Below are positions 1-35,796 of a DNA stretch of 35,796 nucleotides, piece by piece. Source of the stretch: a virus; IMG/VR virus record IMGVR_UViG_3300005435_000818, positions 1 to 35,796 of that record, one strand, 5' to 3'. How positions within the stretch are numbered: position 1 is the stretch's first letter; every line of letters starts with the position of its first letter. The notes beneath the pieces were generated by a model. It did not search any database and had not been told where the DNA came from. It was given only the letters and a program-made list of their open reading frames with translations. The translations under genes were made by a program, and so were the position numbers.

Positions 1-384
1 AGCCAGGTTCGCGCCGCGTCGCTGCTGGCGATCAGCATCGACGCCGCCGATTACGTCGCCGCCGGCGAGGCCCTGATGGCCGCCGGGGCGCCCAAGGACG
101 GCCTGCCGTCCGGGCTCGACTGGCGGCAGGCCGGCAAGCTCGACGACGCGGCGCTGCTCGCCCGCCTGGGCCGGAGCGCCCCGAGCGAGCTGGACCTGGC
201 GAACCGCGACAGCCGCGCGGCGCACGCCGAGTACGTCGCCAGCACGACCGCCCGCGAGCGCCGCGCCCACACCTTCGCCGCCGGCCGGGCCCGCCTCTAC
301 GGCGAGCGCGAGACGGGCGACGAGCGCATCGACGATTTCGCCCGTCGCGGCCCGAGCCGCGACTTCCCGATGACGGAGGCGTAG
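1..384 (+). CDS. Hypothetical protein, 5' end outside window
   Basis: The reading frame is open from base 1 to a TAG at 382-384, so the true start probably lies left of the window; an internal ATG at 76 would give 102 residues. The visible 127 residues are Ala/Arg/Asp-rich, mostly helical in character, with no membrane segment, signal peptide or motif I recognise. The C-terminal half is highly charged. It is the first of three plus-strand genes that converge on the long minus-strand late module. GC-rich codon use matches the phage genes around it. No function can be assigned. Confidence 0.6.
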   Translation, partial: SQVRAASLLAISIDAADYVAAGEALMAAGAPKDGLPSGLDWRQAGKLDDAALLARLGRSAPSELDLANRDSRAAHAEYVASTTARERRAHTFAAGRARLYGERETGDERIDDFARRGPSRDFPMTEA

Positions 385-495
385 GCCCCCGCCCCGCCCG
401 CCGCAGGGTACTGAAAGAGTAGGCCAACCGTGGTCTTGTGCATGCTGCCGATGCCCGTCGCAGGGTACGACGAGAGAAACGAAGGGGAGGCCGAC

Positions 496-792
496 ATGCC
501 GACGATGCCCGAGCAGCGATCGCGGCTGGTGGAGGGCCTGGAGCCCTCCCAGACCCAGATGGCCGGGACGCTCGGCCACGCCTTCACCGCCGGCACGAAG
601 CTCGTCTCGTGGCGCGACGAGGGCGGCTACGTCGCCGTCCTGGCCGGCGTCGGGCCGGAGGGCCACGGCTTCGAGTCGGACGACTTCGGCCCCTGCCCGA
701 CGCGGGAGGAGGCCGAGGGGCTGGCGCTCGCGTGGATGCGCGAGTGCGCGATCCTCGACGCCGAGCCGGCCGACGAGTACGAGGCGAAGTAG
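496..792 (+). CDS. Hypothetical small acidic protein
   Basis: The product has 98 residues. I chose the ATG at 496 because a strong ribosome binding site (AAGGGGAGG at about 482-490) sits just upstream; the frame is open back to a GTG at 430 but nothing there resembles a binding site. The middle (LVSWRDEGGYVAVLAG, then a glycine-rich turn and DDFGPCPTREEAEGLALAWM) looks like a compact alpha/beta domain of strands followed by a helix. There is no membrane segment or known motif. It is probably co-transcribed with the genes on either side. Function unknown. Confidence 0.65.
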   Translation: MPTMPEQRSRLVEGLEPSQTQMAGTLGHAFTAGTKLVSWRDEGGYVAVLAGVGPEGHGFESDDFGPCPTREEAEGLALAWMRECAILDAEPADEYEAK

Positions 793-828
793 CCCGCCCC
801 GCCGTGGGGGCGAGAAGGGAGGGGAACC

Positions 829-1077
829 GTGAGCAACTGGTTTTCGAATGAGCCCGAGGGCTACCGCTCTCGGATGCACAAATACCTGGAGCGCCTGCAG
901 CCGATCCGCGCGCGGTTCCACGCGCGCCTCAACGAGGTGCTCGTGGACGGCGAGTACGCCTGCTCCGACGCGGAGTTCCGCGCGCACCACAGCGCGGCGG
1001 CCGCGGAGTTCCACGCCGCCGACCAGGAATTGCGGCGGGAGCTGTTCCCGCGCGACCGATGGGGGTACCTGATCTAG
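829..1077 (+). CDS. Hypothetical helical protein
   Basis: The product has 82 residues from a GTG start preceded by AAGGGAGGGG about 5 nt upstream. It is mainly helical and charged, with a repeated RxxHARLNE / FRAHHSAAAAEFHAADQEL flavour and a WGYLI C-terminus. It has no transmembrane segment or recognised domain. It is the last gene of the plus-strand trio and ends 27 bp before the hairpin that separates it from the converging late module. Function unknown. Confidence 0.65.
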   Translation: MSNWFSNEPEGYRSRMHKYLERLQPIRARFHARLNEVLVDGEYACSDAEFRAHHSAAAAEFHAADQELRRELFPRDRWGYLI

Positions 1078-1098
1078 GCGGCCCCGCCCCGGCGCAAC

Positions 1099-1150
1099 AA
1101 AAAAACGCGCCCGGCAACCTGGTTTCTGCTGCCAGGTTGCCGGGCGCGTT
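1099..1150 (-). terminator. Rho-independent terminator at convergent junction
   Basis: An 18-bp perfect inverted repeat (ACGCGCCCGGCAACCTGG at 1105-1122 and its complement at 1132-1149) has a 9-nt loop. On the plus strand it is preceded by a run of seven A (1099-1105), so on the minus strand the hairpin is followed by a U-tract. It therefore best serves as the terminator of the minus-strand late transcript ending at 1172. It may also stop plus-strand transcription, although no U-run follows on that side. Confidence 0.85.
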
Positions 1151-1171
1151 GCCGTGCGTGCCGCGCCTCGC

Positions 1172-1537
1172 CTACTGCGGCGGGTCCGGCGGCGGGGACG
1201 GGAGCAGCGGGGCGAGGTTGGTCGTCACGAGGGCGGTCTGGGCGACGGTGCGCGCGGCGGGTGTCGCGGCGTGGTACAGGCCCACACTCGAAAGCCCGCT
1301 CAGGATGCCGCTCACGACCAGGCCGATCCACGCGGCCCCGCTCGACGAGGGCGGCAGGCCGTGGTCCAGGAACACGCCCAGGATGCCGAGCGCGACGGCC
1401 AGGCCGCGGATCGCGGGGTCGTGCGCCGGCGCGTCGGGCTTCAGCCACACCTCCAGGAGTGGCTTGATGACGAGGTTGATGATGACGTAGACGGCCACGA
1501 CGACCAGCGCGTCGATGGCGAACTGCGAGAGGTCCAC
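1172..1537 (-). CDS. Holin-like small membrane protein
   Basis: The product has 121 residues. The GTG start overlaps the TAG stop of the upstream PLD-like gene by one base, and GGAAAGG lies upstream. Three hydrophobic stretches are visible: residues about 5-27 (ALVVVAVYVIINLVIKPLL), 45-58 (GLAVALGILGVFL) and 68-88 (AAWIGLVVSGILSGLSSVGLY), with a proline-rich C-terminal tail. Size, multiple membrane spans and position at the end of the late operon with an endolysin upstream fit a holin, which would let endolysin through the inner membrane. No family signature was recognised, so this rests on topology and context. Confidence 0.6.
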   Translation of the reverse strand: MDLSQFAIDALVVVAVYVIINLVIKPLLEVWLKPDAPAHDPAIRGLAVALGILGVFLDHGLPPSSSGAAWIGLVVSGILSGLSSVGLYHAATPAARTVAQTALVTTNLAPLLPSPPPDPPQ

Positions 1538-2175
1538 TAGTTCGGGGGCCTTTCCGTGGCGGGGGCGACGGCCTGCACGGCATCGGTTTGCAGCGCAACG
1601 GCGGCGGCGTCCCCGGTCGCCGGCACGGTCGGGGGCGTGGGGATGGCGGGGGACGTCGGCGTGACTTGCCACTCCGGCTTGCACGTGTTGTGCTGCCAGT
1701 CGTGCTCGAACTTCTCGATGGCCTGGGCCACCTCGCCGGGATCGTTCGTGTAGACGTAAATATTGTCCTGGCGCTGGGCACCGTCTGAGAAATTGTAGCT
1801 ACCGTACCCGACGCCGGACGTGTCCGCGAGCGCGCCGTCGTCGGGGTCCACGACGATGAGCTTCAGGTGGTCGATGGCCCCGCGTTCGCTCTCCACCACC
1901 TTCGCCTCGATGTTGCCGTTGACGGACCCCGCGTCCACCAGCATCTGCAAGACCTTGCGATCGGCGGGGCCGGCCGACTGGGAGCGGTCATTCATCACGC
2001 GCACCTTGACGCCCCGGTTGCTCGCCGCGATGACGTTGGCCGCGAGCACCAGGTCGGTCAGGCCGTAGATCTCGATGGCGAGCGAGCGTTGCGCCTGGTT
2101 GGGCAGCGCGTCGAGCACCGACTTGATGTCGTCGCCGGGCGAGTAGTAGACGTGCCGGAAGCGCACGACGGCCAC
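1537..2175 (-). CDS. Phospholipase D-like (HKD) domain protein
   Basis: The product has 212 residues from a GTG start after GGAGGG. An HxKxxxxD motif is visible (His103, Lys105, Asp110 in DHLKLIVVD), followed by GSYNFSD (Asn128), the usual C-terminal half of a PLD/Nuc active site. One HKD copy is seen, as in Nuc-type nucleases that work as dimers. Members cut phosphodiester bonds in DNA or lipid; which applies here cannot be told. The last 50 residues are a Pro/Ala/Thr-rich tail. No N-terminal signal peptide is seen. It overlaps the holin-like gene by one base, so its activity could serve host DNA degradation or envelope disruption. Confidence 0.7.
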   Translation of the reverse strand: MAVVRFRHVYYSPGDDIKSVLDALPNQAQRSLAIEIYGLTDLVLAANVIAASNRGVKVRVMNDRSQSAGPADRKVLQMLVDAGSVNGNIEAKVVESERGAIDHLKLIVVDPDDGALADTSGVGYGSYNFSDGAQRQDNIYVYTNDPGEVAQAIEKFEHDWQHNTCKPEWQVTPTSPAIPTPPTVPATGDAAAVALQTDAVQAVAPATERPPN

Positions 2176-2176
2176 C

Positions 2177-2368
2177 TTACTCGCCCTCCTTCCGCGCCAT
2201 GATCTCCTTGCGCCCGAGTTTGACTTGCTCGATGGTCTGGCCGGAGCGCAGCGCGTCCCACTCGTCGCGGGAGAGCGTCACCTTGCGGTAGCTTCGTATG
2301 GGAGCGTCAGGCGCGACGCGGTAGCTGCTGGCGTCCTTCGACGGGCGCCGGGTACTGGGGGTCGTCAT
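2177..2368 (-). CDS. Hypothetical small basic protein
   Basis: The product has 63 residues. The ATG overlaps the TGA of the upstream gene (ATGA). The sequence is basic with a central RKVTLSRDEWDAL segment and a lysine/arginine-rich end (KLGRKEIMARKEGE). It could bind nucleic acid or a structural partner, but no family is recognised. It sits in a run of small genes with translational coupling between the HTH protein and the PLD-like protein. Confidence 0.6.
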   Translation of the reverse strand: MTTPSTRRPSKDASSYRVAPDAPIRSYRKVTLSRDEWDALRSGQTIEQVKLGRKEIMARKEGE

Positions 2369-2625
2369 GATCGGTCTTTCTGCATCGCGCGGTAGAGTTG
2401 CCGGCCCGCGCCGTCGAGCCAGGCGCGCGGGTCCGGCGGCGGCGGGAGGTTCGCGGGCGGGCGGCCGCGCCCGCGGTCCGGGCGAGTGTCGCGCGTGGGC
2501 GGCCGCACGGAGTCCTCGTAGGCGGTCAGGATGACGGCGCACGCGAGGCCGGACGGGCCCGCGAGGTGCCGGCGCACGGCGGGGATCTCGTCCATGATCC
2601 AGCGGTGCCGCGCGTCCTCGCTCAC
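2365..2625 (-). CDS. Hypothetical protein
   Basis: The product has 86 residues from a GTG start three bases after the stop of the HTH gene. The N-terminus has a hydrophobic patch (SGLACAVILTAY), the centre is Pro/Arg-rich (about residues 40-65), and the end is RAWLDGAGRQLYRAM. It has no clear membrane helix or known domain. Its stop overlaps the next start by ATGA. Function unknown. Confidence 0.55.
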   Translation of the reverse strand: MSEDARHRWIMDEIPAVRRHLAGPSGLACAVILTAYEDSVRPPTRDTRPDRGRGRPPANLPPPPDPRAWLDGAGRQLYRAMQKDRS

Positions 2626-2628
2626 GTC

Positions 2629-2961
2629 TCATGCCTCGCCGTCGGGGTCGTAGCCGCACGCGTCGAGGATGCGGCACAGGCGCGCGACGTCGCTGGGTTC
2701 ATAGCCGTCGGGCACGACGCGCAGCCGCCGCGACGACACGGGCGAGGCCTGCGGGCACGGCTCGGCGAGCTTCATGCGGGCGCTGTGCATGTGGTCGAGC
2801 ACGGTCGCGTAGCCGATGCCGAGCTCGCCCGCGATGGACTGCAACGACCGCCCGGCCAGGCGCAGCTCGGACACCTGGCGCTCGCGTGGCGAGAGGCCCA
2901 GATGGGCGGGCACGGCACGGACGGCTAGCAGAGCCGCGACGCGAGCGCCAGGCCCAGGCAC
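2629..2961 (-). CDS. HTH DNA-binding protein (LuxR/sigma-region-4-like)
   Basis: The product has up to 110 residues. A helix-turn-helix of the GerE/LuxR or sigma-70 region 4 kind spans LSPRERQVSELRLAGR-SLQSIAGELGI-GYATVLDHMHSARMKL (roughly residues 23-66), with the typical LSPRE start and recognition helix. It should bind DNA and regulate transcription, possibly of late genes. The start is uncertain: GTG at 2961 overlaps the upstream membrane gene by 37 bp, while GTG at 2913 gives 94 residues and keeps the whole HTH. Neither has a good ribosome binding site. No sensor or receiver domain is attached. Confidence 0.65.
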   Translation of the reverse strand: MPGPGARVAALLAVRAVPAHLGLSPRERQVSELRLAGRSLQSIAGELGIGYATVLDHMHSARMKLAEPCPQASPVSSRRLRVVPDGYEPSDVARLCRILDACGYDPDGEA

Positions 2962-3074
2962 AGCGCCAGGAGTGGCGGCGTCAGGGCGTGCAGGATCACG
3001 AGCAGGATAAGCAGCACGAGGCCCACCAGGGCCAAGATGAACCCGAGCGAGAGCGGGGCCAGGGATACGTTCAT
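2925..3074 (-). CDS. Small hydrophobic membrane protein
   Basis: The product has 49 residues, with ATG at 3074 preceded by AAGGAGAGG. It is almost entirely hydrophobic: residues 9-30 (LGFILALVGLVLLILLVIL) and 32-47 (LTPPLLALCLGLAL) can form a hairpin of two membrane helices split by a PP kink. It belongs to a series of tiny membrane genes around the endolysin and may help lysis. No family recognised. Confidence 0.65.
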   Translation of the reverse strand: MNVSLAPLSLGFILALVGLVLLILLVILHALTPPLLALCLGLALASRLC

Positions 3075-3100
3075 TGCGCCTCTCCTTGCGTACTTGCTTG

Positions 3101-3181
3101 CTACTTGCCGCCGTCGCCCACGCAGAGCGCCGCGCCCAGGGCGAGCGCGCACAGGAGCCAGGCCACGCGGCGGCGGCTCAT
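3101..3181 (-). CDS. 26-residue membrane peptide
   Basis: The product is 26 residues: a positively charged start (MSRRR), one hydrophobic helix (VAWLLCALALGAALC) and a short GDGGK tail. Its ATG overlaps the TGA of the papain-like gene (ATGA), the same junction used throughout this operon, which is the main support for such a short gene. It could be a signal-anchored peptide. The cysteine context (AALC) does not match a good lipobox, so an Rz1-like lipoprotein is possible but weak. Confidence 0.45.
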   Translation of the reverse strand: MSRRRVAWLLCALALGAALCVGDGGK

Positions 3182-3795
3182 CGACGTTCCGGCCTGGCCA
3201 ATTGCCAGCCGGCGGCGCCGTGCCGCAGGAGGAGGTCGCGTGCGCCGATCCAATACGCGCCCTTGGCGGAGCAGACGACGTGGACGTACTCGCGGGCGAC
3301 CTGCCCGCCAATCACGTCGTCCTCCTCGAAGGCGACGCGCACGCCGTCGAGGAGGACGACGTGATTGGTCGTGTTCAGTCTGAAGTCGGGAGTGACCGGC
3401 CCGGCCCCCTCGAAGTTGATCTCCGAGACGGCAAGCCATCCGGAACGGAGCCATCCCTCGAGGCGTCGGGCGTAGTCGCGTTCGGGGAGGAACAGCCACC
3501 ACGGATGCGACCATTGCCGCGGGTTCAGGACCGGCGCGACGATATCCTGCGCGACTTCGAGTCGATAGTCGTGCTGACCGGCCGCGTGGAACGCCGTCGC
3601 GTGCCCGTGCCAGACGTTGCGGATGGTCCCGTTCTCCTGGGCGTAGCACCCGTACGCTTGCGCGAAGGTCGCCGGCCGATCCGGCCAGAAGTGCCGCAAC
3701 ATGGCCGTGAGCGCGCATGCGAAGCAGTCTCCGCCGGGATTGCGCGCGGGCGACGGTTGCGGGAACGGCGTCACGCCGGCGCAGTACTCGATCAC
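3178..3795 (-). CDS. Papain-like (C39-like) cysteine peptidase-fold protein
   Basis: The product has 205 residues from a GTG whose GTGA overlaps the stop of the preceding 25-residue gene. An NPGGDCFACAL motif (Cys24) followed far downstream by NHVVLLDG (His145, Asp150) gives a plausible Cys-His-Asp triad in C39-like/papain-fold order. A later VHVVCSAKGAYWIGARDLL resembles the closing strand and helix of such domains. It may cut a peptide or peptidoglycan bond, or be an inactive fold; no signal peptide is present. The codons for the His/Asp segment contain a perfect 22-bp inverted repeat (3308-3329/3347-3368). Confidence 0.6.
   Translation of the reverse strand: MIEYCAGVTPFPQPSPARNPGGDCFACALTAMLRHFWPDRPATFAQAYGCYAQENGTIRNVWHGHATAFHAAGQHDYRLEVAQDIVAPVLNPRQWSHPWWLFLPERDYARRLEGWLRSGWLAVSEINFEGAGPVTPDFRLNTTNHVVLLDGVRVAFEEDDVIGGQVAREYVHVVCSAKGAYWIGARDLLLRHGAAGWQLARPERR
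3308..3368. repeat. Perfect 22-bp inverted repeat inside a gene
   Basis: Bases 3308-3329 and 3347-3368 are exact reverse complements separated by 17 bp. They lie inside the papain-like gene and encode the predicted His/Asp motif and the acidic segment after it (EEDDVIGG). The transcript would form a very stable hairpin. Confidence 0.9.
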
Positions 3796-3869
3796 GTGGC
3801 CACCAGCAGGGCGGCGACGAGGCAGAGCGCGGCCATCGCGGCGAGGGTGGCCCACTCCCAGCGAGTCAT
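3792..3869 (-). CDS. 25-residue membrane peptide
   Basis: The product is 25 residues: MTRWEW followed by a single hydrophobic helix (ATLAAMAALCLVAALLVAT) that runs to the stop. It is framed by two coupling junctions: its ATG overlaps the methyltransferase stop (ATGA) and its TGA overlaps the next GTG start (GTGA). That perfect fit between neighbours supports a real gene despite its size. It could modulate lysis or only couple translation. Confidence 0.5.
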   Translation of the reverse strand: MTRWEWATLAAMAALCLVAALLVAT

Positions 3870-4573
3870 ATCGCGAGGTCCAGGCGCGGCCGCGCGGAGG
3901 CGGCTTCGAGCCGGGCGCGGGCGATGGCGACGTATTCCGCCTCGCGCTCGATGCCGACGAACGAGCGCCCCTCCTGGAGCGCGGCCACGCCCGTCGTGCC
4001 GCTGCCGACGAAAGGGTCGAGGACACGGCTACCGGGCTGCGTGAAGTTCCTGACGATTTCGCGCGCCTGGTCAAGTGGCCTCGGGCACGGGTGGGCACGT
4101 TCCAGGCGCCTGGGATCGCAGACGGCTGCGGCCGTGTTCGCCACGAAGAAGTCGACGTTTCGGAACGATCCGCCCTGCCCCTTTGTCGGACAAAGGGGCA
4201 GGGCGCCCACCTTGTAGAACATCACGATGGGGTCGTAACCGTAGTTGATCGGGACTTTCCGAAGCTGTACGAAGTTCTTGCCCGCGCAGTAGATATGAAT
4301 GTCGTCGCCGAACCAGTCCCAGAAGTGCCGAAAGTAAAGTTGTGCCTGCCAGACCGCCACGAGGCCGCCGGGATGGACGCAACGCACAGCCTCCTCGTAA
4401 CGCGGGCGCAGCCAGTCCCAATACGACCGAGGATCGTTCGTGTCCTCGCGCTGGTCGCCGTACTGGAAGCCGATTCCGAACGGCGGGTCCGTAATCAGCG
4501 CATCCACGCTCGCATCCGGCATGTCGCGCAGCACGTCCAGGCAGTCGCCCTCGATGAGCCGCCAGTCGCTCAC
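3866..4573 (-). CDS. DNA methyltransferase (beta-class, N6A/N4C type)
   Basis: The product has 235 residues from a GTG start in a GTGA overlap. The catalytic motif IV DPPF (residues 29-32) precedes the S-adenosylmethionine motif DPFVGSGTTG (residues 186-195), the order of beta-class amino-methyltransferases. The following GRSFVGIE carries the acidic SAM-ribose ligand. It would methylate adenine N6 or cytosine N4, probably to protect phage DNA from host restriction; no cognate nuclease is next to it, so it looks like an orphan. A 35-bp palindrome (4171-4205) encodes residues about 124-135, a region that varies between such enzymes. Confidence 0.88.
   Translation of the reverse strand: MSDWRLIEGDCLDVLRDMPDASVDALITDPPFGIGFQYGDQREDTNDPRSYWDWLRPRYEEAVRCVHPGGLVAVWQAQLYFRHFWDWFGDDIHIYCAGKNFVQLRKVPINYGYDPIVMFYKVGALPLCPTKGQGGSFRNVDFFVANTAAAVCDPRRLERAHPCPRPLDQAREIVRNFTQPGSRVLDPFVGSGTTGVAALQEGRSFVGIEREAEYVAIARARLEAASARPRLDLAI
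4171..4205. repeat. Perfect 17-bp palindrome with 1-nt centre inside methyltransferase gene
   Basis: CGCCCTGCCCCTTTGTC (4171-4187) is followed by a single G and then its exact reverse complement (4189-4205). The arms lie in the coding sequence of the DNA methyltransferase and stay in frame. Confidence 0.9.
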
Positions 4574-4887
4574 GCGACCACCACCCGCCCGCTCTCGACG
4601 ATGGCGTAGAGGCTGCCGGGGTTGGCCTTGCCGCAGCGGCACGCCGGCCCCCGCGTCACCACCACGAGCGTGTCGCCCCGCCGCCAGCCGGGCACCACCT
4701 CCGTGCAGGCGTGGAGCGTCTCGCCGTCCAGGATGACCGTGCGCCTGCTCCACTGCGGGTCGTTGACCTGGAGCTCCGGCCGGGCGCCGACGTGCTGGGG
4801 AGAGAGCGGCGCGCCCTTGGGGAGCAGCACGGAGCACGCGGGGCAGACGGGGCCGATCCAGTGGGGAGGGTGGGGGGCGTCGCTCAT
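4570..4887 (-). CDS. Small zinc-binding-like protein
   Basis: The product has 105 residues, with ATG in an ATGA overlap with the endolysin stop. CPAC near residues 15-18 and CRC near residue 85, with another Cys in HACTE, suggest a zinc-binding site, though the spacing matches no family I know. The centre carries beta-rich segments (RRTVILDGETLHACTEVV and GDTLVVVTRG). It sits between endolysin and methyltransferase. Function unknown. Confidence 0.6.
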   Translation of the reverse strand: MSDAPHPPHWIGPVCPACSVLLPKGAPLSPQHVGARPELQVNDPQWSRRTVILDGETLHACTEVVPGWRRGDTLVVVTRGPACRCGKANPGSLYAIVESGRVVVA

Positions 4888-6590
4888 GCCGCCCAGCCGC
4901 ATGCTTTGAAGATGGCGTCGCGTTCCTTGGCTTCGGCGAGGTAGACCTGGCCGTCGGCGGACTTCCAGTGGTAGATCTCGCCGCAGTCGAGCGCGACGTA
5001 CGCGTCCTGGCCGGTGTTCACCTCCGGCCGGATCGCCGGCGTCGGGTCGAGCACGTTCGCCTTGTTGTTCGCGAGCCAGACCTGCACGCGCTGCTTGTAG
5101 GCGGCGAAGAGCGCGCCCGACGTGTTCGGCGCGACGCCGAGCGCCGAGAACCGGTCGATGGCGGCCTGTGTCGCGGGGTCCACCGTGGGCGTCCCTCCCT
5201 GGTAGCCCAGCGCGACCAGTTGGTCGCGCGTGAGCGGCGTGTAGTCCTCGTCCACGAGCGTGGGGATGCCGGGCACGCTGGCGCTGTTCGTGTGCTGCCA
5301 GATCGCGATCTCGGGCCACCCGGCCGGGGTCTGGGGCCACTGCTGCTGGTAGGCGGCCAGGATCAGCGGGCGCGGGCCGATGGTCTGGGGCGTCAGGTTG
5401 TGCTCCTCCAGGAAACTGGCGTAGCTGTAGATGGCGGCCGGCTTGCCGAGCGCCCCGTCCACGAGCGCGAAGAAGGCGCGGGCGCGGCCCGAGAGGTCGC
5501 CCGCGCCCGCGAAGCCGGGGTCCTCGATGTCGAGCCACGGCAGGTCGCCGTGGCCGAACGCGCCGATCGTCGCCAGGAAGTGCCGCGCCTGCGCCGCGGG
5601 GTCCACGCCGGGCTGGTCGTAGTGGTAGGTGTGCCGGACCATCCCGACCCGGGCGAGCTCTGCCCAGTCGCGGGCGAACGTCGGGTTGGTGTAGCCGGTG
5701 CCCTGGGTGGCCTTCGTGGCCGCGAACTGGCGGCCGGACTGCGCCACGCGCACCCAATCGAAATCGGGCTGGCTGGGGGTCGTGTTGTTCGAGGAAACGT
5801 CGACGCCGATGGTCGTCACGGCCGGTCCTCCTGTCCAGGTGGAGCGCACGGCCGCGTCCGCCGCCGTGCCGCGTATGGGGAAGTCCGCCCACTCGCCCGA
5901 CGTGTCGTCGTCGGCGAAGACCCAGGCGACTTCCATCTGCGGGCCCGCGAGGTCGCGCCAGCGGAGCAGCTTCGCGGCGTACGCCTCCGCCGTCCACCCC
6001 TTCTTCTTCCAGCCGTCCGTCTGCCCGAGTTCGCCGGCGAAGAGGCGCGCGGCCGCGGGCAGTTCGCCGCGCTGGACGGCCTGCAGGTGCCGCAGCGAAT
6101 GCCACACGTCGCCCTGGGGATCGTCCTCGAAGTAGCAATGGACGTCGTAGGCGTCGGGGACGAAGCCCGCGAGCCCGGCGTGCAGCGCCTCCCAGGTGCC
6201 GCCCGTGGTGCCGGGCGGGAAGTCCGGCTCGCCGTCGGCGAAGCTGCCGAGCACGATGAGGCCGCCGTAGCCGGCCGCGCGGAGGTCGCGGTAGAAGGTG
6301 ACGTAATCGCGGCCGGTCTGCTCGGTCGCCCAGACTTCGTTGCGGAAGATAATCGCGTCGGGCTGCGCGCCGCCCGTGGCGACGATGCTGGTCCACACGT
6401 CGTGCGCCCAGGCGTGCGCGTCCAGGACGCCGCCGTCGTCGCCCGAGAGGAACGGCCGGTAATAGACGCGGGCGCCCGCGTCCTTGCACGCCTTGATCCA
6501 CTGCGCTTCCTGGACCTTGACCCAGTGGCCCGGCGTGCACGCCCAGCGCGGGTCGCCGTTCAGCGAGTAGAAGGCGAGCTCAGCCGCCAC
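4884..6590 (-). CDS. Endolysin: GH-A-like TIM barrel plus GH25 lysozyme
   Basis: The product has 568 residues from a GTG after GGGGAGGG. Residues about 1-245 look like a clan GH-A glycosidase barrel, with Glu85 in FRNEVW (acid/base position) and Glu187 in FAGELGQ (nucleophile position). Residues about 256-450 are a GH25 muramidase, with TTIGVDVSSNN (Asp264), ATKATQG and the LDIED motif (Asp354, Glu356). GH25 enzymes cut the MurNAc-GlcNAc bond of peptidoglycan. The tail (about 460-568) may bind cell wall. No signal peptide is seen, so release would need a holin. The N-terminal barrel could attack a host surface polysaccharide; that part is inference. Confidence 0.85.
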   Translation of the reverse strand: MAAELAFYSLNGDPRWACTPGHWVKVQEAQWIKACKDAGARVYYRPFLSGDDGGVLDAHAWAHDVWTSIVATGGAQPDAIIFRNEVWATEQTGRDYVTFYRDLRAAGYGGLIVLGSFADGEPDFPPGTTGGTWEALHAGLAGFVPDAYDVHCYFEDDPQGDVWHSLRHLQAVQRGELPAAARLFAGELGQTDGWKKKGWTAEAYAAKLLRWRDLAGPQMEVAWVFADDDTSGEWADFPIRGTAADAAVRSTWTGGPAVTTIGVDVSSNNTTPSQPDFDWVRVAQSGRQFAATKATQGTGYTNPTFARDWAELARVGMVRHTYHYDQPGVDPAAQARHFLATIGAFGHGDLPWLDIEDPGFAGAGDLSGRARAFFALVDGALGKPAAIYSYASFLEEHNLTPQTIGPRPLILAAYQQQWPQTPAGWPEIAIWQHTNSASVPGIPTLVDEDYTPLTRDQLVALGYQGGTPTVDPATQAAIDRFSALGVAPNTSGALFAAYKQRVQVWLANNKANVLDPTPAIRPEVNTGQDAYVALDCGEIYHWKSADGQVYLAEAKERDAIFKACGWAA

Positions 6591-6615
6591 CCTCCCCAGC
6601 CCTCCTGTCCGCCGG

Positions 6616-6951
6616 CTACTGGTAGGTGCCGCCGCCGATGCGGAACGTCGGTGCGGCCGGTGCCGTGTTGGTGAAGATGCCGCCCGCCTCGTGGCGCACC
6701 GGCTGCGCGGGCGACTGCTCGGTGTCGTACGTGAGCGTGTTGGCGTTGCCGGCACTGCCGCTTTGCCACGTGATCGTCGGCCAGGTGTACGGGGCCGGGT
6801 AGTACGGGATGTAGCGCACCGGCGCGTAGCCGGTCGCCGGGACCGTGCCCGCGATGTGCTGGCAGCGGTCGCACATGATCACAAGCCGGCCGTCCGGTGC
6901 CTGCAAGACGATCCATTCGTGCTTCTCGCACACGGGCGTGCTCTTAGCCAC
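6616..6951 (-). CDS. Hypothetical protein with Cys-rich N-terminus
   Basis: The product has 111 residues from a GTG after AGGAGGG. An N-terminal CEKH and CDRC pair (about residues 8-11 and 27-30) could bind one zinc ion. The rest is Tyr/Pro/Thr-rich and beta-like (PVRYIPYYPAPYTWPTITW), with no membrane helix. It precedes the endolysin by 25 bp and is the first minus-strand gene after the 690-bp non-coding stretch, so a promoter for the lysis block could lie just upstream, though I see no convincing one on this strand. Function unknown. Confidence 0.6.
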   Translation of the reverse strand: MAKSTPVCEKHEWIVLQAPDGRLVIMCDRCQHIAGTVPATGYAPVRYIPYYPAPYTWPTITWQSGSAGNANTLTYDTEQSPAQPVRHEAGGIFTNTAPAAPTFRIGGGTYQ

Positions 6952-7031
6952 GCGAGCCCTCCTGTCCGTGTCCGTCGATTAATAGTCAACAACGCCGCGT
7001 CCGCCCCGGCGCTACGGCGCGCGGGCGGGCG

Positions 7032-7040
7032 TGGTACACT
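7032..7040 (+). promoter_or_regulatory. Extended -10 promoter candidate A
   Basis: TGG-TACACT matches TGN-TANANT. The predicted start near 7047 lies just ahead of a hairpin made of GCCAG (7055-7059) and CGGAAC (7066-7071) pairing with GTTCCG (7083-7088) and CTGGC (7089-7093). No good -35 element is seen. Confidence 0.45.
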
Positions 7041-7126
7041 GGCGTCGTAGCGTCGCCAGGGCTGCCGGAACGACACTCTCCGGTTCCGCTGGCACAGGTT
7101 GGGTTGTCGCGATCCCCCGCAGCACG

Positions 7127-7135
7127 TGGTATGCT
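7127..7135 (+). promoter_or_regulatory. Extended -10 promoter candidate B
   Basis: TGG-TATGCT, with a predicted start near 7142, lies about 20 bp before the tRNA-like element at 7162-7326. No -35 element at normal spacing. Confidence 0.4.
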
Positions 7136-7161
7136 GACCCCGCACCTTACGAGGGGGCAAC

Positions 7162-7326
7162 AACACGGTGCGTCGAGAGGCGGGGTAGCGCGGAAGCCGC
7201 GCGCTGCCCCGTGGGGACGATGGCGAGCGCTCCGGCTATCCGGGGGCACCCCGCGAGCGCTGGGGGAATGCGACGCGGGACGCCGCGCATCGCGCCCTCC
7301 CCTGGGTTCGAATCCCAGCCGTGTTG
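7162..7326 (+). ncRNA. tRNA-like RNA with canonical T-arm and acceptor but 165-nt body
   Basis: The 3' end has a textbook T-arm: CTGGG (7302-7306), loop TTCGAAT (7307-7313), CCCAG (7314-7318). It is joined directly to CCGTGTT (7319-7325), which pairs perfectly over 7 bp with AACACGG at 7162-7168; G7326 would be the discriminator. TG follows the 5' strand, as at tRNA positions 8-9. The body is about twice the length of a tRNA. CGTC (7171-7174) can pair with GACG (7216-7219) around a 12-bp hairpin, as if the D-loop held an insertion. No normal anticodon arm is evident and no CCA is encoded. It may be an intron- or insertion-bearing tRNA, a tRNA mimic, or a decayed tRNA. Confidence 0.45.
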
Positions 7327-7335
7327 CCGGTAGCG

Positions 7336-7368
7336 GGGCGCCGCCGTTGGGTCTAGCCGGCGGCGCCC
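7336..7368 (+). terminator. 10-bp GC hairpin, possible terminator
   Basis: GGGCGCCGCC (7336-7345) pairs perfectly with GGCGGCGCCC (7359-7368) across a 13-nt loop. It begins 10 bp after the tRNA-like element and could end or stabilise that transcript. No U-tract follows. Confidence 0.4.
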
Positions 7369-7384
7369 GCGCGCCTCACTCCGC

Positions 7385-7393
7385 TGGTATACT
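7385..7393 (+). promoter_or_regulatory. Extended -10 promoter candidate C
   Basis: TGG-TATACT is the same nine bases as the promoter ahead of the LAGLIDADG endonuclease (34124-34132). The predicted start near 7400 coincides with GGCAGCG (7400-7406), which can pair with CGCTGCC at 7628-7634 and would close a transcript of about 235 nt. Confidence 0.5.
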
Positions 7394-7642
7394 GGGTGCG
7401 GCAGCGGGGTAGTGTAAGAGCCAGCACGGCCCGGAGCGGTCTAGAGCGGTTCGGGCGAGGGCGTCGGAGCGGCAGCCGGCACTCGCTGCTATGCAGGCGC
7501 TGGTGCGCTCCGGCGTCGCCGACGGGCGGCGTCCGGGCGGGTCCGATCCCCGCCCCTGCGGCCGGCGAGCAGCGGCCGCCTTGCGCGAGCGGGCGGGGCC
7601 AGCGACCTACGGTTTAGCGACGCTGCTCGCTGCCCCACCTCG

Positions 7643-7723
7643 CTAGATCGGGTGCAAGAGCCCGAGCACCACCAGCAGCGCCGCGACGACCAGGATGAGC
7701 ACGACGAGCGGCCAGGCGTTCAC
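7643..7723 (-). CDS. 26-residue membrane peptide
   Basis: The product is 26 residues, nearly all hydrophobic (NAWPLVVLILVVAALLVVLGLL, then HPI). The GTG start overlaps the upstream stop (GTGA), the junction style of this operon. It follows a tail-anchored coiled-coil protein and ends at the edge of the non-coding region. It may belong to the lysis functions. The call rests on coupling and hydrophobicity only. Confidence 0.45.
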   Translation of the reverse strand: MNAWPLVVLILVVAALLVVLGLLHPI

Positions 7724-8457
7724 GGCGCCGGCTGCGCCCGCGCGAGGCCCTCGACGATGGCGAACAGCAGCCCCAGCACGCCGACGACGCCGCCGACGAT
7801 GCCCACGATGAGCGACGCCAGGTGCTGGGTGCCCGCGCGGTCCTCGCGCACCTCGACCTTCGCCGCCGTCGCGCCGATGCCGCCGGCCTCCAGCCGGTCG
7901 AGCCGCGAGCGCAAGTCGTCCACGCCGGCCGAGAGCTGGTCGGACCGCGTGCGGAACAACTCGTTCGCCGCGGTCTGCGCCTCTTTCGTCGCCGCCTGCG
8001 CCTTGTCGATGGCGAGCCCGTTGGCGGTGTTCTGCTGGGCGACCGCGTCCTGGGCCGCCTTGAGCGCGGCGGCGAGCGCGGTGTCGCGGCCGGTGATCTG
8101 GTCGCCGATCCCCTTGACCTCCCGCGCGATGATCTCCTTGACCAGCTCCTTCAGGTCGGCGGTGTGGGTGGTCTGGAGCTCCTTCAGGTGGCCGATCTCG
8201 ATCTGGAGGATGGTCGGCACGCGGTTCACGTCCTCCCGCAGGATGACGACCGCCTTGTCCATGCCCTCGAACCGCTGGTCGCGCGTGCGCAGCTCCGCCT
8301 GGAGGACGGCGACCGCCGCCGCCAGTTCCCGGCGCATCTGGTCGGTCGCTTCGGACACCAAGGCGCCCGTGAGAATCGTGGGATCCGGAATCGGCCGGAT
8401 GTCGCCTGGCGCCGCGCCGCGGCGGTCGCCGTCCCACCGCCGTTCCCTCGTCACCAC
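7720..8457 (-). CDS. Coiled-coil protein with C-terminal membrane anchor
   Basis: The product has 245 residues; the start is GTG 8457 or the adjacent GTG 8454, with GGGGAGGG upstream. The bulk (about residues 35-205) is helical and charged with heptad-like repeats, including an Ala/Gln-rich stretch typical of long coiled coils. One strong transmembrane helix lies near the end (LIVGIVGGVVGVLGLLFAIV, about residues 217-237). This tail-anchored topology is seen in some phage lysis proteins and membrane-tethered virion parts. No specific family recognised. Confidence 0.65.
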   Translation of the reverse strand: MVTRERRWDGDRRGAAPGDIRPIPDPTILTGALVSEATDQMRRELAAAVAVLQAELRTRDQRFEGMDKAVVILREDVNRVPTILQIEIGHLKELQTTHTADLKELVKEIIAREVKGIGDQITGRDTALAAALKAAQDAVAQQNTANGLAIDKAQAATKEAQTAANELFRTRSDQLSAGVDDLRSRLDRLEAGGIGATAAKVEVREDRAGTQHLASLIVGIVGGVVGVLGLLFAIVEGLARAQPAP

Positions 8458-8461
8458 GGCG

Positions 8462-8671
8462 CTAGCCCTCCCCCGCGTCGGCGTCCGGCATCAGCTCCCG
8501 CTCCGCGTGCAGGCGCGCGTCGGCCATGTGGCGCGCGAGCTCGCGGACCCGCGCCGCCCAGTCCGCCCGCTCGGCGTGGAAGACCGCGTACGACAGGGCG
8601 TCCATCAGGTCGTCGAACTGGTCGTCGGAGAGGACCAAGGCCATGACCAACTCCGTGCGCTTGCCCGCCAT
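8462..8671 (-). CDS. Hypothetical small helical protein
   Basis: The product has 69 residues, with ATG after GGGAGGGGCG. It is acidic and helical (LSDDQFDDLMDALSYAVF, then ARVRELARHMADARLHAE), with no membrane segment. It is encoded between two membrane-associated coiled-coil proteins. Function unknown. Confidence 0.6.
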   Translation of the reverse strand: MAGKRTELVMALVLSDDQFDDLMDALSYAVFHAERADWAARVRELARHMADARLHAERELMPDADAGEG

Positions 8672-8680
8672 CGCCCCTCC

Positions 8681-8959
8681 CTACGCCGTCCCGTCGCCGT
8701 CGTCGTCCGGCGTGGCCCGCTCCCCGGCACGCAGCCGGTCGACCTCGTCGCGCAGCCGCTCGTTCTCCCGGCGCAGTTGCTTGATCTCCAGGCCGCGGTC
8801 GATCCACGCCTCGTCGAGCATGCGCCGCTCCGCCTCCGAGGGGTCGACGGGCGACTTCCGGTCCGCGCGCACGGTGAGCCACTTCGAGACCATCCCGAAG
8901 AGGGCCACGACGACGCCGCAGGCCGCGACCACGACCTGGACCCGCTGCTGCTCATCCAT
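8681..8959 (-). CDS. Single-TM coiled-coil protein, i-spanin-like topology
   Basis: The product has 92 residues from ATG 8959, or 97 from GTG 8974, which would overlap the upstream gene more; neither has a clear binding site. An N-terminal helix (VQVVVAACGVVVALFGMVSKWL) is followed by a charged coiled coil (LEIKQLRRENERLRDEVDRL, about residues 56-75). That layout resembles inner-membrane spanins of the Rz kind, but a small lipoprotein partner is not evident and many phage membrane proteins share it. It is encoded in the membrane-protein block before the endolysin. Confidence 0.6.
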   Translation of the reverse strand: MDEQQRVQVVVAACGVVVALFGMVSKWLTVRADRKSPVDPSEAERRMLDEAWIDRGLEIKQLRRENERLRDEVDRLRAGERATPDDDGDGTA

Positions 8960-9476
8960 CGCGGATCGGGCCACGACCGGGGGTCCGCGGGACGGGCGGC
9001 CGTGGCGCGCGCCACGTGCGCCGCCACGCCGGTACCTTGCTGATGCGGAGGAGCGCCCAGCAATCGAACAGGAAGAGCAGCCCGAAGGACCCGCCGCGCA
9101 GGAACTCCGAGATGCCCGCCACGTGGAACTCCGTGGCCGCCACCAGCCACAGGAACATGCTGAGGAGGAGGCCCGCGCGCCGCGCGCCCCACGCGCGCCA
9201 GAGGAGCCCGTGGAGGCGCAGGCAGGCGGCCAGGACGAAGAGCAGGCCCCACGCGCGGTGGGAGAGGTGGGAGGCCATGAGGCCCAGGGTGGGGACGCCG
9301 ACGTTCGCGCCGCCGTCCAGGACGGCGAGCCCCGCGCCCCAGAGGAGCCCGACGACGGCCATGGAAAGGCCGAGCTGGCGGGTGGAGTCCTCGCACACGA
9401 TGGCGCGCAGCTCCGCCCAGGCCCCGGCGAGGCTCGCGCGCACTGGTCGTCCTCTCGCGTGGTCGTCTATCGTCAT
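8952..9476 (-). CDS. Four-helix membrane protein
   Basis: The product has 174 residues from ATG 9476 with GAGGCG upstream. Four hydrophobic segments are visible: about residues 35-54 (LGLSMAVVGLLWGAGLAVL), 72-92 (WGLLFVLAACLRLHGLLW), 98-116 (AGLLLSMFLWLVAATEFHV) and 126-144 (GSFGLLFLFDCWALLRI). The C-terminus is Arg/Pro-rich and cytoplasmic by the positive-inside rule. Such four-TM proteins occur as holin-like or accessory lysis proteins, but I recognise no family. Its end overlaps the next gene. Confidence 0.65.
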   Translation of the reverse strand: MTIDDHARGRPVRASLAGAWAELRAIVCEDSTRQLGLSMAVVGLLWGAGLAVLDGGANVGVPTLGLMASHLSHRAWGLLFVLAACLRLHGLLWRAWGARRAGLLLSMFLWLVAATEFHVAGISEFLRGGSFGLLFLFDCWALLRISKVPAWRRTWRAPRPPVPRTPGRGPIRDG

Positions 9477-9566
9477 GGCGGCGCCTCGCGTGCCGGTGGA
9501 GCGGCATGGGGGCGCGCCCTGGGTGGCGGCCGGTGGTCGATGCTGCGGGCCGCCGCCCGCCGGGGG

Positions 9567-9899
9567 TCAGGTGGCGAGGTCGGACGCGGACGCGGCGCCG
9601 CCCTGGGCCTGGATGGCCGCCGCGACCAGGGCGGCGGCGGCGGCGAGGGTGGCCGCGTCGCCCTTCGCCAGGTGGTAGCGCACGAAGAGCCGCCGCGCGT
9701 CGCGGTCCCCGAGCAGCGGGAAGCACGCCTGCGACACCGTGCCGTCCGCGGCCGTCATGTTCGGGGTCAGGAGCGAGAGGGCGAACGCGGAGCCGTCCGC
9801 CTGCCGCGAGAACGCGAGGGAGGCCAGGGCCAGCGTGTACGCGCGCCCCTGCTCCTCGACCGTCGCCGTGCCGTCGCCGTTGAAACTCACGATTTGCAT
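9567..9899 (-). CDS. Hypothetical protein, possible tail accessory
   Basis: The product has 110 residues from ATG 9899. The N-terminal half is beta-like (MQIVSFNGDGTATVEEQGRA) and the C-terminal half is an Ala-rich helix. The binding site directly before this ATG is weak. A strong AAGGAG instead serves a 13-codon frame (9887-9928) whose end overlaps this start, which suggests reinitiation. The gene lies after the tail fibre, with the HNH island in between. It could be a fibre accessory protein, but this is a guess from position. Confidence 0.55.
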   Translation of the reverse strand: MQIVSFNGDGTATVEEQGRAYTLALASLAFSRQADGSAFALSLLTPNMTAADGTVSQACFPLLGDRDARRLFVRYHLAKGDAATLAAAAALVAAAIQAQGGAASASDLAT

Positions 9900-9928
9900 G
9901 AGACTGCGAATCCCCCATGTATCAGCAT
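9887..9928 (-). CDS. 13-residue leader frame coupled to the next gene
   Basis: ATG at 9928 has an ideal AAGGAG with 7-nt spacing. It encodes MLIHGGFAVSCKS and ends in TGA at 9889-9887, overlapping the ATG at 9899 of the following gene in another frame. It may be a leader that delivers ribosomes to the weak downstream start, or a remnant of a gene disrupted when the HNH island arrived. Confidence 0.35.
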   Translation of the reverse strand: MLIHGGFAVSCKS

Positions 9929-9942
9929 AGTTCCACTCCTTG

Positions 9943-9951
9943 TGATACAAT
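9943..9951 (+). promoter_or_regulatory. Extended -10 promoter of HNH gene
   Basis: TGA-TACAAT ends 6 bp before the HNH start codon at 9958, so a start 6-7 bp downstream would give a leaderless or nearly leaderless mRNA. No -35 box stands out. Confidence 0.55.
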
Positions 9952-9957
9952 AAGGGC

Positions 9958-10686
9958 ATGAAAACGTGTATCCGATGCCAAGAACCCAAGCCGGACGATG
10001 ACTTTGGTACCCATGGTCGAGATAAGAAAACCGGCGAGTATCGGCGCGACTTATTTTGTAAGGCGTGCCTGAACGCGCAGAAGCGTGCGAAGTTCGCCAA
10101 CGACCCCGCAGCGAAGGAGCGGAAGCGTTGGAATGCCCAGCGTGAACGTGAGAAGCATCGCGACGCCATTCTTGAGAAACAGCGTGCCCGTGCCCGACTC
10201 CATCCCGAGAAAATCCGTGAGGCGGTAGCACGAAGCAGGGAACGTCACCCCGACCGCGTTGCCGCTAGGCAGGCAACGGCTGCCGCTATCGATCGGGGGG
10301 AATTGGTACGTCAGCCGTGCGGCATCTGTGGCGCTGAACCGACGCAAGCCCATCACCATCGCGGCTATGCGCCAGAACATTGGTTCGATGTGATCTGGCT
10401 CTGCCGCGCCCATCATTACGAGGCGCACCGGAAGTTGTCGCCGCCTCCCCCAGTTGATGTCACCGAGTCATGGCGCACACGTCAGCGCTACACCGATGCG
10501 GAGTTGATCGAGCGCCTTCAGGTCATCGCGCGGGAAACGGGACGTACTCCCAGGTTCACGGACTGCCCAACCAACATCTTCATGAAACACTTCGGCTCAT
10601 GGAATAAGGCGTTGGCTGCCGCCGGGTTGGCAGATCGCAGCCACATGGGCATGCCGCCGCGCCGGAAAGAAGCAAGCAACCTCTAA
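9958..10686 (+). CDS. HNH homing endonuclease with C-terminal HEAR-like repeat
   Basis: The product has 242 residues. An N-terminal zinc ribbon (CIRC ... FCKAC) precedes a long basic helix (residues about 45-100). The HNH core follows (CGICGAEPTQAHHHRG ... WLCRAHHYEAH, about 120-155). The C-terminus (YTDAELIERLQVIARETGRTP ... FGSWNKALAAAGL, about 175-230) resembles the homing-endonuclease-associated repeat, a DNA-binding module. Such free-standing enzymes cut intron-less or sister alleles so that repair copies the gene. It is antisense to the late operon, less GC-rich than its neighbours, and its stop overlaps the tail-fibre stop head-to-head. Confidence 0.88.
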   Translation: MKTCIRCQEPKPDDDFGTHGRDKKTGEYRRDLFCKACLNAQKRAKFANDPAAKERKRWNAQREREKHRDAILEKQRARARLHPEKIREAVARSRERHPDRVAARQATAAAIDRGELVRQPCGICGAEPTQAHHHRGYAPEHWFDVIWLCRAHHYEAHRKLSPPPPVDVTESWRTRQRYTDAELIERLQVIARETGRTPRFTDCPTNIFMKHFGSWNKALAAAGLADRSHMGMPPRRKEASNL

Positions 10687-11651
10687 AGAGGCGCATCGAT
10701 TACCACCCAGCACGACGCGTTCGAGTTCACGGCGTTGAACTGGCCCGCCGCGCTGCTGGTGATGGTCAGGTAGCAGCCGGTGACGTCGCCCGCCGAGGGC
10801 ACCGGCTGCGCCGAGGCGTTGAGGAGCGCCCACGTGCCCGATCTCGTGACCGTGGGGTTGATGGCCTTCTGCGCCTTGTAGACGAGCACGAGCCGGGCCG
10901 TCTGCCCGCCCGCCGTGGCGATCCCCTCCACGATCAGGTTCGAGCCGCCGACGCCGATGATCTCGTAGTACCGCAGGCACCGCGCGAAGTCCTCGGCGGG
11001 GTGCAGCGGCCGGTAGAGCGCGGGCGCGTTGCCGACGTAGAGCATGCAGTTGTCCACGTAGCAGGTCGTCGAGGCCGCCGGCATCACGAGCTGCACCACG
11101 AAGCTGGTGATGCCGCTGTTGATCGCCTTGGTAACCGAGATCGTCTCCCACTGATTGGTGGTCGTGTTGGCGCTGGAGCCGAGCGTGCCGCCCGAGTCGA
11201 CGATTTGGGCCACCACGCCCGGCACGGTCGTGAAGACGCGCGCCGTGAACGTGACGGTGCGCCCCGCGAGCTGCGCGTAGTCCTCGATCTTCTGCTGGAT
11301 GTAGCCCGAGCCGCCCGCGCTGTACGTGTACGTGAAGGCGAGAGAGGACGCCGAGCCGACGTCGAGCGTGGACTGGTTGCGGCTGACGCTGGCCGTGGAG
11401 GTGGCGACGCCGAGTTGCCAGCGGTCGGAGAGCCACGCGGAGGACGCCGTGAACGGGCCGTTCCCGCGCTGCCAGATCTCCTGGCCGGGGTTCACGAGCA
11501 GGTTGTACGGGGTGGCGATGCCGCCGGAACCGGTGGCGCCCCCGAGCTGGGAGAGATTGCCCAGCACCGCCTCGAAGTTCGCGCCGGGGAGCGTCTGGCC
11601 CGCGGTGCGGTCCAGCGTGGCGGGGTCGTTCCAGATGGTGGGAATCGCCAT
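10683..11651 (-). CDS. Tail fibre / receptor-binding type protein
   Basis: The product has 322 residues. The N-terminus (MAIPTIWNDPATLDRTAGQ) is virion-attachment-like. NLLVNPGQEIWQRGNG, then WLSDRWQL, is the hallmark start of a carbohydrate-binding jelly-roll found in many phage fibres (about residues 50-215). The C-terminal 100 residues carry RYYEIIG and end in a beta-rich segment. It would sit at the tail tip and bind a host surface glycan. It follows the tail-tip protein, as fibres usually do. The TAG stop interlocks with the TAA of the opposing HNH gene (bases 10683-10686). Confidence 0.8.
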   Translation of the reverse strand: MAIPTIWNDPATLDRTAGQTLPGANFEAVLGNLSQLGGATGSGGIATPYNLLVNPGQEIWQRGNGPFTASSAWLSDRWQLGVATSTASVSRNQSTLDVGSASSLAFTYTYSAGGSGYIQQKIEDYAQLAGRTVTFTARVFTTVPGVVAQIVDSGGTLGSSANTTTNQWETISVTKAINSGITSFVVQLVMPAASTTCYVDNCMLYVGNAPALYRPLHPAEDFARCLRYYEIIGVGGSNLIVEGIATAGGQTARLVLVYKAQKAINPTVTRSGTWALLNASAQPVPSAGDVTGCYLTITSSAAGQFNAVNSNASCWVVIDAPL

Positions 11652-11660
11652 GGGCGCTCC

Positions 11661-12878
11661 TTAGTACGTGAGGACGTCCGGCCCGTTGAGCGTGCTCGCG
11701 TCGAGCACGAACCCCGTGGCGACGGCCTTCTGGGCGATGTAGGTGGTCCGCTGCACCTGCGACGGCGCGTCGTACTGGTGGGCGACGCTCTGGATCGTCG
11801 CGACGACGTTCGAGCCGCCGCGCGGCTCGGTGATGGTCACCACGTCGCCGATCTCGCGCGTGAGCTGCTGCGTCAACTCGGCGTCGGAACGGCTGGCGAG
11901 GCCGATGCCGCGGATGGGCGCGCGCGGCTGACTCTGCACGCCGACGAGCCATTGCGCCAGCCCGAGCGCCTGGGCGTCGCTGCGCAGGTTCGGCGACACG
12001 ATCGGCGTACCGTCCCGGTTGCCGTAGGCGTCGCGGCTCGCGCCGTCGATGGCCGTCTGCGCGACGCCGCCGGTGCGCGTCACCGTCTGGCCGTTGACGA
12101 TGGACAGCGCGTCGGCCGAGCCCTTGATCGCCGTGACCATCGTGCCGTCGAAGGTCGCGACGGCGGCGCGGCCGGTCAGCATGTACTCGCGGGTGAAGTA
12201 GGTCGCCCGGCCCTGCGCGTCGAAGAAGAAGACACCCAGGTCGGTCTGGAGCAGGTTCTGGATGAGCGTGAGCGCCGTCTTGACGCCGTCGGCGTCTTGC
12301 CAGACCGGGACCACATCGCCGCCCGCCTGGATATTGCGCATCGCCGGGTCCGACCAGCCGACCGCGACGAGGATCGCCGTGATGAGTTGCGCCGTCGTCT
12401 GGTTGATCTGGGTCGCCATCGCCGGGGGGCGCGCACGGTTGAGCCACTCGAGACCGTCGACCGCCTGGATGACGCTTTCCTGCGCGGTCGCGACGGGGTC
12501 GTGCTCGATCTGATTGATGAACCCGAAGAACAGGTAGTGAGACGTCGCCAGCAGCGTGCGCCGCACCCGCAGCGGCCGCATCGGCACCAGTTGGCCGGCC
12601 AGCGGGCTCGTGGGGTTGAGCGTGTTGTACTTGCCTGCGCTGTCCTTGAGCCGCAGCGTGCACGTCCCCTGCTGCATCGTCTGGAGGTCGGACGGGCGCC
12701 CGCGAGTGATCGCGACGGATTTCACCTCGCGGGTCACGTCAGTCCAGGTATAGCTGCCCGAGCCGATGGGCGCCGAGAGCACGTCGGGTCCGCCCAAGAG
12801 CGAACTGTCAAGCGTGAAGACGCCGGTAAGCGCGGTGGACCAGGCGATCTCGACGATATCGGTGACAGGCGAGGTCAC
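11661..12878 (-). CDS. Minor tail / tail-tip protein
   Basis: The product has 405 residues from a GTG in a GTGA overlap with the tape measure stop. The N-terminus has a beta-domain with SYTWTDVTREVKSVAITRGR, a motif common in distal tail or tail-hub proteins. The middle repeats hub-like beta segments (LFFGFINQIEH, GVFFFDAQGRATYF) and the end includes EIGDVVTITEPRGG, as in baseplate hub domains that bind the tail tube end. The matched DSSLLGGPDVLS near the start and DASTLNGPDVLTY at the extreme end form an internal repeat. Immediate placement after the tape measure supports the tail-tip call. Confidence 0.75.
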   Translation of the reverse strand: MTSPVTDIVEIAWSTALTGVFTLDSSLLGGPDVLSAPIGSGSYTWTDVTREVKSVAITRGRPSDLQTMQQGTCTLRLKDSAGKYNTLNPTSPLAGQLVPMRPLRVRRTLLATSHYLFFGFINQIEHDPVATAQESVIQAVDGLEWLNRARPPAMATQINQTTAQLITAILVAVGWSDPAMRNIQAGGDVVPVWQDADGVKTALTLIQNLLQTDLGVFFFDAQGRATYFTREYMLTGRAAVATFDGTMVTAIKGSADALSIVNGQTVTRTGGVAQTAIDGASRDAYGNRDGTPIVSPNLRSDAQALGLAQWLVGVQSQPRAPIRGIGLASRSDAELTQQLTREIGDVVTITEPRGGSNVVATIQSVAHQYDAPSQVQRTTYIAQKAVATGFVLDASTLNGPDVLTY

Positions 12879-15800
12879 ATGTTCACCAGCCGCTTGAGCT
12901 CGGGGTTGATGATGCTGGCGAGTTGGGCGACCATGGCGCGGTCGTCGCCCAGGTAGGTGCCGTACAGGTTGATCGTGACGCCGCCGCCGATCCCTCCGAG
13001 TTGGTTGTTCGGCACGATGCTGCCCGGCTGCGTCGGCATCCAGAGCTCCACGCCGTGCTCCCCGACCCGGATCGGGTAGTTGGGGAGCACCGGGCCGCCC
13101 GAGGCGTGCGAGAACGCGGGGCCGACGAAGCCGCCGGTGTCGGTCATCGAGATCGGCGCGGCACTTCCGCCCCCGCCGCCGAAAGAGCCGAAGCCCCCGC
13201 CCGATGTCGCCGTGCCGAACCCGGATGTCGGCGGGGCGGTCCCGGCGACGCCGGGGAGCTGGAGGCCCGCGACCCCGGCGATGGCGGCCGACGCCCACGC
13301 GAGCAGCGCCGTCACCGACGCCTGCGCCTGGGCCGTGAGGGCGGGCAGGAGCTGGGTGAACTGCGCCTGGATGATCGCCGCCTGGCGCTCCATGCTATCC
13401 TTGAGCGCCTGCTCCTCCTTGGCGGCGCTGTCCTTGATCGCCGCCTCCTTCTGGGTCAGCGCGTCGTTGATGGCCTTGATGCTCTGGTCGCGCTGGGTGT
13501 TCGTGCGGGCGATCTGCCGCGCGAGCGCCTGGTCGGCCAGGCTGTCGGTGAACGACTGCAAGGCCATCTGCTGGTCCATCGAGAAGCGCCGCTGGGCGTC
13601 CTCGTCCTGGCGGCGCCGCGCAAGGTCCTCCTGGCTGTTCCGGTAGCTCAGGTCGATCTGGTCGCGCTGCGCCTGGGTGGTCGCCTGGGCCAGGTCGCGG
13701 TTGTGCCGGAAGGCGTTGTCGGCGTCCTCCTGCTGGCGCTTGAAGGCCGTCGCCGCCGCCTGCTGGGGGCCGGTGAAGGCCGCCAGGGCGCCCCGGTCCG
13801 CGCGGGATTGGGTGATGCTGTCGATGGCGTTCTGGATGGTCAACGCCGCCTGCTGGGTGATCTGCGCGATCTGCTGCGACGCCTGGGAGATGGCGCCGTT
13901 GAGCGCCGAGCCCACCGATGCGCCCAGGTCGATGAGCTTCTGCTCGGTGCCGAAGCGCAGGTTGTCGATCTGGCCCAAAAAGTCCGTCGCGGCGCCTTCC
14001 ACGGTCCCCGAGAGTTGGGCGGACGTGCTTTGCAGCACCTTGATGCCGCCCAGCAATCCCAAGTTCAGGCCCGCGGCGGCCTGCTCCCCCTGCGCCATCA
14101 GCACCGTGCTCGGGCTGCGGATGCCGAGCAGGTTGGCGATCGCGTCGGGGATGGAGCCGGCCACGGCCTGCGCCGCGGCGATGACCTGCCCGGCCGAGCC
14201 GCGGATGCCCGCGGCGATACCGTCGACGATATTGGTGCCGATGCGTTGCGACGAGGCCACGACCTGCTCCTGGGCACCGGAGATCGCGCTGGCGATCATG
14301 GTGATGATGGCCTTGCCGACGCTCTCGGCCTGAACGCCAAGCACATCATTGATGCCGCTCGCGATGCCCTTGGCGATCTGGGCCAGGTTCGTCGCCACGT
14401 GGGCGAGCAGGTCGCCGACGGCGAGCGCCGTGCCCAGGGCGTGCTGAAGCACCGATCCCAGCGCGCTCCCCGCTTCGCTCGGGTCGATCTGCCGGATGCC
14501 GTCGGCGAGCGCGGCGCCGATCTTGATGGGGACGGGCACCAGCACCCCGGCGACGCGCTCGAGGAGGCCCTCGGCGGCGCGGGCCAACCACTGGCCCAAC
14601 GCCTCGCCGGCCGCCGTGGCATCGAGGTTGCGGATGCGGTTCGTCACACTCTGGACGGCGGCGGTGAGCCCGTCGAGCATGCTGCTCGCCACGATGCCCC
14701 AGTCGATATCTTTGGCCGATTGGCGGAAGTACGCCGTGAGCCCGGGGCCGGCCGATGGCATGGAGTCGATCCCCTGGTTCGGGTTCGTCGCGGCCCAGAC
14801 GACGGTCCACCGCACCTTGGACCATTGATCGCGGAGCCAGGCGGTGACTTCCGTGTCGATGTCGGCGAGCGCCGCGCCGATGGTGTCGGCGACGCCCTTG
14901 GCATTGACCCACACCGCCGTCCAGTCGATCTTCGCCCACTGGGCACCGAGCCACGTCGTGAGCGCGATGCTGAGGTCGCCGAGCGCCGTCCCGATGTCGG
15001 CCGCGATCCCCTTCGCGCCCTGCCACACCGATGCCCAGTCGACCTTCGCCCACTGGTCGCGCGCCCAGGCGCCGATGGCGGCGGAGGCATCGCCGAGCGC
15101 CGCAGCGAGTGAGCCGAGCAGCCCCGTGGCGCCGCGCCAGATGGCCGCCCAGTCGATCTTCCGCCACTGCTCAGACAGCCAGCCCGTGAGACGTCCCGCC
15201 AGGTCGCCAGCCGCCGAGAGTGCGCTGGTCACCACGTCGCCGACCGTGCTCAGCGCGTCGCGCAATGCCGCCCACATCGTCGTGAAGTCGCCCGATTTCA
15301 GCGACGTGAACGCGGTATCGAGATCTTGTCCCAGGCTGGAGAGCACCGCGCCCGCCGCACTTGCCGCCTGCGGCAGCGTGCCGAACAGGAAGTCGGCCAG
15401 TGCCGTGAGCGGCCCCTTGGTCGCGTCGAACGCGAGCCCGAGGTTGAACGCCTCCTGCGAGAGCGCCAGGAAAAAGCTGCTGGCGTCGATCGCCGCCACG
15501 GCCTTGACCGCGTTCGCGACGGCCCCCAGCACGTCCGCCGCCGTGCGCGCGGCCGGCCCGAGCGTGTCCGCGAGCAGGCCGCCGAGCGCCTTGACGCCCG
15601 GCAGCATGCCGTTCAGCGCCTGGATCGCCCCGACGAGCACCGGCTGCAAGCGCTCGCCCAGCTCGATCCTGGCCGTCGAGAGGTTCGCCTTGAGCACGTC
15701 CCACTGGCCCGCCGCCGTCTGGAGGGTCTTGTTGAAGCTTTCCTGGGTGACGGCGTTGACGGCGGTCGTGTCGTTCAGCTTCGCGAGGTTGGCGTTCGTG

Positions 15801-16765
15801 TCGTCGTATGCCGTGCCGAGCTCCGCCGCGAAGCCGAGGCCGCCGCGCAGGGCCGGGATGATCCGCAGGTTGAGCTGCTCCCGCTCCGCCTCGGTCAGGT
15901 TGGTCCGCTCTTCGGCTTGGCGCAGGTAGTCGATGGTCCCCACCAGGCCGCGCGCCGCGAGGTTCTGGGCGTCGAACGCCGAGGCGACGCCGCCCGTGCC
16001 CGACAGGTTGGCGAGCTCTTGCAGCGCGGCCTTGGCGGCGGCGCCGGGGTTGAGCATGTGGGTCAGCATATCGGTGACCTGGGTGCCGGCCACGTTCACG
16101 TCGGGGAAGCCGTGCTTGGTCAGGGCGGCCGTGACGGACAGCACGTCGTTCAGGCCGACGCCCATGTTGGCCGCGATGCCGATGGCCTTCGACTGCGCGT
16201 CGGTGAAGGCGCCCAGGGTCGTGTTCGCGAGCTGGGTGCCGATGTGTAGCTCGCCCATGACGGTGTTCGAGCGGGCGAGCACCTCGTTGTACTGGCCGGT
16301 CGCCGACCCCGCGTGCGACACGTCGAGCCCGTACTCGTGCATGACCGAGGAGAGCATGTTCGTCACGTCGGCCGCGTCGGCGCCGGTCGAGATGGCGCTC
16401 TCGGTGCCCGCCTTCGCCTCGGCCATCGATGCCGTGAAATCCTGGGTGACGTTCTGGGCGTGCTCGAAGGCGTGGGCGATCTGCTCGATGGGCGCGCCGG
16501 TCTGGTTGGCGAGGTCCAGGATGCCGCCCTGGAGCTGCTGCACCTGGGCCGTCGTCAGGCCGGTGTTGTTCCCGATGGTCGTGAGCATGGCGTTGAAGGA
16601 CGCCGCCGCGCCCGCCGCGTTCGCCAGGCCCACGCCTAGGGCGGCGACGCCCGCGCCCGCCGCGATCCCCAGGCCGCCGAGCACGCCGATCTTCTCGGCG
16701 ATGCCGTCGAGTACCATGGAGGCCGCGTCGTACGCCGCGACGCGAATTACCAGATCTTCACTCAT
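12875..16765 (-). CDS. Tape measure protein
   Basis: The product has 1296 residues. It shows the TP901-type N-terminus (about residues 45-400: TTAQVQQLQGGILDLA, IGIAANMG, DVNVAGTQVTDMLTHML). Hydrophobic stretches (about 400-520) follow, then four Trp-rich repeats near 525-655 (QWAKIDWxxVWxxAKG), a highly charged coiled coil (about 1005-1135), and a glycine-rich end with GEHGVELWMP, typical of siphophage tape measures. It sets tail length and passes through the tube during DNA entry. At about 1.5 angstrom per residue the tail would be near 195 nm. GAGAG precedes ATG 16765. It is separated from the tail chaperones by inserted plus-strand genes. Confidence 0.92.
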   Translation of the reverse strand: MSEDLVIRVAAYDAASMVLDGIAEKIGVLGGLGIAAGAGVAALGVGLANAAGAAASFNAMLTTIGNNTGLTTAQVQQLQGGILDLANQTGAPIEQIAHAFEHAQNVTQDFTASMAEAKAGTESAISTGADAADVTNMLSSVMHEYGLDVSHAGSATGQYNEVLARSNTVMGELHIGTQLANTTLGAFTDAQSKAIGIAANMGVGLNDVLSVTAALTKHGFPDVNVAGTQVTDMLTHMLNPGAAAKAALQELANLSGTGGVASAFDAQNLAARGLVGTIDYLRQAEERTNLTEAEREQLNLRIIPALRGGLGFAAELGTAYDDTNANLAKLNDTTAVNAVTQESFNKTLQTAAGQWDVLKANLSTARIELGERLQPVLVGAIQALNGMLPGVKALGGLLADTLGPAARTAADVLGAVANAVKAVAAIDASSFFLALSQEAFNLGLAFDATKGPLTALADFLFGTLPQAASAAGAVLSSLGQDLDTAFTSLKSGDFTTMWAALRDALSTVGDVVTSALSAAGDLAGRLTGWLSEQWRKIDWAAIWRGATGLLGSLAAALGDASAAIGAWARDQWAKVDWASVWQGAKGIAADIGTALGDLSIALTTWLGAQWAKIDWTAVWVNAKGVADTIGAALADIDTEVTAWLRDQWSKVRWTVVWAATNPNQGIDSMPSAGPGLTAYFRQSAKDIDWGIVASSMLDGLTAAVQSVTNRIRNLDATAAGEALGQWLARAAEGLLERVAGVLVPVPIKIGAALADGIRQIDPSEAGSALGSVLQHALGTALAVGDLLAHVATNLAQIAKGIASGINDVLGVQAESVGKAIITMIASAISGAQEQVVASSQRIGTNIVDGIAAGIRGSAGQVIAAAQAVAGSIPDAIANLLGIRSPSTVLMAQGEQAAAGLNLGLLGGIKVLQSTSAQLSGTVEGAATDFLGQIDNLRFGTEQKLIDLGASVGSALNGAISQASQQIAQITQQAALTIQNAIDSITQSRADRGALAAFTGPQQAAATAFKRQQEDADNAFRHNRDLAQATTQAQRDQIDLSYRNSQEDLARRRQDEDAQRRFSMDQQMALQSFTDSLADQALARQIARTNTQRDQSIKAINDALTQKEAAIKDSAAKEEQALKDSMERQAAIIQAQFTQLLPALTAQAQASVTALLAWASAAIAGVAGLQLPGVAGTAPPTSGFGTATSGGGFGSFGGGGGSAAPISMTDTGGFVGPAFSHASGGPVLPNYPIRVGEHGVELWMPTQPGSIVPNNQLGGIGGGVTINLYGTYLGDDRAMVAQLASIINPELKRLVNM

Positions 16766-16790
16766 CTCTCGGCCTGATTTACCGCTTTCG

Positions 16791-16799
16791 TGCTACACT
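16791..16799 (+). promoter_or_regulatory. Extended -10 promoter of the 81-residue TM gene
   Basis: TGC-TACACT lies 29 bp upstream of the ATG at 16828 and immediately upstream of the tape-measure start on the other strand. The leader would be about 22 nt and includes AAGGGGACC as ribosome binding site. Confidence 0.5.
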
Positions 16800-16827
16800 T
16801 ATGTCGATTAGGGAAAAGGGGACCGAG

Positions 16828-17073
16828 ATGCAAACGCTGCTAAGAGTTGCTGCGGTTTTGGTAGGACTTGTGCTCGTTGTATCGGCATTGTTCGTCGGTG
16901 CCGCGGTGCTACTCGCCATCGGGACGATGCTGGGATCGCCCTACGGCGTCGGCTATGCAATAGGCACCGTGGTGGCATACGGCGCCATAGCCTTGTTGGT
17001 GGTAGCACTTGTCGCGGGTGCCTACGCGGCGCTGCGATTTGCCCGCAGAAGCGGCGTCCCTCGCAAGGCATAA
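16828..17073 (+). CDS. Two-TM membrane protein (moron candidate)
   Basis: The product has 81 residues. ATG 16828 is chosen over 16801 because AAGGGGACCGAG precedes it. Two long hydrophobic helices are seen (VAAVLVGLVLVVSALFVGAAVLLAI and GYAIGTVVAYGAIALLVVALVAGAYAA, each shortened by flanking charges), followed by a basic tail (RFARRSGVPRKA). It is opposite in direction to the tail genes, has its own promoter and a hairpin after the stop, and is less GC-rich. It could be a superinfection-exclusion membrane protein, but nothing in the sequence proves that. Confidence 0.65.
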   Translation: MQTLLRVAAVLVGLVLVVSALFVGAAVLLAIGTMLGSPYGVGYAIGTVVAYGAIALLVVALVAGAYAALRFARRSGVPRKA

Positions 17074-17076
17074 AGA

Positions 17077-17102
17077 AAGGCGAGAGGGTTCCCTCTCGCC
17101 TT
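17077..17102 (+). terminator. Hairpin terminator of the TM moron gene
   Basis: AAGGCGAGAGGG (17077-17088) pairs with CCCTCTCGCCTT (17091-17102), 12 bp with a tight TT centre, starting 4 bp after the stop codon. There is no strong U-run beyond the two T's at the end. Confidence 0.6.
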
Positions 17103-17180
17103 CGCCATGCGATGCCGGGCCGCGCCGCGCGGAGCCACGCCTTGCTCTGCTTCGCCCCAGCCATGCCGAGCCGAGTTCTG
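17102..17180 (-). repeat. Left imperfect inverted repeat of the regulated cassette
   Basis: Read on the minus strand this segment contains CAGAACTCGGCTCGGC (17180-17165), GAAGCAGAGC (17153-17144) and TCGCATGGCGA (17112-17102). The same three blocks, in the same order and with similar spacing, occur on the plus strand at 18754-18838. It lies just outside the repressor gene. The intervening bases differ. Confidence 0.6.
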
Positions 17181-17203
17181 CTCGGTAACCTACCGAAGTA
17201 GGT
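17171..17203 (-). terminator. Paired hairpins after the repressor gene
   Basis: On the minus strand ACCTAC-TTCG-GTAGGT (17203-17188) makes a 6-bp stem with the very stable UUCG tetraloop, followed by CCGAG-CAGAA-CTCGG (17185-17171). They begin 6 bp after the stop of the repressor gene. No U-tract follows. Confidence 0.5.
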
Positions 17204-17208
17204 AGCCC

Positions 17209-17475
17209 CTACCGCCGCTGTTCAGGCTCCGGTAGGGTATCGTCAACCGAGCGCCCCCAGAGGACGCCAGGATCGACGCGGAGTATCTCAGCGAGTTTTC
17301 GTACCGTCGCCGGCCGCGGCGTATTCACGCCCTGCTCGATGCGATTGAGCGTATTCGCGGTCAGGCCCGCCTCGCGTGCCAGCTCCGCCTGCCCGTAGGA
17401 GCGGAACTCACGCCAGCGGCGAATGTTCTCTCCGACTGCCACGACCTTGCCCTGGGGACGGTCCATCACTAGCAT
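17209..17475 (-). CDS. Cro/CI-type HTH repressor
   Basis: The product has 88 residues from ATG 17475; ATG 17466 is an alternative. A complete XRE helix-turn-helix is visible (NIRRWREFRSYGQAELAREAG, then LTANTLNRIEQGVNTPRPATVRKLAEIL, about residues 18-68), with no C-terminal cleavage or oligomer domain. It is transcribed away from the three-gene operon. A TATGAT -10 (17490-17485) would put the start only a few bases before the ATG. Likely operators with CATACAC/GTGTATG half-sites lie in the shared intergenic region. It probably represses the divergent operon and itself. Confidence 0.85.
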   Translation of the reverse strand: MLVMDRPQGKVVAVGENIRRWREFRSYGQAELAREAGLTANTLNRIEQGVNTPRPATVRKLAEILRVDPGVLWGRSVDDTLPEPEQRR

Positions 17476-17484
17476 AGTGACTTC

Positions 17485-17493
17485 ATCATACCA
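17485..17493 (-). promoter_or_regulatory. Extended -10 promoter of the repressor gene
   Basis: On the minus strand TGG-TATGAT (17493-17485) ends 9 bp before the ATG at 17475, so the mRNA would be leaderless or nearly so. The TG overlaps the first operator-like ACCATACAC. Confidence 0.5.
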
Positions 17494-17559
17494 CCATACA
17501 CGCGGCGTGGCTAGCGGCTTGACACCACATACACGAATGGGTACACTGATAGTACGTTA
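17493..17559. promoter_or_regulatory. Operator candidates for the HTH repressor
   Basis: Three related words occur in 67 bp: ACCATACAC (17493-17501), ACATACAC (17527-17534) and GTGTATGGT (17551-17559). The first and third are exact reverse complements. They overlap the repressor's -10, the spacer of the divergent promoter, and the region just after its -10, which is where a Cro/CI-type regulator would bind. Confidence 0.6.
17519..17547 (+). promoter_or_regulatory. Strong promoter TTGACA-17-TACACT
   Basis: A consensus -35 TTGACA (17519-17524), a 17-bp spacer and TACACT (17542-17547) precede the three-gene operon by about 48 bp. This is the best sigma-70-type promoter in the window. Confidence 0.8.
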
Positions 17560-17594
17560 TGTGTATGGTGCGTCAATAGAACAGGAGACCAAGT

Positions 17595-17840
17595 ATGCCG
17601 CCATCCGCCCCACCTGCCTTGGACCCGCGCCTGTCCCCGTACCTCAGCCGCGCCGCCGACACCGTGGAGGGACGGGACCGCCTCGCGGACGGCTGCGAAC
17701 TGCTCGCCGATGCGCTCCTCGTGGGCGGGGTGGTGCGAGACCGCCGGCGCGCCCGCGTGCTGGCGACACGCCGCGTCGAGATGCTCGTGGCCCGCGCCCT
17801 GGAAGAATCCTATAGGCCCGAGGAAGGTATCTGGCAGTGA
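17595..17840 (+). CDS. Hypothetical protein, first gene of regulated cassette
   Basis: The product has 81 residues, with ATG after CAGGAGACC. It is helical with a PPSAPPALDPRLSPYLSRAA start and a basic middle (VVRDRRRARVLATRRVEML). It has no known domain or membrane helix. Its TGA overlaps the next gene's GTG by four bases. The position suggests a partner of the RAMP-like protein or a small regulator. Function unknown. Confidence 0.65.
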   Translation: MPPSAPPALDPRLSPYLSRAADTVEGRDRLADGCELLADALLVGGVVRDRRRARVLATRRVEMLVARALEESYRPEEGIWQ

Positions 17841-18421
17841 GCAACATCCTGACCGCCTGCGTGACGATCAAGGGTACCCGGCCGCTTCTCTGGCACTGGT
17901 TCGGTCCCGACGCCATCCCGCTGGAAAAGGGCGAGCGGACGGGCGTCGCCGGGAACGACCCGGCCGAATGGCGGCAAACGGTGACATATCTCCCGGATAC
18001 GCGCCAGCTTTACCTCGACCCGTCCCAGGTGTTCGCCTGCGTGCGCGACGGCTCCAAGAATGTCAAGGAGGGCCGCGGGTCGATCCAAGCCAAGGTAACT
18101 TCCACGCTCCAGGTGGTCGATGACCTGGTGCTGATCGACCGCTACCTACCCGTAGAGCCCATGCCGACCGACCGTACGGAGCCGGTCTATATCGACCGCC
18201 GGGGTGTCGTCAATCCGGCGACCAGGGGCAGGAACGTGCGGTATCGCGTCGCCGCATCGGCCGGCTGGTCCGCGAGCTTCCGGCTGCTGTGGGATAGGAC
18301 CGTCGTCTCTCGCGAGAAGATGGAGGCCGCCATCCGCGACGCAGGCACGCTGGCCGGCATCGGCAGCGGCCGGAAGATCGGCATGGGCCGGTTCGAGTTG
18401 GTCGGTTTCGAGGTCGCGTGA
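17837..18421 (+). CDS. RAMP-like (Cas7-like fold) phage protein
   Basis: The product has 194 residues from a GTG in a GTGA overlap. VTIKGTRPLLWHWF at the start resembles a phage/plasmid family I know only as unnamed proteins with 'TPLLMHRF'. VVNPATRGRNVRYR in the middle and GIGSGRKIGMGRFELVGF at the end complete that pattern. The closing glycine-rich loop before a strand is the hallmark of RAMP proteins (Cas5/6/7 relatives, RRM-like fold), which bind RNA. No catalytic histidine typical of Cas6 is evident. It may bind RNA or single-stranded DNA. There is no CRISPR array nearby. The fold call is inference from pattern. Confidence 0.55.
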   Translation: MSNILTACVTIKGTRPLLWHWFGPDAIPLEKGERTGVAGNDPAEWRQTVTYLPDTRQLYLDPSQVFACVRDGSKNVKEGRGSIQAKVTSTLQVVDDLVLIDRYLPVEPMPTDRTEPVYIDRRGVVNPATRGRNVRYRVAASAGWSASFRLLWDRTVVSREKMEAAIRDAGTLAGIGSGRKIGMGRFELVGFEVA

Positions 18422-18615
18422 TGCCCAGGCACCGGCCGCCCCGAGAGGTTTGGGAGGCGCTACGCCTCATCGTGTGGAAACGCGACGGCAAGCGGTGCGT
18501 TCGCTGCCGCGTCCCCGTCGCGTGGGAAGAGATGCACCTTGACCACATTCGCAGCGGCAAGAGGGCCACCAACAAGCTCAGTAATTTGCGGACGCTCTGT
18601 GCCCGCTGCCACTGA
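18421..18615 (+). CDS. HNH endonuclease, apparently shortened by in-frame TGA
   Basis: The product has 64 residues; the ATG overlaps the previous TGA (TGATG) and GTG at 18418 is an alternative. The HNH core is clear: VWKRDGKRCVRCRVP, then MHLDHIRSG (catalytic His), then NKLSNLRTLCARCH ending in the second zinc pair. The TGA follows directly after CARCH, where HNH enzymes normally continue with an Arg/Lys-rich helix. The same frame then stays open for 34 codons with a fitting continuation, so the gene seems to be cut by one CGA-to-TGA change or read through. The core fold might survive. Confidence 0.75.
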   Translation: MPRHRPPREVWEALRLIVWKRDGKRCVRCRVPVAWEEMHLDHIRSGKRATNKLSNLRTLCARCH

Positions 18616-18720
18616 CTGCGGGACAATGAGCGCCACCGTGGGATGGCGTCGTGGTGCATCGAACGGGGCCACATACCGCCCGATTGGCGATCCCTGGTCT
18701 GGTCCGACCCACCGGGCTAG
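18616..18720 (+). pseudogene. In-frame C-terminal remnant of the HNH gene
   Basis: After the TGA at 18613-18615 the frame continues LRDNERHRGMASWCIERG, then HIPPDWRSLVWSD, and ends at TAG 18718-18720. LRDNERHRGM fits the helix that follows the last cysteine pair in HNH nucleases. This is either the decayed end of the gene or the product of stop-codon readthrough. Confidence 0.6.
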
Positions 18721-18746
18721 GGGCTGCCCTCTTCGGAGGGCTACGC

Positions 18747-18838
18747 GGCTCGGCAGAGCTCGGCTCGGCTCGGCTCGGCTCGGCAAAGCAGAGCTCGGCT
18801 CGGCTCGGCTCGGCGGGGCTTCGCATGGCATGGCGAGG
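18747..18838 (+). repeat. CTCGG microsatellite within right inverted repeat of the cassette
   Basis: Two tracts of the pentamer CGGCT/CTCGG (about 18757-18784 and 18792-18815) are separated by CAAAGCAGAG. The segment carries, on the plus strand, CAGAGCTCGGCTCGGC (18754-18769), AAAGCAGAGC (18785-18794) and TCGCATGGC (18821-18829). These match the minus strand of 17180-17102, so it forms the right arm of an imperfect inverted repeat about 80 bp long. The pentamer expansion is a likely slippage product. Confidence 0.6.
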
Positions 18839-18844
18839 ATGTGC

Positions 18845-19419
18845 TCATTCGAGCAAATCCTCCTCACTCTCGAACAACTCCTCGTCGGCGTCCATCCCGG
18901 CGTAGAGCGAGAACCGCTCCGCCTCGATGCCCAGGACGGCCTTCAGCCGCTCCCACTCGCCCGCCGGCATACGCCGAAGCTCGTGCGGCAGCTTGCCGAA
19001 CTGCCGACCGATCAGCACCATCGCGTAGTCCTCGGGGCAGGGCGTGCCCTCTCTCAGGCCGACCGGACGACGCTGATCGTTGAGGAAGAGCCGGAGGGCG
19101 CGGCGTCGGGAGGGGGGAAGTCGCGCTTCGCCTGCTCCTCCATCGCCCGCTGGAAGCCGACGCCGATCAACCCCAGGAAGGCGGGGTGGACGCGCGCGAT
19201 CATCGCGTCGTAGTCCACCGGGATCGGCCCGTCGTCGTCCTCCAGGTTCCACGACACGACGAGGCGCGGGATCAGCCGGATGTTGCGCCGCGGGTCGTCG
19301 TCCTCTAGGTCGTCGGCGACGTTGAGCGGGGCGTCGAGCCGGACGACGACCTCCGCGCCCTCGTAGTCGCCCTCGAACTGGAGCGTCGCCGTGCGCGGCG
19401 GCAGCTTGAATTTCGCCAT
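18845..19419 (-). CDS. Tail assembly chaperone, -1 frameshift fusion (GT-type)
   Basis: The fusion of about 191 residues is made when ribosomes on the shorter chaperone frame slip back one base at C-CCC-CCT (19117-19111), which sits exactly in X-XXY-YYZ register (..TTC CCC CCT). After the slip the frame runs to TGA 18847-18845, adding an acidic helical domain (EDYAMVLIGRQFGKLPHEL ... DADEELFESEEDLLE). Lambda gpG/gpGT and most siphophages make two chaperones this way to load the tape measure. The second frame has no good start of its own near the overlap, which supports frameshifting. Confidence 0.8.
19054..19419 (-). CDS. Tail assembly chaperone (G-type)
   Basis: The product has 121 residues, with ATG after GAGGTG. 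The N-terminus MAKFKLPPRTATLQFEGDYEGAEVVVRLD is a typical beta-rich chaperone start, followed by acidic loops (LEDDDPRRN) and helices. It lies between the major tail gene and the tape measure, as in other siphophages, and contains the slippery heptamer near its end. It should coat the tape measure during tail assembly together with the frameshifted longer form. Confidence 0.8.
   Translation of the reverse strand: MAKFKLPPRTATLQFEGDYEGAEVVVRLDAPLNVADDLEDDDPRRNIRLIPRLVVSWNLEDDDGPIPVDYDAMIARVHPAFLGLIGVGFQRAMEEQAKRDFPPPDAAPSGSSSTISVVRSA
19111..19117 (-). promoter_or_regulatory. Slippery heptamer C-CCC-CCT
   Basis: CCCCCCT (19117 to 19111 on the minus strand) lies in the correct phase of the 0 frame for a -1 shift, 55 nt before the 0-frame stop codon. 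Both P-site CCC and A-site CCT can re-pair as CCC. Confidence 0.8.
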
Positions 19420-19574
19420 CAGGGCGCACCTCGTAGCGCGCGCGTTGGTGTGTTCACGTCGAGCAAGCCTCTCTCCTGCGATGAAAACGGCGATGTCCTG
19501 CCCAAAAACCCCACCAAGACGAACGGATACGCGCGACTAGCCATTCGTATGATGCGAAAAGCCGCGCGAGTCCG

Positions 19575-19580
19575 TACACT
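19575..19580 (+). promoter_or_regulatory. -10 element of small basic gene
   Basis: TACACT lies 20 bp before the ATG at 19600, with GTGGAGGA between as ribosome binding site. There is no TG extension, and the -35 region is weak. Confidence 0.35.
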
Positions 19581-19599
19581 GAAGGTGGAGGAACACGCG

Positions 19600-19752
19600 A
19601 TGAACATCTGGAAACTGGCGCATTGGCTCTTCTTGGGCCGCGCAATCGCCCGCGGCCCCGCCTACTTCGCGCGGTACGAGGTGAGGCACCAGGCGCGGCG
19701 GGCGGTGTACCGTGCCACGCGAGCGCCGAGGCGGCGTCGCGCCGGGCGGTAG
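19600..19752 (+). CDS. 50-residue basic protein (moron candidate)
   Basis: The product has 50 residues, with ATG after GTGGAGGAACACGCG. The start is amphipathic (MNIWKLAHWLFLGRAIARG) and the rest is strongly basic, ending RAPRRRRAGR. It could bind nucleic acid or associate with the membrane. It is antisense to the tail operon, between the chaperones and the major tail gene, with a possible promoter of its own. The frame is open upstream to 19450 but only this start has a binding site. Function unknown. Confidence 0.5.
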   Translation: MNIWKLAHWLFLGRAIARGPAYFARYEVRHQARRAVYRATRAPRRRRAGR

Positions 19753-19787
19753 TGCCGGCGAGGGATCGCCCGTCTACGTGACAGAAC

Positions 19788-20183
19788 CTACTTGTGGCCC
19801 CAGCTCCCGCGCGCCTCGAAGTTCCCCGAGAGCGTGACGGCGCCCGCGATGCCGGCCTTGATGGAGGCGTCGAGCCACGCGGGGCCGTACCAGTACTTGG
19901 TCGGCGCGTCCGACGACGGGTAGAGGTACATGTTGATGCCGTTCGCCGACACGGCGCCGATGAACATCGTGTCGTAGGTGTCGTCCCAGAAGCCGGTGAG
20001 CGTGCCCTTCACATCGGGCAGCCCCTGGACCTTGACCAGGTTCGTGTCGCCGAGCGCGGTCACGTCCACCTTCTGGGTGGTCTGGTCGAGCGTCCAGTCC
20101 GACAGCGACACCGCGCCGCTCGGCGCCGAGACGCCGTCCTGGCTGAGGTAGATGACAGCCTTTCTTCCGTGGTAACGAGCCGT
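19788..20183 (-). CDS. Major tail (tube) protein, probable ACG start
   Basis: The product has 131 residues if read from ACG at 20183. Actinophage-type tail tube features are clear: ARYHGRKAVIYLS at the start, LSDWTLDQTTQKVDVTALGD (about residues 27-46), VQGLPDVKGTLTGFWDD, INMYLYPSSDAPTKYWYG and AVTLSGNFEARGSW at the end. It polymerises into the tail tube. No ATG, GTG or TTG occurs between the in-frame stop upstream and GTG 20111, which would delete the conserved first 24 residues. AGGA lies 9 nt before the ACG. The HNH island starts only 60 bp away, so its insertion may have altered the start. Confidence 0.8.
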   Translation of the reverse strand, partial: TARYHGRKAVIYLSQDGVSAPSGAVSLSDWTLDQTTQKVDVTALGDTNLVKVQGLPDVKGTLTGFWDDTYDTMFIGAVSANGINMYLYPSSDAPTKYWYGPAWLDASIKAGIAGAVTLSGNFEARGSWGHK

Positions 20184-20203
20184 ATTACACCGTCCTGTCT
20201 ATG

Positions 20204-20212
20204 TGGTATCAT
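20204..20212 (+). promoter_or_regulatory. Extended -10 promoter of second HNH gene
   Basis: TGG-TATCAT lies 31 bp upstream of the ATG at 20244. It is about 20 bp from the start of the major tail gene on the other strand. Confidence 0.5.
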
Positions 20213-20243
20213 CGACGCAGGCCTTCACAAGAGAGGAGCGACG

Positions 20244-20843
20244 ATGACAGCGTGTGCATGCGGCTGCGGAGAGCAACCGAACGACGGAAAGAAGTTCGTC
20301 CGCGGCCATTACTCGCGGACGCCGGAAGCCAAGGCGGGTTATGCGGCGCGTAGGCGCCTGCACGAGCCGCCCAATCCTTCGGGCCTGTGCATGTGCGGCT
20401 GCGGAGAGCCGGTTCCTCGCGCGAAGGCGACGGAGCGCGGCACCATCGCGGGCGAGTACGTGCGCTATGTCAACGGCCACTTCATGCGAGGGAAGCGTGG
20501 CCCGGAGACGAGCAGGTGGAAAGGCGGTCGGTGGTTGCACAAGTCGGGCTATGTGCAGGTGTACGCACCCGAGCACCCGGCGGCGACGATGGACGGCTAC
20601 GTCCCCGAACATCGCCTCATCTGGGAAGAGGCGAACGGTCGCCTACTCAAGCCGAATGAGGACGTTCACCACATCAACGGCGTCAAAGATGACAACCGGC
20701 CGGAGAACCTCGTGGCGCTCACCAAGTCGGCGCATCACCGGCTGCACGGCACGGAAGAGCTGTCGCGCTACCATCGAGAGCACCCCGAGGCCAACCGAGA
20801 GGCGGGCCGCAAAGGTCTCATCGCGCGATGGGGGCACGACTAG
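20244..20843 (+). CDS. HNH homing endonuclease (HNH_3 type)
   Basis: The product has 199 residues, with ATG after GAGAGGAGCGACG. Two N-terminal zinc-binding-like modules (CACGCGEQ ... FVRGHYSR and CMCGCGEPV ... YVNGHFMRG) precede the nuclease. The HNH_3 core is classic: GYVPEHRLIWEEANGR, then DVHHINGVKDDNRPENLVAL (catalytic His pair and Asn), then HHRLHG (about residues 115-170). It is probably a free-standing homing endonuclease. It is inserted antisense between the glycosyltransferase and the major tail gene, whose start codon it may have damaged. Confidence 0.9.
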   Translation: MTACACGCGEQPNDGKKFVRGHYSRTPEAKAGYAARRRLHEPPNPSGLCMCGCGEPVPRAKATERGTIAGEYVRYVNGHFMRGKRGPETSRWKGGRWLHKSGYVQVYAPEHPAATMDGYVPEHRLIWEEANGRLLKPNEDVHHINGVKDDNRPENLVALTKSAHHRLHGTEELSRYHREHPEANREAGRKGLIARWGHD

Positions 20844-20856
20844 CCCCGGCCGCCCG

Positions 20857-21933
20857 CTAGCCGGTGGCCTCCAGCCGCGCGACCAACTCTCGGGCCCGGT
20901 CGTCGAAGGACATGCCCCGGACGGCGCCGGGGAGGCGGGCGGCGATCTCGCGGCGAGCGCACGGCGCCGCGAGCGCATCCGCGAGCACCTTCGCGAGCTG
21001 CCGTGGCCCGTCGAACGCCGGCACGAGGTCCCCGAACGTCTCGGCCACCTCGCGGCGATGGTCGGAGACGTGGAAGACGCGGCAGGCCGCCAACTCGACG
21101 GCGCGCGGGTTGAGCGACTCGGCCAGGCGGATGCGAGCCTTCGCCGCCCGGTCGCCGGGGCCGCGGTCGAAGTCCACGTCGCGCCGGTAGAGGTTCAGCC
21201 CCACCTTCGCGCGCCGGTAGAGGGCGGCCGTCGTGCGGTTGTCGATCACGCCGCCCCGGACGTACGGCCGGAGCGGGTGCTCGTCCGCGACCGTCTCCCA
21301 CGTGCCGTAGAGGCCCAGGTCGATACCGAGGTCCGCCCACGGCACGGCCGCGAGCAGTGCGACGCGCTCGGGGAAGCCGGTGCCGACGAACACCACATCG
21401 TGGGCCGCCACGTCGGGTTCGTCATCCGGCGGCTCGGGCCGGTGCGTCTCCGGGTCGTAGCACGCGCCCAGGTACGAGACGCGAGGGTGGAGCGCGCCCA
21501 GGTGCCGGACGCTGGTGCGCTCGTTGGTGAAGACGGCGTCGGCGTGGGGGAGGACGCGCGCCTGCTTGTCGTCGTCGTACGGGCTCTCGGTGAGCACGAG
21601 CGCCACCTTGAGCCCGGCGCGCTTCAGCATGATCAGGGCGTCGGGGTGCAGCAGCATCGCGCTGATAACGACCACCCACGCGGCGTCGTGGCGCAAGGCG
21701 CGCTCCAGGATGCCGACCGAGGCGTGGTAGACCACGTCGGCCGCCGTAGGCTGCGCCGTCGCCCGGCCGCCCGCCTCCCAGGCGTGGTGCAGGAAGGAGC
21801 CGGACACGTCGATGCGGGCGTCGAGCGCGTAGTGCGAGACGTCGTGGCCCGCACGGCGGAGCGCCTTGAGGTAGCCGGTCTCGACGTCCTTGGTGCTGAA
21901 CGAGGCGCCGGCGCCGCACAGGCTGATGCGCAT
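20857..21933 (-). CDS. CgeB-like glycosyltransferase
   Basis: The product has 358 residues; the ATG overlaps the methyltransferase stop (TGATG). The N-terminal Rossmann-like half starts MRISLCGAGASFSTKDVE and the C-terminal half shows HDVVFVGTGFPERVALL, GLYGTWE, VGLNLYRRD and RAVELAACRVFHVSD, typical of GT-B enzymes of the CgeB / Glyco_trans_1_2 kind. It would transfer a sugar to a protein, polysaccharide or DNA base. In phages such genes can decorate virion proteins or modify the host surface. Coupling with the methyltransferase suggests one pathway. The substrate is unknown. Confidence 0.8.
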   Translation of the reverse strand: MRISLCGAGASFSTKDVETGYLKALRRAGHDVSHYALDARIDVSGSFLHHAWEAGGRATAQPTAADVVYHASVGILERALRHDAAWVVVISAMLLHPDALIMLKRAGLKVALVLTESPYDDDKQARVLPHADAVFTNERTSVRHLGALHPRVSYLGACYDPETHRPEPPDDEPDVAAHDVVFVGTGFPERVALLAAVPWADLGIDLGLYGTWETVADEHPLRPYVRGGVIDNRTTAALYRRAKVGLNLYRRDVDFDRGPGDRAAKARIRLAESLNPRAVELAACRVFHVSDHRREVAETFGDLVPAFDGPRQLAKVLADALAAPCARREIAARLPGAVRGMSFDDRARELVARLEATG

Positions 21934-22568
21934 CAGGCGATGGCCTCCGCGAGATAGCCGGTCGCGGCGTCCACATCTCGCTTCCAGCCCATACCCTCGA
22001 AACGCCTCACCATATCCCAGAAGGTCGCGCCCTCGTTGGTCCAGGGCACGCGGGTGATGGCGACCTTCGCGAAGTCGCGCAAGAGGTAGGCCCAACCCTC
22101 GTGTGTGAAGCGCCAGAAATCCCGGTACACGCCGGGGATTCCATGCCATGGCCACACGAACGGGCTGGTGACAAGCAGCACGCCGCCGGGCTTGAGCGCG
22201 CGGCGCACCTCGTCGACGGCGCGCTGGGGGCGCTCGACGTGTTCGAGCACCTCCGTCATGCACACGGCATCTAGGCTCCCGGTCGCGAACGGCAGCTCGT
22301 GGAGGTCTCCCGTCACATCCTCGTCGTACTGCCCGAAGGTCACGTAGCCGGGGCCGAAGTAGTCGCGGCGGAAGTCCACGCCCACGTCGAGCACGCGCTT
22401 ACCATCGAGTCGCTCGCGGTGGTCCCAGAGCCAGCGTTCGAGGACCAGTCGATGCCAGTCGGGCGGGGATTCCAGCCCCACCTCCTCAGCCCACGCCAGG
22501 AGCGCCCGCTGCTCGGGCCGCTCGCCGCAGTCGTGGAGGAGGCTGTCGCCGTCGCGGAAGAGGGGCAC
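21933..22568 (-). CDS. Class I SAM-dependent methyltransferase
   Basis: The product has 211 residues from a GTG whose first base is shared with the upstream TAG. Motif I is VLDVGVDFRRDYF, motif II follows with YDEDVTGDLHELPF, then SLDAVCMTEVLEHV and LKPGGVLLVTSPFVWPWHG, the Methyltransf_11 pattern used on small molecules or sugars. It could methylate a sugar, complementing the adjoining glycosyltransferase. It sits among head-tail genes, where the methyltransferase/glycosyltransferase pair looks like an accessory insertion in the same direction. Confidence 0.82.
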   Translation of the reverse strand: MPLFRDGDSLLHDCGERPEQRALLAWAEEVGLESPPDWHRLVLERWLWDHRERLDGKRVLDVGVDFRRDYFGPGYVTFGQYDEDVTGDLHELPFATGSLDAVCMTEVLEHVERPQRAVDEVRRALKPGGVLLVTSPFVWPWHGIPGVYRDFWRFTHEGWAYLLRDFAKVAITRVPWTNEGATFWDMVRRFEGMGWKRDVDAATGYLAEAIA

Positions 22569-22864
22569 TAGCGCACCCGCGCCCGGTAGCGCGCCCGCCC
22601 GATGCCGTGGGCGTCGACGATCAGGCCGAGGTCGACGATCAGGCCGAGATCGATGCCGTCGCCGAGCGCCGCCTCGATCTCGGCCGCGCCGCGCCGGAAG
22701 GCCGCGAGCGCGTCCTTGCGGCCGGCCCAGTACTCGACGCGCACGGTCGCGGACACCGTGCCGTCGCCGTCGCCGGTGATCGACGCGTCGACGTTGGCCG
22801 TGTCGCCGAACACGCGAAGCGCCGCCGCGGTGATGTCATCGAGCGTCGTCGTGAGCGCCGTCAT
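22568..22864 (-). CDS. Tail-region protein with duplicated segment
   Basis: The product has 98 residues, with ATG in an ATGA overlap. It is an alpha/beta protein (ALTTTLDDITAAALRVFGDT, then TVSATVRVEYWAGRKDAL). Near the end an 18-bp perfect tandem duplication (22613-22630 and 22631-22648) yields DLGLIVDLGLIVD. By position after the tail-terminator-like protein it may be a tail completion factor. No family is recognised with certainty. Confidence 0.55.
   Translation of the reverse strand: MTALTTTLDDITAAALRVFGDTANVDASITGDGDGTVSATVRVEYWAGRKDALAAFRRGAAEIEAALGDGIDLGLIVDLGLIVDAHGIGRARYRARVR
22613..22648. repeat. 18-bp perfect tandem duplication
   Basis: GTCGACGATCAGGCCGAG occurs twice head-to-tail inside a coding region, adding six residues in frame. 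It looks like a recent slippage or duplication event. Confidence 0.85.
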
Positions 22865-23247
22865 GCCAGAATCACCGCCGTCACCTCGGCCGCCGCGTAC
22901 AGCACGCCGCCCATCTCGAGCTTGCCGTACTGCGTGATGCCCGACACCGCCACGTCGCCGCCGGCCAGCTCCACCGCCGCGCGCAGGCTGTTGAGGCTGT
23001 CGGTCGCCAGGTACTGGTCGAGCGCGCGCTGGGCGCGCGGCCCGTCCCATTTCGACACGACCACGCGGATCGGGAACGTCCAGCTCGTGCCGCCGTCGAG
23101 CGTCTCGGGGTCGCCGCCCTTGGGCGGGCAGAGCATCGCGAAGGGCGCCAGGAACGCGCCGTCGGGGATCGTGTCGTAGACGCGCAGGCCGGGGATGGTG
23201 GAGAGCTGGCGGGCGATGCGCGTGCGGGCGTCGGCGGGGCTCGACAC
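22861..23247 (-). CDS. Tail terminator / head-tail joining protein candidate
   Basis: The product has 128 residues from a GTG after GGAGGAGTGAC. RTRIARQLSTIPGLRVYDTIPD at the start and WTFPIRVVVSKWDG in the middle, then AQRALDQYLATDSLNSLRAAVE, match the layout of small tail-terminator proteins of siphophages (helix, strands, helix). These form the ring that ends the tail tube. It follows the HK97 gp10-like gene, as expected. Confidence 0.65.
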   Translation of the reverse strand: MSSPADARTRIARQLSTIPGLRVYDTIPDGAFLAPFAMLCPPKGGDPETLDGGTSWTFPIRVVVSKWDGPRAQRALDQYLATDSLNSLRAAVELAGGDVAVSGITQYGKLEMGGVLYAAAEVTAVILA

Positions 23248-23248
23248 G

Positions 23249-23665
23249 TCACTCCTCCCACATGGCACTGATGGCTCTTTGCGCGTTCGCGACCGCCGCC
23301 GCGATGGCCGACGACGCCCGCGCGGCGCCCATGGCCAGCATCCGGGCCGGGCCGGCACGGCGGTAGACCCGGCCGGAGCGCGGGTCGTCGCGCCAGCCGT
23401 CCTCGATGAAATGCGCGTAGGGCAGCATGTTCGCGACGGTCAGGAACTGTCCCGAGGGGTCCTCGATCCGCTCCCACGCGTCGCGCAAGGCACCGGATCG
23501 CACCGGCGTGCCGGCCCGCACGGCCTCGACCATCGCGGTGCCGATGGCGTCGAGCATGCCGCGCGTCGCCTCGGCGAGCCCGGTCGAGCCGAGCGCTTGG
23601 AGCTTTTGGGCGATGCGCGCGACGCCGGTGGTCTCGATGGAGATGCGTTGGCTACCGAGCGGCAT
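23249..23665 (-). CDS. HK97 gp10-like head-tail joining protein
   Basis: The product has 138 residues; the ATG overlaps the upstream TGA (TGATG). AGTPVRSGALRDAWER (about residues 50-65) is the conserved core of HK97 gp10-like proteins, followed by a beta segment with YAHFIEDGWR and a C-terminal Ala-rich helix. Members act at the neck where the tail joins the head. Order relative to connector and terminator genes agrees. Confidence 0.75.
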   Translation of the reverse strand: MPLGSQRISIETTGVARIAQKLQALGSTGLAEATRGMLDAIGTAMVEAVRAGTPVRSGALRDAWERIEDPSGQFLTVANMLPYAHFIEDGWRDDPRSGRVYRRAGPARMLAMGAARASSAIAAAVANAQRAISAMWEE

Positions 23666-23898
23666 CAGGGCGTGCTCGCCGGGGTGGACGGCGCCGTCGA
23701 CGCCGCCTTCTCGGCACGGTCGGCGGCCCGCGCCTCCGCCTTCGTGGGCGGGTCCGCGTCGTGGCGGAAGAGGCGGGAGCTTTTCACCAGCCACCCGATC
23801 TCGTCGGGCAAGGCCGCCACCTCGTCGTCGGGGTAGTCGCGGGGCTCCAGGCCGTACAAAAGGGAGCCCTCCGCCTTGTCGCCGAGATACGCGTACAT
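23665..23898 (-). CDS. Hypothetical head-tail region protein
   Basis: The product has 77 residues, with ATG after AGGAGGCGAC. The start MYAYLGDKAEGSLLYGLEPRD is followed by an acidic segment and an Ala/Lys-rich helix (TKAEARAADRAEKAAST) that ends in a Pro/Thr tail. It is encoded between connector and gp10-like genes. No family recognised. Confidence 0.6.
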   Translation of the reverse strand: MYAYLGDKAEGSLLYGLEPRDYPDDEVAALPDEIGWLVKSSRLFRHDADPPTKAEARAADRAEKAASTAPSTPASTP

Positions 23899-23906
23899 GT
23901 CGCCTC

Positions 23907-24587
23907 CTACGCGAACCAGAAGTCCTGCGACGCCATGTAGCCGCCGTCCCGCAGGATGCCGGTCACGACGGGCGGGCACGGCGGCACCTTCTGCGTGCCG
24001 AACTCGGGGTTGCCGATCACGCCGAACGGCGCGTCCACCGGCGCCTTCGCGAGGTAGGACACGGTCGCGATGGTCGCCTCGACGATGGGGCCGGGCGGCG
24101 TCTGGAACGTCGGGTCGGACGCGTCCGCCTCGCCGAACGTGCCCTGGACCTGGAGCCGCGCCTGGCCCGACGGCAGCCACTGGCCGCCGAGCGACGTCCA
24201 GTCGTGCGAGCGGAGCTGCTGGTAGGGCCGGCCCTTTTGGGCCGCGTTGATCGGGAGCAGCGTGTAGTCGGTCGGGAGCCAGACGGTCTCGAACGTGCCG
24301 TCGCCGTCGCGGTCCGTGGCGACGGCGGTCACCGCCATCACGGGGTCCAGATCGAGCGTAACCGACCACGACTCGTAGCCGAGCGCCCCCCGGTCGGGCG
24401 AGGCGGGCGCCGCCACGTCGTAGACGCGGGTCTGCGCACGACCGATGAACGCATCGTCGTCGCGGCCCGTCCAGCGGTCGATCAGGCGCGACGCGCGCAG
24501 GACCAGGAGCCCGAGGCGCGGGTCGTCGTCGGTGTCGCCGATCTTCAGCGCCTGCTTGAGCGACGGGAGGTCGACGTAGGCGGCCAC
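23907..24587 (-). CDS. Head-tail connector (gp6-like adaptor)
   Basis: The product has 226 residues from a GTG. The helical start (VDLPSLKQALKIGDTDDDPRL, then LLVLRASRLIDRWTGR) is the typical adaptor helix pair, followed by a beta domain (WSVTLDLDPVMAVTAVA, YTLLPINAAQKGRPY, ARLQVQGTFG) and a last helix (PIVEATIATVSYLAK). Such adaptors bind the portal underside. This family fold and its place after the capsid genes support the call. Confidence 0.72.
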   Translation of the reverse strand: MAAYVDLPSLKQALKIGDTDDDPRLGLLVLRASRLIDRWTGRDDDAFIGRAQTRVYDVAAPASPDRGALGYESWSVTLDLDPVMAVTAVATDRDGDGTFETVWLPTDYTLLPINAAQKGRPYQQLRSHDWTSLGGQWLPSGQARLQVQGTFGEADASDPTFQTPPGPIVEATIATVSYLAKAPVDAPFGVIGNPEFGTQKVPPCPPVVTGILRDGGYMASQDFWFA

Positions 24588-24593
24588 GCGTCG

Positions 24594-24965
24594 CTACTTG
24601 TCGGCCTTGGGCGCGACGGCCTTGGTCGCGGGTGCCGAGGCGACGGCCTTCTGGCCCTCCTTGATGGTGTCCAGGCTCTCGGCGTCGGCGGGATCCTTGG
24701 CGACGGGCGCGGCATCGGCGGCGGGCTGCGCGCCCGGCGCCTTGAGGCCGAACTGCCGGGCCACGGCGGTCGAGACCTCGCCGCCCTCGCCCACGAGGAG
24801 CCAGGCGGCACTGGGGTCGCCCTCCTCCACCACGGCGGTCTTGTCCTGGGTGAGATACAACCGGCGATCGGAGATGAAGGCCACGGTCCTGTCCTCCTGC
24901 TGCATGGTGATGCCGCCGTGGCGCCCGAGCGCGACGGGCGGCAGGCTCAGCGTGTCCTCGTTCAT
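24594..24965 (-). CDS. Hypothetical structural-module protein
   Basis: The product has 123 residues; the ATG overlaps the stop of a 58-residue gene (ATGA). The first half is beta-like with FISDRRLYLTQDKTAVVEEG, which resembles a small surface domain. The last third is low-complexity Ala/Pro/Lys (APVAKDPADAESL ... APATKAVAPKADK), a tail often seen in head decoration or scaffold-like proteins. Function unknown. Confidence 0.6.
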   Translation of the reverse strand: MNEDTLSLPPVALGRHGGITMQQEDRTVAFISDRRLYLTQDKTAVVEEGDPSAAWLLVGEGGEVSTAVARQFGLKAPGAQPAADAAPVAKDPADAESLDTIKEGQKAVASAPATKAVAPKADK

Positions 24966-25138
24966 GCGCGCACCCGAGATCCGGGCACGACCTGGCCCTT
25001 CGAGCGGGTCGCCCGCCAGCGAAGGGCGCGCAGTTCTCGGGATCGCTCCGCGACATACCGACGGTAGTCGCGATCCGACTCGCCGCGCGCCGGAGGCCGG
25101 TACTGCGGCGCTGGCTTCGTGCCGTGGACCTGGCCCAC
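24962..25138 (-). CDS. 58-residue Arg-rich protein
   Basis: The product has 58 residues from GTG 25138, two bases after the stop of the upstream structural gene, and ends in an ATGA overlap with the next. It is strongly basic and proline-rich (KPAPQYRPPARGESDRDYRR, then RSRELRALRWRATRSKG). It fills an otherwise unexplained gap and fits both junctions, which is the evidence for it. It may bind DNA or a capsid surface. Confidence 0.55.
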   Translation of the reverse strand: MGQVHGTKPAPQYRPPARGESDRDYRRYVAERSRELRALRWRATRSKGQVVPGSRVRA

Positions 25139-25140
25139 GG

Positions 25141-25716
25141 CTAGGCCCCGTAGTAGTCGACGACGACGGCGGTGCCATTCAACGCCGAGTTGAGCGTCAC
25201 GGTGTTGCCCGAGACGTTCGTGGCGTCGGCGACGACGGTGGGCGCGGTCGCTTCCTTGACGGCGTTCAGGAAGGCGGCGAGGACGGTGTTGTGGGTGAGG
25301 CGCCGACGGAGGCCGAGCTTCGCGCCCGTGCCGAGCGCGACCGTCGGGGTCGCGCCGCCCATCGCGGGCACGACGTACTGGCTCACCGTCGCGAACGCGC
25401 GTGCGCCGACGACGGTCCCGGCGGTGCCGGCGGTGAACACCGGCAGGCTCTCGGTGATCGTGCGGCCCTCGACGTCGGTGCCGGTGACGACCACCTGGAC
25501 CGCCAGGATGTCGCCGAGCGTGCCCGCGGCGACCGTCGCGGTCACGTTGCGCGGCACGTCGACCGCCGTGACGACGGGCACGGTCGTGGCCGCCGTGGAA
25601 GTGGCCGCCGCCGCGTGCAGCGCCGCCGTCGCGCCCAGCGCGGGCGAGCCGAGGGCCTCCGAGTAGACGGCGCGGCCCGAGATCGGCATGAGCGTGCCGC
25701 CGGAGATGAGGGGCAT
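25141..25716 (-). CDS. Phage structural protein (capsid-associated)
   Basis: The product has 191 residues, with ATG after AGAAAGGAC. It is beta-rich with VDVPRNVTATVAAGTLGDI, VVVTGTDVEGRTITESLPVF and PTVALGTGAKLGLRRRL. That pattern recurs in a widespread phage virion protein encoded just after the major capsid, often decoration-like. No enzymatic motif is present. Confidence 0.65.
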   Translation of the reverse strand: MPLISGGTLMPISGRAVYSEALGSPALGATAALHAAAATSTAATTVPVVTAVDVPRNVTATVAAGTLGDILAVQVVVTGTDVEGRTITESLPVFTAGTAGTVVGARAFATVSQYVVPAMGGATPTVALGTGAKLGLRRRLTHNTVLAAFLNAVKEATAPTVVADATNVSGNTVTLNSALNGTAVVVDYYGA

Positions 25717-25735
25717 GGGCGTGTCCTTTCTGTCG

Positions 25736-26053
25736 CTAGGTGTAGCCCTCGGTCCGCACCTTGGGCAGCTCGGCGCTGTTCGCGTTCAGGACCCAGAGGC
25801 CGCGGCTGCCCCACGGCAGCTCGTCGCGCCGCTCGTTCGCGCCGACGAAGACGCGCGCGGCGGTGGTGGTGCCGTCGCCCGCCGTGGCCGTGCCGGCCGA
25901 GGTCTTGGCGATGAAGCAATCGAGCGACGCCCGCACCGAGAGGTAGGCGGGCGCGGTCGTGAAGTGGGTGTCGGACCCGACGGCCGTGCCGGCGACGGCG
26001 ACGACCAACTCCGACTGGTAGGCGGCGGTACCGCCGCGCGGCTGGATCGCCAT
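25736..26053 (-). CDS. Phage structural protein
   Basis: The product has 105 residues, with ATG after TAGGAGGTGCGCC. It is a small beta protein (YQSELVVAVAGTAVGSDTHF, LSVRASLDCFIAKTSAG, ARVFVGANERRDELPWGSRG) without membrane or catalytic features. It resembles short virion surface or fibre-tip proteins and is encoded in the capsid module. Function inferred from context only. Confidence 0.6.
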   Translation of the reverse strand: MAIQPRGGTAAYQSELVVAVAGTAVGSDTHFTTAPAYLSVRASLDCFIAKTSAGTATAGDGTTTAARVFVGANERRDELPWGSRGLWVLNANSAELPKVRTEGYT

Positions 26054-26063
26054 GGCGCACCTC

Positions 26064-26375
26064 CTAGCTGGTGATGCCCAGGCCGTAGGCGCGGGCGGTG
26101 TCGAGCTGCTCGCCGTTCCTGACGAGTAGGGTCGCGGCGGTCGGGTCGGTGGCCGCGACGGCCGTGCCGGTCGTCGACAGCCACCAGTCTTGCAGGGCCG
26201 TGTACGTCGGCGGCGTCGCCAGCGCCCAGACGTTCGGGCCGGTGGAGGCGAGCTGCCAGATGCGGCCGTCGTCGAGCGAGATGCAGTAGTCGCCGGCACC
26301 GGCCGTGCCGGAGAGGGTCGTCGCGTCGGGCTCCTTGCGGCACGACCAGACGCGGACGGCGGTGGGCAGTGCCAC
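26064..26375 (-). CDS. Phage structural protein
   Basis: The product has 103 residues from a GTG after AAAGGGGG. It is mainly beta (VRVWSCRKEPDATTLSG, GDYCISLDDGRIWQLAST). It directly follows the major capsid gene after a 79-bp gap. The gap holds no convincing terminator. Probably a minor capsid component; no family recognised. Confidence 0.58.
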   Translation of the reverse strand: MALPTAVRVWSCRKEPDATTLSGTAGAGDYCISLDDGRIWQLASTGPNVWALATPPTYTALQDWWLSTTGTAVAATDPTAATLLVRNGEQLDTARAYGLGITS

Positions 26376-26454
26376 GGGCGGCCCCCTTTCGTGATGACGG
26401 CGGGCGCAGCCGGCCTAGACCACCGCGCCCTTATAGTCCCGTTACGTTTACGAG

Positions 26455-27723
26455 CTAAAGCCCGGTCACGGTCACGATCGCGGCTGGTCGGTAGCAAGCG
26501 AGCGCCAATCTTTCCTCGATGCGCAAAAGCATCTCGTTCCGCGCGAAGAAATCCGAGTGCTCGGTAGAGATCGCGAAACTCACCTGGTCGCGCCGGAAGA
26601 TCTGGAGGGCGGTATCGAAGGCGGCGACGACCGCCGTGCCCTGCGTCGCGGCGGTCGTCTCGACCACCGGCAGTCCCCAGATGCGCGCGGGCGCGTTGTC
26701 GCCGGGGTTGCCGAAGATGTAGATGCCCTGGTCGGTCCGCAGGAGGCGGACGTTCTGCCAGTCGATGGGGTGCATGATGACGCCCGATGCCTGGAGGAAC
26801 GCGCCCGTGTAGACTTTGACCATGGCCTTGAAGATGGCGTCGGGGCCGGGGTCGGTGCCCCGCGCCTGCGTCTGGATGCCGCTGATATTCACGATGCCGG
26901 TGAGGGTCGGCGAGCCCGCGCCCGCGTACAGGTCGCGGTCCTCGGCGAGCGCCAGGAAGAGCCGCAGGCGCATCTCGACGTAGGAGCGCAGGGCCGGCAC
27001 GTCGTTCAAGAGCTCGTCGGTCACGGGCAGGACGCCCGCGATCTTGCGGACCGGCGAGTTGCGCTCGGTGAAGGCCAGCGCCGACTCGGGCTTGAGGTTG
27101 CCCTCCAAGGTGCCGGCGACGGCGTTGGTCGTCGTCGTCTCTTCCATGTACACGATGGCCGTCTGCTCGGTCGTGCCCTGGGGGATCAGGTCGGCGATGC
27201 GCGGGAGCTGCAACGCCGCCGGCAGGATGAGGCCCGTCCTGATGGCCTGCGGCGCGAACCCGGTCTCGGTGAGGACCGTCTTGCGCTCCAGCGTCCAGTC
27301 GTATTTGTGCTCGGAGGCCGGGCCGCGCTTGGCGGCGGGCTGGAATTCCTTGATCGTCACGCTGTCGAGCAGGAGGTCGGTCAGGGACTTCTGCGGCGCC
27401 GCCATCCCGCCGCGCATGCCCGCGTCCCCCTCGGGGTGGGCGATCGGCCGGCCCACCGGGGCGGAGAGGAAGGTGCCGAGCCCCGAGACCTTCGTCTCCA
27501 TCTCGTGGAGGTCATTGAGCTTCTTCACCTCCTCAAAGAGGGCGTCGAGCTCCGTGTTGCGGCGCCGGACCTCCTCGACGCGCGCCGAGGCGTCGCCGGT
27601 GAGGGCCTGGCAGCGGCCGAAGTCGAGGTTGCCGTCGTCGGTCTTGGCCTCGGCGAAGATCGTGCCGAGCTCCTTCTGGCGCGCCGCCAAAAGCTCGCGC
27701 TTCTCGACCAGTTGGGTTGCCAT
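26455..27723 (-). CDS. HK97-fold major capsid protein
   Basis: The product has 422 residues. Residues about 1-75 form the coiled-coil delta/scaffold domain (KRELLAARQKELGTIF, RVEEVRRRNTELDALFEEVK). The mature HK97 fold follows: LPRIADLIP, NAVAGTLEGNLKPESALAF, VRKIAGVLPVTDELLNDVP, RLRLFLALAEDRDLYAGAG, GIYIFGNPGDNAPARIWGLP, VVAAFDTALQIFRRDQVSF. It builds the icosahedral head; the upstream protease probably removes the delta domain. Its place between protease and connectors is classical. Confidence 0.93.
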   Translation of the reverse strand: MATQLVEKRELLAARQKELGTIFAEAKTDDGNLDFGRCQALTGDASARVEEVRRRNTELDALFEEVKKLNDLHEMETKVSGLGTFLSAPVGRPIAHPEGDAGMRGGMAAPQKSLTDLLLDSVTIKEFQPAAKRGPASEHKYDWTLERKTVLTETGFAPQAIRTGLILPAALQLPRIADLIPQGTTEQTAIVYMEETTTTNAVAGTLEGNLKPESALAFTERNSPVRKIAGVLPVTDELLNDVPALRSYVEMRLRLFLALAEDRDLYAGAGSPTLTGIVNISGIQTQARGTDPGPDAIFKAMVKVYTGAFLQASGVIMHPIDWQNVRLLRTDQGIYIFGNPGDNAPARIWGLPVVETTAATQGTAVVAAFDTALQIFRRDQVSFAISTEHSDFFARNEMLLRIEERLALACYRPAAIVTVTGL

Positions 27724-27757
27724 CGTGTCGTGCTCCGTTCGTGCTGCGCCAGGGTGC

Positions 27758-28963
27758 CTAGACGGGGACGCCCCGCAGGCGCGCCTGGATCGTCAGGTAG
27801 TCCGCGAAGAGGCGGTCCGCCGCCTTGCCGTCCTCCTGCGCCTCGTGGTCCGCGATCATCGCCGCCAGCTGGTCGCCCACGGCCGCATGCGCCGCGGCGA
27901 CGTCCTTCAGGCGGGCGATGGTCGCGCGGGAGAGGACACGCCCCTCCTTGGCGCGAAGGTCCCGGATCTCCATGCAGCGCTGCCCCAAGGCGTCCAGGTC
28001 CGCGAGCACGCGCTGGGCGTGGTCGGCCAGGGGCTGCGCCGTGCGGAAGTCCGGCGGCTCGATCGGCTTGCCGTTGTCATCGTCGAATTGGGCGTAGTGC
28101 TTCGCGAGGTGGTTGTAGACCGCCTTGCGGTCGCTATCGGGGATGGCGACGCCGCCGCGCGCGCCCAAGAGCGCGCCCATGGCGGCCTGGACGCCCTTGA
28201 GCACCACCTCGCCGTTGGGCAGGTGGTGGGGCAGCTTGTAACTCGACTTGGCGTCGGGGTCGCCCTCGGGGTCCACCCACGTGCAGACTTTGCGGAGTTG
28301 GTCGCGCCCGTCGCAGTCCGCCATGACGGCGGGGCCGTCCCAGGAGGTGCCGGGGTCGGCCTTGTCGGTGGCGACGTAGGGGAGCGCGCCCTTGAACTCG
28401 GGCGGGGGCGCCTCGCGCGTCTCGGCGAGGCGGGACAGGTCGCCCGCGGCCAGGGCCTCGAGGAGGCGGCGCCAGTCGGGGCGCTCGGCCGACTTGACGC
28501 TCGATACCAGGGCGAAGCTGTCCGCGGGGACCATGACGAGGCCCGCCTCGTAGAGCTTGATCTCGCGCAGCTCGCGGATGCCGTCGTCGCGCATGGCGCT
28601 CTTCGTCGCCTCGTAGCCGATCGAGAGTCCCATCGTCTTCTGGCGCGAGAGCCGCTCCGCCGTGATCTGCCGCGCCTGCTGCGCCTGCGGCGTGCCGTGG
28701 AAGTCGGCGGCCAGGTAGAGGCCGTCCTTGACCTCCTTGGCATCCGAGATCGTGCCCACCGGGACGTCCCAGGCGTGGCTCCAACTCAGGAATCCGCGCT
28801 CGATGAAGTCCGGGATCGTGCCCTTGTAGGCGCCGGGTAGCACCGTGTCTTGGTAACTGTCGACGTTCCCGAACGACGACAGCACGCCGGAGATGGAGCC
28901 GTCGGGGCTGGACGACGTGATGGCCACGTCCTTGAACTCGGCGGTCTTGCGCTCGATGCCCAT
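27758..28963 (-). CDS. Prohead protease (U35/HK97 type) with C-terminal extension
   Basis: The product has 401 residues. The protease domain (about 1-160) has SSFGNVDSYQDTVLPGAY, GFLSWSHAWDVPVG (catalytic His63), LSRQKTMGLSIGYE (catalytic Ser114) and LYEAGLVMVPADSFA. It processes capsid delta domains during prohead maturation. The remaining 240 residues are unusual: a domain with YVATDKADPGTSWDGPAVM and VYNHLAKHYAQFDD, similar to segments fused to other phage proteases, followed by helices that could be scaffold. The usual family length is near 200, so this is a long fusion. Confidence 0.9.
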   Translation of the reverse strand: MGIERKTAEFKDVAITSSSPDGSISGVLSSFGNVDSYQDTVLPGAYKGTIPDFIERGFLSWSHAWDVPVGTISDAKEVKDGLYLAADFHGTPQAQQARQITAERLSRQKTMGLSIGYEATKSAMRDDGIRELREIKLYEAGLVMVPADSFALVSSVKSAERPDWRRLLEALAAGDLSRLAETREAPPPEFKGALPYVATDKADPGTSWDGPAVMADCDGRDQLRKVCTWVDPEGDPDAKSSYKLPHHLPNGEVVLKGVQAAMGALLGARGGVAIPDSDRKAVYNHLAKHYAQFDDDNGKPIEPPDFRTAQPLADHAQRVLADLDALGQRCMEIRDLRAKEGRVLSRATIARLKDVAAAHAAVGDQLAAMIADHEAQEDGKAADRLFADYLTIQARLRGVPV

Positions 28964-28994
28964 GCGTCAGGCTCCTCTCATGGTGCGCGTCGGG

Positions 28995-30380
28995 CTACGC
29001 CGCGCTCGTGGCGGCGCCCGTCGCGCGGTCGGGACCGGGGACCGGCTGCAACGCCGGGGGCGGCACGGCCACCGGCGGCGGCACCGGCTCCGTCACGTGG
29101 TCGGCGGGCACGGGCGTCACGACGTTCGGCACGTAGAAGCAGTCGCCGGCCGGTTGCTCGTCCATGCCCGCCTGCACGCGCGCCTCGTTCGGTTGCAGCC
29201 AGCCCGCCAGCACCGCCTGCGAGAGCCGCGTGTAGAGCGAGTTCTTGTCGTCCTGGAGGGCGCGCACCTCCGAGTAGTCCCAGCCGACCTCCTGGGCCTC
29301 GGGGTCCGCGAAGTCGGGCAGGAGCTGCGTCTGGAGCTCGGCGGCGAAGAGGCGCTGCGTCGGGAAGACGTTACTCTCGTAGGCCGCGATGCGCGCCTCG
29401 GCGAAGTTACTGAAGGTGCTCCGGTCGAGCCCGGCACCCATGCCGACCACGACCGCCGGGATGCCGAAGATGGCGGTGACGCGCTCCTCGGGGATGCGCC
29501 GAAGGTCCTTCAGCGACATGTCCTTGGGGTTGAACGCGACGGTCGCGACCTTGATCGCCTGCGCCGCCACCATCACGTCGCCGCGGTTGTCGCCCGAGAA
29601 CTTCTGCCGGAACTCGGCCTTGATCCGGTCCGCCGAGTCCCTCGTGACGTCCACGTCCTGGCTGTCGGGCGAGACCATGACGCCGACGACGCCCAGGTTC
29701 TTCAGGATCGAGGCCGTGTAGTTCGCCGCCTCGTCGTCGGTGAAGATCTCCCGCAGGAGGGTCGCCACCAGGCTCATGCCCTTGCGGACGTTCATCGGGT
29801 CGATGCCGTAGCGGAAGTGCACCACGTCCTCGGGGCGCAGCGCGATGGGCTGCCCGAAGGGCCGGTACTCGTAGTGCGAGACGTACACCGTGCCGTCGGC
29901 GGGCCAGCGCGGCTCGATGAGGCGGGCCGGCACCCAGTAGAGCTGGATGGGCGCGCCGACGCCGTTGCGCACCTTGATCCAGTAGGCGTTGCCGGTGAGC
30001 ACCCAGTCCGCGAGGGTCGCCATCCAGAGCAGGATGCCGGAGTAGTACGGGTTGGGCCGCTCGACCAGGCGCACCATCGGGTGCTTCGGGATGGCGACGA
30101 CGTCGCCGCCGGGGTCCTCCGCGCCGACCTGGAGCGCCGCCTCGGGGAACGTGCGGCAGAGCCAGGAGACGACGGCCATCAGGATCGCCGAGCCGCGGCC
30201 GTCGCCGACCGCCTCGCGGTAGTTGTACTGCGTGCCGCCCAGGCGCGGGTCGGTCTGGTACCAGGAGCCCTGGCCCCAGTTGCCCCACTGCGAGAGGAAG
30301 CTGTTGAGGCCGCCGAAGACGAACGCCGCCCCCTTGGCAGCGAGGCGGAGCGGGGAGAGCAAGCGTGCGGCGACGCTCAC
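28995..30380 (-). CDS. Portal protein
   Basis: The product has 461 residues from a GTG in a GTGA overlap with the terminase stop. Typical HK97-family portal segments are NYREAVGDGRGSAILMAVVS, HPMVRLVERPNPYYSGILLW, GNAYWIKVRNG, DVVHFRYGIDP and EERVTAIFGIPAVVVGMGAG, with helical stem and crown regions. Twelve copies form the DNA entry ring at one vertex. The last 50 residues are Pro/Val-rich and probably disordered. Confidence 0.93.
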   Translation of the reverse strand: MSVAARLLSPLRLAAKGAAFVFGGLNSFLSQWGNWGQGSWYQTDPRLGGTQYNYREAVGDGRGSAILMAVVSWLCRTFPEAALQVGAEDPGGDVVAIPKHPMVRLVERPNPYYSGILLWMATLADWVLTGNAYWIKVRNGVGAPIQLYWVPARLIEPRWPADGTVYVSHYEYRPFGQPIALRPEDVVHFRYGIDPMNVRKGMSLVATLLREIFTDDEAANYTASILKNLGVVGVMVSPDSQDVDVTRDSADRIKAEFRQKFSGDNRGDVMVAAQAIKVATVAFNPKDMSLKDLRRIPEERVTAIFGIPAVVVGMGAGLDRSTFSNFAEARIAAYESNVFPTQRLFAAELQTQLLPDFADPEAQEVGWDYSEVRALQDDKNSLYTRLSQAVLAGWLQPNEARVQAGMDEQPAGDCFYVPNVVTPVPADHVTEPVPPPVAVPPPALQPVPGPDRATGAATSAA

Positions 30381-31630
30381 AGGAACTCCAGGTCGCGGGC
30401 GCGCGTGAGTGCCCAGTGCGCGCCCGACGCCGCGTCCGCCTGGTCGTCGTGGCTCCCGGACGGCACCGATTGCAACTCGTCCAGGAACTCCGTGACCCAC
30501 GCGCCCGGCACGATCTGGACGTTGCCCGCCTGCGCGGCGCTGCTCAAGGGGTTCATGCGCAGCTCCTTCTGGCCGGTCGTGCGATTGGCCCGGACGTCGT
30601 GGCCGGGCAACACCCGGCGGCGGTAGTTGTCGATGGTGTTCACCCCGCCCGAGCCCGGCTCCTGCTCGATCCAGACCGTGATGCCGCGACCGTCGAGCGC
30701 CGCCGTATGCGCGACCGCCGCCTCCACGTCGCCCGGCGTGCCGCGCAGATGCCGCACGTCCTCGACCCAGAAGCGGCCGTCCTTCGCCGCCATCTTCACG
30801 CCCGCCGTCCAGTCGGGGTCGCGCCCCGGCTTCGGCTCGGTCGCCGCCAGGTCCCAGTACCGCACGCGCCGGGCGTCGGCGGGTGCCGCGTCCGCGACCC
30901 GGAACCACTCGCGCCGGAACTTGGAGCCGGGCGGCTTCGCGTCCCAGTCGCCACGGAGCAGTTGGGCGCGGGTGAAGGGGTCGAGCTCGTTAAGCGACTC
31001 GACGTACTCGGCGCGGTCCAGGTGCGGGTTGTCCTCAAGCCGCGCCGGCACGAACCAGCGCCCGCGCGCGCGGCCCTCGACCAGGAACCGTTGCTTGACC
31101 CACGAGTGACCCGTGCCGCCGGGATTCGACGCCGAGCGCATCCGCAGCGGCACGGGCGCTCCGACGAGGCGCCGCAGTCGGCTGAACAGGTAGCGGTACT
31201 GCGTCTCCGAGAACTGCGTCAGCTCGTCGAAGCCGATGAACTGGAACTCGGCCGACTGGTAGCGGAGCTTATCGTTCTCGCTGTCGATGTAGCCGAAGGA
31301 GAGCGTCGCACCGCCAGGAAAGGTCCAGGTGTGCTGCTGCTCGTTCCAGCGCGCCGCCGTCGGCCCCAACCAGTCCTGGGAGCGCTGGAGGAGCGCCCCG
31401 GCCTGCGCCAGGTCCGTGAACGTCTTGCGGAGCAGGAGCGCCGCGTAGCCGGGCACGTGGGCGTATTGCAGCGCCGCCATGAGCAGGGCGTCCGACTTCC
31501 CGCCGCCCGCCGCGCCGCCGTACATCGCCTCGCGCACGGGCAGCGCGAGGAAGATCGCCTGCTTCTCAGTCGGCTCGTGGGGGATGTGCGGGTTGTGCCG
31601 GACCGTCAGGTCGAGCAGCGCCCGGCTCAT
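30377..31630 (-). CDS. terL: Terminase large subunit
   Basis: The product has about 417 residues from ATG 31630. The ATPase has Walker A GGAAGGGKS (residues 38-46) and Walker B FIGFDEL (Asp135, Glu136), with the coupling SNPGG near 169. The nuclease domain has YWDLAAT (Asp about 260) and a C-terminal SHDDQADA. The enzyme packages and cuts concatemeric DNA. The ATG lies inside the small-subunit gene (65-bp overlap) with GGAG directly before it, so an alternative start a little upstream is possible. Confidence 0.93.
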   Translation of the reverse strand: MSRALLDLTVRHNPHIPHEPTEKQAIFLALPVREAMYGGAAGGGKSDALLMAALQYAHVPGYAALLLRKTFTDLAQAGALLQRSQDWLGPTAARWNEQQHTWTFPGGATLSFGYIDSENDKLRYQSAEFQFIGFDELTQFSETQYRYLFSRLRRLVGAPVPLRMRSASNPGGTGHSWVKQRFLVEGRARGRWFVPARLEDNPHLDRAEYVESLNELDPFTRAQLLRGDWDAKPPGSKFRREWFRVADAAPADARRVRYWDLAATEPKPGRDPDWTAGVKMAAKDGRFWVEDVRHLRGTPGDVEAAVAHTAALDGRGITVWIEQEPGSGGVNTIDNYRRRVLPGHDVRANRTTGQKELRMNPLSSAAQAGNVQIVPGAWVTEFLDELQSVPSGSHDDQADAASGAHWALTRARDLEFL

Positions 31631-32153
31631 CTCCAAGAAGCCCGGCGAACTGCCGGAAGAGTCGCGCGTAGCGGTCGTGATCAAAGTCGGCATGCGTCTC
31701 CGTCTCGGAGAGGACCGGGCCACCGCCCGCGCCCGTGTGCTCCTGGCGCGTGATGCTCTCGGGCTCCCGGTAGCCGCGCAGCGCCAGCTTGGCGGCGAGG
31801 GCGAGCAGTTGCACGGCCGCGTACGGGCCGAGCTTGCCCTGCTCCGCCTGGCCGCGCAGCGCCTTGATGGCCATGGTCTCGCCCTCGCGGCCAAGCTTGA
31901 CGAGGCGTCGCTCGTGCTTCGCGATGGCGGCGGCCCGGCTCTCCTCGTAGACGCGCTGCCGCTCGGCGGCGAGTTGGTCCTGGCGGGCGATGACGCGCGC
32001 GCGCCAGTGATGGCGGGCGCACCATCCCTCGATGAGGGTCGTACTCTTCCCCAAGCCCTCCGCAACCTTGGCACAAGTCCGCCCGTCGCCCAGCGCCCAA
32101 TACGCCTCGAACGCGGCGTGCGCCTTGGGGGTCTCGCGGATCGGGTCGGCCAT
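31566..32153 (-). CDS. terS: Terminase small subunit
   Basis: The product has 195 residues from ATG 32153. The N-terminal HTH (AHAAFEAYWALGDGRTCAKVAEGLGKSTTLIEGWCARHHW, shown here only as the segment near residues 12-50) fits small terminases that recognise the packaging site. A long helical oligomerisation region follows (about 55-130), and the Pro-rich tail may contact the large subunit. It lies immediately upstream of terL and overlaps it, as is usual. Confidence 0.82.
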   Translation of the reverse strand: MADPIRETPKAHAAFEAYWALGDGRTCAKVAEGLGKSTTLIEGWCARHHWRARVIARQDQLAAERQRVYEESRAAAIAKHERRLVKLGREGETMAIKALRGQAEQGKLGPYAAVQLLALAAKLALRGYREPESITRQEHTGAGGGPVLSETETHADFDHDRYARLFRQFAGLLGDEPGAARPDGPAQPAHPPRAD

Positions 32154-32169
32154 CAGAACGCCGTCGCGG

Positions 32170-32505
32170 CTAGTACGGGCATCGAAACTCCTGCACGACC
32201 TGCTCCGTGTTGCCGCCGTAGGTCGCGCCCGCGATGGCGCGGTACGGGTGGCCGGCCGCGAACGCGTGCAGCGTCGCCAGCACGTCGGTGCCGCTGATCG
32301 ACGCGCCCGCCGAGCCGCCGGCCACGACCGTCGCCGTCACATCCAGCCCCTCGGGATAGGTGCCCGTGTCGGTCTGGTAGACCACGATGGTGGGCGCCGA
32401 CATGGCCAGCGCCGCCGGGTTGTTCGTGAGGAAGTGGAAGGCCCACTGGCGCGTCTCGCCCGAGAGGACGACCTGCGGGCCCTCTTTGCTCTCAACTTGG
32501 CTCAC
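32170..32505 (-). CDS. Phage structural protein
   Basis: The product has 111 residues from a GTG in a GTGA overlap with the repeat-protein stop. VVLSGETRQWAFHFLTNNPA is followed by PTIVVYQTDTGTYPEGLDVT, a beta-sandwich-like pattern common among small virion proteins. The coupling to the repeat protein suggests a joint role. No enzymatic motif. Confidence 0.62.
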   Translation of the reverse strand: MSQVESKEGPQVVLSGETRQWAFHFLTNNPAALAMSAPTIVVYQTDTGTYPEGLDVTATVVAGGSAGASISGTDVLATLHAFAAGHPYRAIAGATYGGNTEQVVQEFRCPY

Positions 32506-34064
32506 GGCTTCTTCCTCGTGGTGCTCGAGAACAGGCGCCCGGCCGCCGTCGAGGCGAAGGCCCGAAGCCGCGCGGTGGAGGCGAAGAGGCGGGCTTGCGC
32601 CGTGCTGTGGCCCTGAATGGCCTGCGCGATGACGTGGCCGCCCTGCGTCGCGATGGCGACGAGGCTTGCGGCGACGACCGCGAGCGTCTTCGAGACCTGC
32701 TTGGTCAGCCCCGCCGTCGTCGCCTGGGAGACGGCGAGCAGCTTACCCACGCCGCGCATCAACGCGACCGTCGTCGCCTGCGCGACCGCAAGTGTCACCA
32801 GACGACCCCGGAGCGTGGTGAGCGCGACCGTCGTGGACTGCGCCACGGCCAGGGCGACGACCCGCGCCCGCGTCGCCAGGATCGCCGGGCTGGTCGCTTG
32901 CGCCACGGACAGGAGTTTCGCCGTGCCGCGCACGACGGCGGTAGTCGTTGCCTGCGTGACCGCCAGCAGTTTCGTCGTGCCGCGCGTCAGTCTCACGGTC
33001 GTGGCCTGCACCACCGCCAAGGAGACGAGGCGGGATTTCAGCGTCGCGAGCGCGACCGCGGTGGATTGGGCCACCGCGAGCAGCTTGGTTGCCGTCTTGA
33101 CGATCGCGGCGCTCGTGGCCTGCGCCACCGCCAGAAGTTTCGTCGTCGCCTTGGTGAGGGCGACGGTCGTGGACTGGGCGACCGCGAGCGCCACCAGGCG
33201 GCTCTTGAGCGTCGCCAGGGTTGCCGTCGTGGGCTGCGCGACCGCGAGCGCCTTGGTCACGCCACGGGTGAGCGCGACCGTCGTGGATTGCGCGACGGCA
33301 AGCAGCTTCGTGGCCGCCCGCGCCATCGCCACGGCGGTCGCCTGCGTCACCGCGAGCAACTTGGTCGTGGTCCGCGCCATGGCCACGGTGGTGGCCTGCG
33401 CCACGGCGAGCGTGACCAGCCGGCTCTTGAGCGTGGCCAGCGCAACCGTCGTCGCTTGCACGACCGCGAGCAGCTTGGTGATGCCCTTGACGAGCGCGAC
33501 CGTGGTGGCCTGGGTGATCGCCAGGAGCTTCGTGGTCGTGCGGACCATGGCCACGGTGGTCGCTTGCACCACCGCCAGCGCGACGAGGCGGCTCTTGAAC
33601 GTGGCGAGCGCCGCCGTCGTGGATTGCGCCACCGCCAGCACCTTGCCGACCGTCTTCGGGAGGGCGGCCGTGGTGGCCTGGGCGACGGCCAGCACCTTGC
33701 TGGTGCCGCGCACGAGCGTAACCGTCGTCGCCTGGACGACCGCCAGGGTGACCAGGCGTGTGACGGCCTTGGTGAGCGCGACCGTGGTCGCCTGCGCGAC
33801 TTGGAGCAGCTTGGCGGGCGTCTTGGTCAGCGTCGCCGTGGTGGCCTGGGTGACCGACAGCGGCTTCGTGATGCCTTTGAGCAGCGCGACGACCGTGGCG
33901 GCGACCACCGCCAAGAGTTTCGTCGTGGCGCGGGACATGCCCGGCGTCGTCGCCTGCGCGACGGCCAGGGTCTGCGAGAACGACTGCGCGCCCGAGGTGT
34001 ACGGGAAACTGCGGGGTGGCGGCGCGTACGGCTCGTCGAGCGGGCGCCGGAAGATGCCGGGCAT
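32502..34064 (-). CDS. Tandem-repeat protein, 24 units of LLAVAQATTVALxxxxxK
   Basis: The product has 520 residues, with ATG after AGGAGG. After a short Pro-rich head (about 1-30), about 24 copies of an 18- or 20-residue unit follow up to about residue 470: KLLAVAQATTVALTRGTT or SRLVALAVAQSTTVALTK. Alternating hydrophobic/Thr residues suggest beta-strands stacked in a fibrous or solenoid shape; a helical reading is possible. The Ala/Ser/Arg-rich C-terminus is AQARLFASTARLRAF, then ASTAAGRLFSSTTRKKP. It may be a fibre, whisker or head-surface protein. Repeat count probably varies between relatives. Confidence 0.7.
   Translation of the reverse strand: MPGIFRRPLDEPYAPPPRSFPYTSGAQSFSQTLAVAQATTPGMSRATTKLLAVVAATVVALLKGITKPLSVTQATTATLTKTPAKLLQVAQATTVALTKAVTRLVTLAVVQATTVTLVRGTSKVLAVAQATTAALPKTVGKVLAVAQSTTAALATFKSRLVALAVVQATTVAMVRTTTKLLAITQATTVALVKGITKLLAVVQATTVALATLKSRLVTLAVAQATTVAMARTTTKLLAVTQATAVAMARAATKLLAVAQSTTVALTRGVTKALAVAQPTTATLATLKSRLVALAVAQSTTVALTKATTKLLAVAQATSAAIVKTATKLLAVAQSTAVALATLKSRLVSLAVVQATTVRLTRGTTKLLAVTQATTTAVVRGTAKLLSVAQATSPAILATRARVVALAVAQSTTVALTTLRGRLVTLAVAQATTVALMRGVGKLLAVSQATTAGLTKQVSKTLAVVAASLVAIATQGGHVIAQAIQGHSTAQARLFASTARLRAFASTAAGRLFSSTTRKKP
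32700..33990 (-). repeat. Degenerate 54- to 60-bp tandem repeat array in coding sequence
   Basis: About 24 diverged units centred on a conserved minus-strand core encoding VxQATT(V/A)A. Units are not identical at DNA level, and 18- and 20-codon spacings alternate. The array is coding throughout and has no CRISPR-like spacer structure. Boundaries are approximate. Confidence 0.8.
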
Positions 34065-34123
34065 GGGCTACCGGCCTCCTGAGCGTTCCCCTGTCCTAGA
34101 TGCCGTTATAGACGTCGCCAGTA

Positions 34124-34132
34124 TGGTATACT
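34124..34132 (+). promoter_or_regulatory. Extended -10 promoter of LAGLIDADG gene
   Basis: TGG-TATACT lies 33 bp before the GTG start at 34166. It is identical to candidate C in the non-coding region (7385-7393). Confidence 0.55.
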
Positions 34133-34165
34133 TGTCTATAACGATGTGAATACGAAGGGTACACC

Positions 34166-34753
34166 GTGGCAAGAACGCTGAGGTACGCAAACTGCGTGTA
34201 TTGCGGCATTGAGTTCTCTCGTCCCGTGGGATCGTGCCACGCGATGAAGTATTGCTCCATGGCGTGCCGGAACGCGGCGGTCAAGCGGACCACGCCGAAG
34301 AGTAAACGTTATCTCACGAAGACTGTCGTGTGCGAGTGCTGCCGGAAGGAATTCCACCCTTGGCTCGCGCGGGCAACCATGCGCTATTGCTCGGTGCCGT
34401 GCAGGAATGCGGGCCAACACAAGCCGATCCTCGATATGTCGCCGGAGGATGTCGCGTGGCTGGCCGGCCTCTTCGACGGCGAGGGCTGCATTACCATCGA
34501 GACTTCCAAGAACGGATCGCCGTCGATAAAGATCGGCATTACCAATACGTGCAGGCCGCTCTTGGAGCATGTAAAGGCGATGACGGGCGTAGGCTATATC
34601 ACCACACGTCCCCGACAACGAGAAGGATGGAAGACCACGTACGATTGGCATACGACGGGGGTAAATGCGAGGGCACTGCTCTTTATGATGTATCATCGCC
34701 TCTTCTCAAAAAAAGAGCGCGCTGAACAGTGCATCACGCCTGTTGATCCGTGA
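34166..34753 (+). CDS. LAGLIDADG homing endonuclease with zinc fingers
   Basis: The product has 195 residues from a GTG after GAAGGG. Two N-terminal zinc modules (CVYCGIEF ... YCSMACRNA and CECCRKEF ... YCSVPCRNA, about residues 10-85) precede a single LAGLIDADG motif, WLAGLFDGEGCITI (about 97-110), with the catalytic acidic residue in DGEG. One motif means it should act as a dimer. It is antisense between the repeat-protein gene and an upstream structural gene, visibly less GC-rich than both, and its last 20 bp overlap the end of the structural gene. Confidence 0.9.
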   Translation: MARTLRYANCVYCGIEFSRPVGSCHAMKYCSMACRNAAVKRTTPKSKRYLTKTVVCECCRKEFHPWLARATMRYCSVPCRNAGQHKPILDMSPEDVAWLAGLFDGEGCITIETSKNGSPSIKIGITNTCRPLLEHVKAMTGVGYITTRPRQREGWKTTYDWHTTGVNARALLFMMYHRLFSKKERAEQCITPVDP

Positions 34754-35123
34754 TCGTTATGGATATGCTATCCCCGTTCGCCAACACAATCCCGGTGAAA
34801 TCTCCCTTGATGAAGAGGTTTCCTACGGTCAGCGCGTCGAAGTTGCCGGCATTCGTCACCGTTTGTGCGGCTCCGGCGGTGAAGCTAGCATTCCAGCGCG
34901 AAGTGTCGTTTGTGACGCTTGTCGTCGTGCGCGTGGGGGTCGCGTTCACCCGCGCGTAGCCCGCCCACGTGCCGGTGGTGTACTCGGTGAAGAGCGTCGT
35001 ATCGGCGACGGCCGCCGTGCCCGCGCCCGAGCCGATGGCGATGAAGTTCGGGACCGTGCCGCCCAGGCCAGTGATCAGGTTCGTAGCAATTGCGCGGCCC
35101 GCATTCGTTTTGACCGTGGCCAA
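34734..35123 (-). CDS. Phage structural protein (tail/fibre-associated)
   Basis: The product has 129 residues. NAGRAIATNLITGLGGTVPNF, then IAIGSGAGTAAVADTTLFTE, and later TSVTNDTSRWNASFTAGA, ending VLANGDSISITITDQ, match a common beta-rich phage virion protein. The last seven codons overlap the opposite-strand LAGLIDADG gene. Located upstream of the terminase genes, which is an uncommon place for such proteins. Confidence 0.68.
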   Translation of the reverse strand: MATVKTNAGRAIATNLITGLGGTVPNFIAIGSGAGTAAVADTTLFTEYTTGTWAGYARVNATPTRTTTSVTNDTSRWNASFTAGAAQTVTNAGNFDALTVGNLFIKGDFTGIVLANGDSISITITDQQA

Positions 35124-35127
35124 TGCC

Positions 35128-35331
35128 CTACTCCTTGTCGCTAGTCGTGAACAGGTCGCGCTCGCGCACGCGAAAACCCAAGCGGCGCTTGAGCAGGTAG
35201 ACGAGCCGCCGCAGCGGGTTGCGGTGGTAATAGGCGACGACGCCCAAATCCTCGACGGCGCCGTTGGCCCGCGTGACGACGACGGAGACGGCGGCCTGCT
35301 TCGTCTCGCTGGTGACCTGCATGCCCGCCAT
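35128..35331 (-). CDS. Hypothetical small basic protein
   Basis: The product has 67 residues from ATG 35331, with an in-frame ATG at 35322 as alternative; neither has a strong binding site. A beta hairpin (AAVSVVVTRANGAVEDLGVV) is followed by a basic segment (NPLRRLVYLLKRRLGFRVRERD). It is encoded between two structural genes. Function unknown. Confidence 0.55.
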   Translation of the reverse strand: MAGMQVTSETKQAAVSVVVTRANGAVEDLGVVAYYHRNPLRRLVYLLKRRLGFRVRERDLFTTSDKE

Positions 35332-35796
35332 CTAGACGTACTCGTCCCACGCGAAGCCGAAGGTCCAGCTCGCCGACGTGGGCGCGGCCGGGAACTTCAG
35401 CGCCAGGATGCTATGGTTGCCGCCGCCGAAGACGACGATGCGCTCCCGCGCGTTCGACGGCGTCCAGAGGTAGCCGGCGACGTAGTCGAAACTCTCGTCG
35501 TACTTGATGTCGCCCGCCGTGCCCTCCGCCGTCGCCACCCAGCGCACGGAGACGCCGGAGGTCGCCAGGCTGTCGTTCGAGGTCGGCGCCGGCGGCGAGG
35601 CCGTGCCGGTGCAGGCGGCCGTCTTGAAGAGGATCTGCGCCCGGGCCCGCGTGCCGACGGCCGTGACCGTCGTCTGCTCCAGCCAGATCCGGTCCACGAA
35701 GAGCACGCCGTTGGAAGGGCAGGTCATCTCCAGCGCGGTGATCGCGGTCGAGATAGTCTGGGCGATGCCGGCGACCGAGAAGTATCCCCTAGCCAC
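35332..35796 (-). CDS. Phage structural protein, start at window edge
   Basis: There are 154 residues to the window end, where GTG (35796-35794) may be the start; an upstream extension cannot be excluded. FVDRIWLEQTTVTAVG, GTAGDIKYDESFDYVAGYLW and ERIVVFGGGNHSILALKFPAAP match a frequent beta-rich virion protein of unknown role. Its TAG abuts the next ATG. Confidence 0.65.
   Translation of the reverse strand: MARGYFSVAGIAQTISTAITALEMTCPSNGVLFVDRIWLEQTTVTAVGTRARAQILFKTAACTGTASPPAPTSNDSLATSGVSVRWVATAEGTAGDIKYDESFDYVAGYLWTPSNARERIVVFGGGNHSILALKFPAAPTSASWTFGFAWDEYV

What the first reader, a model, noticed from the sequence alone, without database searches (positions are those of the whole stretch)
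17102..18838. Regulated cassette (repressor, unknown, RAMP-like, HNH) bounded by imperfect inverted repeats inside the tail module
Between the tail chaperones and the tape measure, normally adjacent, sits a self-contained unit: a Cro/CI-type repressor on one strand and a four-base-overlapping operon of an 81-residue unknown, a RAMP-like protein and an HNH nuclease on the other. Three blocks (CAGAxCTCGGCTCGGC, AAGCAGAGC, TCGCATGGC) occur in matching order and similar spacing as inverted copies at 17180-17102 and 18754-18829. A putative nucleic-acid-binding RAMP fold next to a nuclease under tight repression could be a defence, anti-competitor or mobile unit.
Basis: partly seen in the sequence, partly recalled or inferred. 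Interest (0 to 1): 0.8.

Follow-up and report, generated by a model that had tools for sequence, protein, structure and literature searches.

The report
Phage VIPR guide-RNA cassette with HNH
A phage carries, beside its tail ruler gene, a small RNA-guided weapon of the recently described VIPR kind (a CRISPR-related RNA-binding protein, a nuclease gene and two guide-RNA genes that look like inverted repeats), here with its nuclease gene interrupted by a stop codon.

Summary
The cassette is real and is a VIPR system (Viral Interference Programmable Repeat; preprint PMC13142463). The 194-aa "RAMP-like" protein is a Vipr: a profile of its relatives matches the deposited SUSP1 Vipr (PDB 36pp_D, E 7e-9), and its predicted fold is Cas7/Csm3-like. 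The "imperfect inverted repeats" are two outward-facing arrays of GGY-NN pentamers, the guide (vrRNA) genes of such systems. They are the only two in the window and look like diverged copies of one array: NN positions differ at 9/22 bases, the scaffold at 3/33.

Relatives show the same trio: 60 of 62 have such arrays beside Vipr by score (one more by eye), and 47 of 62 have an HNH gene downstream. In five other phages, as here, the cassette sits beside the tape-measure gene. Decoded with the published one-base-skip rule, guides of two relatives point to the same motif of HK97-type capsid genes.

No target was found for the window's own guides. Its HNH gene has an in-frame TGA where homologues read through, and its right array is low-complexity, so this copy may be decaying. 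It is a new member of a known, very new kind. The mobile-unit reading is not supported; the RAMP-plus-nuclease anti-competitor reading is.

The parts
17837..18421 (+). vipr gene (194 aa, GTG start): RAMP protein, RRM fold with C-terminal glycine-rich loop (GIGSGRKIGMGRF)
   Evidence: profile of relatives matches SUSP1 Vipr 36pp_D E 7e-9; phrog_4652 E 2e-8; Cas7/Csm3-like model
18418..18615 (+). HNH accessory (vap) gene, N-terminal 65 codons up to an in-frame TGA
   Evidence: Pfam HNH E 7.6e-8; same gene follows vipr in 47 of 62 relatives
18616..18720 (+). rest of the HNH frame after the TGA (LRDNERHRGM...IPPDWRSLVW), still conserved
17102..17182 (-). left vrRNA array, about 16 GGC-NN units with one phase shift
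   Evidence: 33.2 bits against at most 17.6 in shuffles
17077..17102 (-). hairpin after the left array (12-bp stem, then T-rich stretch): vrRNA tail or terminator
18747..18846 (+). right vrRNA array, about 19-20 units, NN mostly TC, self-complementary
   Evidence: 57.6 bits; fold z -2.7
18835..18862 (+). hairpin at the 3' end of the right array (GAGGAT..ATCCTC)
17209..17475 (-). Cro/CI-type HTH regulator (88 aa), upstream of the left array on the same strand
   Evidence: Pfam HTH_31 E 5e-12; not conserved beside vipr in relatives
17485..17594 (.). divergent control region: promoter-like TTGACA-17-TACACT on + (17519-17547), two weaker on -, inverted CACCATACAC motifs at 17492-17501 / 17561-17570
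   Evidence: consensus matches only
17595..17840 (+). 81-aa ORF of unknown function overlapping vipr by 4 bases
   Evidence: no family match, no relative in the fetched loci

Best explanation
This is a phage-borne VIPR system with an HNH accessory nuclease. Inferred mechanism: two outward transcripts, held in check by the HTH repressor, each end in a vrRNA made of GGY-NN pentamers plus a hairpin tail. Vipr coats a vrRNA and reads double-stranded DNA with the NN dinucleotides, skipping one target base per unit, usually the codon wobble base. This blocks or marks the DNA of rival phages, and in intact relatives the HNH protein would cut it or strengthen the block. The left and right vrRNAs arose by duplication of one array and then took on different NN. 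Shown here: family membership of Vipr, the arrays, the recurrent HNH partner, the recurrent place beside the tape-measure gene, NN-over-scaffold divergence, and capsid-gene matches of two relatives' guides. Taken from the preprint: RNA expression, binding, silencing. Not shown: activity or target of this copy, whose HNH gene carries a nonsense codon.
For: Profile match to SUSP1 Vipr 36pp_D, E 7.1e-9. Cas7/Csm3-like model. Only two GGY-type arrays in 35.8 kb, both at the cassette ends. Arrays beside Vipr in 60 of 62 relatives by score; 38 of 41 arrays of the viral loci within 1.5 kb of Vipr. Array-only search leads back to Vipr homologues: 57 of 126 loci scanned at E<=1e-3. HNH downstream in 47 of 62. 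NN differs 9/22 against scaffold 3/33 between the two arrays, p 0.008. Guides of L014 and L016 decode to capsid peptides at skip 1 only. Preprint text.
Against: No target for the window's own guides. HNH frame interrupted by TGA. Several scaffold triplets are AGC or CGC instead of GGY, and the right array is longer than the 9-16 units reported and of low complexity. Expression and binding untested here.
Confidence: 0.93

Rival explanations
1. A mobile cassette with terminal inverted repeats, spread by the HNH endonuclease in a homing-like way, the RAMP protein being cargo.
For: The ends are inverted and alike; an HNH gene is present; the pair occurs at different places in phages (L002 away from, others beside, the tape measure).
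Against: The ends are pentamer guide arrays with hypervariable NN; relatives with opposite-strand arrays show no end similarity; arrays also lie inside cassettes, between vipr and HNH; no integrase or transposase among the cassette genes.
Confidence: 0.05
2. A decayed, non-functional VIPR remnant: Vipr still open, but the HNH gene is broken and the right guide is a slipped TC-rich expansion.
For: TGA at 18613-18615, absent at that position in 49 homologues; low-complexity self-complementary right array; no target for either guide.
Against: Vipr keeps the family's invariant residues; the rest of the HNH frame is conserved without frameshift; VIPR can silence without a nuclease (preprint); the stop may be an assembly error. 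This reading is compatible with the best explanation: it concerns the state of the copy, not its kind.
Confidence: 0.4
3. A stray class 1 CRISPR-Cas gene (Cas5/6/7) picked up by a phage, for example as an anti-CRISPR.
For: Cas7/Csm3-like fold; weak Pfam RAMPs hit, E 0.034, below the cut-off.
Against: The sequence relative in the PDB is Vipr; PADLOC Csm4 and Cas6 only at E 0.03-0.05; no repeat-spacer array in the region.
Confidence: 0.02

Closest known systems
VIPR of Escherichia phage SUSP1 (PMC13142463; PDB 36pp)
   Same: Small RAMP protein with detectable sequence similarity to the solved chain; GGY-NN arrays as guide genes; phage-borne; few genes.
   Different: HNH nuclease as accessory gene instead of a DNA-binding vap; guides in two inverted arrays at the two ends; an HTH regulator; location beside the tape-measure gene; no target found for this copy.
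Nuclease-bearing VIPR types (III and V in the preprint)
   Same: A predicted DNA nuclease as accessory gene. A relative with the same HNH gene has arrays interspersed with type II hammerhead ribozymes (L161), an architecture the preprint describes.
   Different: The preprint finds these types enriched in host defence islands; here the cassette lies in a phage virion module. The type number was not assigned: the supplement was not available.
Csm3/Cas7 of CRISPR-Cas types III and VII
   Same: RRM-based fold over the whole protein, Z 10-11.7.
   Different: No CRISPR array and no other cas genes in the cassette; pentamer guides; 11-17% identity.
Felixounavirus LNA6 relative (OM630585, L003)
   Same: Vipr-like protein at 25% identity with GGY arrays nearby.
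   Different: No HNH gene found next to it.

Membership tests
VIPR | Vipr protein: ancestral RAMP of about 20 kD with RRM core and G-loop | tested here: met
   36pp_D (SUSP1 Vipr) E 7.1e-9 with the profile of 24 relatives; model; 194 aa
VIPR | vrRNA genes of alternating GGY and variable NN next to vipr | tested here: met
   two arrays at the cassette ends, with some AGC/CGC triplets; NN more variable than scaffold
VIPR | 9-16 repeats followed by a conserved structured 3' tail | tested here: inconclusive
   left about 16, right about 19-20 units; both followed by hairpins, but the two tails are not alike
VIPR | accessory vap gene acting on DNA | tested here: met
   HNH gene recurrent downstream of vipr; this copy interrupted by TGA
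VIPR | DNA recognition by NN with a one-base skip | tested here: inconclusive
   window guides: no target; relatives L014 and L016: capsid sites at skip 1 only
VIPR | vrRNA expressed and bound by Vipr | not testable with these tools
   needs small-RNA sequencing and pull-down
CRISPR-Cas class 1 | CRISPR repeat-spacer array beside the RAMP gene | tested here: not met
   repeat search of 16800-19200 shows only pentamer arrays and chance repeats
mobile element with terminal inverted repeats | a recombinase or transposase inside the element | tested here: not met
   cassette ORFs are HTH, unknown, Vipr and HNH
mobile element with terminal inverted repeats | empty-site junctions at the repeats | tested here: inconclusive
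   no close relative of the phage found

The most novel reading that the evidence does not exclude
A phage-resident, nuclease-armed branch of VIPR that settles repeatedly beside the tape-measure gene, attacks rivals through their most conserved virion genes (capsid, possibly terminase) by reading codon positions 1 and 2 so that synonymous changes do not give escape, and makes new guides by duplicating an array and changing only its NN positions.
Probability: 0.4. Interest if true: 0.75.

Novelty: new member of a known kind. Interest (0 to 1): 0.55.

Why it matters
In the paper library searched, VIPR is described by one 2026 preprint. This locus adds a member with a nuclease accessory gene inside a phage virion module. 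Its inverted pair of diverged arrays suggests how guides may arise by duplication. Its relatives suggest that nuclease-type VIPRs aim at capsid genes with the wobble base skipped, which can be tested directly. It also warns that such arrays can be mistaken for inverted repeats of mobile elements.

Tried and rejected
Targets of the window's guides: scans at skip 0-3 in 1.4-1.9 Mb, exact patterns in viral contigs and decoded peptides against phages gave chance-level hits only. In one search the right guide ranks first (22/24, L152), but L152 had been fetched with that same guide, so this is circular. A match of the right guide to the adjacent tail gene (18857-18900), seen by eye, did not stand out in the scans. 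One hit, L190:5264-5286, has 9/12 upstream bases at an odd phase; not accepted. Host-genome pattern searches with three Bacilli-type guides and one Paenibacillus guide: no hits. Empty site through the neighbouring tail protein and the capsid protein: no relatives in viral contigs. HMMER on decoded peptides found nothing, probably too short. The L012 guide resembles the terminase motif YADSAEPKSI (20/24 bases in a terminase gene of L104), but its peptide had no tblastn match, so it is only suggestive. Rfam: nothing of note in the cassette. 36pp is not among the fold matches shown (library ends April 2026).

Full report
Observation. The cassette is as described: a Cro/CI-type HTH gene on the minus strand (17475-17209) and, divergently, an 81-aa ORF, a 194-aa RAMP-like ORF and an HNH ORF with four-base overlaps. 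On the minus strand to the left lies the tape-measure gene (12875-16765, PHROG tape measure E 1.5e-20). The inverted similarity of the two ends is real.

What the ends are. Written in fives, both ends read xxGGC xxGGC. A period-5 scan finds exactly two such arrays in 35.8 kb, at the two ends of the cassette, and none in shuffles. A scoring version gives 57.6 and 33.2 bits against a maximum of 17.6 in shuffled windows.

Relatives. Scans of viral contigs with the RAMP protein found 25 loci at 36-64% identity; genome contigs gave 37 more, from Chloroflexales, Acidobacteria, Bacilli, Cyanobacteria and others. Of the 25 viral loci, 22 have GGY-NN arrays near the gene by score, two have GTY-NN arrays (L020, L021) and L018 has degenerate ones seen by eye. 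Of the 37 genome loci, 29 have GGY arrays, seven cyanobacterial ones have GTY arrays, and one, a partial match (L189), has none. In the viral set with the window, 38 of 41 arrays lie within 1.5 kb of Vipr, where 26% would be expected from length (arrays of one locus are not independent). The reverse test also holds: loci fetched by an array pattern alone, scanned with a Vipr profile, give 57 hits at E<=1e-3 among 126 loci, most of those listed touching or close to an array (the 126 include L003 and L148-L152, fetched otherwise).

Identification. The preprint PMC13142463 describes this anatomy as VIPR: a small ancestral RAMP (Vipr), vrRNAs of 9-16 YNNGG repeats with a tail, and accessory vap genes. 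The profile of 24 relatives matches the deposited SUSP1 Vipr chain 36pp_D at E 7.1e-9. The model of the window protein (pLDDT 87.6) resembles Cas7 of type VII and Csm3, Z 10-11.7. Membership is therefore tested, not only recalled.

The HNH partner. An HNH gene of one type follows vipr in 18 of 25 viral and 29 of 37 genome relatives, on the same strand. In the window its frame is cut by a TGA directly after the last CxxCH. In 49 homologues that position is V, A, T, E, I or C, never a stop. Conservation continues after the TGA, so the stop is recent, or an assembly error, or is read through; these cannot be told apart here.

The two arrays. Aligned from their 3' ends, 11 units differ at 3 of 33 scaffold bases but at 9 of 22 NN bases (Fisher p 0.008), and they share odd scaffold triplets (AGC AGC). 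I read them as one vrRNA gene duplicated, inverted, and given new NN. Opposite-strand arrays of five relatives show no such likeness, so alike inverted ends are not a feature of the system. The right array is dominated by TC and strongly self-complementary, which may be repeat expansion.

Place in phages. PHROGs identify the long ORF next to the cassette as tape measure in L004, L009, L011, L012 and L019, as in the window; three further long ORFs (L007, L010, L015) had no match at that threshold. L010 has a tail sheath and major head gene in the same locus, L019 a major tail gene. In Microcystis phage Mwe-Yong1, a distant capsid relative, small genes adjoin the tape measure without a cassette. 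The preprint reports that its nuclease-bearing antiviral types are enriched in defence islands, so the phage tail module is an additional home. The genome-contig relatives were not sorted into prophage and island.

Targets. None was found for the window's guides. For relatives, reading NN as codon positions 1 and 2 (one-base skip), with one fixed rule for ambiguous pairs, gave ILLPEGAAKPQSEKTYAKKTPPIETVA (L016) and WLTKTQKAAPVAEKATKPTSTYELVEYLWL (L014), both antisense. Their only phage matches are annotated major capsid or head proteins, 5 of 5 and 4 of 4 records, at the weak E-values expected of short queries (5-10). A letter-reversed control matched nothing. These two guides were picked by eye from about 70 because they looked like capsid motifs, which is a selection. 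On DNA, the best skip-1 site of the L014 guide in L112 (30 of 38 bases, next best 23) and in L015 (25, next 21), and of the L016 guide in L015 (29 of 46, next 24), lies antisense in the capsid gene at one homologous site; in L112 the L016 guide's capsid site (26) ties with the next best. Skips 0, 2 and 3 do not show this. L193-L195 were picked through the peptides and are not independent. The pooled test over 73 guides favours skip 1 only mildly.

Conclusion. The cassette is a VIPR system with an HNH accessory gene beside a phage tape-measure gene, with signs of decay. The kind is known; the member, its place, its inverted duplicated guides and the capsid matches of its relatives' guides are new details. 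How it acts follows the preprint and is inferred for this copy.

Noticed in passing
window 19794-20843 (+): A second, unrelated HNH ORF (349 aa; Pfam HNH_3 E 3e-15; PHROG HNH endonuclease E 3e-26) also lies on the strand opposite to the virion genes, about 1 kb to the right of the cassette.
   Followed up: partly
window 16801-17073 (+): A 90-aa ORF with hydrophobic stretches lies on the plus strand between the tape measure and the left array; only sub-threshold matches to membrane families.
   Followed up: no
L020:8057-8692, L021:2831-3129, L178-L181 and L184-L186: A subgroup of relatives, including all cyanobacterial GTY cases, has arrays with the scaffold GTY instead of GGY, directly between vipr and HNH.
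   Followed up: partly
L161:6866-7722: Marinithermofilum abyssi locus with vipr, HNH and seven type II hammerhead ribozymes interspersed in the array.
   Followed up: partly
L161:6934-7014: The first guide of this array decodes to QKGGVSKTTSAI.., resembling a ParA-type Walker A motif.
   Followed up: no
L006:5889-7397 (+): A 503-aa protein with phage integrase domains and a C-terminal HNH_3 domain lies just upstream of the vipr region.
   Followed up: no
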